Assembly: GCF_002088975.1 (NCBI RefSeq)
Contig: NZ_NCST01000068.1
Location: forward strand, 1-44,813
DNA: 44,813 nt
Direction of reading: 5' to 3'
Source of the DNA: Henriciella aquimarina
GTDB taxonomy: Bacteria; Pseudomonadota; Alphaproteobacteria; Caulobacterales; Hyphomonadaceae
Positions 1 to 44,813 of this stretch are shown here, one piece after another. The position numbers and the translations under genes were made by a program. The notes under the pieces are model-generated. The model was not told the DNA's origin, did no database searches, and was given only the letters and a program-made list of their open reading frames with translations. Each line of letters begins with the position of its first letter. The first letter of the stretch is position 1.

Positions 1-8
1 CTCATCCT

Positions 9-32
9 TGTCTGTTTGAAGTGTGCGATAGA
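9..32 (+). promoter_or_regulatory. Half of a promoter completed only in the circular IS form
   Basis: If the right end (…AGTTG), the CT core and the left end (TGTCTG…) are joined in a circle, TTGCTT is created across the junction. It lies exactly 17 nt before GATAGA at 27-32. This would be a -35/-10 pair starting transcription near 38-40, where the first bridge-RNA stem begins. In the integrated copy the -35 position reads ATCCTT, which is poor. Junction promoters of this kind are known for IS110 elements; here it is inferred, and both boxes match the consensus only partly. Confidence 0.4.
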
Positions 33-37
33 GGGGT

Positions 38-174
38 GGCAGGCGAGACCCCGTTCTCATCCTTGATTTGACGGATCGTGGCTCAGCCAGGGGCTCGCCT
101 GCCGGGTACGACAGTTGTGTCGCCTGAACAGTTGCCAGGGGCGGTGACAGCCGACCCCGTATGACAAGGACAGG
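38..174 (+). ncRNA. Candidate bridge RNA of IS110 copy 1
   Basis: Two internal-loop hairpins are visible. The first has stem 38-52/90-103 (14 bp, one bulged A at 48); its loop carries CTCATCCT (56-63), identical to the left target flank, and GCTCAG (81-86), the reverse complement of the right target CTGAGC. The second is closed by CCTG/CAGG (123-126/171-174) with an inner hairpin 138-145/150-158 (bulged A154). Its left strand holds ACAGTTGC (128-135), matching the element's right end 1094-1101, and its right strand holds GACAAG (163-168), the reverse complement of CT+TGTC at the left end. A small CGACA/TGTCG hairpin (109-122) joins them. This is the target-loop/donor-loop layout known for IS621-type bridge RNAs. 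The exact 5' and 3' ends are inferred. Confidence 0.82.
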
Positions 175-183
175 ATTTTCTTC

Positions 184-1104
184 ATGTCACACCCTGCTCT
201 CGGCGTCGATATTTCCAAGACGCATCTCGATGTCTTCGATCCGCGTGACGGCTGCTTTCACCGGCTGTCCAATGATGCGGCAGGGCTCGATACCCTCTGT
301 CTGCTGGCTCCCCCATCCATCGTCTTCGAGGCCACAGGCCCTTATGGCGAAGCGCTCGAACGGGCGATGAGCCAGGCTGGCGTGCGGATGTACCGGGTCA
401 ACCCGCGCCAGGCGCGCGAGTTTGCCCGCGCCTCTGGCGTGCTGGCCAAGACAGACCGTGTCGATGCCCGGCTCCTGTCGGCCATGGCCGGCCAGATCAG
501 CCTGCCGGTGCACGTCCCACCCGCACCCGGCGTGCAGGTCCTGCGCGAGCTTCACGCCTACCGGCATGATCTTGTTGAAGCCCGAAAAGCCTGTCTCAAC
601 CAGCTCGAACGCTATCGCTGCGGCCCGCTGGTGCGGCGGCTGAAAGCCAGGATCGCAGGCCTGACCCGACAGATCGTCACCATGGACAAGGAGATCGCGG
701 TCCATATCGAGGCCGATGACACCCTGGCTGGCCGGGCCCGCCTCATCGCCAGCGAACCGGGCGTCGGACCGGTCACAACCGCAGCCCTGCTCGCCTTCCT
801 GCCAGAGCTCGGACACCTGGCCCGAAGACCCATCGCAGCCCTTGCAGGCCTTGCTCCCCATGCCCATGAAAGCGGAAGCTTCAGGGGAAAACGCCGGGTC
901 TGGGGCGGGCGCGCAAGGGTGCGCGAAGCACTCTACCTCGCCGCCCTCTCAGCCTCGCGCCATCACCCAAGGCTCAAGCAGACCTACTGCGCCATGCGAA
1001 CCGCTGGAAAACCTCCAAAGCTCGCCCTCATCGCTATCGCCAGAAAACTCCTCACAATCCTCAACGCAAAACTCAGAAAACATGACATCCAATACAGTTG
1101 CTGA
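184..1104 (+). CDS. IS110-family transposase (RNA-guided recombinase), copy 1
   Basis: A 306-residue transposase. The N-terminal RuvC-like DEDD domain shows D9 (GVDISK), E49 (FEATG) and D91/D94 (KTDRVDA). A central coiled region follows, then the C-terminal Transposase_20 domain (EPGVGPVTTAALLAF, about 191-205) with the conserved serine in HESGSF (S230). Members of this family recombine a circular donor with a target using a structured RNA from the same element. AGGA at 172-175 is the likely ribosome-binding site and overlaps the closing stem of the second RNA loop. The reading frame has no stop inside the element: the last codon TGC straddles the right junction and the stop TGA uses T of the CT core plus GA of the host repeat. 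It appears identical to copy 2, so both are probably intact and recent. Confidence 0.95.
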   Translation: MSHPALGVDISKTHLDVFDPRDGCFHRLSNDAAGLDTLCLLAPPSIVFEATGPYGEALERAMSQAGVRMYRVNPRQAREFARASGVLAKTDRVDARLLSAMAGQISLPVHVPPAPGVQVLRELHAYRHDLVEARKACLNQLERYRCGPLVRRLKARIAGLTRQIVTMDKEIAVHIEADDTLAGRARLIASEPGVGPVTTAALLAFLPELGHLARRPIAALAGLAPHAHESGSFRGKRRVWGGRARVREALYLAALSASRHHPRLKQTYCAMRTAGKPPKLALIAIARKLLTILNAKLRKHDIQYSC

Positions 1105-1162
1105 GCGATGTCGGAGGGTGAGGCCGTTCGCGTGACGGCAAGGGTCAGGCGAGGTGGGACAT

Positions 1163-1861
1163 CTACACCAAGTAATCCGCCCCTTCATTGCGGTCGGAGG
1201 CCTTGCGCCAGGCGAACCAGGAATAGGCCGCGCTGAACAGGGTGACGCTCATCACTACACCGACAAAGGCGAAGACCATCCAGATGCCGTCCAGGGTGAA
1301 GGCGGTCACGATGCCGATGAGGCCGGCAAGGATGTAGAGCGGGCCGGCCAGGCGGTGGGTCTTCTCCCAGGCATAGTCGCTGGTCAGCGTCCAGGGCGTG
1401 CGGATGCCGAGGAAGAAGCTCTTGCGCGTCTTGGGCAGGTAGTTGCCGATGACGATGAAGAGCAGGCCGCAGCCAGCCATGATGAAACGGACGAATTCGT
1501 TCGATGGATCGGCATTGGCGCCGCGCACCATCATGAGGGCGATACCGCCATGGACCGCGGCCAGCAGCACCATCACGCCCGCCCAGGTCGCCACATAGGC
1601 TTTACGCGAATGGCGCAGATTGCCCCGGAACGGATCGATCATGGGCGCGAGGCTCATGAGAGCTGCTGTGAACAGAGCGGTGCCGGGCACGATCAGAAGG
1701 CTGAGAAAGGCTTCACGGCGCGGGGCGAAGTCATCGGCCACGCCAGCGCTGTTCCAGTGGACCGGGATAGAGCCGTCGGGCAGGGCGCCCCAGGCCCACC
1801 AGAGGGTTCCGAGCATGAGCGCGATGGCGCCTGCCGACCAGATAAGTCCTGTACGGATCAT
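1163..1861 (-). CDS. SdpI/DUF1648 family membrane protein
   Basis: A 232-residue integral membrane protein with about six hydrophobic segments (near 5-25, 50-72, 88-110, 124-140, 170-190 and 193-213). The DUF1648 signature IPVHWNSAGVADDF lies near 32-45 and the SdpI signature (GNYLPKTRKSFF, LGIRTPW) near 139-157. In Bacillus, SdpI gives immunity to the SdpC toxin and sequesters the repressor SdpR; outside Firmicutes the role of the family is largely unknown. It overlaps the upstream ArsR-type gene by 4 bp (ATGA), so the two are translationally coupled. No toxin gene is visible here, so function as immunity is not supported by context; a membrane sensor for the repressor is as likely. Confidence 0.85.
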   Translation of the reverse strand: MIRTGLIWSAGAIALMLGTLWWAWGALPDGSIPVHWNSAGVADDFAPRREAFLSLLIVPGTALFTAALMSLAPMIDPFRGNLRHSRKAYVATWAGVMVLLAAVHGGIALMMVRGANADPSNEFVRFIMAGCGLLFIVIGNYLPKTRKSFFLGIRTPWTLTSDYAWEKTHRLAGPLYILAGLIGIVTAFTLDGIWMVFAFVGVVMSVTLFSAAYSWFAWRKASDRNEGADYLV

Positions 1862-2157
1862 TCCGCTGCCTCCTTGTAATCGTCATCGTCGCCATTGTCC
1901 TGGCCGATCAGGGCGAGGATCGAGGCGGCGGCGTCTTCCAGCACGCTGGTATTGGCGCGGTAGAGGATGCTGGTGCCCTGCCGCTCGGCGGTGATCATAT
2001 CGGCTTCCTTCAGGACGTTGAGATGCCGGCTGACCGTCGGCCAGCTCGCATCGAAAGCCTCGGCAAGTTCGCCGGAGGTCTTCGGGCCTTTCCTGAGCAG
2101 CGCCATGACCTGGCGGCGCAGCGGATGACCGAGTGCGCTGAAAACACTATTTGCCAT
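1858..2157 (-). CDS. ArsR/SmtB-family repressor, SdpR-like
   Basis: A 99-residue winged-helix regulator. Helix-turn-helix sequence GELAEAFDASWPTVSRHLNV spans about residues 29-48, preceded by SALGHPLRRQVMALL typical of ArsR proteins and followed by a wing region (AERQGTSILYRA). No metal-binding cysteine pair is present (there is no Cys at all), which fits SdpR-type autorepressors rather than metal sensors. It is first gene of a two-gene operon with the SdpI-like protein. The upstream region has a perfect palindrome TGCTAATTAGCA 3 bp before the start codon, arguing for autorepression. Confidence 0.88.
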   Translation of the reverse strand: MANSVFSALGHPLRRQVMALLRKGPKTSGELAEAFDASWPTVSRHLNVLKEADMITAERQGTSILYRANTSVLEDAAASILALIGQDNGDDDDYKEAAE

Positions 2158-2160
2158 TTT

Positions 2161-2202
2161 TGCTAATTAGCATGAATCAAAATTAGCGGTCAAGCTAATT
2201 AA
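2161..2202 (-). promoter_or_regulatory. Probable SdpR-like operator cluster
   Basis: A perfect 12-bp palindrome TGCTAATTAGCA (2161-2172) is followed by further copies of its half-site: AATTAGC at 2181-2187 and GCTAATTA at 2194-2201. The AT-rich block stands out in GC-rich surroundings and lies directly before the sdpR-like gene on the minus strand. Binding by that repressor is inferred. Confidence 0.6.
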
Positions 2203-2277
2203 GAATGTGCGGTTGATTGTGAAGGATCGTTTGCTACCTCGGCTGATAATCTGACCCCTCAAAAGAAGGAGAGACCG

Positions 2278-2706
2278 ATGGCGTTGCTCACCGGCTTCCT
2301 GCTCGTGGCGGTGCTCGGCATTGCCCACCATTTCGGAATTCTCTGTGTGCGCATGTGCATGCCGCGGCTGGATGGCCAGACCCATCGGACTGTGCTGACG
2401 GCCTTCCTTGGTTTGCTTGTGCTGCACACGGCTGAAATCGTCGCCTGGGCGGCCGTGTATGGCGTGATGCTGGAGGGCGCGTGGTTCGGCACCCTCAGCG
2501 GAGCCTATACCGGCTCCTTCGGTGACCTGATCTACTTCTCCGGCATGAACTTCGTCACGCTGGGCTTCACCCAGTTGAAGACCGATGGCGCCATCCGGAT
2601 CATCTCGATGATGCAGTCGCTGGGCGGCTTCATGATCCTGACCTGGTCGGCCACTTTCATCTATTCGGTCTGGCAGGATGCGGTGAAGAAACGCTCGCAG
2701 GAATAA
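2278..2706 (+). CDS. Small ion-channel-like membrane protein
   Basis: A 142-residue protein with three hydrophobic stretches (about 3-25, 38-62, 108-131). A pore-helix-like segment YFSGMNFVTLGFTQL (86-100) sits just before the last helix. Layout and position recall the pore module of two-TM potassium channels (Ion_trans_2), where the filter is T-x-G-[YF]-G. Here it reads TLGFTQ, so the second filter glycine is missing and potassium selectivity cannot be claimed. AAGGAGAG lies 4 bp before the ATG, a strong ribosome-binding site. It is divergent from the sdpRI pair, with the operator region between. Role unknown. Confidence 0.75.
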   Translation: MALLTGFLLVAVLGIAHHFGILCVRMCMPRLDGQTHRTVLTAFLGLLVLHTAEIVAWAAVYGVMLEGAWFGTLSGAYTGSFGDLIYFSGMNFVTLGFTQLKTDGAIRIISMMQSLGGFMILTWSATFIYSVWQDAVKKRSQE

Positions 2707-2739
2707 AAAAAGAGCGCCTCCCTTTCTAGAGAGGCGCTC
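2704..2739 (-). terminator. Intrinsic terminator between convergent genes
   Basis: A perfect 9-bp stem GAGCGCCTC/GAGGCGCTC (2712-2720/2731-2739) with a 10-nt loop. Read on the minus strand it is followed by a run of seven T (2705-2711), so it ends transcription from the PfpI-like gene. On the plus strand it may also stop readthrough from the channel-like gene but lacks a T-run. Confidence 0.85.
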
Positions 2740-2768
2740 CCGATCGGTCGTTTCGCGAGGGGATGAGA

Positions 2769-3344
2769 TTACGCTGCGACCGAATCCCTTTGACCGTCGT
2801 GCCTGCCCTCGCAGATTTCTTCCACGATCTTGCGGTTGAAGGCGGGCAGGTCGTCGGGATTGCGGGATGTCACGAGGCCTTCGTCGACGACGACCTGTTC
2901 GTCGGAGACGAGGGCGCCGGCATTCTTGAGATCCTGCTGGATCGCCTTGAAGCCGGTCATCTGACGGCCGCTGACGAGCCCTGCGGAAATCAGGACCTGC
3001 GGTCCGTGACAGATGGCAAAGACGGGTTTCTTCTGCTCGAAGAAGGCAGAGGCGAAATCGAGCGCCTTCTGCTCGACACGCAGGGCGTCCGGATTGAACA
3101 GGCCGCCGGGGATGAGCAGGGCGTCGAAGTCTTCAGCCTTCACCTCGTCCAGCGTTTTGTCGACCTTCACCTTGATGCCGTGCTCCCGGTGCTGGTTGGC
3201 CTGGATCTCGCCGGACTTGAGCGAGACGACGACGGTCTTCGCGCCGGCATTCTCCATCGCTTCCTTCGGGGAGGTCAGCTCGACCTCTTCGAACCCGTCG
3301 GTGGCGAGGATGGCGAGTGTCTTGCCTTCAGCTCTCTGGGTCAT
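2769..3344 (-). CDS. PfpI/DJ-1 family protein (YhbO/YraA-like)
   Basis: A 191-residue class I glutamine-amidotransferase-fold protein. The nucleophile elbow is AICHGPQ with C112 followed by H113, and the acid residue E20 sits in DGFEEVEL, both as in PfpI-type enzymes. Length matches the cytoplasmic subfamily (about 170-190). Family members have been reported as peptidases, chaperones or glyoxal/methylglyoxal-detoxifying deglycases, and the sequence alone does not settle which. AGGAGA precedes the ATG. No signal peptide. It is unrelated in subfamily to the exported DJ-1-like protein at 9617. Confidence 0.9.
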   Translation of the reverse strand: MTQRAEGKTLAILATDGFEEVELTSPKEAMENAGAKTVVVSLKSGEIQANQHREHGIKVKVDKTLDEVKAEDFDALLIPGGLFNPDALRVEQKALDFASAFFEQKKPVFAICHGPQVLISAGLVSGRQMTGFKAIQQDLKNAGALVSDEQVVVDEGLVTSRNPDDLPAFNRKIVEEICEGRHDGQRDSVAA

Positions 3345-3463
3345 GAAAATCTCCTTGTCGCATTCTGCGGGAAATGGCGGTCGCGTCTGGCAACCGATTT
3401 TCTTAACAACGACGGGAGAAGGCAGGCTGTTCCGGCCTGAAAACGTTTTAATTCAGGTGGGGC

Positions 3464-3928
3464 CTAATGCTCATGATGGCCGTGCTCCTCGATCTCGTGG
3501 GCGAGGCGGTCGACCGAGGCCATGTCATGCCGGTTGCTGGCATTGTTGGCGGCTTTCAGGAAGGCGCCCGGCCTGGCCATAGGCGGAAAACGGATCTCGC
3601 CTTCGCCGCGGCCCTCGATCTCGAGACTGCCGAATCCGAAGATGCGCCCGATAATGCCCTGGTCGAGGTCGGCGCCCTCGATGGAGGAGAGTGAGAGCTG
3701 GTCGACATGGGCTGACAGGATGCCCCGTTTCATCACGATGCGGCGGCTGGTGACGGCAAATTCCGTCGTTTTGAGCCGCAGCATCTCGTAGATGAAATAG
3801 ATGATGCCGATGATCAGGATGCCAAAGATGATCAGCGCCGCCCAGGCCCGGGCATACCAGAGCCAGTGAAACTCGCCCCAGTAGAGCACCTCCTCGTCTT
3901 CCGAGAGGTTCTTCTCGATATAGCGCAT
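3464..3928 (-). CDS. Bacterial PH-domain (bPH2) membrane protein
   Basis: A 154-residue protein starting MRYIEKNLSEDEEV, with a hydrophobic hairpin near residues 24-48 (LIIFGILIIGIIYFIYEML). After it comes the PH-like core containing TEFAVTSRRIVMKRGIL, SLSSIEGADLDQGIIGRIFG and a GSLEIEGRGEG strand. The C-terminus is His-rich. An upstream ATG at 3958 would add ten residues, but AGGGAG sits 9 bp before the ATG at 3926-3928, which also matches where the conserved region begins. The role of such two-TM plus PH proteins is generally unknown. It is divergent from typA. Confidence 0.85.
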   Translation of the reverse strand: MRYIEKNLSEDEEVLYWGEFHWLWYARAWAALIIFGILIIGIIYFIYEMLRLKTTEFAVTSRRIVMKRGILSAHVDQLSLSSIEGADLDQGIIGRIFGFGSLEIEGRGEGEIRFPPMARPGAFLKAANNASNRHDMASVDRLAHEIEEHGHHEH

Positions 3929-4074
3929 GCGCTGTCGCTCCCTGTCCGCGGCGAGCATAGTTAACGGCCATCTCCTCTAGGCCGTTCCGAGAACATGCGT
4001 GTCAAGCCTCGCTTTTGGGGCCAACCCCGTGTACAGGGGCGCCAAACACGCCTTTGCTGAAAGCTACCCCTCCC

Positions 4075-5907
4075 ATGACTGAGCCTACCGCGCTTCGCAA
4101 CATCGCGATCATCGCCCACGTTGACCATGGCAAGACCACGCTGGTCGACTGCCTGCTGAAACAGTCCGGCACCTTCCGCGAGAACGAGCAGACCGAAGAC
4201 CGGATGATGGACTCCAACGACCTGGAGCGGGAACGCGGCATCACCATTCTCGCCAAGACGACGTCGGTGGTCTGGGGCGATACGCGCATCAACATTGTCG
4301 ACACGCCCGGCCACGCCGATTTCGGCGGCGAGGTGGAGCGTATCCTGCACATGGTCGACGGGGCCATCGTGCTGGTCGATGCCGCCGAAGGCCCGATGCC
4401 GCAGACCAAGTTCGTGGTCGGCAAGGCGCTGAAGGTGGGCCTGCGCCCCATCGTGGCGGTCAACAAGATCGACAAGCCGGATTCCCGGCCCGACTATGTC
4501 ATCAACGAGGTGTTCGATCTGTTCGCCGATCTCGGTGCCGATGACGACCAGCTCGATTTTCCGATCCTCTACGGTTCGGCCAAGAATGGCTGGATGAGCC
4601 TCGACTATGAGAAGCCGGAAGAGGACATGTCCGCGCTCTTCGATCTCGTCACCCATCACGTGCCGGAGCCGAAGACCGAGGAAGGCCCGTTCCGCATGCT
4701 GGCCACCACCATTTCCGCCGACAACTTCCTCGGCCGCATCCTGACCGGGCGCGTCACCTCGGGCACGGTGAAGCCGAACCAGACGGTTAAGGTGCTCTCG
4801 CGCGACGGCGAACTGGTCGAGCAGGGGCGTGTCTCCAAGGTGCTGGCTTTCCGCGGCCTCGGGCGCGAGCCCATCGAGGAAGGCCATGCCGGCGACATCG
4901 TCTCGCTGGCCGGGCTTGCCAAGGCGAACGTGGCCGACACCTTCGTCGACCCGTCCGTCAACGAGCCGATCGAGGCCCAGCCCATCGATCCGCCGACGCT
5001 CTCCATGACCTTCCGCGTCAATGACAGCCCGCTCGCCGGCACCGAGGGCACGAAGGTCACCTCACGGATGATCTGGGACCGGCTGGTCAAAGAGGCCGAG
5101 GGCAATGTCGCGCTGAAGGTCGAGCGCTCGACCGAAGCCGAGGCCTTTACCGTCTCCGGCCGGGGCGAGCTGCAGCTGTCTGTCCTGATCGAGACCATGC
5201 GCCGCGAAGGCTTCGAACTCGGCGTGATGCGGCCCAAGGTCGTGATGAAGGAAGATCCGGATACGGGCGAGAAGCTCGAACCGGTCGAGGAAGTCGTCAT
5301 CGATGTCGATGACGAGCATACCGGTATCATCGTGCAGAAGCTCAATGAGCGCAAAGCCGACATGATGGAGATGAAGCCGTCTGGCGCGGGCCGGACACGG
5401 CTGGTCTTCCATGCGCCGACGCGCGGGCTGATCGGCTATCAGGGCGAGCTGCTCTCCGATACGCGCGGCACCGCCATCATGAACCGCGTCTTCCTTGAAT
5501 ACGCGCCGTACAAGGGCGCGATCAAGGGCCGTCACACCGGGGTGCTCGTCTCCATGGACCAGGGCGAGGCCGTCGCCTTCGCGCTGTTCAACCTGGAAGA
5601 CCGTGGCCCGATGATGATCCATCCGGGCGACAAGGTCTATCAGGGCATGATCATCGGCGAGCACACCCGCGACAATGACCTTGAGGTCAATGTCATGAAG
5701 GGCAAGAAGCTCACCAATGTCCGCGCCTCCGGCACCGATGAGGCCGTGCGCCTCACCCCGCCGCTGCAGATGACGCTGGAGCGCTCGCTGGCCTATATCG
5801 CCGAGGACGAGCTGGTCGAGGTGACGCCGAAATCCATCCGCCTGCGCAAGATCCACCTCGACCCGCATGAACGCAAGCGCGCCGCCAAGGCTGCCGCGAA
5901 CGCCTAG
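4075..5907 (+). CDS. typA: Ribosome-associated GTPase TypA/BipA
   Basis: A 610-residue translational GTPase. G1 is AHVDHGKTT, the effector-region G2 lies in ERERGITI, G3 is DTPGHADF and G4 is NKID. EF-G-like domain III/V motifs and the BipA C-terminal domain ([26 protein letters not shown]) follow. The length equals that of TypA proteins. BipA binds the 70S ribosome and helps 50S assembly and stress/cold adaptation. A frame extension back to 4015 exists, but the family starts close to the G1 region, so ATG at 4075 is chosen; no strong ribosome-binding site is visible. The stop overlaps the stop of the convergent SRPBCC gene. Confidence 0.97.
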
Positions 5908-6419
5908 TCTTCTGCGGCGGGGGCTGTCAGGCGTGTGATGGCTTCCTGCTTCACCGCGTCCACGGCCGGAGCGATCTGGTCAAGTGCGCTGGCCTGGGCG
6001 CCATTGGCGACTTCCTCGAAGGTGACGTGCGAGCCGTTGCCGTCGGGTTTGATCGTGATCGTCCAGATGACAGTCACGCCCATGCCCTGAAGCGGGCCGA
6101 ACGGGGCGTCGAGGCGCAGCATCTTGCCCTCCATCACGGTCAGAACCGTTCCGTGGGCGACCGAACTCCCTTCCCACGCTTCCTGCCACAGCCCGCCGGC
6201 CTGCGGGTCGAGCGAGAGATTGGCCGCATCGCCCGACCAGGTGTGATCGGGCGACCACCAGGTCTCCGGCTGGATCAGCCGCTCCCACATATCCTCCGGC
6301 GACAGCGTCGACATCGCTTCGTGCTTCAGCGTGTAGTGGCTTGGGCTGGCGGCGACGATCTCGGCGCCGGCCGGCAGGGCGAGCCCGCTCAGGGCAAGGC
6401 CGGTCAGGACAGGTTTCAT
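5904..6419 (-). CDS. Exported SRPBCC/START-like protein
   Basis: A 171-residue protein beginning MKPVLTGLALSGLALPAGA, a signal peptide, then a START-like fold. Markers are EAMSTLSPEDMWERLIQPETWW at the N-terminal side, a central GGLWQEAWEGSSVAHGTV, and a late strand VTVIWTITIKPDGNGSHVTFEEV. These resemble polyketide-cyclase/AHSA1-type ligand-binding proteins, here apparently periplasmic. A longer frame from 6509 lacks a signal peptide, whereas AGGAGGAGA lies just before 6419. Ligand unknown. The 3' end overlaps typA by 4 bp. Confidence 0.8.
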   Translation of the reverse strand: MKPVLTGLALSGLALPAGAEIVAASPSHYTLKHEAMSTLSPEDMWERLIQPETWWSPDHTWSGDAANLSLDPQAGGLWQEAWEGSSVAHGTVLTVMEGKMLRLDAPFGPLQGMGVTVIWTITIKPDGNGSHVTFEEVANGAQASALDQIAPAVDAVKQEAITRLTAPAAED

Positions 6420-6422
6420 GGC

Positions 6423-6448
6423 GTCTCCTCCTCCACGCTGGAGGAGAC
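6423..6448 (-). promoter_or_regulatory. Hairpin covering the ribosome-binding site of the SRPBCC gene
   Basis: GTCTCCTCC at 6423-6431 and GGAGGAGAC at 6440-6448 form a perfect 9-bp stem with an 8-nt loop. On the minus-strand mRNA the 3' arm is the purine-rich ribosome-binding site itself, ending 3 nt before the ATG, so folding would hide it. Translational control is inferred. Confidence 0.5.
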
Positions 6449-6570
6449 TATCCGCCGGGCTGCCGGCTTTGGCAAGCGCTCTGCCCGGGTGTGCCGGCCG
6501 GCGGGCCATTACCAGTCATACGTGCAATGACGGTATCGACGCCCCTGAAATTTGAGCTTAATCTTTTCTC

Positions 6571-7020
6571 ATGGAGCTGATGTCACACCGTGCTGCCGGC
6601 TGGCATATCCGACTGAGGACGACGTCGGATCATGCCGGTATCGAGGCGGTGTTCAAATCCTGCCTTGTCGAATTTCCCTGGCGCCGGCCTGAGACCGATG
6701 AAGTGCTGCGCCTGCGCCGCACGCTGAGCGGATGCGACTGTCTGGTCGCCCATGAGGCGCAGGCCGGGATCATCGGCTTCCTGACGCTCGAGCGTGAAAA
6801 GGCCTATGTCGCCCATCTCTTCGTGCATGATGACTGGCGTCTTTGCGGCGTCGCCAGCGGTCTCCTGGCCGTAGCGCGGGATCTTGCACGCGCCTCGCTG
6901 CAGCTCGATGTCGACGAGCAGAACCAGAAGGCGCTGAAGGCCTACAAGGCGATGGGCTGGACCGAGAAGGTCGGCGCCAACCCCGCGCGCGGGGGCCAGC
7001 GCCGCCTCTCTGGGCCTTAG
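6571..7020 (+). CDS. GNAT-family N-acetyltransferase
   Basis: A 149-residue acetyltransferase-like protein. The acetyl-CoA-binding region is LFVHDDWRLCGVASGLLAVA (about 79-98), where the usual R/Q-x-x-G-x-G/A loop reads WRLCGVA. It is followed by the C-terminal strand and helix LQLDVDEQNQKALKAYKAMGW typical of the fold. Substrate unknown. ATG at 6580 is an alternative start, with GGAG inside the first codons. Isolated gene, tandem to none. Confidence 0.85.
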   Translation: MELMSHRAAGWHIRLRTTSDHAGIEAVFKSCLVEFPWRRPETDEVLRLRRTLSGCDCLVAHEAQAGIIGFLTLEREKAYVAHLFVHDDWRLCGVASGLLAVARDLARASLQLDVDEQNQKALKAYKAMGWTEKVGANPARGGQRRLSGP

Positions 7021-7029
7021 CGGCGACGC

Positions 7030-9117
7030 CTATTCGGCCTCGCCCGCCTCGCTTTCGCTCTCATCCGTCTTGACCGGATCGTATTTCTCGAACCAGCCCA
7101 TGATGTTGTCCGTCTTGGCGATGAGACGGCTCGGACGTCCGGCAATATAATGCGGCGAGCCCGGCACGCGGATGAGCGCGGTATCGATGCCGCGCAGCTT
7201 CAGCGCGGTATAGAACTGCTCGGCTTCCCAGGCCGGGGTGCGGTAGTCTTCCTCGCCGACCATGACAAGCGTCGGTGTTTCGACATTGCCGACCAGGCTG
7301 ATCGGGGAAAGCTCCCAATAGGCGTCCGGATTTTCCCACGGGTCCTCACGGATCCAGTGGCGCCAGACATAGGGTGCGATGTCGCCGGAGAGCGCCATGG
7401 TCAGCCAGTTGATGACCGGCTTGATGGTCGCGGCCGCGGCGAACCGGTCGGTCTTGCCGACGATCCAGGCGGTGAGAACGCCGCCGCCTGAGCCGCCGGT
7501 GACGAAGAGCCGCTCGGGATCGACGTAATTGCGCGAGACCATTTCATCGACGACGCTCATCAGGTCGTCATAGTCCTGGCTCGGATAGGCCTTGTCGATC
7601 AGCTGGGCGAATTCCTCGCCATAGCCGGTCGAGCCACGCGGATTGGCCCAGACGGTGACATAGCCTTCGGCGGCATAGCGCTGGATTTCGGCAGCGAAGA
7701 ACGGCCCGTACATGGAGAAGGGGCCGCCATGGATCTCGAGGATCATGGGATAGCTGCCATCGGCCTCGAAGCCGGGCGGCAGGGCGACCCAGGCCTCGAT
7801 CTCGCGCCCGTCATGGCTGGAGGAGACCTTGAATTCCTCGACCTTCGCCATGTCGAGATAAGGCAGGACATCGTCATTCAGCGAGGTCAGCACGCGGTTC
7901 TCGACGTTCCGGCCGGTCACGGCGACTTCCGAGGGCGTGTTCGGGGAGCCGGCCGTATAGGCAATGACCGGGCGGTTGGTCTGCGAGATCGAGAAGTCGG
8001 CCCCGGCATAGGGCCGGCCGATCGAGGTGCCGCCCAGCCCGGTCACGGCAATGGAGGATTTCCCGCCGGTCGTGATCTCGAAGAGGTCGATATTGCCGGC
8101 ATTCTCGCCTTGCACATACAGGCTGCGCCCGTTCGGGGCCCATTCGGTGTGGCCCATCGAGATGTCGAGGTCGGCGGCGATCTCGCGGACATTGGAGCCG
8201 TCGGCATCCATCAGGTAGAGATTGGCCTGCTCATAGGCGAGGACGTGATCGTCATAGCCGCGGAAGGCGATGGTCTTGCCGTCCGGGGAGACGACCGGTG
8301 ACTGGTCCGGGCCGTCGCGGCTGGTGAGGGCGCGCATGGAGAGGTCGGACAGTTCCAGCGCGTAGATCTCGCTCTCGACGGTGTCGATGTCACGGTCCTC
8401 GGCCTTGTTGCCGGTCACCAGCAGCGTGTCATCGTCGAGCCAGACCGGGTTGGACATGTCGGCTTCGCCATCGGTCAGCTGGCGGGGCGAGCCGCCGGAG
8501 GCCGACAGCACGAAGACCTGTTCGGTGCCATCCTCAAGATAGCCCTGGCCGTCGAAACGGAAGGTCAGATCGTCGATCACCTTGACCGGATCGTTCCACT
8601 CCGCGCCTTCCGGCTGGTCCGGCGGGGTGGCAAAGCTCGGCTTGTCGCCCGGCACGAACATGGAGACGGCGATCTTGCTGCCATCCGGCGACCAGGCCGC
8701 CCCGCGCGGGCCTTCCTCGAACTGGGCGAGCGAGAAGCTGTCGCCGCTGTCGAGATAGAGCAGGCGCAGCTCGGGCTTGCCATCCTTCACGGTGGAATAG
8801 AGAAGCTTGTCGCCCTCCGGGGACCAGACCGGCCCGCTGGCCGGAGGACCGCCGGTGACGAGGGGGCGCTGATCGCCCGATTTCACGTCGATGATCCAGA
8901 GGTCGCCGCGATCCTGGTCGCTGCGCTGGTCCATGGAATGGCGCACATAGACGATCTTGCTGCCGTCTGGAGAGATTTGCGGACTGGTCGCGTATTCCAG
9001 GTCGAAGACGCGCTCGGCGGTGAACTTGCGGCTGTCGTCTGTCTTGTCCTGGGCCAGGGCAGGCATGGCGAGCGCCAGCATGCAGGCGGCGGGTATCAGG
9101 TGTCGTTTCACGGGCAA
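7030..9117 (-). CDS. Secreted S9-family (prolyl oligopeptidase-like) serine peptidase
   Basis: A 695-residue protein with a signal peptide (1-23, cut after ALAQ). A beta-propeller made of TolB/WD-like blades follows (repeated SPDGSKI, SPEGDKL, SPDGKTI and APNGRSL motifs), then a C-terminal alpha/beta-hydrolase domain. The nucleophile elbow GGSGGG gives S543; D624 (GEEDYRTPAW) and H656 (GSPHYI) complete the triad. This matches dipeptidyl/acylaminoacyl-peptidase-type S9C enzymes, usual length about 650-700. It probably degrades oligopeptides in the periplasm. It ends with an acidic tail (SESEAGEAE). Single gene, downstream of the non-coding region 9118-9616. Confidence 0.93.
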   Translation of the reverse strand: MPVKRHLIPAACMLALAMPALAQDKTDDSRKFTAERVFDLEYATSPQISPDGSKIVYVRHSMDQRSDQDRGDLWIIDVKSGDQRPLVTGGPPASGPVWSPEGDKLLYSTVKDGKPELRLLYLDSGDSFSLAQFEEGPRGAAWSPDGSKIAVSMFVPGDKPSFATPPDQPEGAEWNDPVKVIDDLTFRFDGQGYLEDGTEQVFVLSASGGSPRQLTDGEADMSNPVWLDDDTLLVTGNKAEDRDIDTVESEIYALELSDLSMRALTSRDGPDQSPVVSPDGKTIAFRGYDDHVLAYEQANLYLMDADGSNVREIAADLDISMGHTEWAPNGRSLYVQGENAGNIDLFEITTGGKSSIAVTGLGGTSIGRPYAGADFSISQTNRPVIAYTAGSPNTPSEVAVTGRNVENRVLTSLNDDVLPYLDMAKVEEFKVSSSHDGREIEAWVALPPGFEADGSYPMILEIHGGPFSMYGPFFAAEIQRYAAEGYVTVWANPRGSTGYGEEFAQLIDKAYPSQDYDDLMSVVDEMVSRNYVDPERLFVTGGSGGGVLTAWIVGKTDRFAAAATIKPVINWLTMALSGDIAPYVWRHWIREDPWENPDAYWELSPISLVGNVETPTLVMVGEEDYRTPAWEAEQFYTALKLRGIDTALIRVPGSPHYIAGRPSRLIAKTDNIMGWFEKYDPVKTDESESEAGEAE

Positions 9118-9298
9118 GGCTCCCCTCCTTCTTCAGTTGCCGGGCACCATGCGCCCGCCAGCGGGGAGAGGCAAGACGGCGATCCGTAGCATTTGCGGGC
9201 GATGATCCCTCGCCATAACGGATTTCGAGCCTGTTCGCCCCCGTTTTTGTTCGGATTGCAGGCAATTGTGCCCAATTGCCGGGACATCGCAGCGATCA

Positions 9299-9327
9299 CT
9301 GACATAATTTATCGTGACTGCTATATG
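9299..9327 (+). promoter_or_regulatory. Sigma70-like promoter of the candidate small RNA
   Basis: CTGACA (9299-9304) and TATATG (9322-9327) are separated by 17 bp, five and four matches to the housekeeping consensus. The predicted start is near 9334, immediately before the first hairpin of the candidate RNA. Confidence 0.55.
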
Positions 9328-9333
9328 GATCCT

Positions 9334-9475
9334 TGACGAAAGCCCTCCCCATTCAAAGATATGGAGCGACTGGCTTTCAGCATCCTCCCAGACTTGAAGC
9401 CGGTTTCTGCCCACCCCGATACGGGGTGAAGGTAGAGCTTTATAGCGGGGTCTTTCATGGCCCCGCTATTTTTTT
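9334..9475 (+). ncRNA. Candidate small RNA or long leader, unknown family
   Basis: Region 9118-9616 has no convincing gene. Within it a promoter is followed by hairpin 1 (GAAAGCC 9338-9344 with GGCTTTC 9372-9378, and an inner CTCC/GGAG pair), a short hairpin ACCCCGATACGGGGT (9412-9426), and an intrinsic terminator ending in seven T. Two C/U-rich stretches, CCTCCCC (9344-9350) and CCTCCC (9384-9389), look like anti-Shine-Dalgarno segments common in alphaproteobacterial trans-acting small RNAs. It could alternatively be an attenuator for the gene at 9617, which lies 140 nt further on. I do not recognise a known riboswitch, 6S RNA or SRP RNA. Confidence 0.55.
9442..9475 (+). terminator. Rho-independent terminator
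   Basis: ATAGCGGGG/CCCCGCTAT (9442-9450/9461-9469) forms a 9-bp stem with a 10-nt loop, followed by TTTTTTT. No protein gene ends just upstream on this strand, which is the main reason to propose a non-coding transcript. Confidence 0.85.
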
Positions 9476-9616
9476 GCCTTCCTCAGCGGCAATGACGCTC
9501 CATTTCTTGTCATCAGCCCCATGCATAGGGCGCCAGACGGTTCCGCCTCTTGGCTTTGCAAACACTATGGCCGGTAGTTTCATGATCCGTAGTTTCGACA
9601 GATGGAGCCCCTTCGC

Positions 9617-10339
9617 ATGACACGCCTGCTCGCCGCCTTCCGCTCCATCGCGCTCGCGTTTGCGCTTGCTTCCGGTCCATCGCTGGCCAGTGGGCAGGCG
9701 GCCGCGCCCCCTTCCCAATCTCCTTCAAAGACAAAGACGCTGGCCATCGTGCTTTTCCCGAAATTCGAGACGCTCGATGTCTTCGGGCCTGTGGAGATGT
9801 GGGGCCGTCTCGACGATTATGAGATCGTCACGGTTTCAGAGCATGGGGGCACGGTCATGTCGGCCCAGGGCATAGAGACCGTCACCCGCTATTCGTTCGA
9901 GACTGCGCCGCAGTTCGACATCATCATGATCCCGGGCGGCATGGGCACCCGCACGGAAGTGAACAATCCCGCCATGCTCGACTTCCTGCGCTCGCAAGAC
10001 GAGGGGACCGAGTTCACCACGTCGGTCTGCACAGGCTCTGCCGTACTCGCCAAGGCGGGCCTGCTCGATGGACGCAAGGCGACATCCAACAAGATGGCGT
10101 GGACATTCGCGACGAGCCAGGATGACGATGTCATATGGCAGGGCGAGGCCCGCTGGGTCGTGGATGGAAAGTACATCACCTCATCGGGGATTTCGGCAGG
10201 CATCGACATGGCGATCGGGCTCGTCGAGATGATCGAGGGCCGCGAGAAGGCCGAGAATGTCGCCCGCGTCGCCGAGTATGACTGGAATGACGATCCGTCG
10301 AACGATCCCTTCGCCGTAGACGCGCTCGCCACGCACTAG
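9617..10339 (+). CDS. Exported DJ-1/PfpI-like protein
   Basis: A 240-residue protein with a signal peptide (MTRLLAAFRSIALAFALASG…), then a GATase1-like DJ-1 domain: KTLAIVLFPKFETLDVFGP at the start, IPGGMGTR in the middle and the nucleophile elbow SVCTGSA with C138. TSSGISAGIDMA marks the late helix, as in isonitrile-hydratase-like or AraC-associated DJ-1 domains. The signal peptide implies a periplasmic location, unusual for the fold. ATG at 9617 is chosen over 9602 because GGAG lies 9 bp upstream. Enzymatic activity is not predictable. Confidence 0.85.
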   Translation: MTRLLAAFRSIALAFALASGPSLASGQAAAPPSQSPSKTKTLAIVLFPKFETLDVFGPVEMWGRLDDYEIVTVSEHGGTVMSAQGIETVTRYSFETAPQFDIIMIPGGMGTRTEVNNPAMLDFLRSQDEGTEFTTSVCTGSAVLAKAGLLDGRKATSNKMAWTFATSQDDDVIWQGEARWVVDGKYITSSGISAGIDMAIGLVEMIEGREKAENVARVAEYDWNDDPSNDPFAVDALATH

Positions 10340-10523
10340 GCGCGTGCCCTCGCGCGCTCATGTGACCGGGGCGGACAAGCCCCTCCGCCCTGGCGAAACC
10401 TTCCCAATCTCGCCGCGTTTGTGTGCCAGACCGGCCGCGTGGCAAAGACGTGTTTGGTAAACGGACGGCCTGCGCTACAAAGTTGGCGGACGGGCCGGCA
10501 ACGGCCAGCGGAGAGGGAGCGCA

Positions 10524-11225
10524 ATGGGATTGATCTGGTGGATCCTGCCCGCACTGGCCGGTGTTATCGGCCTGATGCTGACCTTTGCCGGCATGGGCCG
10601 GCTGATGAAGCTGCGCGTGGCCGCCGGTGGCCTGCGCTTTCTCTTCGGCATCGGGTTTCTGGGCGCGGCCGGGGTCGGCACTTTTGCCGGGCTGAACCTG
10701 CAGACCTATAAGCGCCTGACCTATGAACGCCCCGTCGCACAGGTGACCTTCGATGCCGTGGCCGGCGAGGCAAATGCCTATCGCGTCCGCGTGCTGCTGG
10801 CCGAAGGCGATGCGGTGACCTGTTTTGTCGAGGATGGCAGCGAGGAAGACTGCATCCTGCGCGGCGACGAATTCTCGATGGGCGCCCGCGTCATCACCTT
10901 CAAGCCGATGGCCAACATGCTCGGCTATGACAGCGTCTACCGGCTGGACTACATGGAAGGCCGCGAAAGCCGCCGCTACAATACCGCAACGATCAGCGAG
11001 GCGACGAGCAACGGCCTGGCGCTCTCGAAGAATCCGGGCCTTGATGTCTATGCGCTGGCGGAAGAGCAGGGCTCGACCTTCGGCATGGAGGGCACGCAGT
11101 TCGGCTCGGCGGTCTATGCCCCGATGGGCGATGGCTTGTCTTATGATGTCGCCCTGACGCAGGATGCCCTTGTGCTGAAGCCGGGCAATGAGGCAGCGCG
11201 GCGCGCACTGAACCGGGAGAACTGA
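10524..11225 (+). CDS. Two-TM membrane protein, unknown function
   Basis: A 233-residue protein with hydrophobic segments near 3-24 and 35-58, followed by a soluble domain of about 170 residues rich in short beta-strand patterns. It has two cysteines close together (CFVEDGSEEDC). I do not recognise a characterised family. GGGAG precedes the ATG. It is the first gene of a tight operon with the methyltransferase (5 bp gap) and the DUF3445 gene, suggesting a shared role, but no specific function can be named. Confidence 0.75.
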   Translation: MGLIWWILPALAGVIGLMLTFAGMGRLMKLRVAAGGLRFLFGIGFLGAAGVGTFAGLNLQTYKRLTYERPVAQVTFDAVAGEANAYRVRVLLAEGDAVTCFVEDGSEEDCILRGDEFSMGARVITFKPMANMLGYDSVYRLDYMEGRESRRYNTATISEATSNGLALSKNPGLDVYALAEEQGSTFGMEGTQFGSAVYAPMGDGLSYDVALTQDALVLKPGNEAARRALNREN

Positions 11226-11230
11226 CGACA

Positions 11231-11857
11231 ATGGGCCTGTGGGAGAAATACGTCGTTCCGCCGCTTGTCTCCTGCGCCTGTTCGACCAAGCCCATCATGA
11301 AGCAGCGCGCCAAGGTCGTGCCGCGCGCCCGGGGAAAAGTGCTGGAACTCGGCTGCGGGTCGGGCACGAATTTCGATTATTACAGCCAGCAGGATGTCGA
11401 GCGACTCTACGCGCTGGAGCCCTCCGGCGGCATGATCAAGCGCGCGCAGAAGAAAGCCGAAGCGCTGGGATGGCGCGACCGGATCGAGTTCATGGAAGCC
11501 GGCGCCGAGGCCGTCCCGCTCGAGGACAACTCTATCGACACCGTCATCATTACCTTCGTTCTCTGTACCATCCCCGACTGGGAAGGCGCGCTCAGCGAGG
11601 CCCGCCGCGTCCTGAAGCCAGGGGGCGAAGTTCTGTTTTCCGAGCATGGCCTGGCGCCCGATGAGGGCATCGCCAAATGGCAGCGCCGCATCGAACCGGT
11701 CTGGAAACCGCTCGCCGGGGGCTGTCACCTGACCCGCGATACTGGCCAGATGCTGACCGGCGCGGGCTTTGCGCTTGAAGGCATGGAGACGATGTATCTG
11801 CCGAAGACGCCGAAGATTGCCGGCTTTGTCTGCTGGGGAGCCGCCCGTGTCGCCTAG
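11231..11857 (+). CDS. Class I SAM-dependent methyltransferase (Methyltransf_11)
   Basis: A 208-residue Rossmann methyltransferase. Motif I is VLELGCGSGTNF (37-48), the acidic residue of motif II is in LYALEPSGGM, then motif III GAEAVPLEDNSIDTV and motif IV region RVLKPGGEVLFSEHG. The pattern is that of the UbiE/METTL7-type family. A soluble protein with several N-terminal cysteines (SCAC). It lies between a membrane protein and a DUF3445 gene, whose start overlaps its end by 11 bp. Substrate unknown; a lipid or small amine are both possible. Confidence 0.9.
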   Translation: MGLWEKYVVPPLVSCACSTKPIMKQRAKVVPRARGKVLELGCGSGTNFDYYSQQDVERLYALEPSGGMIKRAQKKAEALGWRDRIEFMEAGAEAVPLEDNSIDTVIITFVLCTIPDWEGALSEARRVLKPGGEVLFSEHGLAPDEGIAKWQRRIEPVWKPLAGGCHLTRDTGQMLTGAGFALEGMETMYLPKTPKIAGFVCWGAARVA

Positions 11858-12659
11858 ACAGCCGCCCTATCTGCCTTTCCTGCAGGGGCCGCCCCGGATC
11901 GCGCCCGGCCTGAAGCCGATTCCAGAAAGCCGCTGGCTGCTGCCGGACACCGAGAAGGACACCTGGCTGCCCGGTAAGCGGATCGTCATGGCCACACGCC
12001 CGCACGATACGGTGCTTGGCGAGACCGACGGCGAGCCGGCACGCGAACTCCTTTCGATGATCGGCGAGGCGATCGGCCGGTCGCCGCATCACAGCTGGGA
12101 GAATGCCGTCGAGGCGGCCGCGTCGCTGGTGTCCGACGATCTCTGCCTGTTGGAGCGCGATACCGATGGCGCCTGGGTTCTTACCGCGGCGGCCGTGGCG
12201 GCACCGACCTACTGGTGGCCGGAAGACCAGATCGGCCTGGCGCTCGACAGCCTGCATCACCCGGTCCCGGGCGGGGACCCGGAGCTTGCCACGCGCATCA
12301 ACCGCATCTTTGACGGCCTGCAGCCCGACCGCGTGCTTGAACGCTTCAACTGGACGATCCAGCCCGAAGGCACGCGCTATACGCCCGAACGCCCCAGCCC
12401 GGAGGGCATGACGCCGGAGCAGCTCTTCCTGCGCGTCGAACGCCAGACCCTCCGCAAGCTGCCGGAAACCGGCGCCATCTGCTTTACCATCCGGGTCTGC
12501 ATGGACCCGCTTATGCCGATCCTCGCCGATCCCGATATTCGTGAGACCTTCGAGGATGCCTGGATCGGCGCGGCCCCAGAGGTGCGCGCCTATAAGGGCT
12601 GGGATGCGCTCGAGCCCCTGGTGCGCCAGGCCTGCCGGCAATCGGCGGGGGCCTCCTAG
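11847..12659 (+). CDS. DUF3445 / heme-dependent oxidative N-demethylase-like protein
   Basis: A 270-residue protein. GTG at 11847 is taken as start because GGGGAG lies about 6 bp upstream and conserved sequence begins at once (PRQPPYLPFLQGPPRIAPGL). Family signatures are SLVSDDLCLLE, PTYWWPEDQIGL with the following LDSLHHPVPG, and the RVERQTLRKLPETGAICFTIR segment. DUF3445 proteins include heme enzymes that oxidatively N-demethylate secondary amines. Co-occurrence with a methyltransferase in one operon is suggestive only. Any ATG start further upstream would lie deep in the methyltransferase gene. Confidence 0.85.
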   Translation: MSPRQPPYLPFLQGPPRIAPGLKPIPESRWLLPDTEKDTWLPGKRIVMATRPHDTVLGETDGEPARELLSMIGEAIGRSPHHSWENAVEAAASLVSDDLCLLERDTDGAWVLTAAAVAAPTYWWPEDQIGLALDSLHHPVPGGDPELATRINRIFDGLQPDRVLERFNWTIQPEGTRYTPERPSPEGMTPEQLFLRVERQTLRKLPETGAICFTIRVCMDPLMPILADPDIRETFEDAWIGAAPEVRAYKGWDALEPLVRQACRQSAGAS

Positions 12660-12717
12660 TCGAAATCTCTCCGAACTGCTTTATGTGAGGGCGGAAAGAC
12701 GATTCGACGGAGGTTTC

Positions 12718-13155
12718 ATGGCGTACTGGCTGTTCAAGTCCGAACCGTTCAAATGGGGCTGGGATGCCCAGAAGAAGGCGGGCAAGAAAGGCACCGAGTG
12801 GGACGGGGTTCGCAACTATCAGGCGCGCAATTTCATGCGCGACATGAAGAAGGGCGATCTCGGCTTTTTCTACCACTCCAACAAGGGGCTGGAAGTCGTT
12901 GGGATTGTAGAGATTTGTGCCGAAAGCCACCCCGACTCCACCACCGATGACGAGCGCTGGGATTGCGTCGATATCCGCGCGGTGACAGACATGCCCGAGC
13001 CGGTGACACTCAAGGATGTGAAGGCCAATGAAAAACTGGCCGACATGGCGCTGGTGACCTCGTTCCGCCTGTCGGTGCAGCCGGTCAAGGAAGACGAGTG
13101 GATGGAAGTCTGCCGTATGGGCGGGATGAATGGTAAGACGCTGAAGCCGCTATAA
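12718..13155 (+). CDS. EVE-domain protein
   Basis: A 145-residue protein that is entirely an EVE domain, beginning MAYWLFKSEPFKWGWD. It contains WDGVRNYQARNFMRDMKKGDLGFFYHSN and the central VVGIVEI strand, and is close to the THYN1 type. EVE domains are PUA-like and bind modified bases (for example 5-methylcytosine) in DNA or RNA. GGAGG sits 4 bp before the ATG. It is a compact stand-alone gene 9 bp from the convergent MarR-GNAT gene. Confidence 0.93.
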   Translation: MAYWLFKSEPFKWGWDAQKKAGKKGTEWDGVRNYQARNFMRDMKKGDLGFFYHSNKGLEVVGIVEICAESHPDSTTDDERWDCVDIRAVTDMPEPVTLKDVKANEKLADMALVTSFRLSVQPVKEDEWMEVCRMGGMNGKTLKPL

Positions 13156-13163
13156 GGGCGGGC

Positions 13164-14138
13164 TCAGGCCGTCAGGTCATAGGTCATGGCGACATTGGCC
13201 CGTTCATAGCGTCCGCCATAGCGGGCCAACAGGCCGGCATCATGGGTAAAGCCCGCCTTCTCATAGAGGTGGATCGCGGCTTCGCACTTCTTGTTGGTCA
13301 GCAGGAACAGCTCGTCGATGCCGAGGCCCGGTGCGCGGTTCAGGATTTCCCGGAGCAGGAATTCCCCGGCCTTGCGGCCTCGTGCCGAGGCGCGCACGCC
13401 CATCTTGGTCAGCTCGAAACTGCCATCCCCCACCGGCATCAGCGCGCAGGTGCCAATGATGCCGAGGGTCTCATCCTTCACGAAGAGGATGATGCCACCC
13501 TTGTCGATGATGTTGCCTTTCGGGTCTTCCATCAGCAGCAGGTCATTGTCTTCGAGCGAGAACATGCCCTCGACCCATTCGCGCGTGATCTCGTAGAAAT
13601 CCCGGGCGAGGCTGTCGTCATAGCCGACGATCGACAGGCCGGGCATGCTGTGCCTGTTGTAGCTTGCGACAATGCGGTCATAGAGCGAGGTCTCGTTCAT
13701 GGCGGTCTCCATCCGGTGCAGCAGGGTCAGAACATCGCCATCGGGCCCGGCGCAGATCTCGCGCGCAGCCGCCTCGATATGCGGCCAGATTTCCTGTCGC
13801 ATACGGGCGACGGCGGCCTTGCCGTCAGCGGTCAGGCTGATGCTTTTCGCCCGGCGGTCGCCATCGACCGGGCTCAGCTCGGTAAAGCCCTGTTCCTTCA
13901 GGCTGTTATGGATGCGGGTGACACCGGGCTGGCTGGCCTGTAGCCGTTCCACCGCTTCCCCGACTGTCATCGGGCCATACCGGTCCAGCGCGACAAGCAG
14001 GGAAAACTGGCTCGGCTGCATGGGATAGCCAAGCGCCTGGTGGGCGCGCCCGGCATCGGCCTGCATGCGTTCGGCAAGCCGCTTCAACCGGCTGCCGAGA
14101 GCGAGGTGTCCGCTCATTTCGAGGATGTCGCTGTCCAT
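13164..14138 (-). CDS. MarR-type regulator fused to GNAT acetyltransferase
   Basis: A 324-residue fusion. Residues about 10-145 are a MarR winged helix (PSQFSLLVALDRYGPMTVGE, then a recognition helix region RLQASQPGVTRIHNSL and wing SPVDGDRRAKSISLT). Residues about 165-320 are a GNAT domain with acetyl-CoA loop VRASARGRKAGEFLL and terminal AAIHLYEKAGF. Such fusions occur in many bacteria and are annotated as bifunctional regulators. AGGGAG precedes ATG 14138. Longer frames would run through the palindromic operator at 14155-14174, so autorepression is likely. Target acceptor unknown. Confidence 0.9.
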   Translation of the reverse strand: MDSDILEMSGHLALGSRLKRLAERMQADAGRAHQALGYPMQPSQFSLLVALDRYGPMTVGEAVERLQASQPGVTRIHNSLKEQGFTELSPVDGDRRAKSISLTADGKAAVARMRQEIWPHIEAAAREICAGPDGDVLTLLHRMETAMNETSLYDRIVASYNRHSMPGLSIVGYDDSLARDFYEITREWVEGMFSLEDNDLLLMEDPKGNIIDKGGIILFVKDETLGIIGTCALMPVGDGSFELTKMGVRASARGRKAGEFLLREILNRAPGLGIDELFLLTNKKCEAAIHLYEKAGFTHDAGLLARYGGRYERANVAMTYDLTA

Positions 14139-14154
14139 GCACGGCTCCCTTCCA

Positions 14155-14174
14155 AACATGTTATATAACATGTT
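14155..14174 (-). promoter_or_regulatory. Perfect 20-bp palindromic operator for the MarR-GNAT gene
   Basis: AACATGTTATATAACATGTT is a perfect 20-bp palindrome centred 26 bp before the start codon, in the size and symmetry range of MarR sites. It also contains TATAAC-like promoter sequence, so a bound dimer would block RNA polymerase. Confidence 0.75.
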
Positions 14175-14232
14175 ATGTTTGTGAGGTGTCAAGAGGGCGC
14201 GCCTGGGGCGATCTGACGATTGGGAAAGGTGT

Positions 14233-14763
14233 CTAGCCGCGCACGCCGTCTTCGAAACTGGCCAGCGCCCATTCCGCGAAGGTGGCGAGATTGCCACCGG
14301 TAAACAGGAAGGCCCCGACGCCAGCGGCACGCGCGGCCTCCATGTCGGTCTGCTTGTCGCCGATCAGGAAGCTCTGCTCGCGGTTGACCGGGAAGTCGGC
14401 CATGGCCTGCAGCAGCATGCCGGGGCCGGGCTTGCGGTCGATGCTCTCCCGGCGATAGCGCGCGATCTCGCCGGCTTCGTGCCAGGGCGCATAATAGAAG
14501 TGGTCGATGGCGGTGCCGGCCTTTTCGAGCTCTTCGGCCATATGCGCGTGCAGCGTCTGCATGTCCTCTTCGGTGTAGAGCCCGCGGGCGATGCCGGACT
14601 GGTTGGTCACGACGAAGACGAACCAGCCGCGGCGCTTGAAATTCGCGACGCAATCAATGGCGCCCTCGATCCATTCGAAGTCCTCGACACGGCTGACATA
14701 GCCGCGGTCGACGTTCAGCACGCCATCGCGGTCAAGGAAGAGAGCAGGTCGTCGGGTGGTCAT
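14233..14763 (-). CDS. HAD-IIIA phosphatase, GmhB/HisB-like
   Basis: A 176-residue HAD phosphatase. Motif I is FLDRDGVLN with D11 (nucleophile) and D13, motif II TNQSGIARG, motif III lysine in DRKPGPGM, and motif IV IGDKQTDMEAA. This matches D-glycero-D-manno-heptose-1,7-bisphosphate 7-phosphatase (LPS heptose pathway) and histidinol-phosphatase HisB-N. The stretch before the KPGPG motif lacks the zinc-binding cysteines of E. coli GmhB. ATG 14763 follows GGGGA. An extension to 14808 is possible but the domain starts at the chosen Met. It lies downstream of the MarR-GNAT gene on the same strand only in reading direction, with its own promoter region. Confidence 0.82.
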   Translation of the reverse strand: MTTRRPALFLDRDGVLNVDRGYVSRVEDFEWIEGAIDCVANFKRRGWFVFVVTNQSGIARGLYTEEDMQTLHAHMAEELEKAGTAIDHFYYAPWHEAGEIARYRRESIDRKPGPGMLLQAMADFPVNREQSFLIGDKQTDMEAARAAGVGAFLFTGGNLATFAEWALASFEDGVRG

Positions 14764-14894
14764 CGTCCCCGTCTTTAGACGAGACTTTGCCAGCCGACCA
14801 GAGACCAAGTTTTACTGGAAAAACATGCGGAATTCGATTTTTCTGGGTCCTGGAGGCAAAGAAAACAAACAGCCTCCGGACTGGGAGGAAAACC

Positions 14895-15164
14895 ATGGAA
14901 CAGTATCTACCACTCATCCTGAGTGCCATTGGCGGCGGCGTGCTCGGCCCCGTCATCTCGAAAATCTTCGGGGGCAGCGGTACGGGCGGTGTCATTGGCG
15001 GGATCGTCGGCGGCCTGGGCGGACATTATGGCGCAGATGCCGCCGGCCTCGGAGACCTGCTCGGTGCCGGTATCATGAGCCATATCCAGGACCTGTTGGA
15101 AGGCGGCGTCGGCGGCGCCATCCTTGGCGTGATTGCCGGCATGGCGACCAAGAAGGGTGCCTGA
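14895..15164 (+). CDS. Small Gly/Ala-rich membrane-associated protein
   Basis: An 89-residue protein starting MEQYLPLILSAIGGG after GGGAGG 5 bp upstream. It has repeated glycine-zipper-like stretches (GGSGTGGVIGGIVGGLGGHYG and, near the end, GGVGGAILGVIAGMA). Similar proteins are found as small hypotheticals next to DNA-unrelated genes in this lineage style; function unknown. Glycine zippers often insert in or associate with membranes. It ends 16 bp before a strong terminator, so it is a monocistronic small gene. Confidence 0.75.
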   Translation: MEQYLPLILSAIGGGVLGPVISKIFGGSGTGGVIGGIVGGLGGHYGADAAGLGDLLGAGIMSHIQDLLEGGVGGAILGVIAGMATKKGA

Positions 15165-15180
15165 GGACATCTCATCTGCG

Positions 15181-15217
15181 AAAAGGGGCAGGGCCGTCTG
15201 AGGCTCTGCCCTTTTTT
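15181..15217 (+). terminator. Bidirectional intrinsic terminator
   Basis: A 15-bp stem (15181-15195/15202-15216, two G-T pairs) with a 6-nt loop. It ends in TTTTTT on the plus strand and begins with AAAA, so it can serve both the Gly-rich small gene and the convergent MFS gene. Confidence 0.88.
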
Positions 15218-15227
15218 GGATGGCGGC

Positions 15228-16487
15228 CTACTCGGCCGGGGCCAGCTCGGCGACTTCCTCGCGATTGGCGCGCACGCCGAACCAGAAGGGAATGAGCGCG
15301 AGGCCGGTCAGGACGGCCGCCAGCAGGAAGGCCGCGCCCGGGAAGTAGACCGGGGCGTCGTCGGCGGCGAAGGTGTGCAGCGTCTGCGTCATGACGAGCG
15401 GCGCGAAGATCATCGAGAAGGCGTTGAGGCTGGCGGTTGCCCCCTGCAGCTCGCCCTGCGCGTTGCGCGGCGTGAGCCCCGACATGATCTGGTTGATCGA
15501 CGGGCCGAACACCCCGCCCAGCGCCCCGAACGGGATGATCGCATAGGCCATCCAGTCATTCGTCGCCAGCGCATAAAGAAAGCAGGCCACCGTGGTGATC
15601 ATCAGGCCGCCAAAGGCGGTGCTCACCGGGCCGAAACGCTTGATGGCCGGGCCGATCAGGGCGGCTTGCGTCACCGCCGAGCCCAGCCCGATCAGCGCGA
15701 GCGACAGGCCGATCTCGGCTTCGCCCCAATCGTAGCGGATCTCGCCATAGAAGTTCCAGGTCGCCGGGAAAACGGAATGGGCGAACATGAAGAAGCCATA
15801 GGCCACGATGAACCAGGCCACCTTGGGCAGTTTGGCGAAGTGCTTGATGGCGCCGAAGGGGTTGGCGCGGCGGATGTCGAAGGCGCGCCGGTCTTCACGG
15901 GCAAGCGACTCCGGCAGGACGAAGAAGCCGTAGCAGAAATTGAGCAGCGACAGCACAGCTGCCCCGAAGAAGGGCAGGCGGGTGTCGATCGAGCCGAGCC
16001 AGCCGCCAATCGCCGGGCCGATGATGAAGCCGATCCCGAAGGCGGCCCCGATCATGCCGAAGGCCCGGCCGCGGTTTTCCGGCTCGGTCACGTCGGCGAT
16101 ATAGGCATTGGCGGTCGAGAAGGTCGCTGAGGAGATGCCGGTCAGCGCCCGGCCGATAAAGAGCAGCCAGACCGAATGAGCGAAGCCCATGATCATGAAG
16201 TCCACGCCGAGGGTCGCAATCGAGACGAGCAGGACGGGGCGGCGCCCGAACCGGTCCGACAGATTGCCGATGAAAGGCATGGTCAGGAAGTTCAGCACGC
16301 CGTAGAGCGCGGTCAGCATCCCTCCGATGACCACGGTATCGGCGGCACCCTTGCCGGTCAGCTCTTCCAGGAGCGACGGGATGACGGGCACGATGATGCC
16401 AAAGCCGATCATGTCCATCGCCACGCAGACGATGACAAACAGGAAGGCATTCTTGCCGTGCTTGCGGGTGGCAGGCGCATCAGTCAT
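15228..16487 (-). CDS. MFS exporter, TCR/Tet (DHA1) type
   Basis: A 419-residue transporter with 12 predicted transmembrane helices. Motif A is GNLSDRFGRRPVLL (loop 2-3) and motif C, the antiporter motif, is GAAFGIGFIIGPAIGG in helix 5. N-terminus MDMIGFGIIVPVIP resembles TetA-like proteins. Drug/H+ antiport is the family role; tetracycline specificity cannot be inferred because no tetR is adjacent and such proteins are common chromosomal exporters. Codon use and GC look like those of neighbours, so no sign of transfer. Confidence 0.9.
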   Translation of the reverse strand: MTDAPATRKHGKNAFLFVIVCVAMDMIGFGIIVPVIPSLLEELTGKGAADTVVIGGMLTALYGVLNFLTMPFIGNLSDRFGRRPVLLVSIATLGVDFMIMGFAHSVWLLFIGRALTGISSATFSTANAYIADVTEPENRGRAFGMIGAAFGIGFIIGPAIGGWLGSIDTRLPFFGAAVLSLLNFCYGFFVLPESLAREDRRAFDIRRANPFGAIKHFAKLPKVAWFIVAYGFFMFAHSVFPATWNFYGEIRYDWGEAEIGLSLALIGLGSAVTQAALIGPAIKRFGPVSTAFGGLMITTVACFLYALATNDWMAYAIIPFGALGGVFGPSINQIMSGLTPRNAQGELQGATASLNAFSMIFAPLVMTQTLHTFAADDAPVYFPGAAFLLAAVLTGLALIPFWFGVRANREEVAELAPAE

Positions 16488-16654
16488 GGCGCGAGGGTTT
16501 GGCCCCGATCGCCACAGCCGTCAATCACGCGATGCCGTCAGGCCGGCCCGCCTCACGCCCATTTCCCCGCAACCAGCGGCATTCGGCCCTTAACAGGCCG
16601 GCCGACTTGCCCGATAGTCACACCCGTCGCAGCCATGAGGAGAGGGGAGCGGCG

Positions 16655-17221
16655 ATGACGGGACTGATCATCCTGACACTGATCGCGATCGCCCTTCTGG
16701 CCGGGCTGGTCGTTGTCTACAATATGCTGGTTGGCAAGCGCCAGATGGTCCGCAATGGCTGGGCCGATATCGATGTGCAGCTGAAGCGCCGGGCCAATCT
16801 CATTCCGAGCCTTATGGAGACGGTGAAGGGTTATGCCGCCCATGAGCGCCAGCTCTTCCAGGAGGTGACGGAAAAGCGCAGCCAGGCCCAGCAGGCCGGC
16901 GACGATGCCAGGGCGCGCGGGGCGGCCGAGAGCGCGCTGTCGCAGCCCATCGGACGGCTGATGGCGGTCGCTGAAGCCTATCCCGACCTCAAGGCGAGTG
17001 AGAATTTCCGCCAGTTGCAGGATGAGCTTTCCGACACCGAGAACAAGATCGAGATGGCGCGGCGCTTCTATAATGGCGCGGTACGAGAGCTGAACACGCT
17101 GGTCGAGAGCTTCCCGGCGAGCCTCGTTGCCGGCGTGTTCGGTTTCCGCCAGGCGACCTTCTTCGAGGTGGAGACGTCCGACCGTGCGGTGCCGGAGGTC
17201 GGCTTCGGGGACGGGCGCTGA
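16655..17221 (+). CDS. lemA: LemA family protein
   Basis: A 188-residue protein: one N-terminal transmembrane helix (LIILTLIAIALLAGLVVVY) then a long helical cytoplasmic or periplasmic domain. Family signatures are KRQMVRNGWADIDVQLKRRANLIPSL and, later, LQDELSDTENKIEMARRFYNGAVREL. GAGGGGAG lies before ATG 16655; the frame is open further upstream but carries no family sequence. It overlaps the next gene through TGATG. LemA and DUF2207 proteins commonly occur together; LemA's role is linked to envelope stress but poorly defined. Confidence 0.93.
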   Translation: MTGLIILTLIAIALLAGLVVVYNMLVGKRQMVRNGWADIDVQLKRRANLIPSLMETVKGYAAHERQLFQEVTEKRSQAQQAGDDARARGAAESALSQPIGRLMAVAEAYPDLKASENFRQLQDELSDTENKIEMARRFYNGAVRELNTLVESFPASLVAGVFGFRQATFFEVETSDRAVPEVGFGDGR

Positions 17222-18912
17222 TGCTGCGGGTCGCTCTGCTTTTCATCGCGGCTGTGTCACTTGGCCTGACGGCCATGGCCGAAGAGGTGATCAACCGGTT
17301 CGACGTGGCCATCGCGGTCGAGCAGGATGGCGACATCGTCGTCACCGAGACGATCAATGTCACCGTCGAGGGCAACCAGATCCGCCGCGGCATCTTCCGC
17401 GACCTGCCGCGTTATTTTACCCAGGATGGCGACCGGCTGCGCTATGATTACGACGTGCTGTCGGTACAGCGCGACGGCCAGAGCGAGCCCTATGAAACCA
17501 CGACGGACGGCAATGCCTGGCGCATCCGGATCGGCGACCCGGACCGCCAGCTCAGCCGTGAGCCGCATGTCTACGCGATCCGCTATCGGGTGAAGAACCA
17601 GATCCGTTATTTCGACGAATTCGACGAACTCTACTGGAACGTCACCGGCAGCTACTGGGCCTTCCCGATCCTGACCGCGACGGCCCGCGTGACGTTTCCG
17701 GACGGGGCGCAGATGGTCGAGCAGAACGGCTATACCGGCGGGCAGGGTGCGCGCGGCTCGGCTTACCGCTTCCGGCGCGAGGGCGATGCGTTTGCCTTCG
17801 AGACGACCGAGCCGCTGGGCCGCGAGGAAGGCTTCACAATCTCGCTTGCCATCGAGAAAGGCGTGATCGATCCGCCGAGCGCGGCCGACAAGAGCGCGCT
17901 CTGGTGGCAGCGCTATGGCGCGGTCGTCATCCTGCTCGTCTCGCTCGGCGGGGTGTTCTACTTCCTCTACCGTTCCTGGCGGCTGGTCGGCGTCGATCCG
18001 CCCAAGGGGCCGGTCTTTGCCCGCTATGAGGCGCCGGAAGGCTATTCCCCGGCAGCGGCTCACCACATCTATCATCGCGGTTTCCACGACCATGACGCGC
18101 TGATCGCGACGCTGGTCAATCTGGGCATCAAGGGCCGCGTCGAGATCTATGCCAAGGACAAGAAGAAGATCGCGCTGACACCGAAATCCGAAGGCACGGC
18201 CCCGCTCGCGAGTGAAGAGGCCCTGCTTGAACGCAAGCTGCTGTCTGGCGGGCCGGTCATGCTGGGCGGGAAATACAATTCGGCCTTCACCAAGGCCTAT
18301 ATGAGCTTTCGCAAGCGGGTCTCGCGCCGGTTCGGATCGGACTATTTCAAATGGAATGTCGGCTACACGATCTTCGCCGTGGCGCTTTCGGGCGCGGCTA
18401 TCGTCTGGGCCATCCTGCAGGCGACCGGCTGGACGCCGCTGCTGACAGGGCTGGTCCTCGCCATCGTCGTGATGAATGGCGTCTTCATGTATCTGATGCC
18501 CGCACCGACGCCGAAGGGCCAGGACGTGCGCACCGAGATCGAGGGCTTCAAGCTCTATATGGAGAAGGCCGAGAAGCTGCAGCTCAATGTCGCCGATGTC
18601 GGCTCCGGCCAGCCCCCGCCGATGACGACCGAGCGGTATGAAAAATTCCTGCCTTATGCCATCGCGCTCGGCGTGGAGAAGCCCTGGACGAAGTATTTCG
18701 AGAAAGTGCTGCCGGAAGAGGCGGCCAGCTATCATCCGGCCTGGGGCCATATGGGCCGCTATGGCTCCTATTCCAGCTTCAACAGGGCGATGGTCGCCTC
18801 GATGAGTTCGGCCGTGACGAGCGCCATGCCGCAAAGCTCAAGCTCCTCGGGCTCCGGTGGCGGCGGCTTCTCGGGCGGCGGCGGAGGCGGCGGCGGCGGT
18901 GGGGGCTGGTAG
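17221..18912 (+). CDS. DUF2207 membrane protein with poly-glycine tail
   Basis: A 563-residue protein with signal peptide (to MAEE), an extracytoplasmic beta-rich DUF2207 domain (INRFDVAIAVEQDGDIVVTE, IRYRVKNQIRYF), then a transmembrane helix near 236-254. A cytoplasmic winged-helix-like region and two more helices (about 381-399, 407-425) follow. The C-terminus is a Ser tract followed by an almost pure Gly tail ending GW, as in other DUF2207 proteins (SGGGGGGGW style). It is translationally coupled to lemA, so they probably act together in the envelope. Confidence 0.9.
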   Translation: MLRVALLFIAAVSLGLTAMAEEVINRFDVAIAVEQDGDIVVTETINVTVEGNQIRRGIFRDLPRYFTQDGDRLRYDYDVLSVQRDGQSEPYETTTDGNAWRIRIGDPDRQLSREPHVYAIRYRVKNQIRYFDEFDELYWNVTGSYWAFPILTATARVTFPDGAQMVEQNGYTGGQGARGSAYRFRREGDAFAFETTEPLGREEGFTISLAIEKGVIDPPSAADKSALWWQRYGAVVILLVSLGGVFYFLYRSWRLVGVDPPKGPVFARYEAPEGYSPAAAHHIYHRGFHDHDALIATLVNLGIKGRVEIYAKDKKKIALTPKSEGTAPLASEEALLERKLLSGGPVMLGGKYNSAFTKAYMSFRKRVSRRFGSDYFKWNVGYTIFAVALSGAAIVWAILQATGWTPLLTGLVLAIVVMNGVFMYLMPAPTPKGQDVRTEIEGFKLYMEKAEKLQLNVADVGSGQPPPMTTERYEKFLPYAIALGVEKPWTKYFEKVLPEEAASYHPAWGHMGRYGSYSSFNRAMVASMSSAVTSAMPQSSSSSGSGGGGFSGGGGGGGGGGGW

Positions 18913-18971
18913 CTCTCCATGTGAAGCGCGTGTCATCTTCAAGACGGCAGGCAAAACACCCTCAAAATTAA

Positions 18972-18986
18972 GAATGACTCTCATTC
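18972..18986 (+). promoter_or_regulatory. Fur-box-like palindrome
   Basis: GAATGA-CTC-TCATTC is a perfect 6-3-6 inverted repeat in an AT-richer patch (AAAATTAA just before). It resembles the core of Fur boxes (AATGATTCTCATT-type). It lies 82 bp before the next gene, in promoter position. Iron control is inferred. Confidence 0.55.
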
Positions 18987-19067
18987 GCAGTTCATGTTAG
19001 GACCGGTCATGTCCTGTTACAGAGCGCGTCCGTTCGCAGTCGGCGCTTGCGGTTGGAGGAGTGATGA

Positions 19068-19454
19068 ATGTCTGAATGGTTCGAAGAGGTTGAGCCGGGA
19101 ATCTATCAGTGCGCGGGTCTCAAGCTTGAAACCGCCGCGCAGGCCGAGGCGTGGACGGATGCCTTCGGTGCCTTGCTGGCGCGCGCCACCCCTTTCAGCC
19201 TCATCATCGACACAGCACAACAACCTCATCCAGAGGCAGGGAAGGTCTTCATTCTCTGGCTCAAGGCCAATCGGGCCCGGTTGGCTGAAAAGGTGAGGCG
19301 GGTGATCTATGTGATCGAGGATCCGCAAGAGCGGGCCGTTTCGCAGGAGCGGTCTGACAAGGCGGGGGCCGCGATGCCTTATCCCGTCGAGATTGTCGCG
19401 ACGTTTGACGATGCGCTGCAGGCGGCGCGCAGGGCTTTGGTCACCCAGGAATAG
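19068..19454 (+). CDS. Small soluble protein, SpoIIAA/STAS-like layout, unknown function
   Basis: A 128-residue protein with GGAGGAG before its ATG. The pattern alternates short strands and helices: an N-terminal strand pair (YQCAGLKLETAAQAEAWTDAF), a central strand SLIIDTAQQP, helix FILWLKANRARLAEKVRRVIYVIED, and a final helix FDDALQAARRALV. This recalls STAS/SpoIIAA-like proteins, but no phosphorylatable-serine motif is evident, so it is left as unknown. The Fur-like palindrome upstream suggests induction on iron limitation. It ends just before a REP hairpin. Confidence 0.7.
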   Translation: MSEWFEEVEPGIYQCAGLKLETAAQAEAWTDAFGALLARATPFSLIIDTAQQPHPEAGKVFILWLKANRARLAEKVRRVIYVIEDPQERAVSQERSDKAGAAMPYPVEIVATFDDALQAARRALVTQE

Positions 19455-19460
19455 GCCATA

Positions 19461-19494
19461 GCGCTCGTCCTTCGACTTCGCTCAGGATGAGCGC
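19461..19494. repeat. REP-type palindrome; unoccupied IS110 target
   Basis: Arms GCGCTCGTCC (19461-19470) and GGATGAGCGC (19485-19494) pair over 10 bp with one G-T, loop 14 nt. It sits between two convergent genes and could also help termination. On the minus strand it reads CTCATC-CT-GAGC, identical to the flanks that surround both IS copies, with the CT core at 19484-19485. Confidence 0.88.
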
Positions 19495-19527
19495 GGGCAA
19501 AAACCGGATGCGCCCGGCAAACGCCGT

Positions 19528-20307
19528 TCAGAACGCCCCGTGGCGGCCCTTGCCGGACTTGAAGGCGGTCGCGCCCGAGACCGTTTCGCCCGACTGGATC
19601 ACCTCCAGCCCGCCGGCGACTTCGGCTTTCAGGGCGGTCTCTTCATCGAGGCTCCACTGCGTCAGGGCCGACAGCCGGTCGGCGCGCAGGCAGTGCTGCG
19701 GGAAGGCGGCGATCTCGTGCGCGAGCGTCTTGGCTGCGGCGAGGGCTTCGCCCGCCGGGGCCCGGCGGTTGGCCAGGCCGATGCTCATCGCCTCGTCGGG
19801 GGCGACTTCGCGGCCGGTCAGGATCAGGTCCATCGCCCGCGACTGGCCGATCAGCCGGGGCAGGCGGATCGTCCCGCCATCGATTAGCGGCACCCCGAAG
19901 CGGCGGCAGAAGACCCCGAAGCGGGCGGTCTCGGAGACCACGCGCAGGTCGCACCAGACGGCCAGTTCCAGCCCGCCGGCCACGGCATAGCCCTCGACCG
20001 CCGCGATGACGGGCTTGGACAGGCTTAACCGCGAGGGGCCCATCGGCCCGAGATCGCCATCCGGTTTCGTGACATTGCCGCGGCCTTCTGAAACCGCTTT
20101 CAGGTCGGCGCCTGCGCAGAAATTGCCGCCCGCGCCGGTCAGGATCGCGACCGACAGGCTGTCATCGGCATCGAACGCCTTGAAAGCGTCGTAGAGCGCC
20201 TGCGCGGTGTCGCGGTCGACGGCATTGCGCGCCTGCGGGCGATTGATCGTGACGGTGAGGATGTCACCGTCCGTCTCTGTCAGGACCGGATTGGTCTCAT
20301 CGTTCAT
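19528..20307 (-). CDS. Enoyl-CoA hydratase/isomerase (crotonase) family protein
   Basis: A 259-residue crotonase. Oxyanion-hole segments are GAGGNFCAGADLKAV and GYAVAGGLELAVWCDLRV. The PLIDGGTIRLPRLIG helix follows; where mitochondrial-type hydratases have the first catalytic Glu, this sub-branch has the DGGT form. It probably acts on acyl-CoA thioesters in fatty-acid or side-chain degradation, but hydratase versus other crotonase chemistry is unclear. AGGAAT precedes the ATG. The two genes upstream in reading direction (DUF4336, alpha/beta hydrolase) are in the same orientation and closely spaced, so one operon is likely. Confidence 0.9.
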   Translation of the reverse strand: MNDETNPVLTETDGDILTVTINRPQARNAVDRDTAQALYDAFKAFDADDSLSVAILTGAGGNFCAGADLKAVSEGRGNVTKPDGDLGPMGPSRLSLSKPVIAAVEGYAVAGGLELAVWCDLRVVSETARFGVFCRRFGVPLIDGGTIRLPRLIGQSRAMDLILTGREVAPDEAMSIGLANRRAPAGEALAAAKTLAHEIAAFPQHCLRADRLSALTQWSLDEETALKAEVAGGLEVIQSGETVSGATAFKSGKGRHGAF

Positions 20308-20320
20308 TCCGCATTCCTCC

Positions 20321-21037
20321 CTAGTCGCGGATCAGCCAGGCGAAGGCTTGGCGCAGATAGGCGTCCCCGCCGGTGTCCACCCATTCGCCATGGGCCATGA
20401 TGACCCGGTCGGGATGGCTTGCCATGATCTTGCTGAGCGCCTGGCGGGCGGGCGCGCGGTTCAGCCAGCTGAGCCGCCATTCCAGCGGCGCATAGCCCTT
20501 ACCGACGACGATGCCCCAGGCTTTCGCGATGGCGCGCTGCCAGCCCTTCCAGTGGCGCTTCAGAAAGCCGTCGCTGAAATTCTCCGACAGGTCGGCAAAA
20601 ATGACGGTGTGGGTCGGCTCATGCACGAAGGCGATCTCGTCCATGAAGAAGGAGCCGCGGAACCAGGCCTGCGTGATGACGCCTTGCCAGGCCTCGGGAG
20701 CGGTGTCTTCCAGCGCCGGCTCGAAGGGTAGCGAGTCGCATTTCTTTATCGTGGCCGCCGGGCCCCAGAGTTTCGCCTCCGGCCAGGCTTCGTGCCACTG
20801 CGTGAGGAAGAGGTAATGGATCGCATTCGGGCTGACGAGATGCGCGACCGGGCCGAGCGCCTCGACCTCTCGCTTCAACTCATCGGTGAGGGCGATGGGC
20901 GACCAGACCCACAAATCGCCGTCCGGCAGGCGCGCGACGATCATGCGGGTGGGATAGGGAAAGCCGTGAAAATTGACCACCGGGCCCTCTCCGAGCCAGA
21001 GGCCGGTATCAATCGGCTGCAGGATTTGCTCGCTCAT
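20321..21037 (-). CDS. DUF4336 (metallo-beta-lactamase-like) protein
   Basis: A 238-residue protein with the DUF4336 start (LQPIDTGLWLGEGPVVNFHGFPYPTRM-type region), SPNAIHYLFLTQW and a C-terminal HPDRVIMAHGEWV. These proteins have a reduced metallo-beta-lactamase fold. The canonical HxHxDH metal motif is not present; single His residues at conserved places (N-x-x-H, MAHG) might still bind metal. It overlaps the hydrolase gene by 4 bp (ATGA) and precedes the crotonase by 13 bp. Substrate unknown. Confidence 0.85.
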   Translation of the reverse strand: MSEQILQPIDTGLWLGEGPVVNFHGFPYPTRMIVARLPDGDLWVWSPIALTDELKREVEALGPVAHLVSPNAIHYLFLTQWHEAWPEAKLWGPAATIKKCDSLPFEPALEDTAPEAWQGVITQAWFRGSFFMDEIAFVHEPTHTVIFADLSENFSDGFLKRHWKGWQRAIAKAWGIVVGKGYAPLEWRLSWLNRAPARQALSKIMASHPDRVIMAHGEWVDTGGDAYLRQAFAWLIRD

Positions 21038-21957
21038 GTCGCGTCCGCACGCGCCTCCTCTGGCACATGCCGGCCAAGGAAGGGCACGATGCGGTTGAGC
21101 AGCACCGGGACGATCTTCTCCGGCAGGTCATGGCCCCATTTGTCGATGACCTCGATCTCCGCGCCGGGAATACGCTCGGCAATGTCGCGCCCGCAATCGG
21201 CCTTGATCAGCGGGTCCATGGCGCCATGCAGGACGAGGGTGGGCTGGGTGATGCCGGACAGGCGCTCATGCCAGCGCGGCTGGGCGAGGATGGCGGCATA
21301 TTGCCGGGCAACGCCCATCGGCCGGTCGGAGCGGTTGAAATCGGCGATGGTCTGGCGGCGGGTCTGTTCGTCGCTGTTGCGGACATCCTCATGCGAGCCG
21401 ATCGCCTTGCGCGACTCCACGGCCAGTTCGGCGATGGCTTCGGCCATGCGGATCTCCGGCTGGGCGGTGAGCGCGGCCTGGGCGTCCGGGTCTGCCTGCG
21501 GCAGGCCGGGCGCGCCGGACGTGGTCATGACCGGGATCAGCGTACGCACGCGCTCGGGGTGGTTGAGTGCCAGGAGCTGCACGATCATGCCGCCCATGGA
21601 CGCGCCGAGCACGTCGGCCTTTTCCGCGCCCAGCGCCGCGATCAGCGCGGCGGCATCGGCGGCCATATCGTCGAGGATGTAGGGCACCTTCTCATGCACC
21701 GGCTCACCGGCGGCGGCACCTTTCACAATATCCTTCGGCGCGATCGGCACTTCATTGGTAAATTCCGTCGACAGGCCGATGTCGCGATTGTCGAAAACGA
21801 CGACCCGGCGCCCGGCATCGACGAGGCCCTGGATGAAGTCCGCCGGCCAGCGCGTCAGCTGTCCGGAAAACCCCGAGATGAGCAGCATCAGCGGGTCATC
21901 CTTCGACCCGTATTCGGCATACTCGATCTCGATTCCATTGGCTTTGACGCGCGGCAT
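21034..21957 (-). CDS. Alpha/beta-hydrolase
   Basis: A 307-residue hydrolase. The nucleophile elbow GASMGGM (serine near 120), oxyanion region LISGFSGQ, an acid region LHGAMDPLI and the late His in KWGHDLP complete an esterase/lipase-like triad. Soluble, no signal peptide. GGGAGA precedes the ATG. First gene of a three-gene run with DUF4336 and crotonase. The run could process an ester or acyl-CoA substrate, but nothing names it. Confidence 0.9.
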   Translation of the reverse strand: MPRVKANGIEIEYAEYGSKDDPLMLLISGFSGQLTRWPADFIQGLVDAGRRVVVFDNRDIGLSTEFTNEVPIAPKDIVKGAAAGEPVHEKVPYILDDMAADAAALIAALGAEKADVLGASMGGMIVQLLALNHPERVRTLIPVMTTSGAPGLPQADPDAQAALTAQPEIRMAEAIAELAVESRKAIGSHEDVRNSDEQTRRQTIADFNRSDRPMGVARQYAAILAQPRWHERLSGITQPTLVLHGAMDPLIKADCGRDIAERIPGAEIEVIDKWGHDLPEKIVPVLLNRIVPFLGRHVPEEARADAT

Positions 21958-22035
21958 TCATCTCTCCCGTCATGGTTTCTGGCGCGAGAGTAGAGGCCTT
22001 GCCGTGGGGGCTGTAAATGCCCCGGACAGAAAAGA

Positions 22036-23217
22036 TTAGCGGCTGAGTTCCTTCATCGCATCCTCGAGGCCCTTCAGGGTCAGCTCGAACATGCGGTCAG
22101 GGCCGATCAGCTCGTTGATGAGCTTGATGGAGCCGGTGTATTCCCACGCGCCGGACTTGACCGGATTGAGCCAGACCAGGTTCGGGAACTGCTCCACAAA
22201 GCGCTGGATCCAGACGCCGCCGGCCTCCTCGTTCCAGTGCTCGACCGAGCCGCCCGCATAGGTGATCTCGTACGGGCTCATCGTGGCGTCGCCGACGATG
22301 ATGACCTTGTAGTCGGAGGGGTATTTGTGCAGCACGTCCCAGGTCGGGATGCGTTCGTTCATGCGGCGGCGATTGTCCTTCCAGAGGCCCTCATAGGGGC
22401 AATTGTGGAAGTAGAAATATTCGAGATTCTTGATTTCGGAGCGCGCCGCCGAGAACAGCTCTTCCATGACGCGGACATGCGGGTCCATCGAGCCGCCGAC
22501 ATCCATCAGCAGCAGCACCGAGACCGTGTTGCGCTTTTCCGGGCGCATCTCGATATCGAGATAGCCCTGTTTGGCGGTGTTGCGGATCGTCTTGTCGAGG
22601 TCGAGTTCTTCATCGGCCCCATCGCGGGCCCATTTGCGCAGGCGCTTCATGGCGACCTTGATGTTGCGCGTGCCGATCTCGACGCTGTCGTCATAATTCT
22701 TGAAGTCGCGCTTGTCCCAGACCTTCACCGCCCGGCGGTGGCGGGACTTTTCCTGCCCGATGCGCACGCCTTCCGGATTGTAGCCATTCGCGCCGAAGGG
22801 CGAGGTGCCGCCCGTGCCGATCCATTTGTTGCCGCCCTCATGGCGCTCGGTCTGTTCCTTGAGGCGCTCCTTGAGCGTCTCCATCAGCTTCTCGAAACCG
22901 CCCAGCGCCTCGATCTCGTCCATTTCCTCCTTGGTAAGGAATTTCTCCGTCATCTTGCGCAGCCATTCTTCCGGCAGCTCCTGCACGTCGACGGCATCCT
23001 GCATGCTGTCGAGGCCCTTGAAGACATGGCTGAAGACGCGGTCGAACTTGTCGAGGTTGCGCTCGTCCTTCACCAGGGCCGCGCGCGAGAGATAATAGAA
23101 GTCCTCGACCTCCATGCCGATGACATCCTTGTCCATCGCCTCGAGCAGGGTGAGGTATTCCCTGAGCGTCACCGGCACCTTGGCCTGGCGCAATTCATTG
23201 AAGAAGTTCAGGAACAT
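22036..23217 (-). CDS. VWA-domain protein, CoxE type
   Basis: A 393-residue protein beginning MFLNFFNELRQAKVPVTLREYLTLL, the typical start of CoxE-like VWA proteins. The C-terminal half is a von Willebrand A domain with MIDAS motif DVGGSMDPH and a later segment VIIVGDATMSPYEI. Such proteins often partner with MoxR AAA ATPases; no ATPase gene is in the window. The open frame continues 83 codons upstream with unrelated sequence, so ATG 23217 is used. Last gene of a four-gene co-directional cluster with TerB. Confidence 0.9.
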   Translation of the reverse strand: MFLNFFNELRQAKVPVTLREYLTLLEAMDKDVIGMEVEDFYYLSRAALVKDERNLDKFDRVFSHVFKGLDSMQDAVDVQELPEEWLRKMTEKFLTKEEMDEIEALGGFEKLMETLKERLKEQTERHEGGNKWIGTGGTSPFGANGYNPEGVRIGQEKSRHRRAVKVWDKRDFKNYDDSVEIGTRNIKVAMKRLRKWARDGADEELDLDKTIRNTAKQGYLDIEMRPEKRNTVSVLLLMDVGGSMDPHVRVMEELFSAARSEIKNLEYFYFHNCPYEGLWKDNRRRMNERIPTWDVLHKYPSDYKVIIVGDATMSPYEITYAGGSVEHWNEEAGGVWIQRFVEQFPNLVWLNPVKSGAWEYTGSIKLINELIGPDRMFELTLKGLEDAMKELSR

Positions 23218-23324
23218 GGGGCACAGATCTCCAGTCGCTGCCCCTAAGGTAGCGTGCGTCAGCCGACACTCCAAGGGCTGACGCGGCGCGAGTTCACAAT
23301 TGACGGGCCAGCGCGGCGAGGGCG

Positions 23325-23843
23325 TTAGTACCGGTTCTTGATCAGCATGACCGTGCGGATGGCCTTCACCATGTCCTCGTCGAGCTGCATGACCTCCGCA
23401 ATGCGGGCGAGGAAGTCTTCCTCGTTCTCGCGCAGCTGGCGGTCGGCCAGCACGATATCGACGCAATGGGCATAGACCGACAGGCGCATGTCGACCGGCA
23501 AGGCGAGGCAGGCTTCGCGCAAGCCATCCTTGCGCTCGCGCATGCGCTCATTGACCGTCTGGTTTACCGCCGCCATCTGCTGCGGGCTCAGCCGCTTCAT
23601 CGTGCGTGAGCGTTTGACCAGCGCGGCAATCTCTTCCTTCTCCTCCATCGCCAGCGAGCCGTCGGCAAAGGCGGCTTCCAGCAGGAGGCAGAGGAAGGCT
23701 TCCGGAATGGTCCAGTCGGACTCGCTGTTCTCATTGAACTCCTGCTCGAGTTTCGCAATGTCGGGGAAGGCGTTGCCGGTGCTTTCCATCTCTTCGCCTG
23801 TATTGAACAGTATTTTCACGTCGCTCATGACTTCATGTCCCAT
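23325..23843 (-). CDS. TerB-like protein
   Basis: A 172-residue, mostly helical acidic protein. The TerB-like region is TIPEAFLCLLLEAAFADGSLAMEEKEEIAALVKRS followed by VYAHCVDIVLADRQLRENEEDFLARIAEVM, two homologous helical halves with the [AL]-x-x-[AL]D-G/x-[LQ] turn, as in tellurite-resistance TerB and other metal-binding TerB folds. ATG at 23828 (MSDVKILF) is an equally good start. Here it lies with a VWA gene rather than a ter operon. No evidence for tellurite resistance itself. Confidence 0.82.
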   Translation of the reverse strand: MGHEVMSDVKILFNTGEEMESTGNAFPDIAKLEQEFNENSESDWTIPEAFLCLLLEAAFADGSLAMEEKEEIAALVKRSRTMKRLSPQQMAAVNQTVNERMRERKDGLREACLALPVDMRLSVYAHCVDIVLADRQLRENEEDFLARIAEVMQLDEDMVKAIRTVMLIKNRY

Positions 23844-23887
23844 CGTTCAATTAAATTGGCCCGCACGGGCGGGTCTCCTGTAAGTGC

Positions 23888-24508
23888 TCAGCAGTTTTCC
23901 GGATCATTGCAGGGCGGAAGCGGATTGCGGGCCGGCCAGGTCGTGACCTGCTCGACGCGCTCATTGAGATAGTCGAGATAATCGCGAAGCGTCTTCTCGG
24001 CGTCGGCAATCCAGGTCGGCACGGCGTCGATCTCTTTCGCGCCGTCAGGCATGCGCTGGCGTTCCGGTTCGGCGAGGAGTTCGTCGATGTCGTCGCGCCG
24101 CTCTTGGATGTCGGCTTCCAGGTTCTCCAGCTCGCGATAGCGGGCACTGGCATCGATGCGCGCCTCCAGATCGGCCGTCAGGCTCGCGACCTGGTCTTCG
24201 AGGCCCTGGATCTGGTCGGCGACCGCGCTTTCCTTGAAGCTGTCGATCTGGCGCTGCAGTTCGGCGTTCTGCTCACGCAACTCCTCAAGCTCCGGGCTGG
24301 TGGTGGCGCCTGTCCCGGCTGCCGAGATGACAAACCAGACGATGATGGCGGCCACCGCCGCGGCGAGCGCGGCGACCAGAAGGACGCCGGCCGCCGACAG
24401 TCCGGCTCGTTCCCGCCGGGGCGGTTCGGGCTGTTCCTGGACCGGGGAGGGAAACAGGGTCCGGTCTTCATAGAGGACCGGGGCGCCTCCGGACGATTGG
24501 CTGGACAT
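23888..24508 (-). CDS. Single-pass membrane protein with coiled coil
   Basis: A 206-residue protein. Cytoplasmic N-terminus rich in Pro/Glu (1-35), transmembrane helix around 39-63 (GVLLVAALAAAVAAIIVWFV), a coiled coil about 73-145 with regular Leu/Glu heptads, and a C-terminus with two cysteines (PPCNDPENC). Type II topology would put the coiled coil outside the cytoplasm. Unknown family. It sits between the TPR lipoprotein and TerB genes on the same strand. Confidence 0.78.
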   Translation of the reverse strand: MSSQSSGGAPVLYEDRTLFPSPVQEQPEPPRRERAGLSAAGVLLVAALAAAVAAIIVWFVISAAGTGATTSPELEELREQNAELQRQIDSFKESAVADQIQGLEDQVASLTADLEARIDASARYRELENLEADIQERRDDIDELLAEPERQRMPDGAKEIDAVPTWIADAEKTLRDYLDYLNERVEQVTTWPARNPLPPCNDPENC

Positions 24509-24577
24509 GAACTTCTCTCCTCATAAACGCTTGGCCGGGCGCGCTGCTCTGGGGCAGGCCGCCCATCGAACTTGTCA

Positions 24578-26581
24578 TCAGGTGCACAGCCGCGACTTGT
24601 AGACGTCGAGGAAGTTGCGCGCGGCGGCATAATCGGCGGCCGTGAGCCCGTTCCCTTCCGGCAGATTGAAGGTGTAGTTGCCGCCGCAGGCGAGCGAAGC
24701 CTCCTTCAGATACAGCAGGATCGCGCGCGTCTTGACCGGCGCCAGTGTCGTCTCGGACGGCCAGTCGAAATCCGTCATCGCGCCCGGCTGGACGGTGGCT
24801 AGCGCGCTGTCGATCGTGTCGCGCGCGCTGCGGCGGATGCGGTTGGCGCTGTTGGTGCCGACATGCTGGGCCTTGCGCATCTCGAACATGGCCTGGAGCA
24901 GCAGCGCCTCCGGCGTCGTGCCGAGCGAGCATTTCGCGCTGTTGGCACTGTTGGTGACGCTGGAGCCGCCGCGATAGATGCGCGCGATGCAGGCCTGACG
25001 GCGATAGATCGGATCGGCGCTGTCGAGTTTCACCGCTTCATCGGCATAGGTGACCGCTTCGGTCAGGTCGGGGTTCGGCCGGCTCGCCGCCAGCGTGCTG
25101 AGCTGGGCCCAGGCTTCGGCCCTGTAGGCGGTGGCATTTTCCATCCCGCCTGCCGTGATCCGCCGCAGCGTCGTCTCTGCGGCCGACCAGTTGCCGGTGC
25201 GCATGTCATGACGCGCCAGCGCGATGGCGGCATCGGCGGAGGCCGGTGCGGTGTTGCTCGCATCCTGCAGCAGGGCGCGGACATCGGCGGCTGAGTATTG
25301 CGCCATGTTGGCGCGCACGCCGGCATGATCGATCAGGGCTTGGGCAATAACGCTGCCCGGTGCCCCATCGCCGCGCAGGCGGGCAATCCCCTTGGCGTAA
25401 TTGTCATCGGCGCACGCCCAGTCGCCTCGCGCATCGCAGGCCTTGGCGAGGGTAAGGTAGGCGTCTGCCGAATTGGCGAATTGGGAGGCGGCCTGATAGT
25501 CCGCGATGGCGCCCTCGCGCGAGGTGCCGAGCAGGCTGGCCAGCGCATCGCGTGTCGCGCCCCGGCCGGAATAGGCCGCCGCTTTCTGAGCATCGGTGGC
25601 GGCATATTGCAGGGCGTCTGTATAGGCCTGCTCTGCCGTGTGCAGCTGGTCGACATCCCCGGCGCGGCTGGCCATGGCAAAATAGATGTTGCCCAGCCCG
25701 ATCATCGGGGTCGGGTCCTGCGGCTGGGCCTCGCGGGCGATGTTGAAATAGCGGATGGCGAGCCCCGCGCTGCCGGAATCGCCCCTGGCCATTGCGGCCT
25801 GGCCAAGCTCGGTCGCCAGGCCCGCGAGTGCCTGGCGCGCTTCGGCGCGGGCCGGGCCGGCGAGCGGGCTACTGGCGACTTTCTGATAGGCCGTCAGCGC
25901 CGGTTCGGTATCGGCGGCGGTGGCGCGGGCCTCGTGCAGCTTGGCGAGCTGCAGGTAATAGGCGTCATATTGCGGCGAGCGCGCCTCGGTGGTCGAGCCG
26001 GCGAGGTTGGCGGTCACGCCTTCTTCCGCCGTCATGCGGCTGATCGCTTTCGATAGGCAGTCCATACGGCTGGAGCAGAGCCCTGATGGCGCAGTAGCCG
26101 CCGATGCGCCGAAGGTGTCTGCGAGACCGCTATAGGCTTCGGCATATTGCAGGATCCGGTCGGCCTGGAAGGTCTGCCGCGGGGCTGTCCAGCTTGCCAG
26201 CTCGCGCCCGGACACTCCGGCGGGCGGCGTGGTCAGCCAGCTATCGGTCGTGGCCAGTTCCGCGAAGGAGCGCTCGGCCATGTCGGCGGCGGCCCTGTAA
26301 TCGCCAAGGGCATTATAGGCGGAGGCAGCATGATAATAGGCCAGCGCGGATTCGCGGCCGAGAATGTCGGAATCGTCGGCCCGGGCCGCACACTGGCGGG
26401 CAACCGTTCCCGGGGCGCCGGACGGGGGTGTGAAGCTGGTGCAGCGGGCAATGCCGGCGACAGGGCCGGACGATGGCGGCGCGCTTTCGCAGGCCGATGC
26501 GAGGGCGATGGTCGCCGTCAGGGCCAGACCCACTCCAAATCCGGGGCCGAATCCCGGCGTGCGCTTACAAAACCAACTCAT
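24578..26581 (-). CDS. TPR-repeat lipoprotein
   Basis: About 667 residues. The signal sequence contains a lipobox (LASAC, Cys about 31), so it is probably anchored to the membrane and faces the periplasm. The body is a long array of degenerate tetratricopeptide-like helices rich in Ala (for example SALAYYHAASAYNALGDYRAA, AYLTLAKACDARGDWACADD, NWSAAETTLRRI). A GTG at 26590 is an alternative start, but ATG 26581 has GGGTGGGG upstream. It probably scaffolds protein interactions in the envelope and leads the cluster with the coiled-coil, TerB and VWA genes. Confidence 0.8.
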   Translation of the reverse strand: MSWFCKRTPGFGPGFGVGLALTATIALASACESAPPSSGPVAGIARCTSFTPPSGAPGTVARQCAARADDSDILGRESALAYYHAASAYNALGDYRAAADMAERSFAELATTDSWLTTPPAGVSGRELASWTAPRQTFQADRILQYAEAYSGLADTFGASAATAPSGLCSSRMDCLSKAISRMTAEEGVTANLAGSTTEARSPQYDAYYLQLAKLHEARATAADTEPALTAYQKVASSPLAGPARAEARQALAGLATELGQAAMARGDSGSAGLAIRYFNIAREAQPQDPTPMIGLGNIYFAMASRAGDVDQLHTAEQAYTDALQYAATDAQKAAAYSGRGATRDALASLLGTSREGAIADYQAASQFANSADAYLTLAKACDARGDWACADDNYAKGIARLRGDGAPGSVIAQALIDHAGVRANMAQYSAADVRALLQDASNTAPASADAAIALARHDMRTGNWSAAETTLRRITAGGMENATAYRAEAWAQLSTLAASRPNPDLTEAVTYADEAVKLDSADPIYRRQACIARIYRGGSSVTNSANSAKCSLGTTPEALLLQAMFEMRKAQHVGTNSANRIRRSARDTIDSALATVQPGAMTDFDWPSETTLAPVKTRAILLYLKEASLACGGNYTFNLPEGNGLTAADYAAARNFLDVYKSRLCT

Positions 26582-26737
26582 TTTCCCCACCCTTATGGCT
26601 GTTAACCATAAGGCAGTTTAAGAGGAATTAGTCGCGCGGGTAAAGATATCGCGTCGATGAATTCTTGTCCTGCGGGAGAAGGGCACGTGTATTCGAAGTG
26701 TAGTATTTTGCGAGTTCTGTAGTAAATGCAGCAGGAT

Positions 26738-26772
26738 TGGCGCGGCCCGCATTTATGCTTCGGGCCGCGCCA
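26738..26772. terminator. Strong stem-loop after the baeRF-like gene
   Basis: TGGCGCGGCCCG (26738-26749) and CGGGCCGCGCCA (26761-26772) pair perfectly over 12 bp with an 11-nt loop. It lies 12 bp after the stop of the minus-strand gene. There is no T-run, so termination may need help or the loop may protect the mRNA end. Confidence 0.55.
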
Positions 26773-26783
26773 GCCGCAGAGCC

Positions 26784-27869
26784 TTACCAGCGCAGATCGG
26801 CGCGCATTTCCGGCAGGGCGTCGTGCTCTTCAGCGCCGTACCAGTGGATCTCGGCGCCATTTTCGAGTGCCAGAACAGCCGTCAGGTTTTCCGCCGTCTG
26901 CTCGCTCTCGCCGTCAAAGGCGCGCAGCTTCACATGCTCGTCGGCCTGCTCATGCATCGTCTCGAGCATGGCGTGCTCGATCGGCAGGTAGAGCGTGCCG
27001 AGCTGGCCGGACTTGGCCGCATCCTGCAGGTCCGGAAGGTTCTTGCCTTCGGGCAGATAGTCGTCCGCAGCCGACTGTTCGCCGAAGACCTCCTGGATAT
27101 GCGTCTCGACCTCATTCGGTCCGCCGACATGGTGCTGTTCGATGTCGAACCGGCCATGCTCCATAACCTTGGCGAAATGGCCGACCGTGCCTTCCTCCCC
27201 GATGATGTGCAGGGTCTTCACCTGCGGCGGCAGCGCCAGGTCGGCGGCATTGGCAACATCCTCGTAAAAGGCGCGGTCTGTCTTGTCGCGCTCCTCGTCC
27301 TGGCCGGTGCCGAGCGCGTGATAGGCCGACTCGCCGTCGCCATTGCTGGCCGAGCCGCGCGAGACGGAATGGAAGAAGACATCGTCATGGACGTGGCGGC
27401 GCGCCTCGACCGAGCGGTATTTCGGCGCGTCCAGCCGGTCGCTCATATCCTTCACATGGCCGCCGGAATAGAGGAACAGCTTCGGTTCGCCGCGCGTGAT
27501 GAAGAGTACCCAGTGGGTCTCGCGGCTCTGGAAATCGGCCAGAAGCGGCAGGATGAAGGGCGGCTGGCCTGTCGTGATCGAGGCGACCGGGCGCGCATTG
27601 AGGTGCGCCATGCGCCGGTTCTTGCCATCATCGAACAGCGCGATCCCGTTGGCCCGGAAGTCCGGCAGTTCGAAATTTTCAAGCCGTTCGAGGATGAAGT
27701 CCGCCTGCGGGGCGTGGTCCTTCACCTCGTCGATGACATTCTTGCGCAGGATGCGCCACTTCTCGCCGCCGATCTCGATAGCGGGGCGGGGCACATACAC
27801 ACTGACCGTCTTGTCAGAGAAGTCGGCAAAGGCCTGCCGGAATGTCTCGAGCGATGTGTGGTCGGACAT
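26784..27869 (-). CDS. Bacterial archaeo-eukaryotic release factor (baeRF)-like protein
   Basis: A 361-residue soluble protein starting MSDHTSLETFRQAFADF after AGGAGA. Layout fits baeRF families: an N-terminal region (SVYVPRPAIEIGGEKWRILRKN), a beta domain (PPFILPLLADFQSRETHWVLFI, LYSGGHVKDMSDRLDAP), a central Rossmann-like part (KTLHIIGEEGTVGHFAKVM) and a C-terminal L7Ae-like region ending in GAEIHWYGAEEHD. The GGQ tripeptide of eRF1 is absent, as in several baeRF families. These are proposed to act on ribosomes under stress, which is not proven. Family assignment is from pattern memory. Confidence 0.6.
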   Translation of the reverse strand: MSDHTSLETFRQAFADFSDKTVSVYVPRPAIEIGGEKWRILRKNVIDEVKDHAPQADFILERLENFELPDFRANGIALFDDGKNRRMAHLNARPVASITTGQPPFILPLLADFQSRETHWVLFITRGEPKLFLYSGGHVKDMSDRLDAPKYRSVEARRHVHDDVFFHSVSRGSASNGDGESAYHALGTGQDEERDKTDRAFYEDVANAADLALPPQVKTLHIIGEEGTVGHFAKVMEHGRFDIEQHHVGGPNEVETHIQEVFGEQSAADDYLPEGKNLPDLQDAAKSGQLGTLYLPIEHAMLETMHEQADEHVKLRAFDGESEQTAENLTAVLALENGAEIHWYGAEEHDALPEMRADLRW

Positions 27870-28066
27870 GATTGGGTCTCCTGTATTGTCTGCTTGATGA
27901 CAAAACGGCTGCGCCAATGCGGCGTTCCGAAATTGCGGGCAATTCAGGTGCTGACGCCGGGAGCAGGCAGGAAATCGCGCAGGCGCGGAACGAACGGCCT
28001 TGCCGGCCCTTGATATGACATGTCGTTCATTTGCAAGCAGACAGCGCCCGGGCGCCGGAGGTCGGC

Positions 28067-28555
28067 GTGAAACACTGGGCCGTCTTCACCACCACGGGCC
28101 TGATCATCCTCATCGGGGTGGGCGCGCGCTTTGCCATTGGCGAGGTCTACAGCGAGGCCGAGGCCACAAATCTCATCAAGTCACTGACCCAGACGGGCCT
28201 CTATCTCGGCTCGGCGATTGCCGGGGCGGCCGCGACCACGCTCGCCCTGATGCTGACCCTGCTCGGCCTGCTCAGGAATGCCGAGGCGAATTTCGACGAG
28301 AACGCTTACAAGAGCATCTCGCAGGTGGCCTGGCTCTCGACGATCAGCCTTGTCGGCGCGGTGATCCTTCTGCTCCTGCTCGTCCTGCCGGCCGGCGAGT
28401 TCGAGAAGATGCCCGATGGCTGGTATCTCTATATGTATGAAGTGATGTTCTGGCTGACCGTAACGGTCTGCGCGCTCCTGACGGCGACCGTGATGCGGCT
28501 GTTTCTCACCATCCGTCACGTGATCGCGCACATCACGCCGGGCGAGGCCGTCTAG
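28067..28555 (+). CDS. Four-TM membrane protein, unknown function
   Basis: A 162-residue protein with hydrophobic segments near 5-25, 42-70, 85-110 and 125-150. GTG 28067 is selected because GGAGG lies about 6 bp upstream and the first helix follows directly (MKHWAVFTTTGLIILIGVG). The frame is open to a TTG at 28031. No charged motif or known family is visible. Followed by a minus-strand tRNA. Divergent from the baeRF-like gene. Confidence 0.75.
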   Translation: MKHWAVFTTTGLIILIGVGARFAIGEVYSEAEATNLIKSLTQTGLYLGSAIAGAAATTLALMLTLLGLLRNAEANFDENAYKSISQVAWLSTISLVGAVILLLLLVLPAGEFEKMPDGWYLYMYEVMFWLTVTVCALLTATVMRLFLTIRHVIAHITPGEAV

Positions 28556-28582
28556 ACAGCAGCTTGTCTGAAAGAAGGGAAA

Positions 28583-28659
28583 TGGCGCACCGGGGAGGAC
28601 TCGAACCCCCGACCCCGTGATTCGTAGTCACGTGCTCTATCCAACTGAGCTACCGGTGC
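28583..28659 (-). tRNA. tRNA-Arg(ACG)
   Basis: On the minus strand: acceptor stem GCACCGG/CCGGTGC, D arm GCTC…GAGC, anticodon stem CGTGA/TCACG with 7-nt loop CTACGAA (anticodon ACG), T arm GGGGG-TTCGAGT-CCTCC (one G-U), discriminator G, and a genomically encoded CCA (28583-28585). ACG becomes ICG after deamination by TadA and reads CGU/CGC/CGA. Confidence 0.97.
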
Positions 28660-28712
28660 CACGCCAAGTCGAGCGCGGACACATAACGGCGGGTTCGAAG
28701 CGATGCAAGCGC

Positions 28713-29705
28713 TTATGCTGCAACTTTCTGATCGGCTTCATATACGCCCCGCGCAATCGCCCGTGCCAGGGTCGATGCGGCCAGTTCCCCGACCCGCGCC
28801 AGCTGGATCGGTGTCGGTTCCTCGAGTGGCACCTTGCCGGTGGAGAGGATGAACAGGGCATCGCCGTCGAACGGCGCGAAGACCGGACGGATGGCGCGGG
28901 CAAAGCCGGCCAGCGCCATCTGCGCGACGCGCTGCGCCTGCGCCGGGGTGAGGATGAGATCGGTGGCGATGCAGCCAATGGTGGTGTTCTGGCCGGGCTG
29001 GGGATTCATCTTCGCGTCGCCCCATTCTTCCGGGTCGCACTCATATTCGGCCGACGGGCGGTGGCCGCCATATTCGCCGTTGAGTTCATAGGGCCAGGCC
29101 CAGAAGCAGGTCGTGCCCGGCATGAAGACCGAGCCGAAGCAGTTCACCCCCGCCACGGCGCCGATGGTGAAGCCGTCATTCGTCTGGAAGGAGGCCGAGC
29201 CGAGCCCGCCGGCATGCGCCCCGGCATTCGCGCCCAGGCCGCAGCCGACATTGCCGAGCGGGAAGCTCTCGGCGCGGTTCTCGCAGGCCTCTTCGCCGAG
29301 CTGGCGATAGGGCGGCATTTCGCCCCAGTCTTTGTCGCCGCCATTGGCAAGATCGTACAGGATTGCGGCCGGAACGATCGGGGTCTTTGGTACGCCCGGC
29401 AGGTCTTTCAGGCCATAACCGCGCCCCTCCGCGCCAAGCCGTGTGGTGACGCCGTCGGCGGCGGCAAGGCCATAGGCGCTGCCGCCGGAAAGCACGATGG
29501 CATCGACCTGTTCGACCATTGTGTCGGCGCGCAAAAGGTCGGTCTCGCGCGTGCCCGGTCCGCCCCCGGCGACCGCACAGGCTGCCGTGGCCGGTTCGTC
29601 CGCCACGATCACCGTCGTGCCGGTCAGCACGTCACGATCTTCGGCATTGCCAACGAGGATGCCGCTGACATCCGTAATCAGGTTTCTCGGTCCAGGACGT
29701 GACAT
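28713..29705 (-). CDS. P1-family (S58, DmpA/BapA-like) aminopeptidase
   Basis: A 330-residue Ntn-hydrolase. Markers: NLITDVSGILVGNAEDRDVLTG, ATAACAVAGGGPGTRETDLL, VLSGGSAYGLAAADGV, GLGSASFQTNDGFTIGAV and the autocleavage region GQNTTIGCIATD, where one of two threonines (about 241/242) would become the N-terminal nucleophile after self-cleavage. Family enzymes release N-terminal residues, some acting on D- or beta-amino acids. ATG 29705 has AAAGGTGG upstream. It is divergent from the gamma-glutamyltransferase gene, with 79 bp between starts. Confidence 0.9.
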   Translation of the reverse strand: MSRPGPRNLITDVSGILVGNAEDRDVLTGTTVIVADEPATAACAVAGGGPGTRETDLLRADTMVEQVDAIVLSGGSAYGLAAADGVTTRLGAEGRGYGLKDLPGVPKTPIVPAAILYDLANGGDKDWGEMPPYRQLGEEACENRAESFPLGNVGCGLGANAGAHAGGLGSASFQTNDGFTIGAVAGVNCFGSVFMPGTTCFWAWPYELNGEYGGHRPSAEYECDPEEWGDAKMNPQPGQNTTIGCIATDLILTPAQAQRVAQMALAGFARAIRPVFAPFDGDALFILSTGKVPLEEPTPIQLARVGELAASTLARAIARGVYEADQKVAA

Positions 29706-29784
29706 GCGCGAAAAACCACCTTTCATCTGCATCGTGAATGACTAGTCTTGGCCTTGAACCACAGAAAAGCGAATTATCCCAACC

Positions 29785-31590
29785 ATGAAACAGCGAATTT
29801 TCAGCCTGCCGCTCGCCGCTCTCCTGCTGGCCGCGGCCTGTCAGCCCGAACCGGCGGCCCCGGCGGAGACCGGGACGGATGCAGAGACAACCGATGCTGC
29901 CGAAACGGCTCCGGAAACTGCAGGGAAGCGGGAGTGGACGAAAGGCGGCATGGTCGCCGCCGCCGACCCCCGCGCGGTCGAGGCCGGCCTGAAAGTGCTC
30001 AGCGAAGGCGGTAACGCCGTCGATGCGGCAATCGCTGTCCATACCGTGCTGGGCCTGGTCGAGCCGCAAAGCTCCGGCATCGGGGGCGGGGCCTTCATGG
30101 TCTATTACGATTTCGAGGACGACCAGATCACCGTCTATGACGGGCGCGAGGCGGCGCCGATGGCGGCCGACGAGAACCTGTTCATCGAGGATGGCGAGGT
30201 TCTGGACTATGTGCCGGCCTGGCAGTCGGGCCGGTCTGCCGGCGTGCCGGGCATGGTCGCGCTTTACGAGACGGCGCATGAGGCGGAAGGCCAGGCCGAT
30301 TGGGCGAGCCTCTTCCAGCCGGCCATCGATCTCGCCACAGAGGGCTTCGAAGTTTCGCCGCGCCTGGCCGGGCTGCTGGCCAATGAGCGGCTTCGCGCAG
30401 CCATGCGCCTCGACGATAACGAGCCGAGCGCCTCCTATTTCTACCCCGATGGCGAGCCGCTGCAGGCCGGCACGGTCCGCGACAATCCGGAGTATGCCGC
30501 GACGTTGCAGGCCGTTGCCGAGAATGGGGCAGGGGCCTTCTATACCGGCGAGAATGCCGAAGCGATCGTCGCGGCGGTCACGGCCGATCCGCTGCCCGGT
30601 GAAATGACGACGCAGGATCTCGCCGACTACAAGGTGAGAATCCGGGCTGCGCTGTGCGGCAACCATGGTGCCATTCGCATCTGTTCGGCGCCGCCGCCGT
30701 CTTCGGGCGGGATTACGCAGAACATGATCTACGGTCTCTATGACCGCATGGTCCCCCAGACGGACGATCTCGCCGAAGAGGATGCCCTGATGGCCTGGGT
30801 CGAGGCGCAGCGCCTCTCCTATGCCGACCGGGACCATTATGTCGGCGATGCCGATTTCGTGCAGGTGCCGAGCGAGGACCTCATCAATGAGGAGTATCTC
30901 GATGCCCGCGCCGGTCAGGCCGGCCCGCTCGACGGCACGCCGCAGCCGGGCGATCCGGGCGAGGTGCTCGGCCGCGACCCGATGATCGACATGTGGGGCC
31001 GCGACCTCACGGAAGAGCATGCCGGCACGACCCACATTTCCATCGTCGATCAGTATGGCAATGCGGTCGCCATGACCGCCACCGTCGAATCGGCCTTCGG
31101 CGATTCGCGCATGGTGAACGGCTACCTGCTCAACAATCAGCTGACCGACTTCTCGCGTCAGCCGCGCATCAACAACAAGCCGGTGGCGAATGCGCCCGGA
31201 CCGGGCAAGCATCCGCGCTCGTCCATGTCGCCGACGCTCGTTTTCGACACCGATGACGGCGCCCTGCGCATGGTGACGGGCTCGCCGGGTGGCAACTCGA
31301 TCGTGGCCTATGTCTCCAAGACGCTGCTGGGCGTGCTGGAATGGAATCTCTCCGCGCAGGAAGCGGTGAACCTTCCCAACGTCGTTGCCCGCGGCCAGAG
31401 CGTCGGCGTCGAGGTCGATGTCGCCAAGGGCCAGGAATGGGCCGATGCTCTGAAAGAGATGGGCTTTGTCGTCGAGGAACGCACCGGCGAGAATTCCGGC
31501 TTGCATGTGATCGTCGTGCGCGACAATCACCTCGAAGGCGGGGCCGACGCGCGCCGGGAAGGTGTCGCCAAGACGCTGTCTGCGGACTAG
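29785..31590 (+). CDS. ggt: Gamma-glutamyltransferase, lipoprotein form
   Basis: A 601-residue Ntn-hydrolase. The signal peptide ends in a lipobox (LLAAAC, Cys about 19), followed by a Pro/Ala/Glu-rich linker, so the enzyme is probably membrane-tethered on the outside. Large-subunit marker EPQSSGIGGGAFMVYYD; cleavage site and nucleophile T415 in AGTTHISIVDQYG; small-subunit PRSSMSPTLVF and GSPGGNSIVAYV. Autoprocessing yields the two subunits that hydrolyse or transfer the gamma-glutamyl group of glutathione. The 3' end overlaps the convergent kinase gene by 4 bp. Confidence 0.95.
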   Translation: MKQRIFSLPLAALLLAAACQPEPAAPAETGTDAETTDAAETAPETAGKREWTKGGMVAAADPRAVEAGLKVLSEGGNAVDAAIAVHTVLGLVEPQSSGIGGGAFMVYYDFEDDQITVYDGREAAPMAADENLFIEDGEVLDYVPAWQSGRSAGVPGMVALYETAHEAEGQADWASLFQPAIDLATEGFEVSPRLAGLLANERLRAAMRLDDNEPSASYFYPDGEPLQAGTVRDNPEYAATLQAVAENGAGAFYTGENAEAIVAAVTADPLPGEMTTQDLADYKVRIRAALCGNHGAIRICSAPPPSSGGITQNMIYGLYDRMVPQTDDLAEEDALMAWVEAQRLSYADRDHYVGDADFVQVPSEDLINEEYLDARAGQAGPLDGTPQPGDPGEVLGRDPMIDMWGRDLTEEHAGTTHISIVDQYGNAVAMTATVESAFGDSRMVNGYLLNNQLTDFSRQPRINNKPVANAPGPGKHPRSSMSPTLVFDTDDGALRMVTGSPGGNSIVAYVSKTLLGVLEWNLSAQEAVNLPNVVARGQSVGVEVDVAKGQEWADALKEMGFVVEERTGENSGLHVIVVRDNHLEGGADARREGVAKTLSAD

Positions 31591-32987
31591 GCGTCGTCCG
31601 GCAGGGCCAGGCGGAAATGCGTGCCTGACGCGCCGGTTTCAACCAGCGTCAGGTCTCCGCCCATGGAGCGGGCCAGGTCTCGTGAGAGTGCGAGGCCGAG
31701 GCCCGAGCCATCCCGGCGGGACGAGGCGGCAAACGGCTTGAAGAGATTGTTGCGGGCTTTCGGCGCCAGGCCGGGGCCTGTGTCCTCGAAGTCGATGGCG
31801 CCATTGCTTTGGTTCACGGTGATGGTGCCTTCGCCCTGCATGGCTTCGGCCGCATTGCGGATGAGATTGGTCGCGATGCGGTGCAGGTGATCTGGGTCGG
31901 CCGCGTGGACGAGGCTTTCGGGCACCGCATTCCGGAATTCGACCTCTGGCCAGGGCGCCAGCGCTTCCATCGCCGCTTCGGCAATCACCTGATGGGGCTT
32001 CACTGGCTGCAGCTTTGCAGGCTGTGTCCGGGAGCGGCCATACTTCAGCGTTTCGCTAGCCAGGTTGATGGCGCGTTCCAACGCCCGTTCCAGCCGGGGG
32101 ACGGCCCGTTGCACGCGCGGATCATCCGAAGCCGAGAGCGCATCGGAGGTCAGCTGCGCGGTGGCGAGCGTATTGCGCAGATCGTGATTGATCTTGGCCA
32201 CCGCTTCGCCGAGCTGGGCGAGGCGTTCGCGCTGGCGGAAGCTGTTGGAGACGGCGCTTTCCATATCGGCCAGCGCATTCTGGGCGCGCCCGATTTCGTC
32301 CTTGCGCGGCGTTGGTGACAGCCGCTTGGTCCAGGCGCCGGGATCTTTCTGGAACTGGATGACCGAGTCGGTGACCCGCTGCATCGGCCGGACGACGAGA
32401 AAGAAGAGCAGCAGATAGATGATCGCCCCGGCCGAGAGCGAGATGAGCAGGGAAATGCCCATGATCCGCCAGCCAAAATCCGCAAGCCCCGCCTTCAGGG
32501 GGGCCTCGGGCACGATGATCTCCAGCACGCGGCCGGGCGCAGAGCCCATGGCATGAATGATCAGCATGCGGCCTTCGGGGGCGTTCCAGGTCGCCACCGT
32601 CTGGCCGATGGAGCCGAAGAAACCTTCCTCCATCAGGTCGACTTCCTTCATCGGCCCGTCCAGCGGCATGGAAGGCGGCAGGATCTGCTCGCGCATGTCG
32701 TCGCTGAGCTCTGCCACGGCCAGAACCTCGGCGCGTTCGAGCAGCTCGTTGGAGAGTTCTTCCGACACCATCCGGCTCGGCGCGGCTTCCAGCGACAGCG
32801 CGGCGATGCGCGCGGCCTGGACCCGTTCGGTCAGCCAGCTGTCGCGGTAATTGGCGGCGCTCGGCAGGAAGACCAGGAATTCCACCAGCAAGATGGCGAA
32901 GATGGTTACGAGGAAAAGCCTGACCGACAGGCTGTCGAACCAGCCCGAATGGCCGTTGCGGGCAGGGGGTGACGGTGCGTCAGACAC
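31587..32987 (-). CDS. HAMP sensor histidine kinase
   Basis: A 466-residue kinase: TM1 about 22-42, a periplasmic sensor of some 130 residues, TM2 about 171-198, HAMP, a dimerisation domain with H268 in INHDLRNTLA, and an HATPase domain (N-box NLIRNAAEAM, DTGPGL, GSGLGLAL). The H-box is of the HDLRN type, not HELRTP. No response regulator gene is nearby. It begins 15 bp after the flavoprotein gene, so it is the third gene of a TVP38-flavoprotein-kinase operon; a redox or envelope signal is conceivable. Confidence 0.93.
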   Translation of the reverse strand: MSDAPSPPARNGHSGWFDSLSVRLFLVTIFAILLVEFLVFLPSAANYRDSWLTERVQAARIAALSLEAAPSRMVSEELSNELLERAEVLAVAELSDDMREQILPPSMPLDGPMKEVDLMEEGFFGSIGQTVATWNAPEGRMLIIHAMGSAPGRVLEIIVPEAPLKAGLADFGWRIMGISLLISLSAGAIIYLLLFFLVVRPMQRVTDSVIQFQKDPGAWTKRLSPTPRKDEIGRAQNALADMESAVSNSFRQRERLAQLGEAVAKINHDLRNTLATAQLTSDALSASDDPRVQRAVPRLERALERAINLASETLKYGRSRTQPAKLQPVKPHQVIAEAAMEALAPWPEVEFRNAVPESLVHAADPDHLHRIATNLIRNAAEAMQGEGTITVNQSNGAIDFEDTGPGLAPKARNNLFKPFAASSRRDGSGLGLALSRDLARSMGGDLTLVETGASGTHFRLALPDDA

Positions 32988-33002
32988 GCCTGCGGAAATA
33001 GG

Positions 33003-34514
33003 TCAGAGGATGCGTTGAAGCAAGCTTACGAGCATCTTTGCCGGTTTTCCGAAGACCGCATCGCTGAAATGCGCGCTGGCGGCGCGCTTCACGACTTCGG
33101 TGCGGGTCGGGTAGGGCGAGATGAAGTTCGTCAGGGAGGTGAGCTTCATCCCGTTCGACATCGCATAGCCGACGAGCTGGATGATATCGCCGGCCCCTTC
33201 GCCGACAATCGAGGCCCCGACCAGCTTGCCCTTGTGCAGGATCAGCTTGCACTCGCCGTCGGTTTTGCCCTCGGCGATTGCGCGGTCATTCTCGTCGAAG
33301 CCGAAGCGGGTGACCTGGACTTTCTCTCCATGCTTGTCGCGCGCCTCCTGCTCGGTCAAGCCGACCTGGGCGACTTCCGGCGAGGTATAGGTCACAGATG
33401 GAAGGGGCAGCGAGGAAGAGGTCGAGCCCTGTTTGAAGAAGGCCCGGCGCACCAGCACCGAGGCGTGCCATCCGGCCAGGTGGGTGAACTGGCCCTTGCC
33501 GGCCACATCGCCCAGCGCCCAGACATGCTTGTTGGAAATCGAGCGAAGCTTGTCGGAGACCTTGATGCCGTACTGGTCATGGTCCACTTCCCCGGCGTCG
33601 AGGGCGAGCCCGTCGGTGAGCGGGGTGCGCCCGGCGGCGACGAGCAGGTGGGTGCCGCGCACCGTTTGCGTTCCGTCCGGACCTTCGGCTTCCACACAGA
33701 TCAGCCCGCCTTCGGTCGAGATGCCGGCAGCCTTGTGGTGGTCGAGCAGGGTGACGCCTTCCTGCTTCAGCGCCCGGGCGGCAATGGCGGCGTGGCTTTC
33801 ATCCGACCTCGCCAGCGCCCGGCCCATTTCGATCACGGTGACATTCGATCCAAGCCGCCGGAAAGCCTGGGCCATTTCCATGCCGATGGGGCCAGCGCCG
33901 AGAATGACGAGATGATCGGGCAGTTCGGGAAGGTCGAAGATGGTCTCATTGGTGAGGTAATCGACGGTCTCGATACCCGGCACGGGTGGAATGGCCGCTT
34001 TGGAGCCGGTCGCAATGGCGACACGCTTGGCACTGACAATGACGCTGTCGGAGGCGACGGTGCGCGGGTTTGTGAAGTGGGCATGCTCGCGGATGACCGT
34101 CACGCCGAGGCCCTCGAATCGCTCCTGACTATCAACGGGTGCGATTGTGTCGATGGCCTTGCGGATATGCGCCTGGACCTTTGTCCAGTTTGTCTTCGGT
34201 TCGCCGGAGGTGACGCCATAGGCTTCGCTCTCGCGGGCGGCGGCGGCATATTTCGCGGCGGTCAGCAGGGCCTTGGAGGGCACGCAGCCGGTGTTCAGGC
34301 AGTCGCCGCCCATTTCGCCTTTCTCGAAGAGAACGACATCGAGCCCCAGCATGGCCGCGCCGGCGGCCGCTGACAGCCCGGCCGAACCCGCCCCGATCAC
34401 GACGAGATCGGCTTTCATCATGCGCGGCTGTTGCCGGGAGGCAGAGCCATCCGGAACGGACGTCTCGTCCGCCAGGTCCGGCGGCGTCGTGTCTGTGGTG
34501 TACTCCTCGGTCAT
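33003..34514 (-). CDS. FAD-dependent pyridine-nucleotide disulfide oxidoreductase (MerA/Lpd-like)
   Basis: A 503-residue flavoprotein. FAD motif ADLVVIGAGSAGLSAA follows a Ser/Thr-rich 32-residue extension; redox disulfide C72/C77 in GGDCLNTGCVPSK; NAD(P) motif LGAGPIGMEMAQAF; second FAD motif HVWALGDVAG. The C-terminal active site reads YPTRTE: the His of lipoamide dehydrogenase (HPT) is Tyr, as in mercuric reductases, but the terminal vicinal Cys pair and an N-terminal HMA domain of MerA are absent. Lpd function is therefore unlikely. It overlaps the TVP38 gene by 4 bp, a pairing seen in many bacteria. Confidence 0.92.
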   Translation of the reverse strand: MTEEYTTDTTPPDLADETSVPDGSASRQQPRMMKADLVVIGAGSAGLSAAAGAAMLGLDVVLFEKGEMGGDCLNTGCVPSKALLTAAKYAAAARESEAYGVTSGEPKTNWTKVQAHIRKAIDTIAPVDSQERFEGLGVTVIREHAHFTNPRTVASDSVIVSAKRVAIATGSKAAIPPVPGIETVDYLTNETIFDLPELPDHLVILGAGPIGMEMAQAFRRLGSNVTVIEMGRALARSDESHAAIAARALKQEGVTLLDHHKAAGISTEGGLICVEAEGPDGTQTVRGTHLLVAAGRTPLTDGLALDAGEVDHDQYGIKVSDKLRSISNKHVWALGDVAGKGQFTHLAGWHASVLVRRAFFKQGSTSSSLPLPSVTYTSPEVAQVGLTEQEARDKHGEKVQVTRFGFDENDRAIAEGKTDGECKLILHKGKLVGASIVGEGAGDIIQLVGYAMSNGMKLTSLTNFISPYPTRTEVVKRAASAHFSDAVFGKPAKMLVSLLQRIL

Positions 34515-35251
34515 TGCGCAGCTTCCTCAAGCCGGGCGGCTTTGCGCCCGGCAATCTTCTTGTAAATGACCGGCAGAAGCGCCACGACGGCCAGAGCGAC
34601 AAAGGCCGGAATGAAGTTCTTCACGACGTCGAACAGATCTTGTGTCTCGCCCGCATCGAATGTCGCGCCGAGGCTGGCGCCGATCCATGTATAAGCGACA
34701 ACGCCCGGAATGATGCCGAGTGCCGTGGTGATGACATAGTCCCTGAATTTCGCGCCCAGCAGGGCCGGGGCGATGTTGGCGACCGGGAAGGGGACGACCG
34801 GTAGAAGGCGTAAGGCAAACATGTAGGAGATGGCGTTCTCGCGGAAGCCGGCTTCCATGCGGCGGACAAACTTGCCGGCCCTTTCCTGCAAGGTTTTGCC
34901 GATCGAGGTCTTCGCCGCGAGGAAAAGCACGCTTGCCCCGAGGGTGGCGCCGGCCACCGTCGCCAGCGAACCGCCGACAAGGCCGAAAACCAGCCCGCCC
35001 GTAATCGTGATCCAGAGTGCACCTGGGATCATGAAGGCGGTCGCGGCTGTGTAGATCACGATATAGGCGATGACGGCCATCCCGATATGATCGGCCACGA
35101 AGGTCTGCAGTTCTTCATTCTTCGCCTGCAGGGTTTCCAGCGAAAGGTACTGGAACACGCCGAGCTGCCAGGCGGCGAGCAGCCCCGCGGCGATGACATA
35201 GACGGGCCAGAGCCGGATCCAGATGGATGTGGTCTTCTCGGTGCCGGACAT
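34511..35251 (-). CDS. TVP38/TMEM64 (VTT/DedA-like) membrane protein
   Basis: A 246-residue protein with about six hydrophobic segments. VTT-domain signatures: IPGALWITITGGLVFGLVGG, the basic cytoplasmic loop (RAGKFVRRMEAGFRENA) and RLLPVVPFPVANIAPALLGAKF. Family members are proposed lipid scramblases or transporters. Translationally coupled (ATGA) to the flavoprotein, which it precedes. A basic C-terminus (KKIAGRKAARLEEAAQ) faces the cytoplasm. Confidence 0.92.
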   Translation of the reverse strand: MSGTEKTTSIWIRLWPVYVIAAGLLAAWQLGVFQYLSLETLQAKNEELQTFVADHIGMAVIAYIVIYTAATAFMIPGALWITITGGLVFGLVGGSLATVAGATLGASVLFLAAKTSIGKTLQERAGKFVRRMEAGFRENAISYMFALRLLPVVPFPVANIAPALLGAKFRDYVITTALGIIPGVVAYTWIGASLGATFDAGETQDLFDVVKNFIPAFVALAVVALLPVIYKKIAGRKAARLEEAAQ

Positions 35252-35409
35252 GGGGGAGGGTCTTTCCTGCAGGGCGTTTCGTGGAATGGCGCTTGATACG
35301 TGCCCTTACCTGTATTTGCGATATAGAGCGTTCGCGGTTAAGGCACACATCACGACAGGCCGCGCCGGCATCAAACTCCCGTGAGGGTCAAAGGACTGGC
35401 ATCACAGCC

Positions 35410-35438
35410 TTGACCGGCCCGGGATCAGCCTGTATCAG
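35410..35438 (+). promoter_or_regulatory. Promoter of rpmH-rnpA
   Basis: TTGACC (35410-35415) and TATCAG (35433-35438) with 17-bp spacing, five and four matches to sigma70 consensus. Predicted start about 35445, leaving a leader of about 39 nt before rpmH. Confidence 0.6.
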
Positions 35439-35483
35439 CCGCGGTTTCCGAATTCGGTCAACACAAGTCCAAGGCGTAAGCCC

Positions 35484-35618
35484 ATGAAACGTACATTTCA
35501 GCCCAGCCGCCTGAAGCGCGCCCGCCGCCACGGCTTCCGCTCCCGCATGGCCACCAAGAATGGCCGCAAGGTGCTCGCCCGCCGTCGTGCCAAGGGCCGC
35601 AAGAGACTGTCCGCCTAA
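35484..35618 (+). CDS. rpmH: Ribosomal protein bL34
   Basis: A 44-residue, very basic protein: [19 protein letters not shown], then a middle part with [21 protein letters not shown] and C-terminal SA. This is the universal bL34 pattern and length. It binds 23S rRNA in the large subunit. It starts the conserved rpmH-rnpA-yidC-yihA block; the next start is 8-53 bp downstream depending on the choice of rnpA codon. AAGG lies shortly before the ATG. Confidence 0.97.
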
Positions 35619-35650
35619 ACCGGCGCATGTCTGCGCTTGGGGGCAGCCCC

Positions 35651-36034
35651 ATGGCAAACGAAACTGACTCCATGACTGAGGTCGTCCGGCTTACCGTGCG
35701 GCCTCAGTTTCTTTTTGTGCGCGGCGGATTGTCCGAGCGCCGGCGCAGCCTCGTCATACAGGCGCGCCACCGCAAGGATGGCAAGGCGCATATCGGCAAG
35801 GGTTTCACTGCCACGAAGAAGACCGGAAACGCCGTCAAGCGCAACAGGGCGCGGCGTCGTCTCAAGGCTGCGGCCCGCGAGCTTCTGCCGCACTTCGGTG
35901 TGCCCGGGGCTGATTATGTCTTCATCGCCCGCATGGAAACCGCCGGGATCGACTGGCAGCGCTTGCTTGACGATATGGAAAGCGCGCTGATAAGCCTCGC
36001 CGCAGCCTTGAATCAGGGGTCGGGCACGGCCTGA
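35651..36034 (+). CDS. rnpA: Ribonuclease P protein component
   Basis: About 127 residues from this start. Signature motif KKTGNAVKRNRARRRLKAA plus the N-terminal strand LTVRPQFLFVRGG and C-terminal VFIARMETAGIDW. RnpA binds RNase P RNA to mature tRNA 5' ends. ATGs at 35627, 35651 and 35672 are all possible; the conserved part begins just after the last. The 3' end overlaps a terminator-like hairpin. yidD, often found between rnpA and yidC, is absent. Confidence 0.95.
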   Translation: MANETDSMTEVVRLTVRPQFLFVRGGLSERRRSLVIQARHRKDGKAHIGKGFTATKKTGNAVKRNRARRRLKAAARELLPHFGVPGADYVFIARMETAGIDWQRLLDDMESALISLAAALNQGSGTA

Positions 36035-36048
36035 CCCCCTTTATTTTT
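36016..36048 (+). terminator. Terminator or attenuator between rnpA and yidC
   Basis: GGGGTC/GACCCC (36016-36021/36033-36038) with an 11-nt loop, followed by CTTTATTTTTG. It contains the rnpA stop codon and lies 22 bp before yidC, so partial termination may set the ratio of rpmH-rnpA to yidC transcripts. Confidence 0.6.
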
Positions 36049-36070
36049 GTAATCACCGCGGACACTCGAC

Positions 36071-37912
36071 ATGAATCAGGGGATGGACCCGCAGGACCAG
36101 CGTAACTTCATCATCGCCATGGTGCTGATGATCGCCTTCGTGTTTGCCTACCAGGCCCTGGTCATCAATCCGGAACAACAAGAGCGCCGCGAGGCCCAGG
36201 AACAGGCCGAAGCCGAGAAGCAGGCCGAGACACCCGACACCAGCAGCGCTGCCAGCCAGGCCGTGACGCTGGCGCCGAGCGTGGACGAGGCCCTGGCGGC
36301 GAATGAGCGTGTCAGCTTCGATGCCGACCGCGTCGATGGCTCGATCCGCATGACCGGCGGTATCCTCGACGACCTGCAGCTCAAGGATCACTTCACCACG
36401 GTCGAGCGGGTGCATGAGCTGCGCCTGCTTCGCCCGACCAATGCCGAGTATGGCTATTATGCCGGCTGGTACTGGTTCGACGGCAACACGCCGGTGGCCG
36501 GCCCGTCGGCGCAATGGCAGGTCCAGGGTGACGGGAACCTGACGACGAATTCGCCGGTGACCATGACCTATCAGGGCAATGGCGTCTCGATCGAGCGCAC
36601 GGTCAGCGTCGACGAGAACTACATGTTCACCTTCACCGACCGTGTCACCAATACCGGCAGCGAAGCGCGCACGATTGCGCCGCTCGGCTCGATCCGCCGG
36701 CATGGCGAATGGAAGGACTTTCTCGACGCGACCGATCCGGGCTCCTCGCGTACCTCGGGCATGGCGCACCAGGGCCTCCTGGCGGTCTTCGACGGCAAGC
36801 TGACCTGGCGCAACTACAAGAACCTCGACAAGGGCAAGGGGCTCAAGGACGCCGACGATATGGGCCAGCGCCGCGCCTCCGAAGGCGGCTGGATCGGCTT
36901 TACCGACAAGTACTGGATGACAACGCTCATCCCCGAGCAGCAATATGAGTTCGCCGGACGCTATCAGCGCCTTTCGCGTGAAACCGGCGCGGTCTTCCAG
37001 GTGACCGCCGCCAGTGCCGGGCGCGTCATCGAGCCGGGCGAGACGATCACCTCGCAGAACCGTATCTTCTCCGGCGCGAAGGAATTCGCGGTGCTGAAGG
37101 ATTACGAGCAGGCCGGCGTGCCGCGCTTCGAGGATGCGATCGACTGGGGCAATATCCTCTACTACATCACCAAGCCGCTCTTCAGCCTGCTGCGCTGGCT
37201 CGAGCACAATCTCGGCACCTTCGGCGCGGCCCTGCTGGCGCTGACCGTGATCGTGCGCCTGCCGCTGGTGCCGCTGTACAACCAGTCGTACAAGTCGATG
37301 GCGAAGATGAAGAAGCTCCAGGAGCCGATGAAGGAGATTCAGGAGCGCTTTGCCGCCGACCCGCAGCGCCGCCAGCAGGAGATCATGAAGCTCTACCAGC
37401 GGGAGAAGGCCAACCCGATTGCCGGGTGTATCCCGATCCTGTTCACGATCCCGATCTTCTTCGCGCTCTACAAGGTGCTCTATGTGACGATCGAGATGCG
37501 TCACACGCCCTTCTGGTACATCCAGGACCTTTCCTCGCCGGACCCGACGGCCATCGGCAACCTGTTCGGCTTGCTGCCCTGGGCGGCGGCTGACGTGAAA
37601 TCCATCCCGATCCTCGGCCTGATCCTCGGCATCGGTATCCTGCCGATCCTCTACGGCGTGACCATGACGGCCATCCAGTCGCTGTCGCCGCCGCCGAACG
37701 ACGCGACGCAGAAGATGATCATGCGCTTCCTGCCGCTCATCTTCATGTTCGTCTTTGCCGGCTTCGCCGCAGGCCTCGTGCTTTACTGGGTATGGTCGAA
37801 CACGCTGTCGCTGATCCAGCAATACTTCATCATGCGCCGCAATGGCGTCGACACCGAGCTGGACAAGCTGATCAAGCGGATCCTGGGCCGGGGTGAAAAG
37901 GAAGAGGCTTGA
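36071..37912 (+). CDS. yidC: Membrane protein insertase YidC
   Basis: A 613-residue YidC/Oxa1 protein of the long Gram-negative form: N-terminal TM (FIIAMVLMIAFVFAYQALV), a Gln/Glu-rich linker, the large periplasmic P1 domain (about 80-345), then the conserved insertase core from FGAALLALTVIVRLPLVPLYN to the last helix near residue 570-585. It contains the charged hairpin KMKKLQEPMKEIQERF. It inserts and folds inner-membrane proteins with or without SecYEG. The stop overlaps the yihA start. Confidence 0.97.
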   Translation: MNQGMDPQDQRNFIIAMVLMIAFVFAYQALVINPEQQERREAQEQAEAEKQAETPDTSSAASQAVTLAPSVDEALAANERVSFDADRVDGSIRMTGGILDDLQLKDHFTTVERVHELRLLRPTNAEYGYYAGWYWFDGNTPVAGPSAQWQVQGDGNLTTNSPVTMTYQGNGVSIERTVSVDENYMFTFTDRVTNTGSEARTIAPLGSIRRHGEWKDFLDATDPGSSRTSGMAHQGLLAVFDGKLTWRNYKNLDKGKGLKDADDMGQRRASEGGWIGFTDKYWMTTLIPEQQYEFAGRYQRLSRETGAVFQVTAASAGRVIEPGETITSQNRIFSGAKEFAVLKDYEQAGVPRFEDAIDWGNILYYITKPLFSLLRWLEHNLGTFGAALLALTVIVRLPLVPLYNQSYKSMAKMKKLQEPMKEIQERFAADPQRRQQEIMKLYQREKANPIAGCIPILFTIPIFFALYKVLYVTIEMRHTPFWYIQDLSSPDPTAIGNLFGLLPWAAADVKSIPILGLILGIGILPILYGVTMTAIQSLSPPPNDATQKMIMRFLPLIFMFVFAGFAAGLVLYWVWSNTLSLIQQYFIMRRNGVDTELDKLIKRILGRGEKEEA

Positions 37913-38553
37913 GCGAGACATCCGAGTTTGACGAGGCAACGCTGGAGGCTGCGCGTGTGCTCTGCGCGGGCCCGTGCGACTTTGTCCTCGGCGCGGCTTC
38001 GCTCTCGCAGCTGCCCGACGCCGACCGGCCGGAGATCGCCTTTGCCGGGCGCTCGAATGTCGGCAAGTCCTCGCTGATCAATGCGATGCTGAATCGCAAG
38101 AATCTGGCACGGGCCTCCTCCGAGCCGGGGCGCACGCGCGAGCTCAACTATTTCGATCTCGGCGAGGGCCGGCTCTGGCTCGTCGACCTGCCGGGCTTCG
38201 GCTATGCCAAGGTCTCGCGCAGCCAGGCGCAGGAATGGCAGCGCCTCACGCTTCGCTACCTGCAGGGCCGGGTCAATCTGCGCCGTGTCTTTCTGCTGAT
38301 CGACAGCCGCCGCGGGCTGATGGACACTGATGGCGAGGTCATGGACATGCTCGATGCCTCGGCGGTGACCTATCAGATCGTCATGACGAAGGCCGACAAG
38401 GTGAAGAAGACCGAGGCCGAGAAGACCAGGGCGAAGATCGAGGCGGCGCTGGCAAAACGGCCGGCCGCGCATCCGGTGATCCGGGTGACGTCAGCCGAGA
38501 AGGGCTGGGGCCTGCCGGAGCTGCGGGCCGAGATCCTTCAGCTCAGCGCCTGA
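37909..38553 (+). CDS. yihA: Ribosome-biogenesis GTPase YihA/EngB
   Basis: A 214-residue Ras-like GTPase: G1 GRSNVGKSS, G3 DLPGFGYAKVS, G4 TKADK and G5-like VTSAEKG; usual length about 200. It helps 50S assembly. The start is TTG 37909, overlapping the yidC stop (TTGA) with AAGGAAGAGG just upstream. No ATG lies nearby, so the TTG start and coupling to yidC seem real. In related genomes argB often follows; here the next gene is convergent. Confidence 0.95.
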   Translation: MSETSEFDEATLEAARVLCAGPCDFVLGAASLSQLPDADRPEIAFAGRSNVGKSSLINAMLNRKNLARASSEPGRTRELNYFDLGEGRLWLVDLPGFGYAKVSRSQAQEWQRLTLRYLQGRVNLRRVFLLIDSRRGLMDTDGEVMDMLDASAVTYQIVMTKADKVKKTEAEKTRAKIEAALAKRPAAHPVIRVTSAEKGWGLPELRAEILQLSA

Positions 38554-38567
38554 GTCTCTTTGAGGGC

Positions 38568-39185
38568 CTAGTCGTGGTGCGTGGGGTTGGTAATGCTCCG
38601 GTCGCCGCGCAGCTCATCCCTGGTTCTCTGAATCATGCGCCGCTCACGGCTTTCCCTGCGCTGGCGATCATTTGCGCGCTGTCGATGGTCACGGCCCCGG
38701 TCGCGGGATCTGTCTTGCCGGTGATGCCTGTCCCCCCGGTCTGACCGGTTCCCACGGCCCCGCTCTCCCCGGTCCCGGCGGTCTCTCCGGTCTGTGCGGT
38801 CATGCCGGGGGCGATGGTTGCCGTCCCGGCCGCGGTCCCCGCGATGACCGGTATGGCGGGGATCCGGCCTGTGTCCGGCCCGGTCTCCACGCGGGCGGTG
38901 ACGCTCATCCTTGCCATGGCCGCGATGGCGGTCACGGATGTAGCGGTCGCGATAATGCTGGCGCGGCGAGGAATAGTAGATCGTCTCGCCATAGCTGTAG
39001 CTCGGGGCGTAATAGCCGGGCTCGTAATAGCTGCCCTCATAATAACCGTCGCCGTAATAGTACGGGTCGTAGCTCTCGCCATAATAGCCGTAGCCAGTGG
39101 TGCAGCCTGCTGTGAACAGGCCGGCCGAGAGCAGGCCAAGGGCGAGTCCGGCCCGTGTCCATCTGGTCCTGGAGGGGTGGCTCAT
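38568..39185 (-). CDS. Tyr-rich lipoprotein with Arg/Asp/His-rich tail
   Basis: A 205-residue protein beginning MSHPSRTRWTRAGLALGLLSAG with a lipobox (FTAGC). The next 55 residues are Tyr/Gly/Ser-rich (YGYYGESYDPYYYGDGYYEG). The remaining 120 are low-complexity, mainly Arg, Asp, His and Gly (RGDRAGHRPDPRHTGHRGD). The tail is highly charged and probably disordered; binding to an anionic polymer or metal is conceivable. A longer frame from 39230 exists. No known family recognised. Related in style to the lipoprotein at 39852. Confidence 0.72.
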   Translation of the reverse strand: MSHPSRTRWTRAGLALGLLSAGLFTAGCTTGYGYYGESYDPYYYGDGYYEGSYYEPGYYAPSYSYGETIYYSSPRQHYRDRYIRDRHRGHGKDERHRPRGDRAGHRPDPRHTGHRGDRGRDGNHRPRHDRTDRRDRRDRGERGRGNRSDRGDRHHRQDRSRDRGRDHRQRANDRQRRESRERRMIQRTRDELRGDRSITNPTHHD

Positions 39186-39263
39186 GTCATGCTTTCCGGG
39201 TCGCTTGACCGAAAAGCTAGCGCACGTCACCTGACTGCGACATGAATGCGGCGTGAGGCGGGC

Positions 39264-39818
39264 TCAGAGGTCCTCGACATCCAGGCCGGCCAGCGCGGCG
39301 ACCTTGTAGAGCGTGCGCATGTTGCGCCCGGTCATGGCCACGCCAAGCGCCCGGTCGAGCTCCTTGACGAGGTCCGAGCGGCCAATGCCGTCGGGCGCGT
39401 GCAGGTAGAGGGCGTCGTCCGTCAGTTCGAAGGCTTCGTTGTACGCCTTCAGTTCAGACAGGCGCTCCAGATTGGCCTCACCGGCCGGCTCGGCCAGCAG
39501 GAAGAAATGAACGGATTTCGGCGCTTCCAGCCCTTCTTCCTTGTACGGGTTGAGCTGGATGATCCGGGAGATGTCCTGAGGCGAATAGACATGGCTGCGC
39601 GGCGTGATGCCGAAATGCTCGCGCAGCAGGTCCGTCAGGTCATGAGAGACGTCTGCATAGTTTTCGTGCCCGGAGTCGAAGACGATATTGCCGCTCTGGA
39701 TATAGGTCTCGACCTTTTCATAGCCTTCCTCTTCCAGCACCGCGCGCAGCTCCTTCATCGGCAGGCGGTTGCTGCCGCTGACATTCACGCCGCGCAGGAA
39801 GACGATCCATCGCTTCAT
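39264..39818 (-). CDS. DUF1697 protein
   Basis: A 184-residue protein with the family start RWIVFLRGVNVSGSNRLPMKEL, then GYEKVETYIQSGNIVFDSG, a helical centre, HFFLLAEPAG and C-terminal GRNMRTLYKVAAL. DUF1697 proteins are widespread and uncharacterised, with a ferredoxin-like double fold. Cytoplasmic. It lies between two Tyr-rich lipoproteins, all on the minus strand. Confidence 0.92.
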   Translation of the reverse strand: MKRWIVFLRGVNVSGSNRLPMKELRAVLEEEGYEKVETYIQSGNIVFDSGHENYADVSHDLTDLLREHFGITPRSHVYSPQDISRIIQLNPYKEEGLEAPKSVHFFLLAEPAGEANLERLSELKAYNEAFELTDDALYLHAPDGIGRSDLVKELDRALGVAMTGRNMRTLYKVAALAGLDVEDL

Positions 39819-39851
39819 ATGTGTCGGAACGCGCTGCAGGGCGCCCAGCGC

Positions 39852-40373
39852 CTAGTCGTCATCATGGATGATGACCTCGTCAGGCTTGCGCGGGCCGTCA
39901 TAGGCACGATTGCGCTGCCAGCAGCCGCACTCATTGCCCCAGGTAAAGGCCTCGCCCCGACCGTTCACGCGCAGTGAGCTGGAGGCATAGGAGCCGTCCT
40001 CGGCATCGCCATAGGAATCGGCCAGCCCGTCGCCATTGGTGTCGCAGGTATAGAAGCTGCCCGTGTGGCGGCACTGGTTGTAGCCTACAAAGTCGCCATA
40101 GGTGTAATTGGCTGGCCAGCCGCTATAGCTGCCAAAGGTGCGCGGGGACCAGTAGGGCCCGGAATAGCCGTAGCCATAGGAGGGGCTGTAGGACGCGTTG
40201 CCGTTGTAAGAGGCGGTATAGGCCGCGTTCGCGACCTCCTCCTGCATCGAGGCCGACAGCATCGACATGTCCTGGCTGGAGCAGCCGGCGGCGAGCATGA
40301 GCCCAGAGAGCCCTGCGCCAAAGCCGGCTGTCGTCCATTTCCGTGCGTACGTCATCCCCACAACCATCGCCAT
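39852..40373 (-). CDS. Tyr-rich lipoprotein with a calcium-loop-like motif
   Basis: A 173-residue protein; the signal peptide ends in LMLAAGC. A Tyr/Ser/Asn-rich stretch follows (SYSPSYGYGYSGPYWSPR). The last third holds DTNGDGLADSYGD, which matches the D-x-N-x-D-G-x-x-D calcium-binding loop of EF-hand/dockerin type. Four cysteines lie nearby. Starts at 40373, 40367 and 40355 are all possible. Function unknown; surface or outer-membrane location inferred. Confidence 0.72.
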   Translation of the reverse strand: MAMVVGMTYARKWTTAGFGAGLSGLMLAAGCSSQDMSMLSASMQEEVANAAYTASYNGNASYSPSYGYGYSGPYWSPRTFGSYSGWPANYTYGDFVGYNQCRHTGSFYTCDTNGDGLADSYGDAEDGSYASSSLRVNGRGEAFTWGNECGCWQRNRAYDGPRKPDEVIIHDDD

Positions 40374-40573
40374 TTTTCGTCCGTGCCGCAAGGGGTTAGC
40401 GCGGTTTGTCTGACTGCAGGATGAACGGATCTGAGCAGCAGGCGCCCGCCGCCTGCCCGTGTCCCAACGGCAACAGCCGCAAAAATGCGCGGGCAACCGC
40501 CGGATCGTCGTCTGACTGTTGCAATGCGGGCCTATGAGCCGCTCCGCCAACACAAAAACAGTGGAGCCTCCCG

Positions 40574-42856
40574 ATGAAATCGATCCTGTTTACGTCCACC
40601 TCGCTCGCCTTGCTTGCGGGCCTGGCCATGCCGGCCAGTGCGCAGGACACGAGCGATGAATTGCGCCAGTCGACCATCACGGTCACGCTGCAAAAGCGCG
40701 CGGAAAATCTCCGCGATGTGCCTGTCGCTGTCTCTGCGATCGATGACGCGCTGCTGGACGATCTCGGCCTCGATGAGTTCAGCGAGCTGGCGCGCTATGT
40801 GCCGGGCTTTGAGGTCCAGGAGCAGAGCCCGAACAATCCGGGCTTCGTGATCCGCGGCATTACCTCTGACAGCGGCGAATCCAACATCGAACCGCGCATC
40901 GCCATCTTCCAGGACGGTGTCTCCATCTCTCGCTCGCGTGGCTCCATCGTCGAGCTGTTCGACCTTGAACGCGTCGAGGTGGCGAAAGGCCCGCAGCCGA
41001 CCCTGTTCGGCCGGGGCGCGCTGATCGGCGGGGTGAACGTGATCCAGGCCAAGCCGGAATTCGATTTCTCCGGCCAGGTCACTGCCGGTATCGGCAATTA
41101 TGACGAGCGCTATCTCGACGGCTATGTCACCGGCCCGATTACGGACAAGCTGGCCTTTCGCGTGGCCGGGCGCCTGCGGGAGCGTGATGGCTATGTCGAA
41201 AGCCTCAACCCGGAGGAAGAAGACTTCAACAGCCAGGACATGAAGGCCGTCCGCGCTTCGCTCGCCTTCGAGCCCTCCAGCGAGCTGCGCTTCGACCTGA
41301 TCGCGAACTATCAGAAGGACGAGCCCTCCGGCACGAGCTTCAAGTCGAAGCGTTTCGACCCGCTTCCCGGCCGCTCCTCCGACCCGTGGGAGCCGGCCAA
41401 TCTCAACACGTTCGGGGATTTTCTCGGCGGCAAAAAACTGGGCCTCGAGCGCGAGGTCCGCAGCGTGACCCTGCTCGCCGACTGGACGATCAATGACAAG
41501 CTGTCGCTGACCTCCATCTCCGGCTGGCGGGACTTTGACAGCCTGGAAGTGTTCGATCCCGACGGCTTCGGGCTTGATCTGCTGATTTTCGGGGAAGACG
41601 CCAAGGGCGAGCAGTACAGCCAGGAAGTCCGCCTCAACTATGATGATGGCGGCCGGGTGCGCGGCTTTGTCGGGGCGAGCTATCTCGACGAGGATGGCGA
41701 GCAGGGCGTTCCGCTGACCTTCGATGAGCGCGCCGTCCAGGCGCTTCTCGGCGGCTTCCTCACCCCGCCGAACGCGCCGCCGGCGAGTGCCTTCCCGGAC
41801 ATCAACCTCACCGCCTTCCAGCAGTCTGGCGGCACGCTGGTCGTTCCGCTGAAGCCGATCCACGAGGAGATGTACACCAATTACGGTGAGACCCAGGCGA
41901 TCGACGTCTTCGCCGATGGCACGGTCGATCTCACCGACCGCTTCCAGCTCACCGCCGGCGTTCGCTACACCACCGAGGACAAGACCAGCGGCCTGATCGT
42001 CGACCTGCTGAATGGGCCGAGCGCGCTGACCGGGGCGGGGCTTTTCGTGCAGCCGTCGAACGGCCTCATGGAAGAGAGCAAGACTTTCGACGACCTCACC
42101 TGGCGGGCGGCGGCGAAATATGAGCTGACCGGCACGGTGAACCTGTTCGCCAACTATGCGCGCGGGCGCCGGCCGGAAGTTATCACGGCTTCGGCCTCCG
42201 CGCCCTCGGCGGGGTTTGCCATCCTTGATGCGGAGATCGTCGACGCCTATGAAGCCGGCATCAAGGGCGTCTTCCTCAATGGCGCGCTCAATTTCGACGC
42301 CTCGGCCTTCTATTACGACTACAGCAATTTCCAGTCGACCGAGATCACCGAAGAGGGCCTGATCGAGCCGATCAATGCCGGCGATGCCAAGGCCGAAGGC
42401 ATCGAGGCCCAGGCCAACTGGATCGCCAGCGACTGGCTGAACCTCGTCGCCTCCTATGGCTACAACCACGCCCGCTTCGACGAGGACGAGGCTGCGCCCT
42501 ATAGCGGCAACAAGCTGCGCCTTTCGCCGGACCACAAGGCGAGCGTCTCGGCGCGCATCCTGCTGGCCGATGCCGGTTTCGGCGAGGTGACGCTGGTGCC
42601 GAGCTATACCTGGCAGTCGGAGGTCTATTTCGACAATACCGAGCGCGACCTGATCAGCCAGGACCCCTACGGCCTGCTCAATCTCAACCTCCAGCTCGAC
42701 CTGGAAAACGGCTTCGGCGTGGAGGCCTATGTCACCAATATGCTCGGCGAGGAATACATCATCGACGCGGGCAATACCGGTGACGGTTTCGGCATTCCGA
42801 CCTTCATTTCCGGCGCGCCGACCTTCTTCGGGGCGCGGGTCCGCAAGGCCTTCTAG
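40574..42856 (+). CDS. TonB-dependent outer-membrane receptor
   Basis: A 760-residue receptor with signal peptide (to ASAQ). A TonB-box-like start STITVTLQKRAENLRDVPVAVS, plug domain to about residue 165 (YVPGFEVQEQSPNNPGFVIRG, VEVAKGPQPTLFGRGALIGGVN), then a 22-strand-type barrel ending in aromatic F (RVRKAF). It imports a large or scarce nutrient with TonB energy; siderophore versus sugar cannot be decided. The motif style is common in Sphingomonadales/Caulobacterales receptors. GGAG precedes the ATG. No Fur-like box seen in the 200-bp upstream gap. Confidence 0.93.
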   Translation: MKSILFTSTSLALLAGLAMPASAQDTSDELRQSTITVTLQKRAENLRDVPVAVSAIDDALLDDLGLDEFSELARYVPGFEVQEQSPNNPGFVIRGITSDSGESNIEPRIAIFQDGVSISRSRGSIVELFDLERVEVAKGPQPTLFGRGALIGGVNVIQAKPEFDFSGQVTAGIGNYDERYLDGYVTGPITDKLAFRVAGRLRERDGYVESLNPEEEDFNSQDMKAVRASLAFEPSSELRFDLIANYQKDEPSGTSFKSKRFDPLPGRSSDPWEPANLNTFGDFLGGKKLGLEREVRSVTLLADWTINDKLSLTSISGWRDFDSLEVFDPDGFGLDLLIFGEDAKGEQYSQEVRLNYDDGGRVRGFVGASYLDEDGEQGVPLTFDERAVQALLGGFLTPPNAPPASAFPDINLTAFQQSGGTLVVPLKPIHEEMYTNYGETQAIDVFADGTVDLTDRFQLTAGVRYTTEDKTSGLIVDLLNGPSALTGAGLFVQPSNGLMEESKTFDDLTWRAAAKYELTGTVNLFANYARGRRPEVITASASAPSAGFAILDAEIVDAYEAGIKGVFLNGALNFDASAFYYDYSNFQSTEITEEGLIEPINAGDAKAEGIEAQANWIASDWLNLVASYGYNHARFDEDEAAPYSGNKLRLSPDHKASVSARILLADAGFGEVTLVPSYTWQSEVYFDNTERDLISQDPYGLLNLNLQLDLENGFGVEAYVTNMLGEEYIIDAGNTGDGFGIPTFISGAPTFFGARVRKAF

Positions 42857-42983
42857 AGGCGACGGGAACAGGGGACAGAACGGCCCCTGACGGAGCGGTT
42901 CCGGCGCCGGGGGCCATGGCTGGCCGGGGCCGCTCCGAATCCGCCTTGATCTTCACCGCAGAGGGCCAACATACACCGCTGAC

Positions 42984-43451
42984 ATGAGCATCTCCATCGA
43001 GCTGGCCGACCTTGAGGCGGAAGACGTTGTGAGCCTGATCCGGGCCCACAAGGCGCTGATGCTCGAGACTTCCCCGCCCGAAAGCTCGCATGCGCTGCAG
43101 ATCGACGGGCTGAAACAGCCGGGCATCACCGTCTGGGCGATGCGCGAGGGCCATGGCGTGCTCATCGGCTGCGGCGCGCTGAAGACCTTGTCCGGCGGGC
43201 GCTCCGGCGAGATCAAGTCGATGCACACCGTCGCCCAGCTGCGCCGGGGCGGGCTCGGCCGGCAGATGCTTTCCCACCTGATCGCAGAGGCCCGCGCGCG
43301 CTACTGGTCCGCGCTCTATCTCGAGACCGGGGCCCAGGACGCCTTCTACCCCGCCCGCAAGCTCTATGAGCGCCACGGTTTTGCCTATTGCGGGCCGTTC
43401 GAGGGCTATCGGGAGGACCGGAACTCGGTCTTCATGCGGCTGGACCTGTAG
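42984..43451 (+). CDS. GNAT-family N-acetyltransferase
   Basis: A 155-residue acetyltransferase. The acetyl-CoA loop is AQLRRGGLGRQMLSHLI (Q/R-x-x-G-x-G/A), followed by strand SALYLETGAQDAFYPARKLYERHGF and a C-terminal strand. It resembles small-molecule or peptide N-acetyltransferases of the PhnO/YiiD group; substrate unknown. It is the last protein gene before the extragenic repeats and IS copy 2. Confidence 0.9.
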   Translation: MSISIELADLEAEDVVSLIRAHKALMLETSPPESSHALQIDGLKQPGITVWAMREGHGVLIGCGALKTLSGGRSGEIKSMHTVAQLRRGGLGRQMLSHLIAEARARYWSALYLETGAQDAFYPARKLYERHGFAYCGPFEGYREDRNSVFMRLDL

Positions 43452-43492
43452 GCCGCACGGGGTTTTGTGCGAGGCCATCCGCGCCGCTCATG

Positions 43493-43562
43493 CCGGCGAA
43501 GGCCGGGACCTCGTGAAACCGGGCGGACCGCTTCAATGGCATGAGATCCCGGCCTTCGCCGG
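43493..43562. repeat. Large inverted repeat after the GNAT gene
   Basis: CCGGCGAAGGCCGGGA (43493-43508) and its exact complement at 43547-43562 form a 16-bp stem with a 38-nt loop; after one mismatch 3 more bp can pair (CTC/GAG). The arm is a sequence type often repeated between genes in alphaproteobacteria. It may act as a terminator-like block or as a mobile REP-like unit. Confidence 0.75.
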
Positions 43563-43640
43563 GAAGATCGGCCCGTGGAGGCAGCACCAGCGGCCGCAGA
43601 CTCCGGTGGGAGCGCGGCAGGAAAATGTCGGGATGGAAGC

Positions 43641-43674
43641 GCTCATGGTGAGCGAAGTCGAACCACGAGCGCGG
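43641..43674. repeat. Variant REP copy with altered IS target
   Basis: Reads GCTCAT-GG-TGAGCGAAG then TCGAACCACGAGCGCGG, the same unit as the REP at 19461-19494 in the opposite sense, but with CC of the target replaced by GG and a matching change GG to CC on the other arm. The compensating changes show that pairing of the arms is conserved. Lacks the IS110 target core. Confidence 0.8.
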
Positions 43675-43693
43675 ATATCGTGAGCCCGGCCCC

Positions 43694-43713
43694 CGTCCTT
43701 CGACTTCGCTCAG
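43694..43713. repeat. REP half interrupted by IS110 copy 2
   Basis: CGTCCTTCGACTTCGCTCAG is the first arm and loop of the REP, stopping at the AG core where the insertion sequence begins. The missing end (GGATGAG, sharing the core) appears at the far side of the element, 44806-44813. Confidence 0.88.
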
Positions 43714-44630
43714 CAACTGTATTGGATGTCATGTTTTCTGAGTTTTGCGTTGAGGATTGTGAGGAGTTTTCTGGCGATAGCGATGAGGGCGAGCTTTGGA
43801 GGTTTTCCAGCGGTTCGCATGGCGCAGTAGGTCTGCTTGAGCCTTGGGTGATGGCGCGAGGCTGAGAGGGCGGCGAGGTAGAGTGCTTCGCGCACCCTTG
43901 CGCGCCCGCCCCAGACCCGGCGTTTTCCCCTGAAGCTTCCGCTTTCATGGGCATGGGGAGCAAGGCCTGCAAGGGCTGCGATGGGTCTTCGGGCCAGGTG
44001 TCCGAGCTCTGGCAGGAAGGCGAGCAGGGCTGCGGTTGTGACCGGTCCGACGCCCGGTTCGCTGGCGATGAGGCGGGCCCGGCCAGCCAGGGTGTCATCG
44101 GCCTCGATATGGACCGCGATCTCCTTGTCCATGGTGACGATCTGTCGGGTCAGGCCTGCGATCCTGGCTTTCAGCCGCCGCACCAGCGGGCCGCAGCGAT
44201 AGCGTTCGAGCTGGTTGAGACAGGCTTTTCGGGCTTCAACAAGATCATGCCGGTAGGCGTGAAGCTCGCGCAGGACCTGCACGCCGGGTGCGGGTGGGAC
44301 GTGCACCGGCAGGCTGATCTGGCCGGCCATGGCCGACAGGAGCCGGGCATCGACACGGTCTGTCTTGGCCAGCACGCCAGAGGCGCGGGCAAACTCGCGC
44401 GCCTGGCGCGGGTTGACCCGGTACATCCGCACGCCAGCCTGGCTCATCGCCCGTTCGAGCGCTTCGCCATAAGGGCCTGTGGCCTCGAAGACGATGGATG
44501 GGGGAGCCAGCAGACAGAGGGTATCGAGCCCTGCCGCATCATTGGACAGCCGGTGAAAGCAGCCGTCACGCGGATCGAAGACATCGAGATGCGTCTTGGA
44601 AATATCGACGCCGAGAGCAGGGTGTGACAT
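43710..44630 (-). CDS. IS110-family transposase (RNA-guided recombinase), copy 2
   Basis: A 306-residue protein identical in sequence to the copy at 184-1104, with the same DEDD residues (D9, E49, D91/D94) and S230 in the C-terminal domain. Its stop codon lies at 43710-43712 and is again formed from the host REP sequence: T from the core and GA from the flank. The two proteins can act on either copy. No frameshift or truncation. Confidence 0.95.
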   Translation of the reverse strand: MSHPALGVDISKTHLDVFDPRDGCFHRLSNDAAGLDTLCLLAPPSIVFEATGPYGEALERAMSQAGVRMYRVNPRQAREFARASGVLAKTDRVDARLLSAMAGQISLPVHVPPAPGVQVLRELHAYRHDLVEARKACLNQLERYRCGPLVRRLKARIAGLTRQIVTMDKEIAVHIEADDTLAGRARLIASEPGVGPVTTAALLAFLPELGHLARRPIAALAGLAPHAHESGSFRGKRRVWGGRARVREALYLAALSASRHHPRLKQTYCAMRTAGKPPKLALIAIARKLLTILNAKLRKHDIQYSC

Positions 44631-44805
44631 GAAGAAAATCCTGTCCTTGTCATACGGGGTCGGCTGTCACCGCCCCTGGCAACTGTTCAGGCGACACAAC
44701 TGTCGTACCCGGCAGGCGAGCCCCTGGCTGAGCCACGATCCGTCAAATCAAGGATGAGAACGGGGTCTCGCCTGCCACCCCTCTATCGCACACTTCAAAC
44801 AGACA
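43714..44805 (-). mobile_element. IS110-group insertion sequence, copy 2
   Basis: Same 1092-bp element as copy 1 in inverse orientation; every coordinate mirrors as 44814 minus that of copy 1. Flanked by AG at 43712-43713 and 44806-44807 (CT on the element's strand), i.e. the duplicated or shared core dinucleotide. Sequence compared at the ends and coding start is identical. Confidence 0.9.
44640..44776 (-). ncRNA. Candidate bridge RNA of IS110 copy 2
   Basis: Mirror of 38-174: the target guides lie at 44751-44758 (CTCATCCT on the minus strand) and 44728-44733 (GCTCAG), and the donor guides at 44679-44686 and 44646-44651. Both guides match the flanks of this insertion as well (AG core at 43712-43713, CTCATCCT at 44806-44813). 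Confidence 0.82.
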
Positions 44806-44813
44806 AGGATGAG

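Follow-up and report, generated by a model that had tools for sequence, protein, structure and literature searches.

An IS110-group insertion sequence of Henriciella aquimarina with a predicted two-loop bridge RNA in its 5' leader

The element, its copies and its target site

The window analyzed here, meaning the whole stretch of DNA under study, is one complete contig of 44,813 bp from the 132-contig assembly of Henriciella aquimarina. Its first 1,106 bases consist of one copy of an insertion sequence together with the two halves of its target, and its last 1,106 bases hold another copy in the opposite direction (Table 1). Elements of the IS110 group have a long noncoding left end that carries an RNA and a short right end, the reverse of the arrangement in the IS1111 group. 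The IS110-group layout is present in the window, with 175 nt from the start of the left end to the ATG and a coding sequence that crosses the right end and extends into the target.

The host genome contains 12 matches to the element, each at a contig end and 100% identical over 1092 bp (a weak 46-bp match on contig C128, at 81%, is left out of this count). Unique flanking sequence lies to the left of seven and to the right of five, which implies at least seven insertions, the left and right flanks of single insertions being unpairable from this assembly. In all 12 the left boundary is CTCATCCT and the right boundary CTGAGC, the target that is spelled by both guides of the predicted RNA. Since the window comprises an entire contig, whose end coincides with that of the shared target, only 8 bp precede the element, and longer left flanks were therefore taken from other copies. 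Contig ends at the limit of the shared stretch are what would be expected of a collapsed repeat, and the inverted copies that bound the contig at both ends (window 1-44813) seem to mark a repeat where the assembly broke, rather than being evidence of a composite transposon. The identical multicopy state suggests recent activity.

The encoded protein exceeds the curated cut-offs of both Pfam families PF01548 (DEDD_Tnp_IS110) and PF02371 (Transposase_20), and scores 181.5 bits against NF033542, the NCBIfam model of the IS110 RNA-guided transposase (cut-off 140). Among PDB chains, the best solved-structure sequence match is the ISCro4 recombinase (PDB 9t56; 101.5 bits over residues 6-294), a likeness at the protein level, and IS621 scores 92.9 bits. 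By motif and alignment, residues D9, E49, D91, D94 and S230 correspond to D11, E60, D102, D105 and S241, given as the catalytic residues of IS621, the serine being that of the Tnp domain (Hiraizumi 2024, PMC11208158). A protein search returned at least 7088 matches at E up to 1e-40, a lower bound because scoring was confined to the 8000 candidates with the most words in common; among the best 120 of these 7088, nine proteins besides the window's own, one of them a 213-aa fragment, are at least 63% identical.

The unoccupied site, CTCATCCTGAGC, has 12 perfect occurrences in the genome, against one for a reversed control pattern, and REP-like palindromes such as CTCATCCTGAGCGAAGTCGAAGGACGAG are found at 11 places with up to three mismatches, against none for the control. 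In the unoccupied site a single core CT separates the two halves, so that insertion duplicates nothing except the core brought by the element; site-specific insertion at the core dinucleotide, without target duplication, was found at all 12 matches. At three of the seven left flanks (insertions L002, L004 and L005) an intact REP-like repeat lies about 35 bp away in the opposite direction, a spacing that leads us to propose that the element may favor one member of a REP pair. In another genome (G677), a 39% identical element with the donor word ACAGTCG (L077-L081) is inserted at CTCATCCTGAGG, nearly the site of the window element, and different IS110 lineages may therefore use related repeats.

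Table 1. Positions of the element, its target and the parts of its predicted bridge RNA in the window.
Feature	Position	Strand	Basis
Target left half, CTCATC + core CT (7-8)	1..8	+	common to 12/12 matches
IS110-group insertion sequence, core dinucleotide excluded	9..1100	+	12 contig-end matches, 100% identity over 1092 bp; flanks diverge beyond CTCATCCT / CTGAGC
Predicted bridge RNA, putative ends	38..177	+	fold; covariation; covariance model 140.5 bits at 9-174
Target-binding loop module, 14-bp stem 38-52/90-103 (one bulged base)	38..103	+	fold, covariation
Left target guide CTCATCCT, left-flank sense	56..63	+	sequence match, shuffles, flank comparison
Right target guide GCTCAG, complement of CTGAGC 1101-1106	81..86	+	sequence match, shuffles, flank comparison
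Handshake base C, directly after right target guide; complements donor base G1100	87..87	+	scored in element set; role as described in Hiraizumi 2024 (PMC11208158)
Linker hairpin CGACA/TGTCG, between the loops	109..122	+	fold; readable in L035 too
Donor-binding loop module, closed by CCTG 123-126 / CAGG 171-174	123..174	+	fold, covariation
Left donor guide ACAGTTGC, equal to right end + core C (1094-1101)	128..135	+	sequence match, shuffles
Right donor guide GACAAG, complement of CTTGTC 7-12	163..168	+	sequence match, shuffles, flank comparison
Handshake bases GA after right donor guide; complement target TC 5-6	169..170	+	first position scored, second read from sequence
IS110 recombinase, 306 aa; D9, E49, D91, D94, S230; stop TGA = core T + target GA (1102-1104)	184..1104	+	domain, profile and PDB comparisons
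Core CT + target right half GAGC	1101..1106	+	common to 12/12 matches
Uninterrupted REP-like target CTCATCCTGAGCGAAGTCGAAGGACGAG	19464..19491	-	genome pattern search
Identical second element copy, opposite contig end	43714..44805	-	genome matches; bridge RNA model match 44640-44805

Guide words and fold of the predicted bridge RNA

An earlier note on this DNA, made from the letters, had proposed that the left end encodes a bridge RNA whose guides match both the target and the ends of the element. Every letter match that it listed was located again by script: CTCATCCT stands at 1-8 and at 56-63, and ACAGTTGC at 128-135 and at 1094-1101, the left donor guide being unpaired with the core T. The 14-bp stem and the CCTG/CAGG closure that it described are both recovered in a fold of 38-177 by itself. 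Its further claim, that the guide matches are unlikely to arise by chance, stands for the set and is weak for the two 6-mers taken alone. In dinucleotide shuffles of 29-183, with the guide words fixed beforehand from the flanks and ends, the left target guide appeared in 104, the right target guide in 5042, the left donor guide in 365 and the right donor guide in 3382 of 100,000; two or more words came together in 201 and three or more in none. An origin of these matches by chance would draw on the single 6-nt matches, which at such counts are not rare, but three of the four words never fell together and the same design recurs in most of 20 related elements, so that coincidence is the least credible of the readings that we weighed.

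The fold of 38-177 on its own consists of the target stem, the linker hairpin and the donor stem (-64.3 kcal/mol, z -2.88, with 2 of 200 shuffles as good). When the whole of 9-183 is folded, its 5' and 3' ends pair with each other, and the score is therefore unremarkable (z -1.14; 26 of 200 shuffles do as well). For a consensus by RNAalifold, 10 elements including the window were aligned, collected by protein and pattern searches in which the donor word served in choosing some relatives; a scan of genome contigs for close relatives gave one locus, L035. In this consensus 93.7% of the cells are paired and two-sided changes occur in 15 of 30 pairs, and on any of five measures none of 500 shuffles had covariation as good. 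Helix 1, the target stem, has two-sided changes in 9 of its 12 pairs; in the donor module the outer pairs are invariant and the inner helix changes on both sides in 5 of 7 pairs. Since the structure was drawn from the same alignment, slid controls alone are worth little. A conserved two-loop secondary structure is found by consensus, by covariation and by folding.

The covariance model scores 140.5 bits on the window, which is itself one of the 10 training rows. Outside the training set, it scores 89.2 bits on the leader of L073, 55.0 bits on that of L077 and 32.8 bits on that of L038. A match to a second IS110 family of the host, at 19.3 bits (E 0.006), is weak evidence, as spurious-looking antisense matches of the model reach up to 16.8 bits. 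In an Rfam scan of the window tRNA alone reached a gathering score, and the leader was without a match at that score; Rfam may or may not hold a bridge RNA family.

A sigma-70-like promoter arising at the circle junction is expected of IS621-type bridge RNAs. Across the junction of a putative circular form, two promoter-like sites (ATGACA-17 bp-TCTGTT and TTGCTT-17 bp-GATAGA) score 8.5 and 7, compared with 7.5 for the best in the integrated form; by this simple score neither junction site stands out. The 3' strand of the donor closing stem, CAGG (171-174), overlaps a likely Shine-Dalgarno sequence, AGGA (172-175), and the transcript may therefore either fold as bridge RNA or serve to translate the recombinase, but not both at once.

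Guides, flanks and ends among relatives

Across 20 IS110 elements, the left guide matches its own flank with a sum of 148, against a permuted mean of 88.2, and the right guide with a sum of 118, against 78.4; neither sum was reached in 20,000 permutations. The set holds one copy per element, with further copies and L087 (truncated left end) left out, and the permutation covers the target loops and ignores kinship (L084 and L086 are related, and the left target word is the same in the window, L035 and L077). For the relatives, element boundaries were placed by eye, not blindly, with conserved end words as landmarks. As contigs break within the element, some rows combine left and right flanks of different copies, namely the window (left from L005, right from the window), the second family (left L060, right L072) and L092 (right from L097). 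The second family, L051 and, on its right side, L091 are represented by better-fitting copies, and the test was repeated with copies swapped: substituting other copies for five elements gave 141 and 115, against 87.1 and 78.4, and leaving out L084 and L037 also (18 elements) gave 124 and 107, against 78.6 and 71.0, each with 0 of 20,000 permutations.

The same holds within the 10 elements that share the CCTGAACAGTTG donor loop (12 rows less L045 and L047, further copies of L041 and L043), where the own sum of 131 (permuted mean 89.4) was reached in none of 20,000 permutations; with the guides taken singly, 0 permutations reached the left and 60 the right. Poor fits are seen for the left guides of L038 (5 nt), L074 (4) and L075 (3), and for the right guides of L086 and L084 (3 nt). 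The donor side was judged by word agreement, and in three donor types (CAGTTG, CAGTCG and CGGATA) the words in the donor loop correspond to the ends of the element. The earlier note had named these two comparisons in related elements, of target loops with flanks and of donor loops with ends, as checks on its reading, and both bear it out. Its claim of an RNA-guided recombinase whose specificity is legible from the sequence is supported, the target loops of the 20 elements fitting their own flanks, some of them weakly.

A second IS110 element in the host genome, with a 39% identical protein, has 14 matches, seven with left and seven with right flanks (L059-L072). Its left guide, CCTGCGCT, has an exact flank in four of the seven left-flank copies, and its right guide, TGGGAAG, has the exact complement CTTCCCA in four of the seven right-flank copies, the rest being mismatched or shifted. 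Single insertions of this family carry mismatches, as at the left flank CCTACGCT. The ends of this second element agree with its donor words, CGGATAC and GACAAG.

These comparisons bear on two further explanations of the leader. The target loop could merely carry a piece of captured REP DNA, with no guiding role, given that the left target guide equals a REP-arm word and that REP-like repeats recur in the genome. Against this, the right guide is opposite in sense and lies 17 nt away, the donor loop matches the ends of the element itself and not REP, the same kind of match is seen in elements with other flanks, and the letters of the stems change while pairing is kept; we consider such a capture very unlikely. 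Alternatively, the recombinase alone could read the site, with the leader RNA only regulating its expression. The donor closing strand over the likely Shine-Dalgarno sequence could indeed allow the leader to regulate translation, and small RNAs that modulate recombinase expression have been invoked for ISPpu9, as cited in Durrant 2024 (PMC11208160). However, the letters of right flank and right guide change together, both across the 20 elements and between the window and L035 (73% identical protein), where guide CCTCAG faces flank CTGAGG instead of GCTCAG facing CTGAGC, a one-letter change in step, and targeting was programmed by RNA in published IS621 experiments (PMC11208160). Specificity residing in the protein alone is, in our judgment, even less probable than captured REP DNA.

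In IS621, position 7 of the donor is reported to pair with the base that follows the right target guide, and position 7 of the target with the base that follows the right donor guide (Hiraizumi 2024, PMC11208158). Both of these handshakes hold in the window, C87 with G1100 and G169 with C6. In the element set, the first pairing is seen in 15 of the 18 elements scored (20 tried, two unscored), with C:G and T:A pairs, and the second in 18 of 20, with G:C, C:G and A:T pairs; as the letters shift in step between element groups, this is more than conservation. The first position fails in L037, L098 and L073 and the second in L037 and L077. We believe that the misses of L037, L073 and L077 arise where the script picked the wrong occurrence of a short word, and the raw counts are kept.

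Proposed mechanism, borrowed stop codon and variant cores

We conclude with high confidence that the window carries an IS110-group insertion sequence whose 5' leader encodes a two-loop bridge RNA, working by the mechanism published for IS621. The sequence matches, the covarying stems, the target loops that follow their flanks, the agreeing donor words, the handshake positions, the recombinase family and the catalytic residues form the observed basis of this reading. By analogy with the published work on IS621, the leader would be transcribed and would form an RNA-protein complex, and the DNA pairing, the circular intermediate and the chemistry would be as in that system. The element would be excised to a circle, with the bridge RNA made from the left end. 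Its target loop (56-63 and 81-86) would pair with the target, and the second loop (128-135 and 163-168) likewise with the joined circle ends ACAGTTG-CT-TGTC. The recombinase would hold the target and the joined ends together and exchange strands at the CT core, and insertion would therefore be scarless, without target duplication.

The IS621-type design of a target loop and a donor loop with a CT core, which the earlier note had given as known, is what the window has, both loops matching site and ends. IS621 of Escherichia coli (Durrant 2024, PMC11208160; Hiraizumi 2024, PMC11208158) likewise has a leader RNA with the target loop before the donor loop, left guides in the sense of the left half and right guides complementary to the right half with the CT core included, a REP target, handshake positions, and a DEDD plus serine recombinase. 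The ends of the left and right target guides are 22 nt apart in IS621, by the numbering of the paper, and 23 nt apart here. In both, the left donor guide has 8 nt and ends on the core C, and it is likewise unpaired with the core T in IS621, as we take the published numbering. In contrast to IS621, the window element has other target and donor words and a stop codon completed by the target, and its right donor guide is a contiguous 6 nt, whereas that of IS621 is split. A 5' stem-loop, conserved among orthologues according to the published account, is absent from the consensus of the 10 elements, which has no pairs before the target stem in columns 1-32, the left end ahead of that stem being at most 29 nt long. 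Deletion of this stem-loop in IS621 decreased RNA binding and reduced recombination in E. coli only slightly (PMC11208158), and its absence is therefore not decisive for membership.

The seekRNA of ISEc21, an element of IS110 type (Siddiquee 2024, PMC11187229), is also a guide RNA encoded in the upstream noncoding region, with a bottom-strand match before a top-strand match and no target duplication. Its target is a site within IS3-family transposase genes, not REP as here, and no donor loop is described in the parts of PMC11187229 covered. Given the good fit to the published bridge-RNA mechanism, the element is a well-supported further member of the IS110 bridge-RNA elements, ordinary in mechanism and cleanly readable.

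The end of the recombinase gene lies across the insertion boundary. The final codon, TGC, spans the right end and the core (1099-1104 region), and the stop TGA needs the GA of the target; L035 has the same arrangement. The C-terminus SC of the window protein recurs in seven of the eight next closest full-length proteins among the matches listed (63-89% identical, P0002-P0009), which suggests the same borrowed stop in these seven. In the circular form, the open reading frame of the window element would gain LSV before a stop. For the window and L035 the borrowed stop is a fact of the sequence, and its functional importance is speculation. A literature search, with most subscription journals outside its reach, turned up no mention of target-completed stop codons in IS110; the term "stop codon" has 0 occurrences in PMC11208160, PMC11187229 and PMC11208158, and "termination codon" appears in PMC11187229 and PMC11208158 in one unrelated legend only.

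Five relatives have a CC core instead of CT: L037 (genome G331), L073 (G622), L091 (G262), L092 (G010) and L098 (G221). Unoccupied sites were searched for L098 and L092. The site of L098 occurs in its own genome at 15 exact and 12 one-mismatch places, against none for the control, and comparing its left flank GGGTCCC and right flank CCCCGG with GGGTCCCCCGG yields a core of two bases, CC; for L092 the search gave two one-mismatch sites only. In a FastTree phylogeny of 20 proteins, L073, L091, L097 (the protein of the genome of L092) and L098 fall together with support 0.969, and L037 is placed elsewhere with low support. The Gly of the EATG motif is kept in the proteins of L073, L091, L097 and L098 and not in that of L037. 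The term CC core is absent from PMC11208160, the one text searched for it. The CC-core relatives leave the class of the window element unchanged.

These features allow a more far-reaching reading, which we put forward as doubtful: in the window element and its nearest relatives, RNA-directed target choice might be coupled to where the recombinase gene ends, with TGA completed only when the right guide picks a site that begins CT-GA, and this, together with the lack of a 5' stem-loop and the CC-core relatives, might mark a distinct sub-type of bridge recombinase. If this were true, the recombinase would be extended at another site or in the circle.

The second T of the core is described as almost invariant (Hiraizumi 2024, PMC11208158); the CC-core relatives bear on this point and could widen the known range of cores. 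The host genome carries a pair of IS110 elements that differ in target and each have readable guides, and this pair together with the 20 elements of known flanks forms a ready natural test set for bridge-RNA rules, namely guide length, mismatch tolerance, handshake bases and core choice. The compact recombinase, of 306 aa, may also interest those who build tools for genome insertion.
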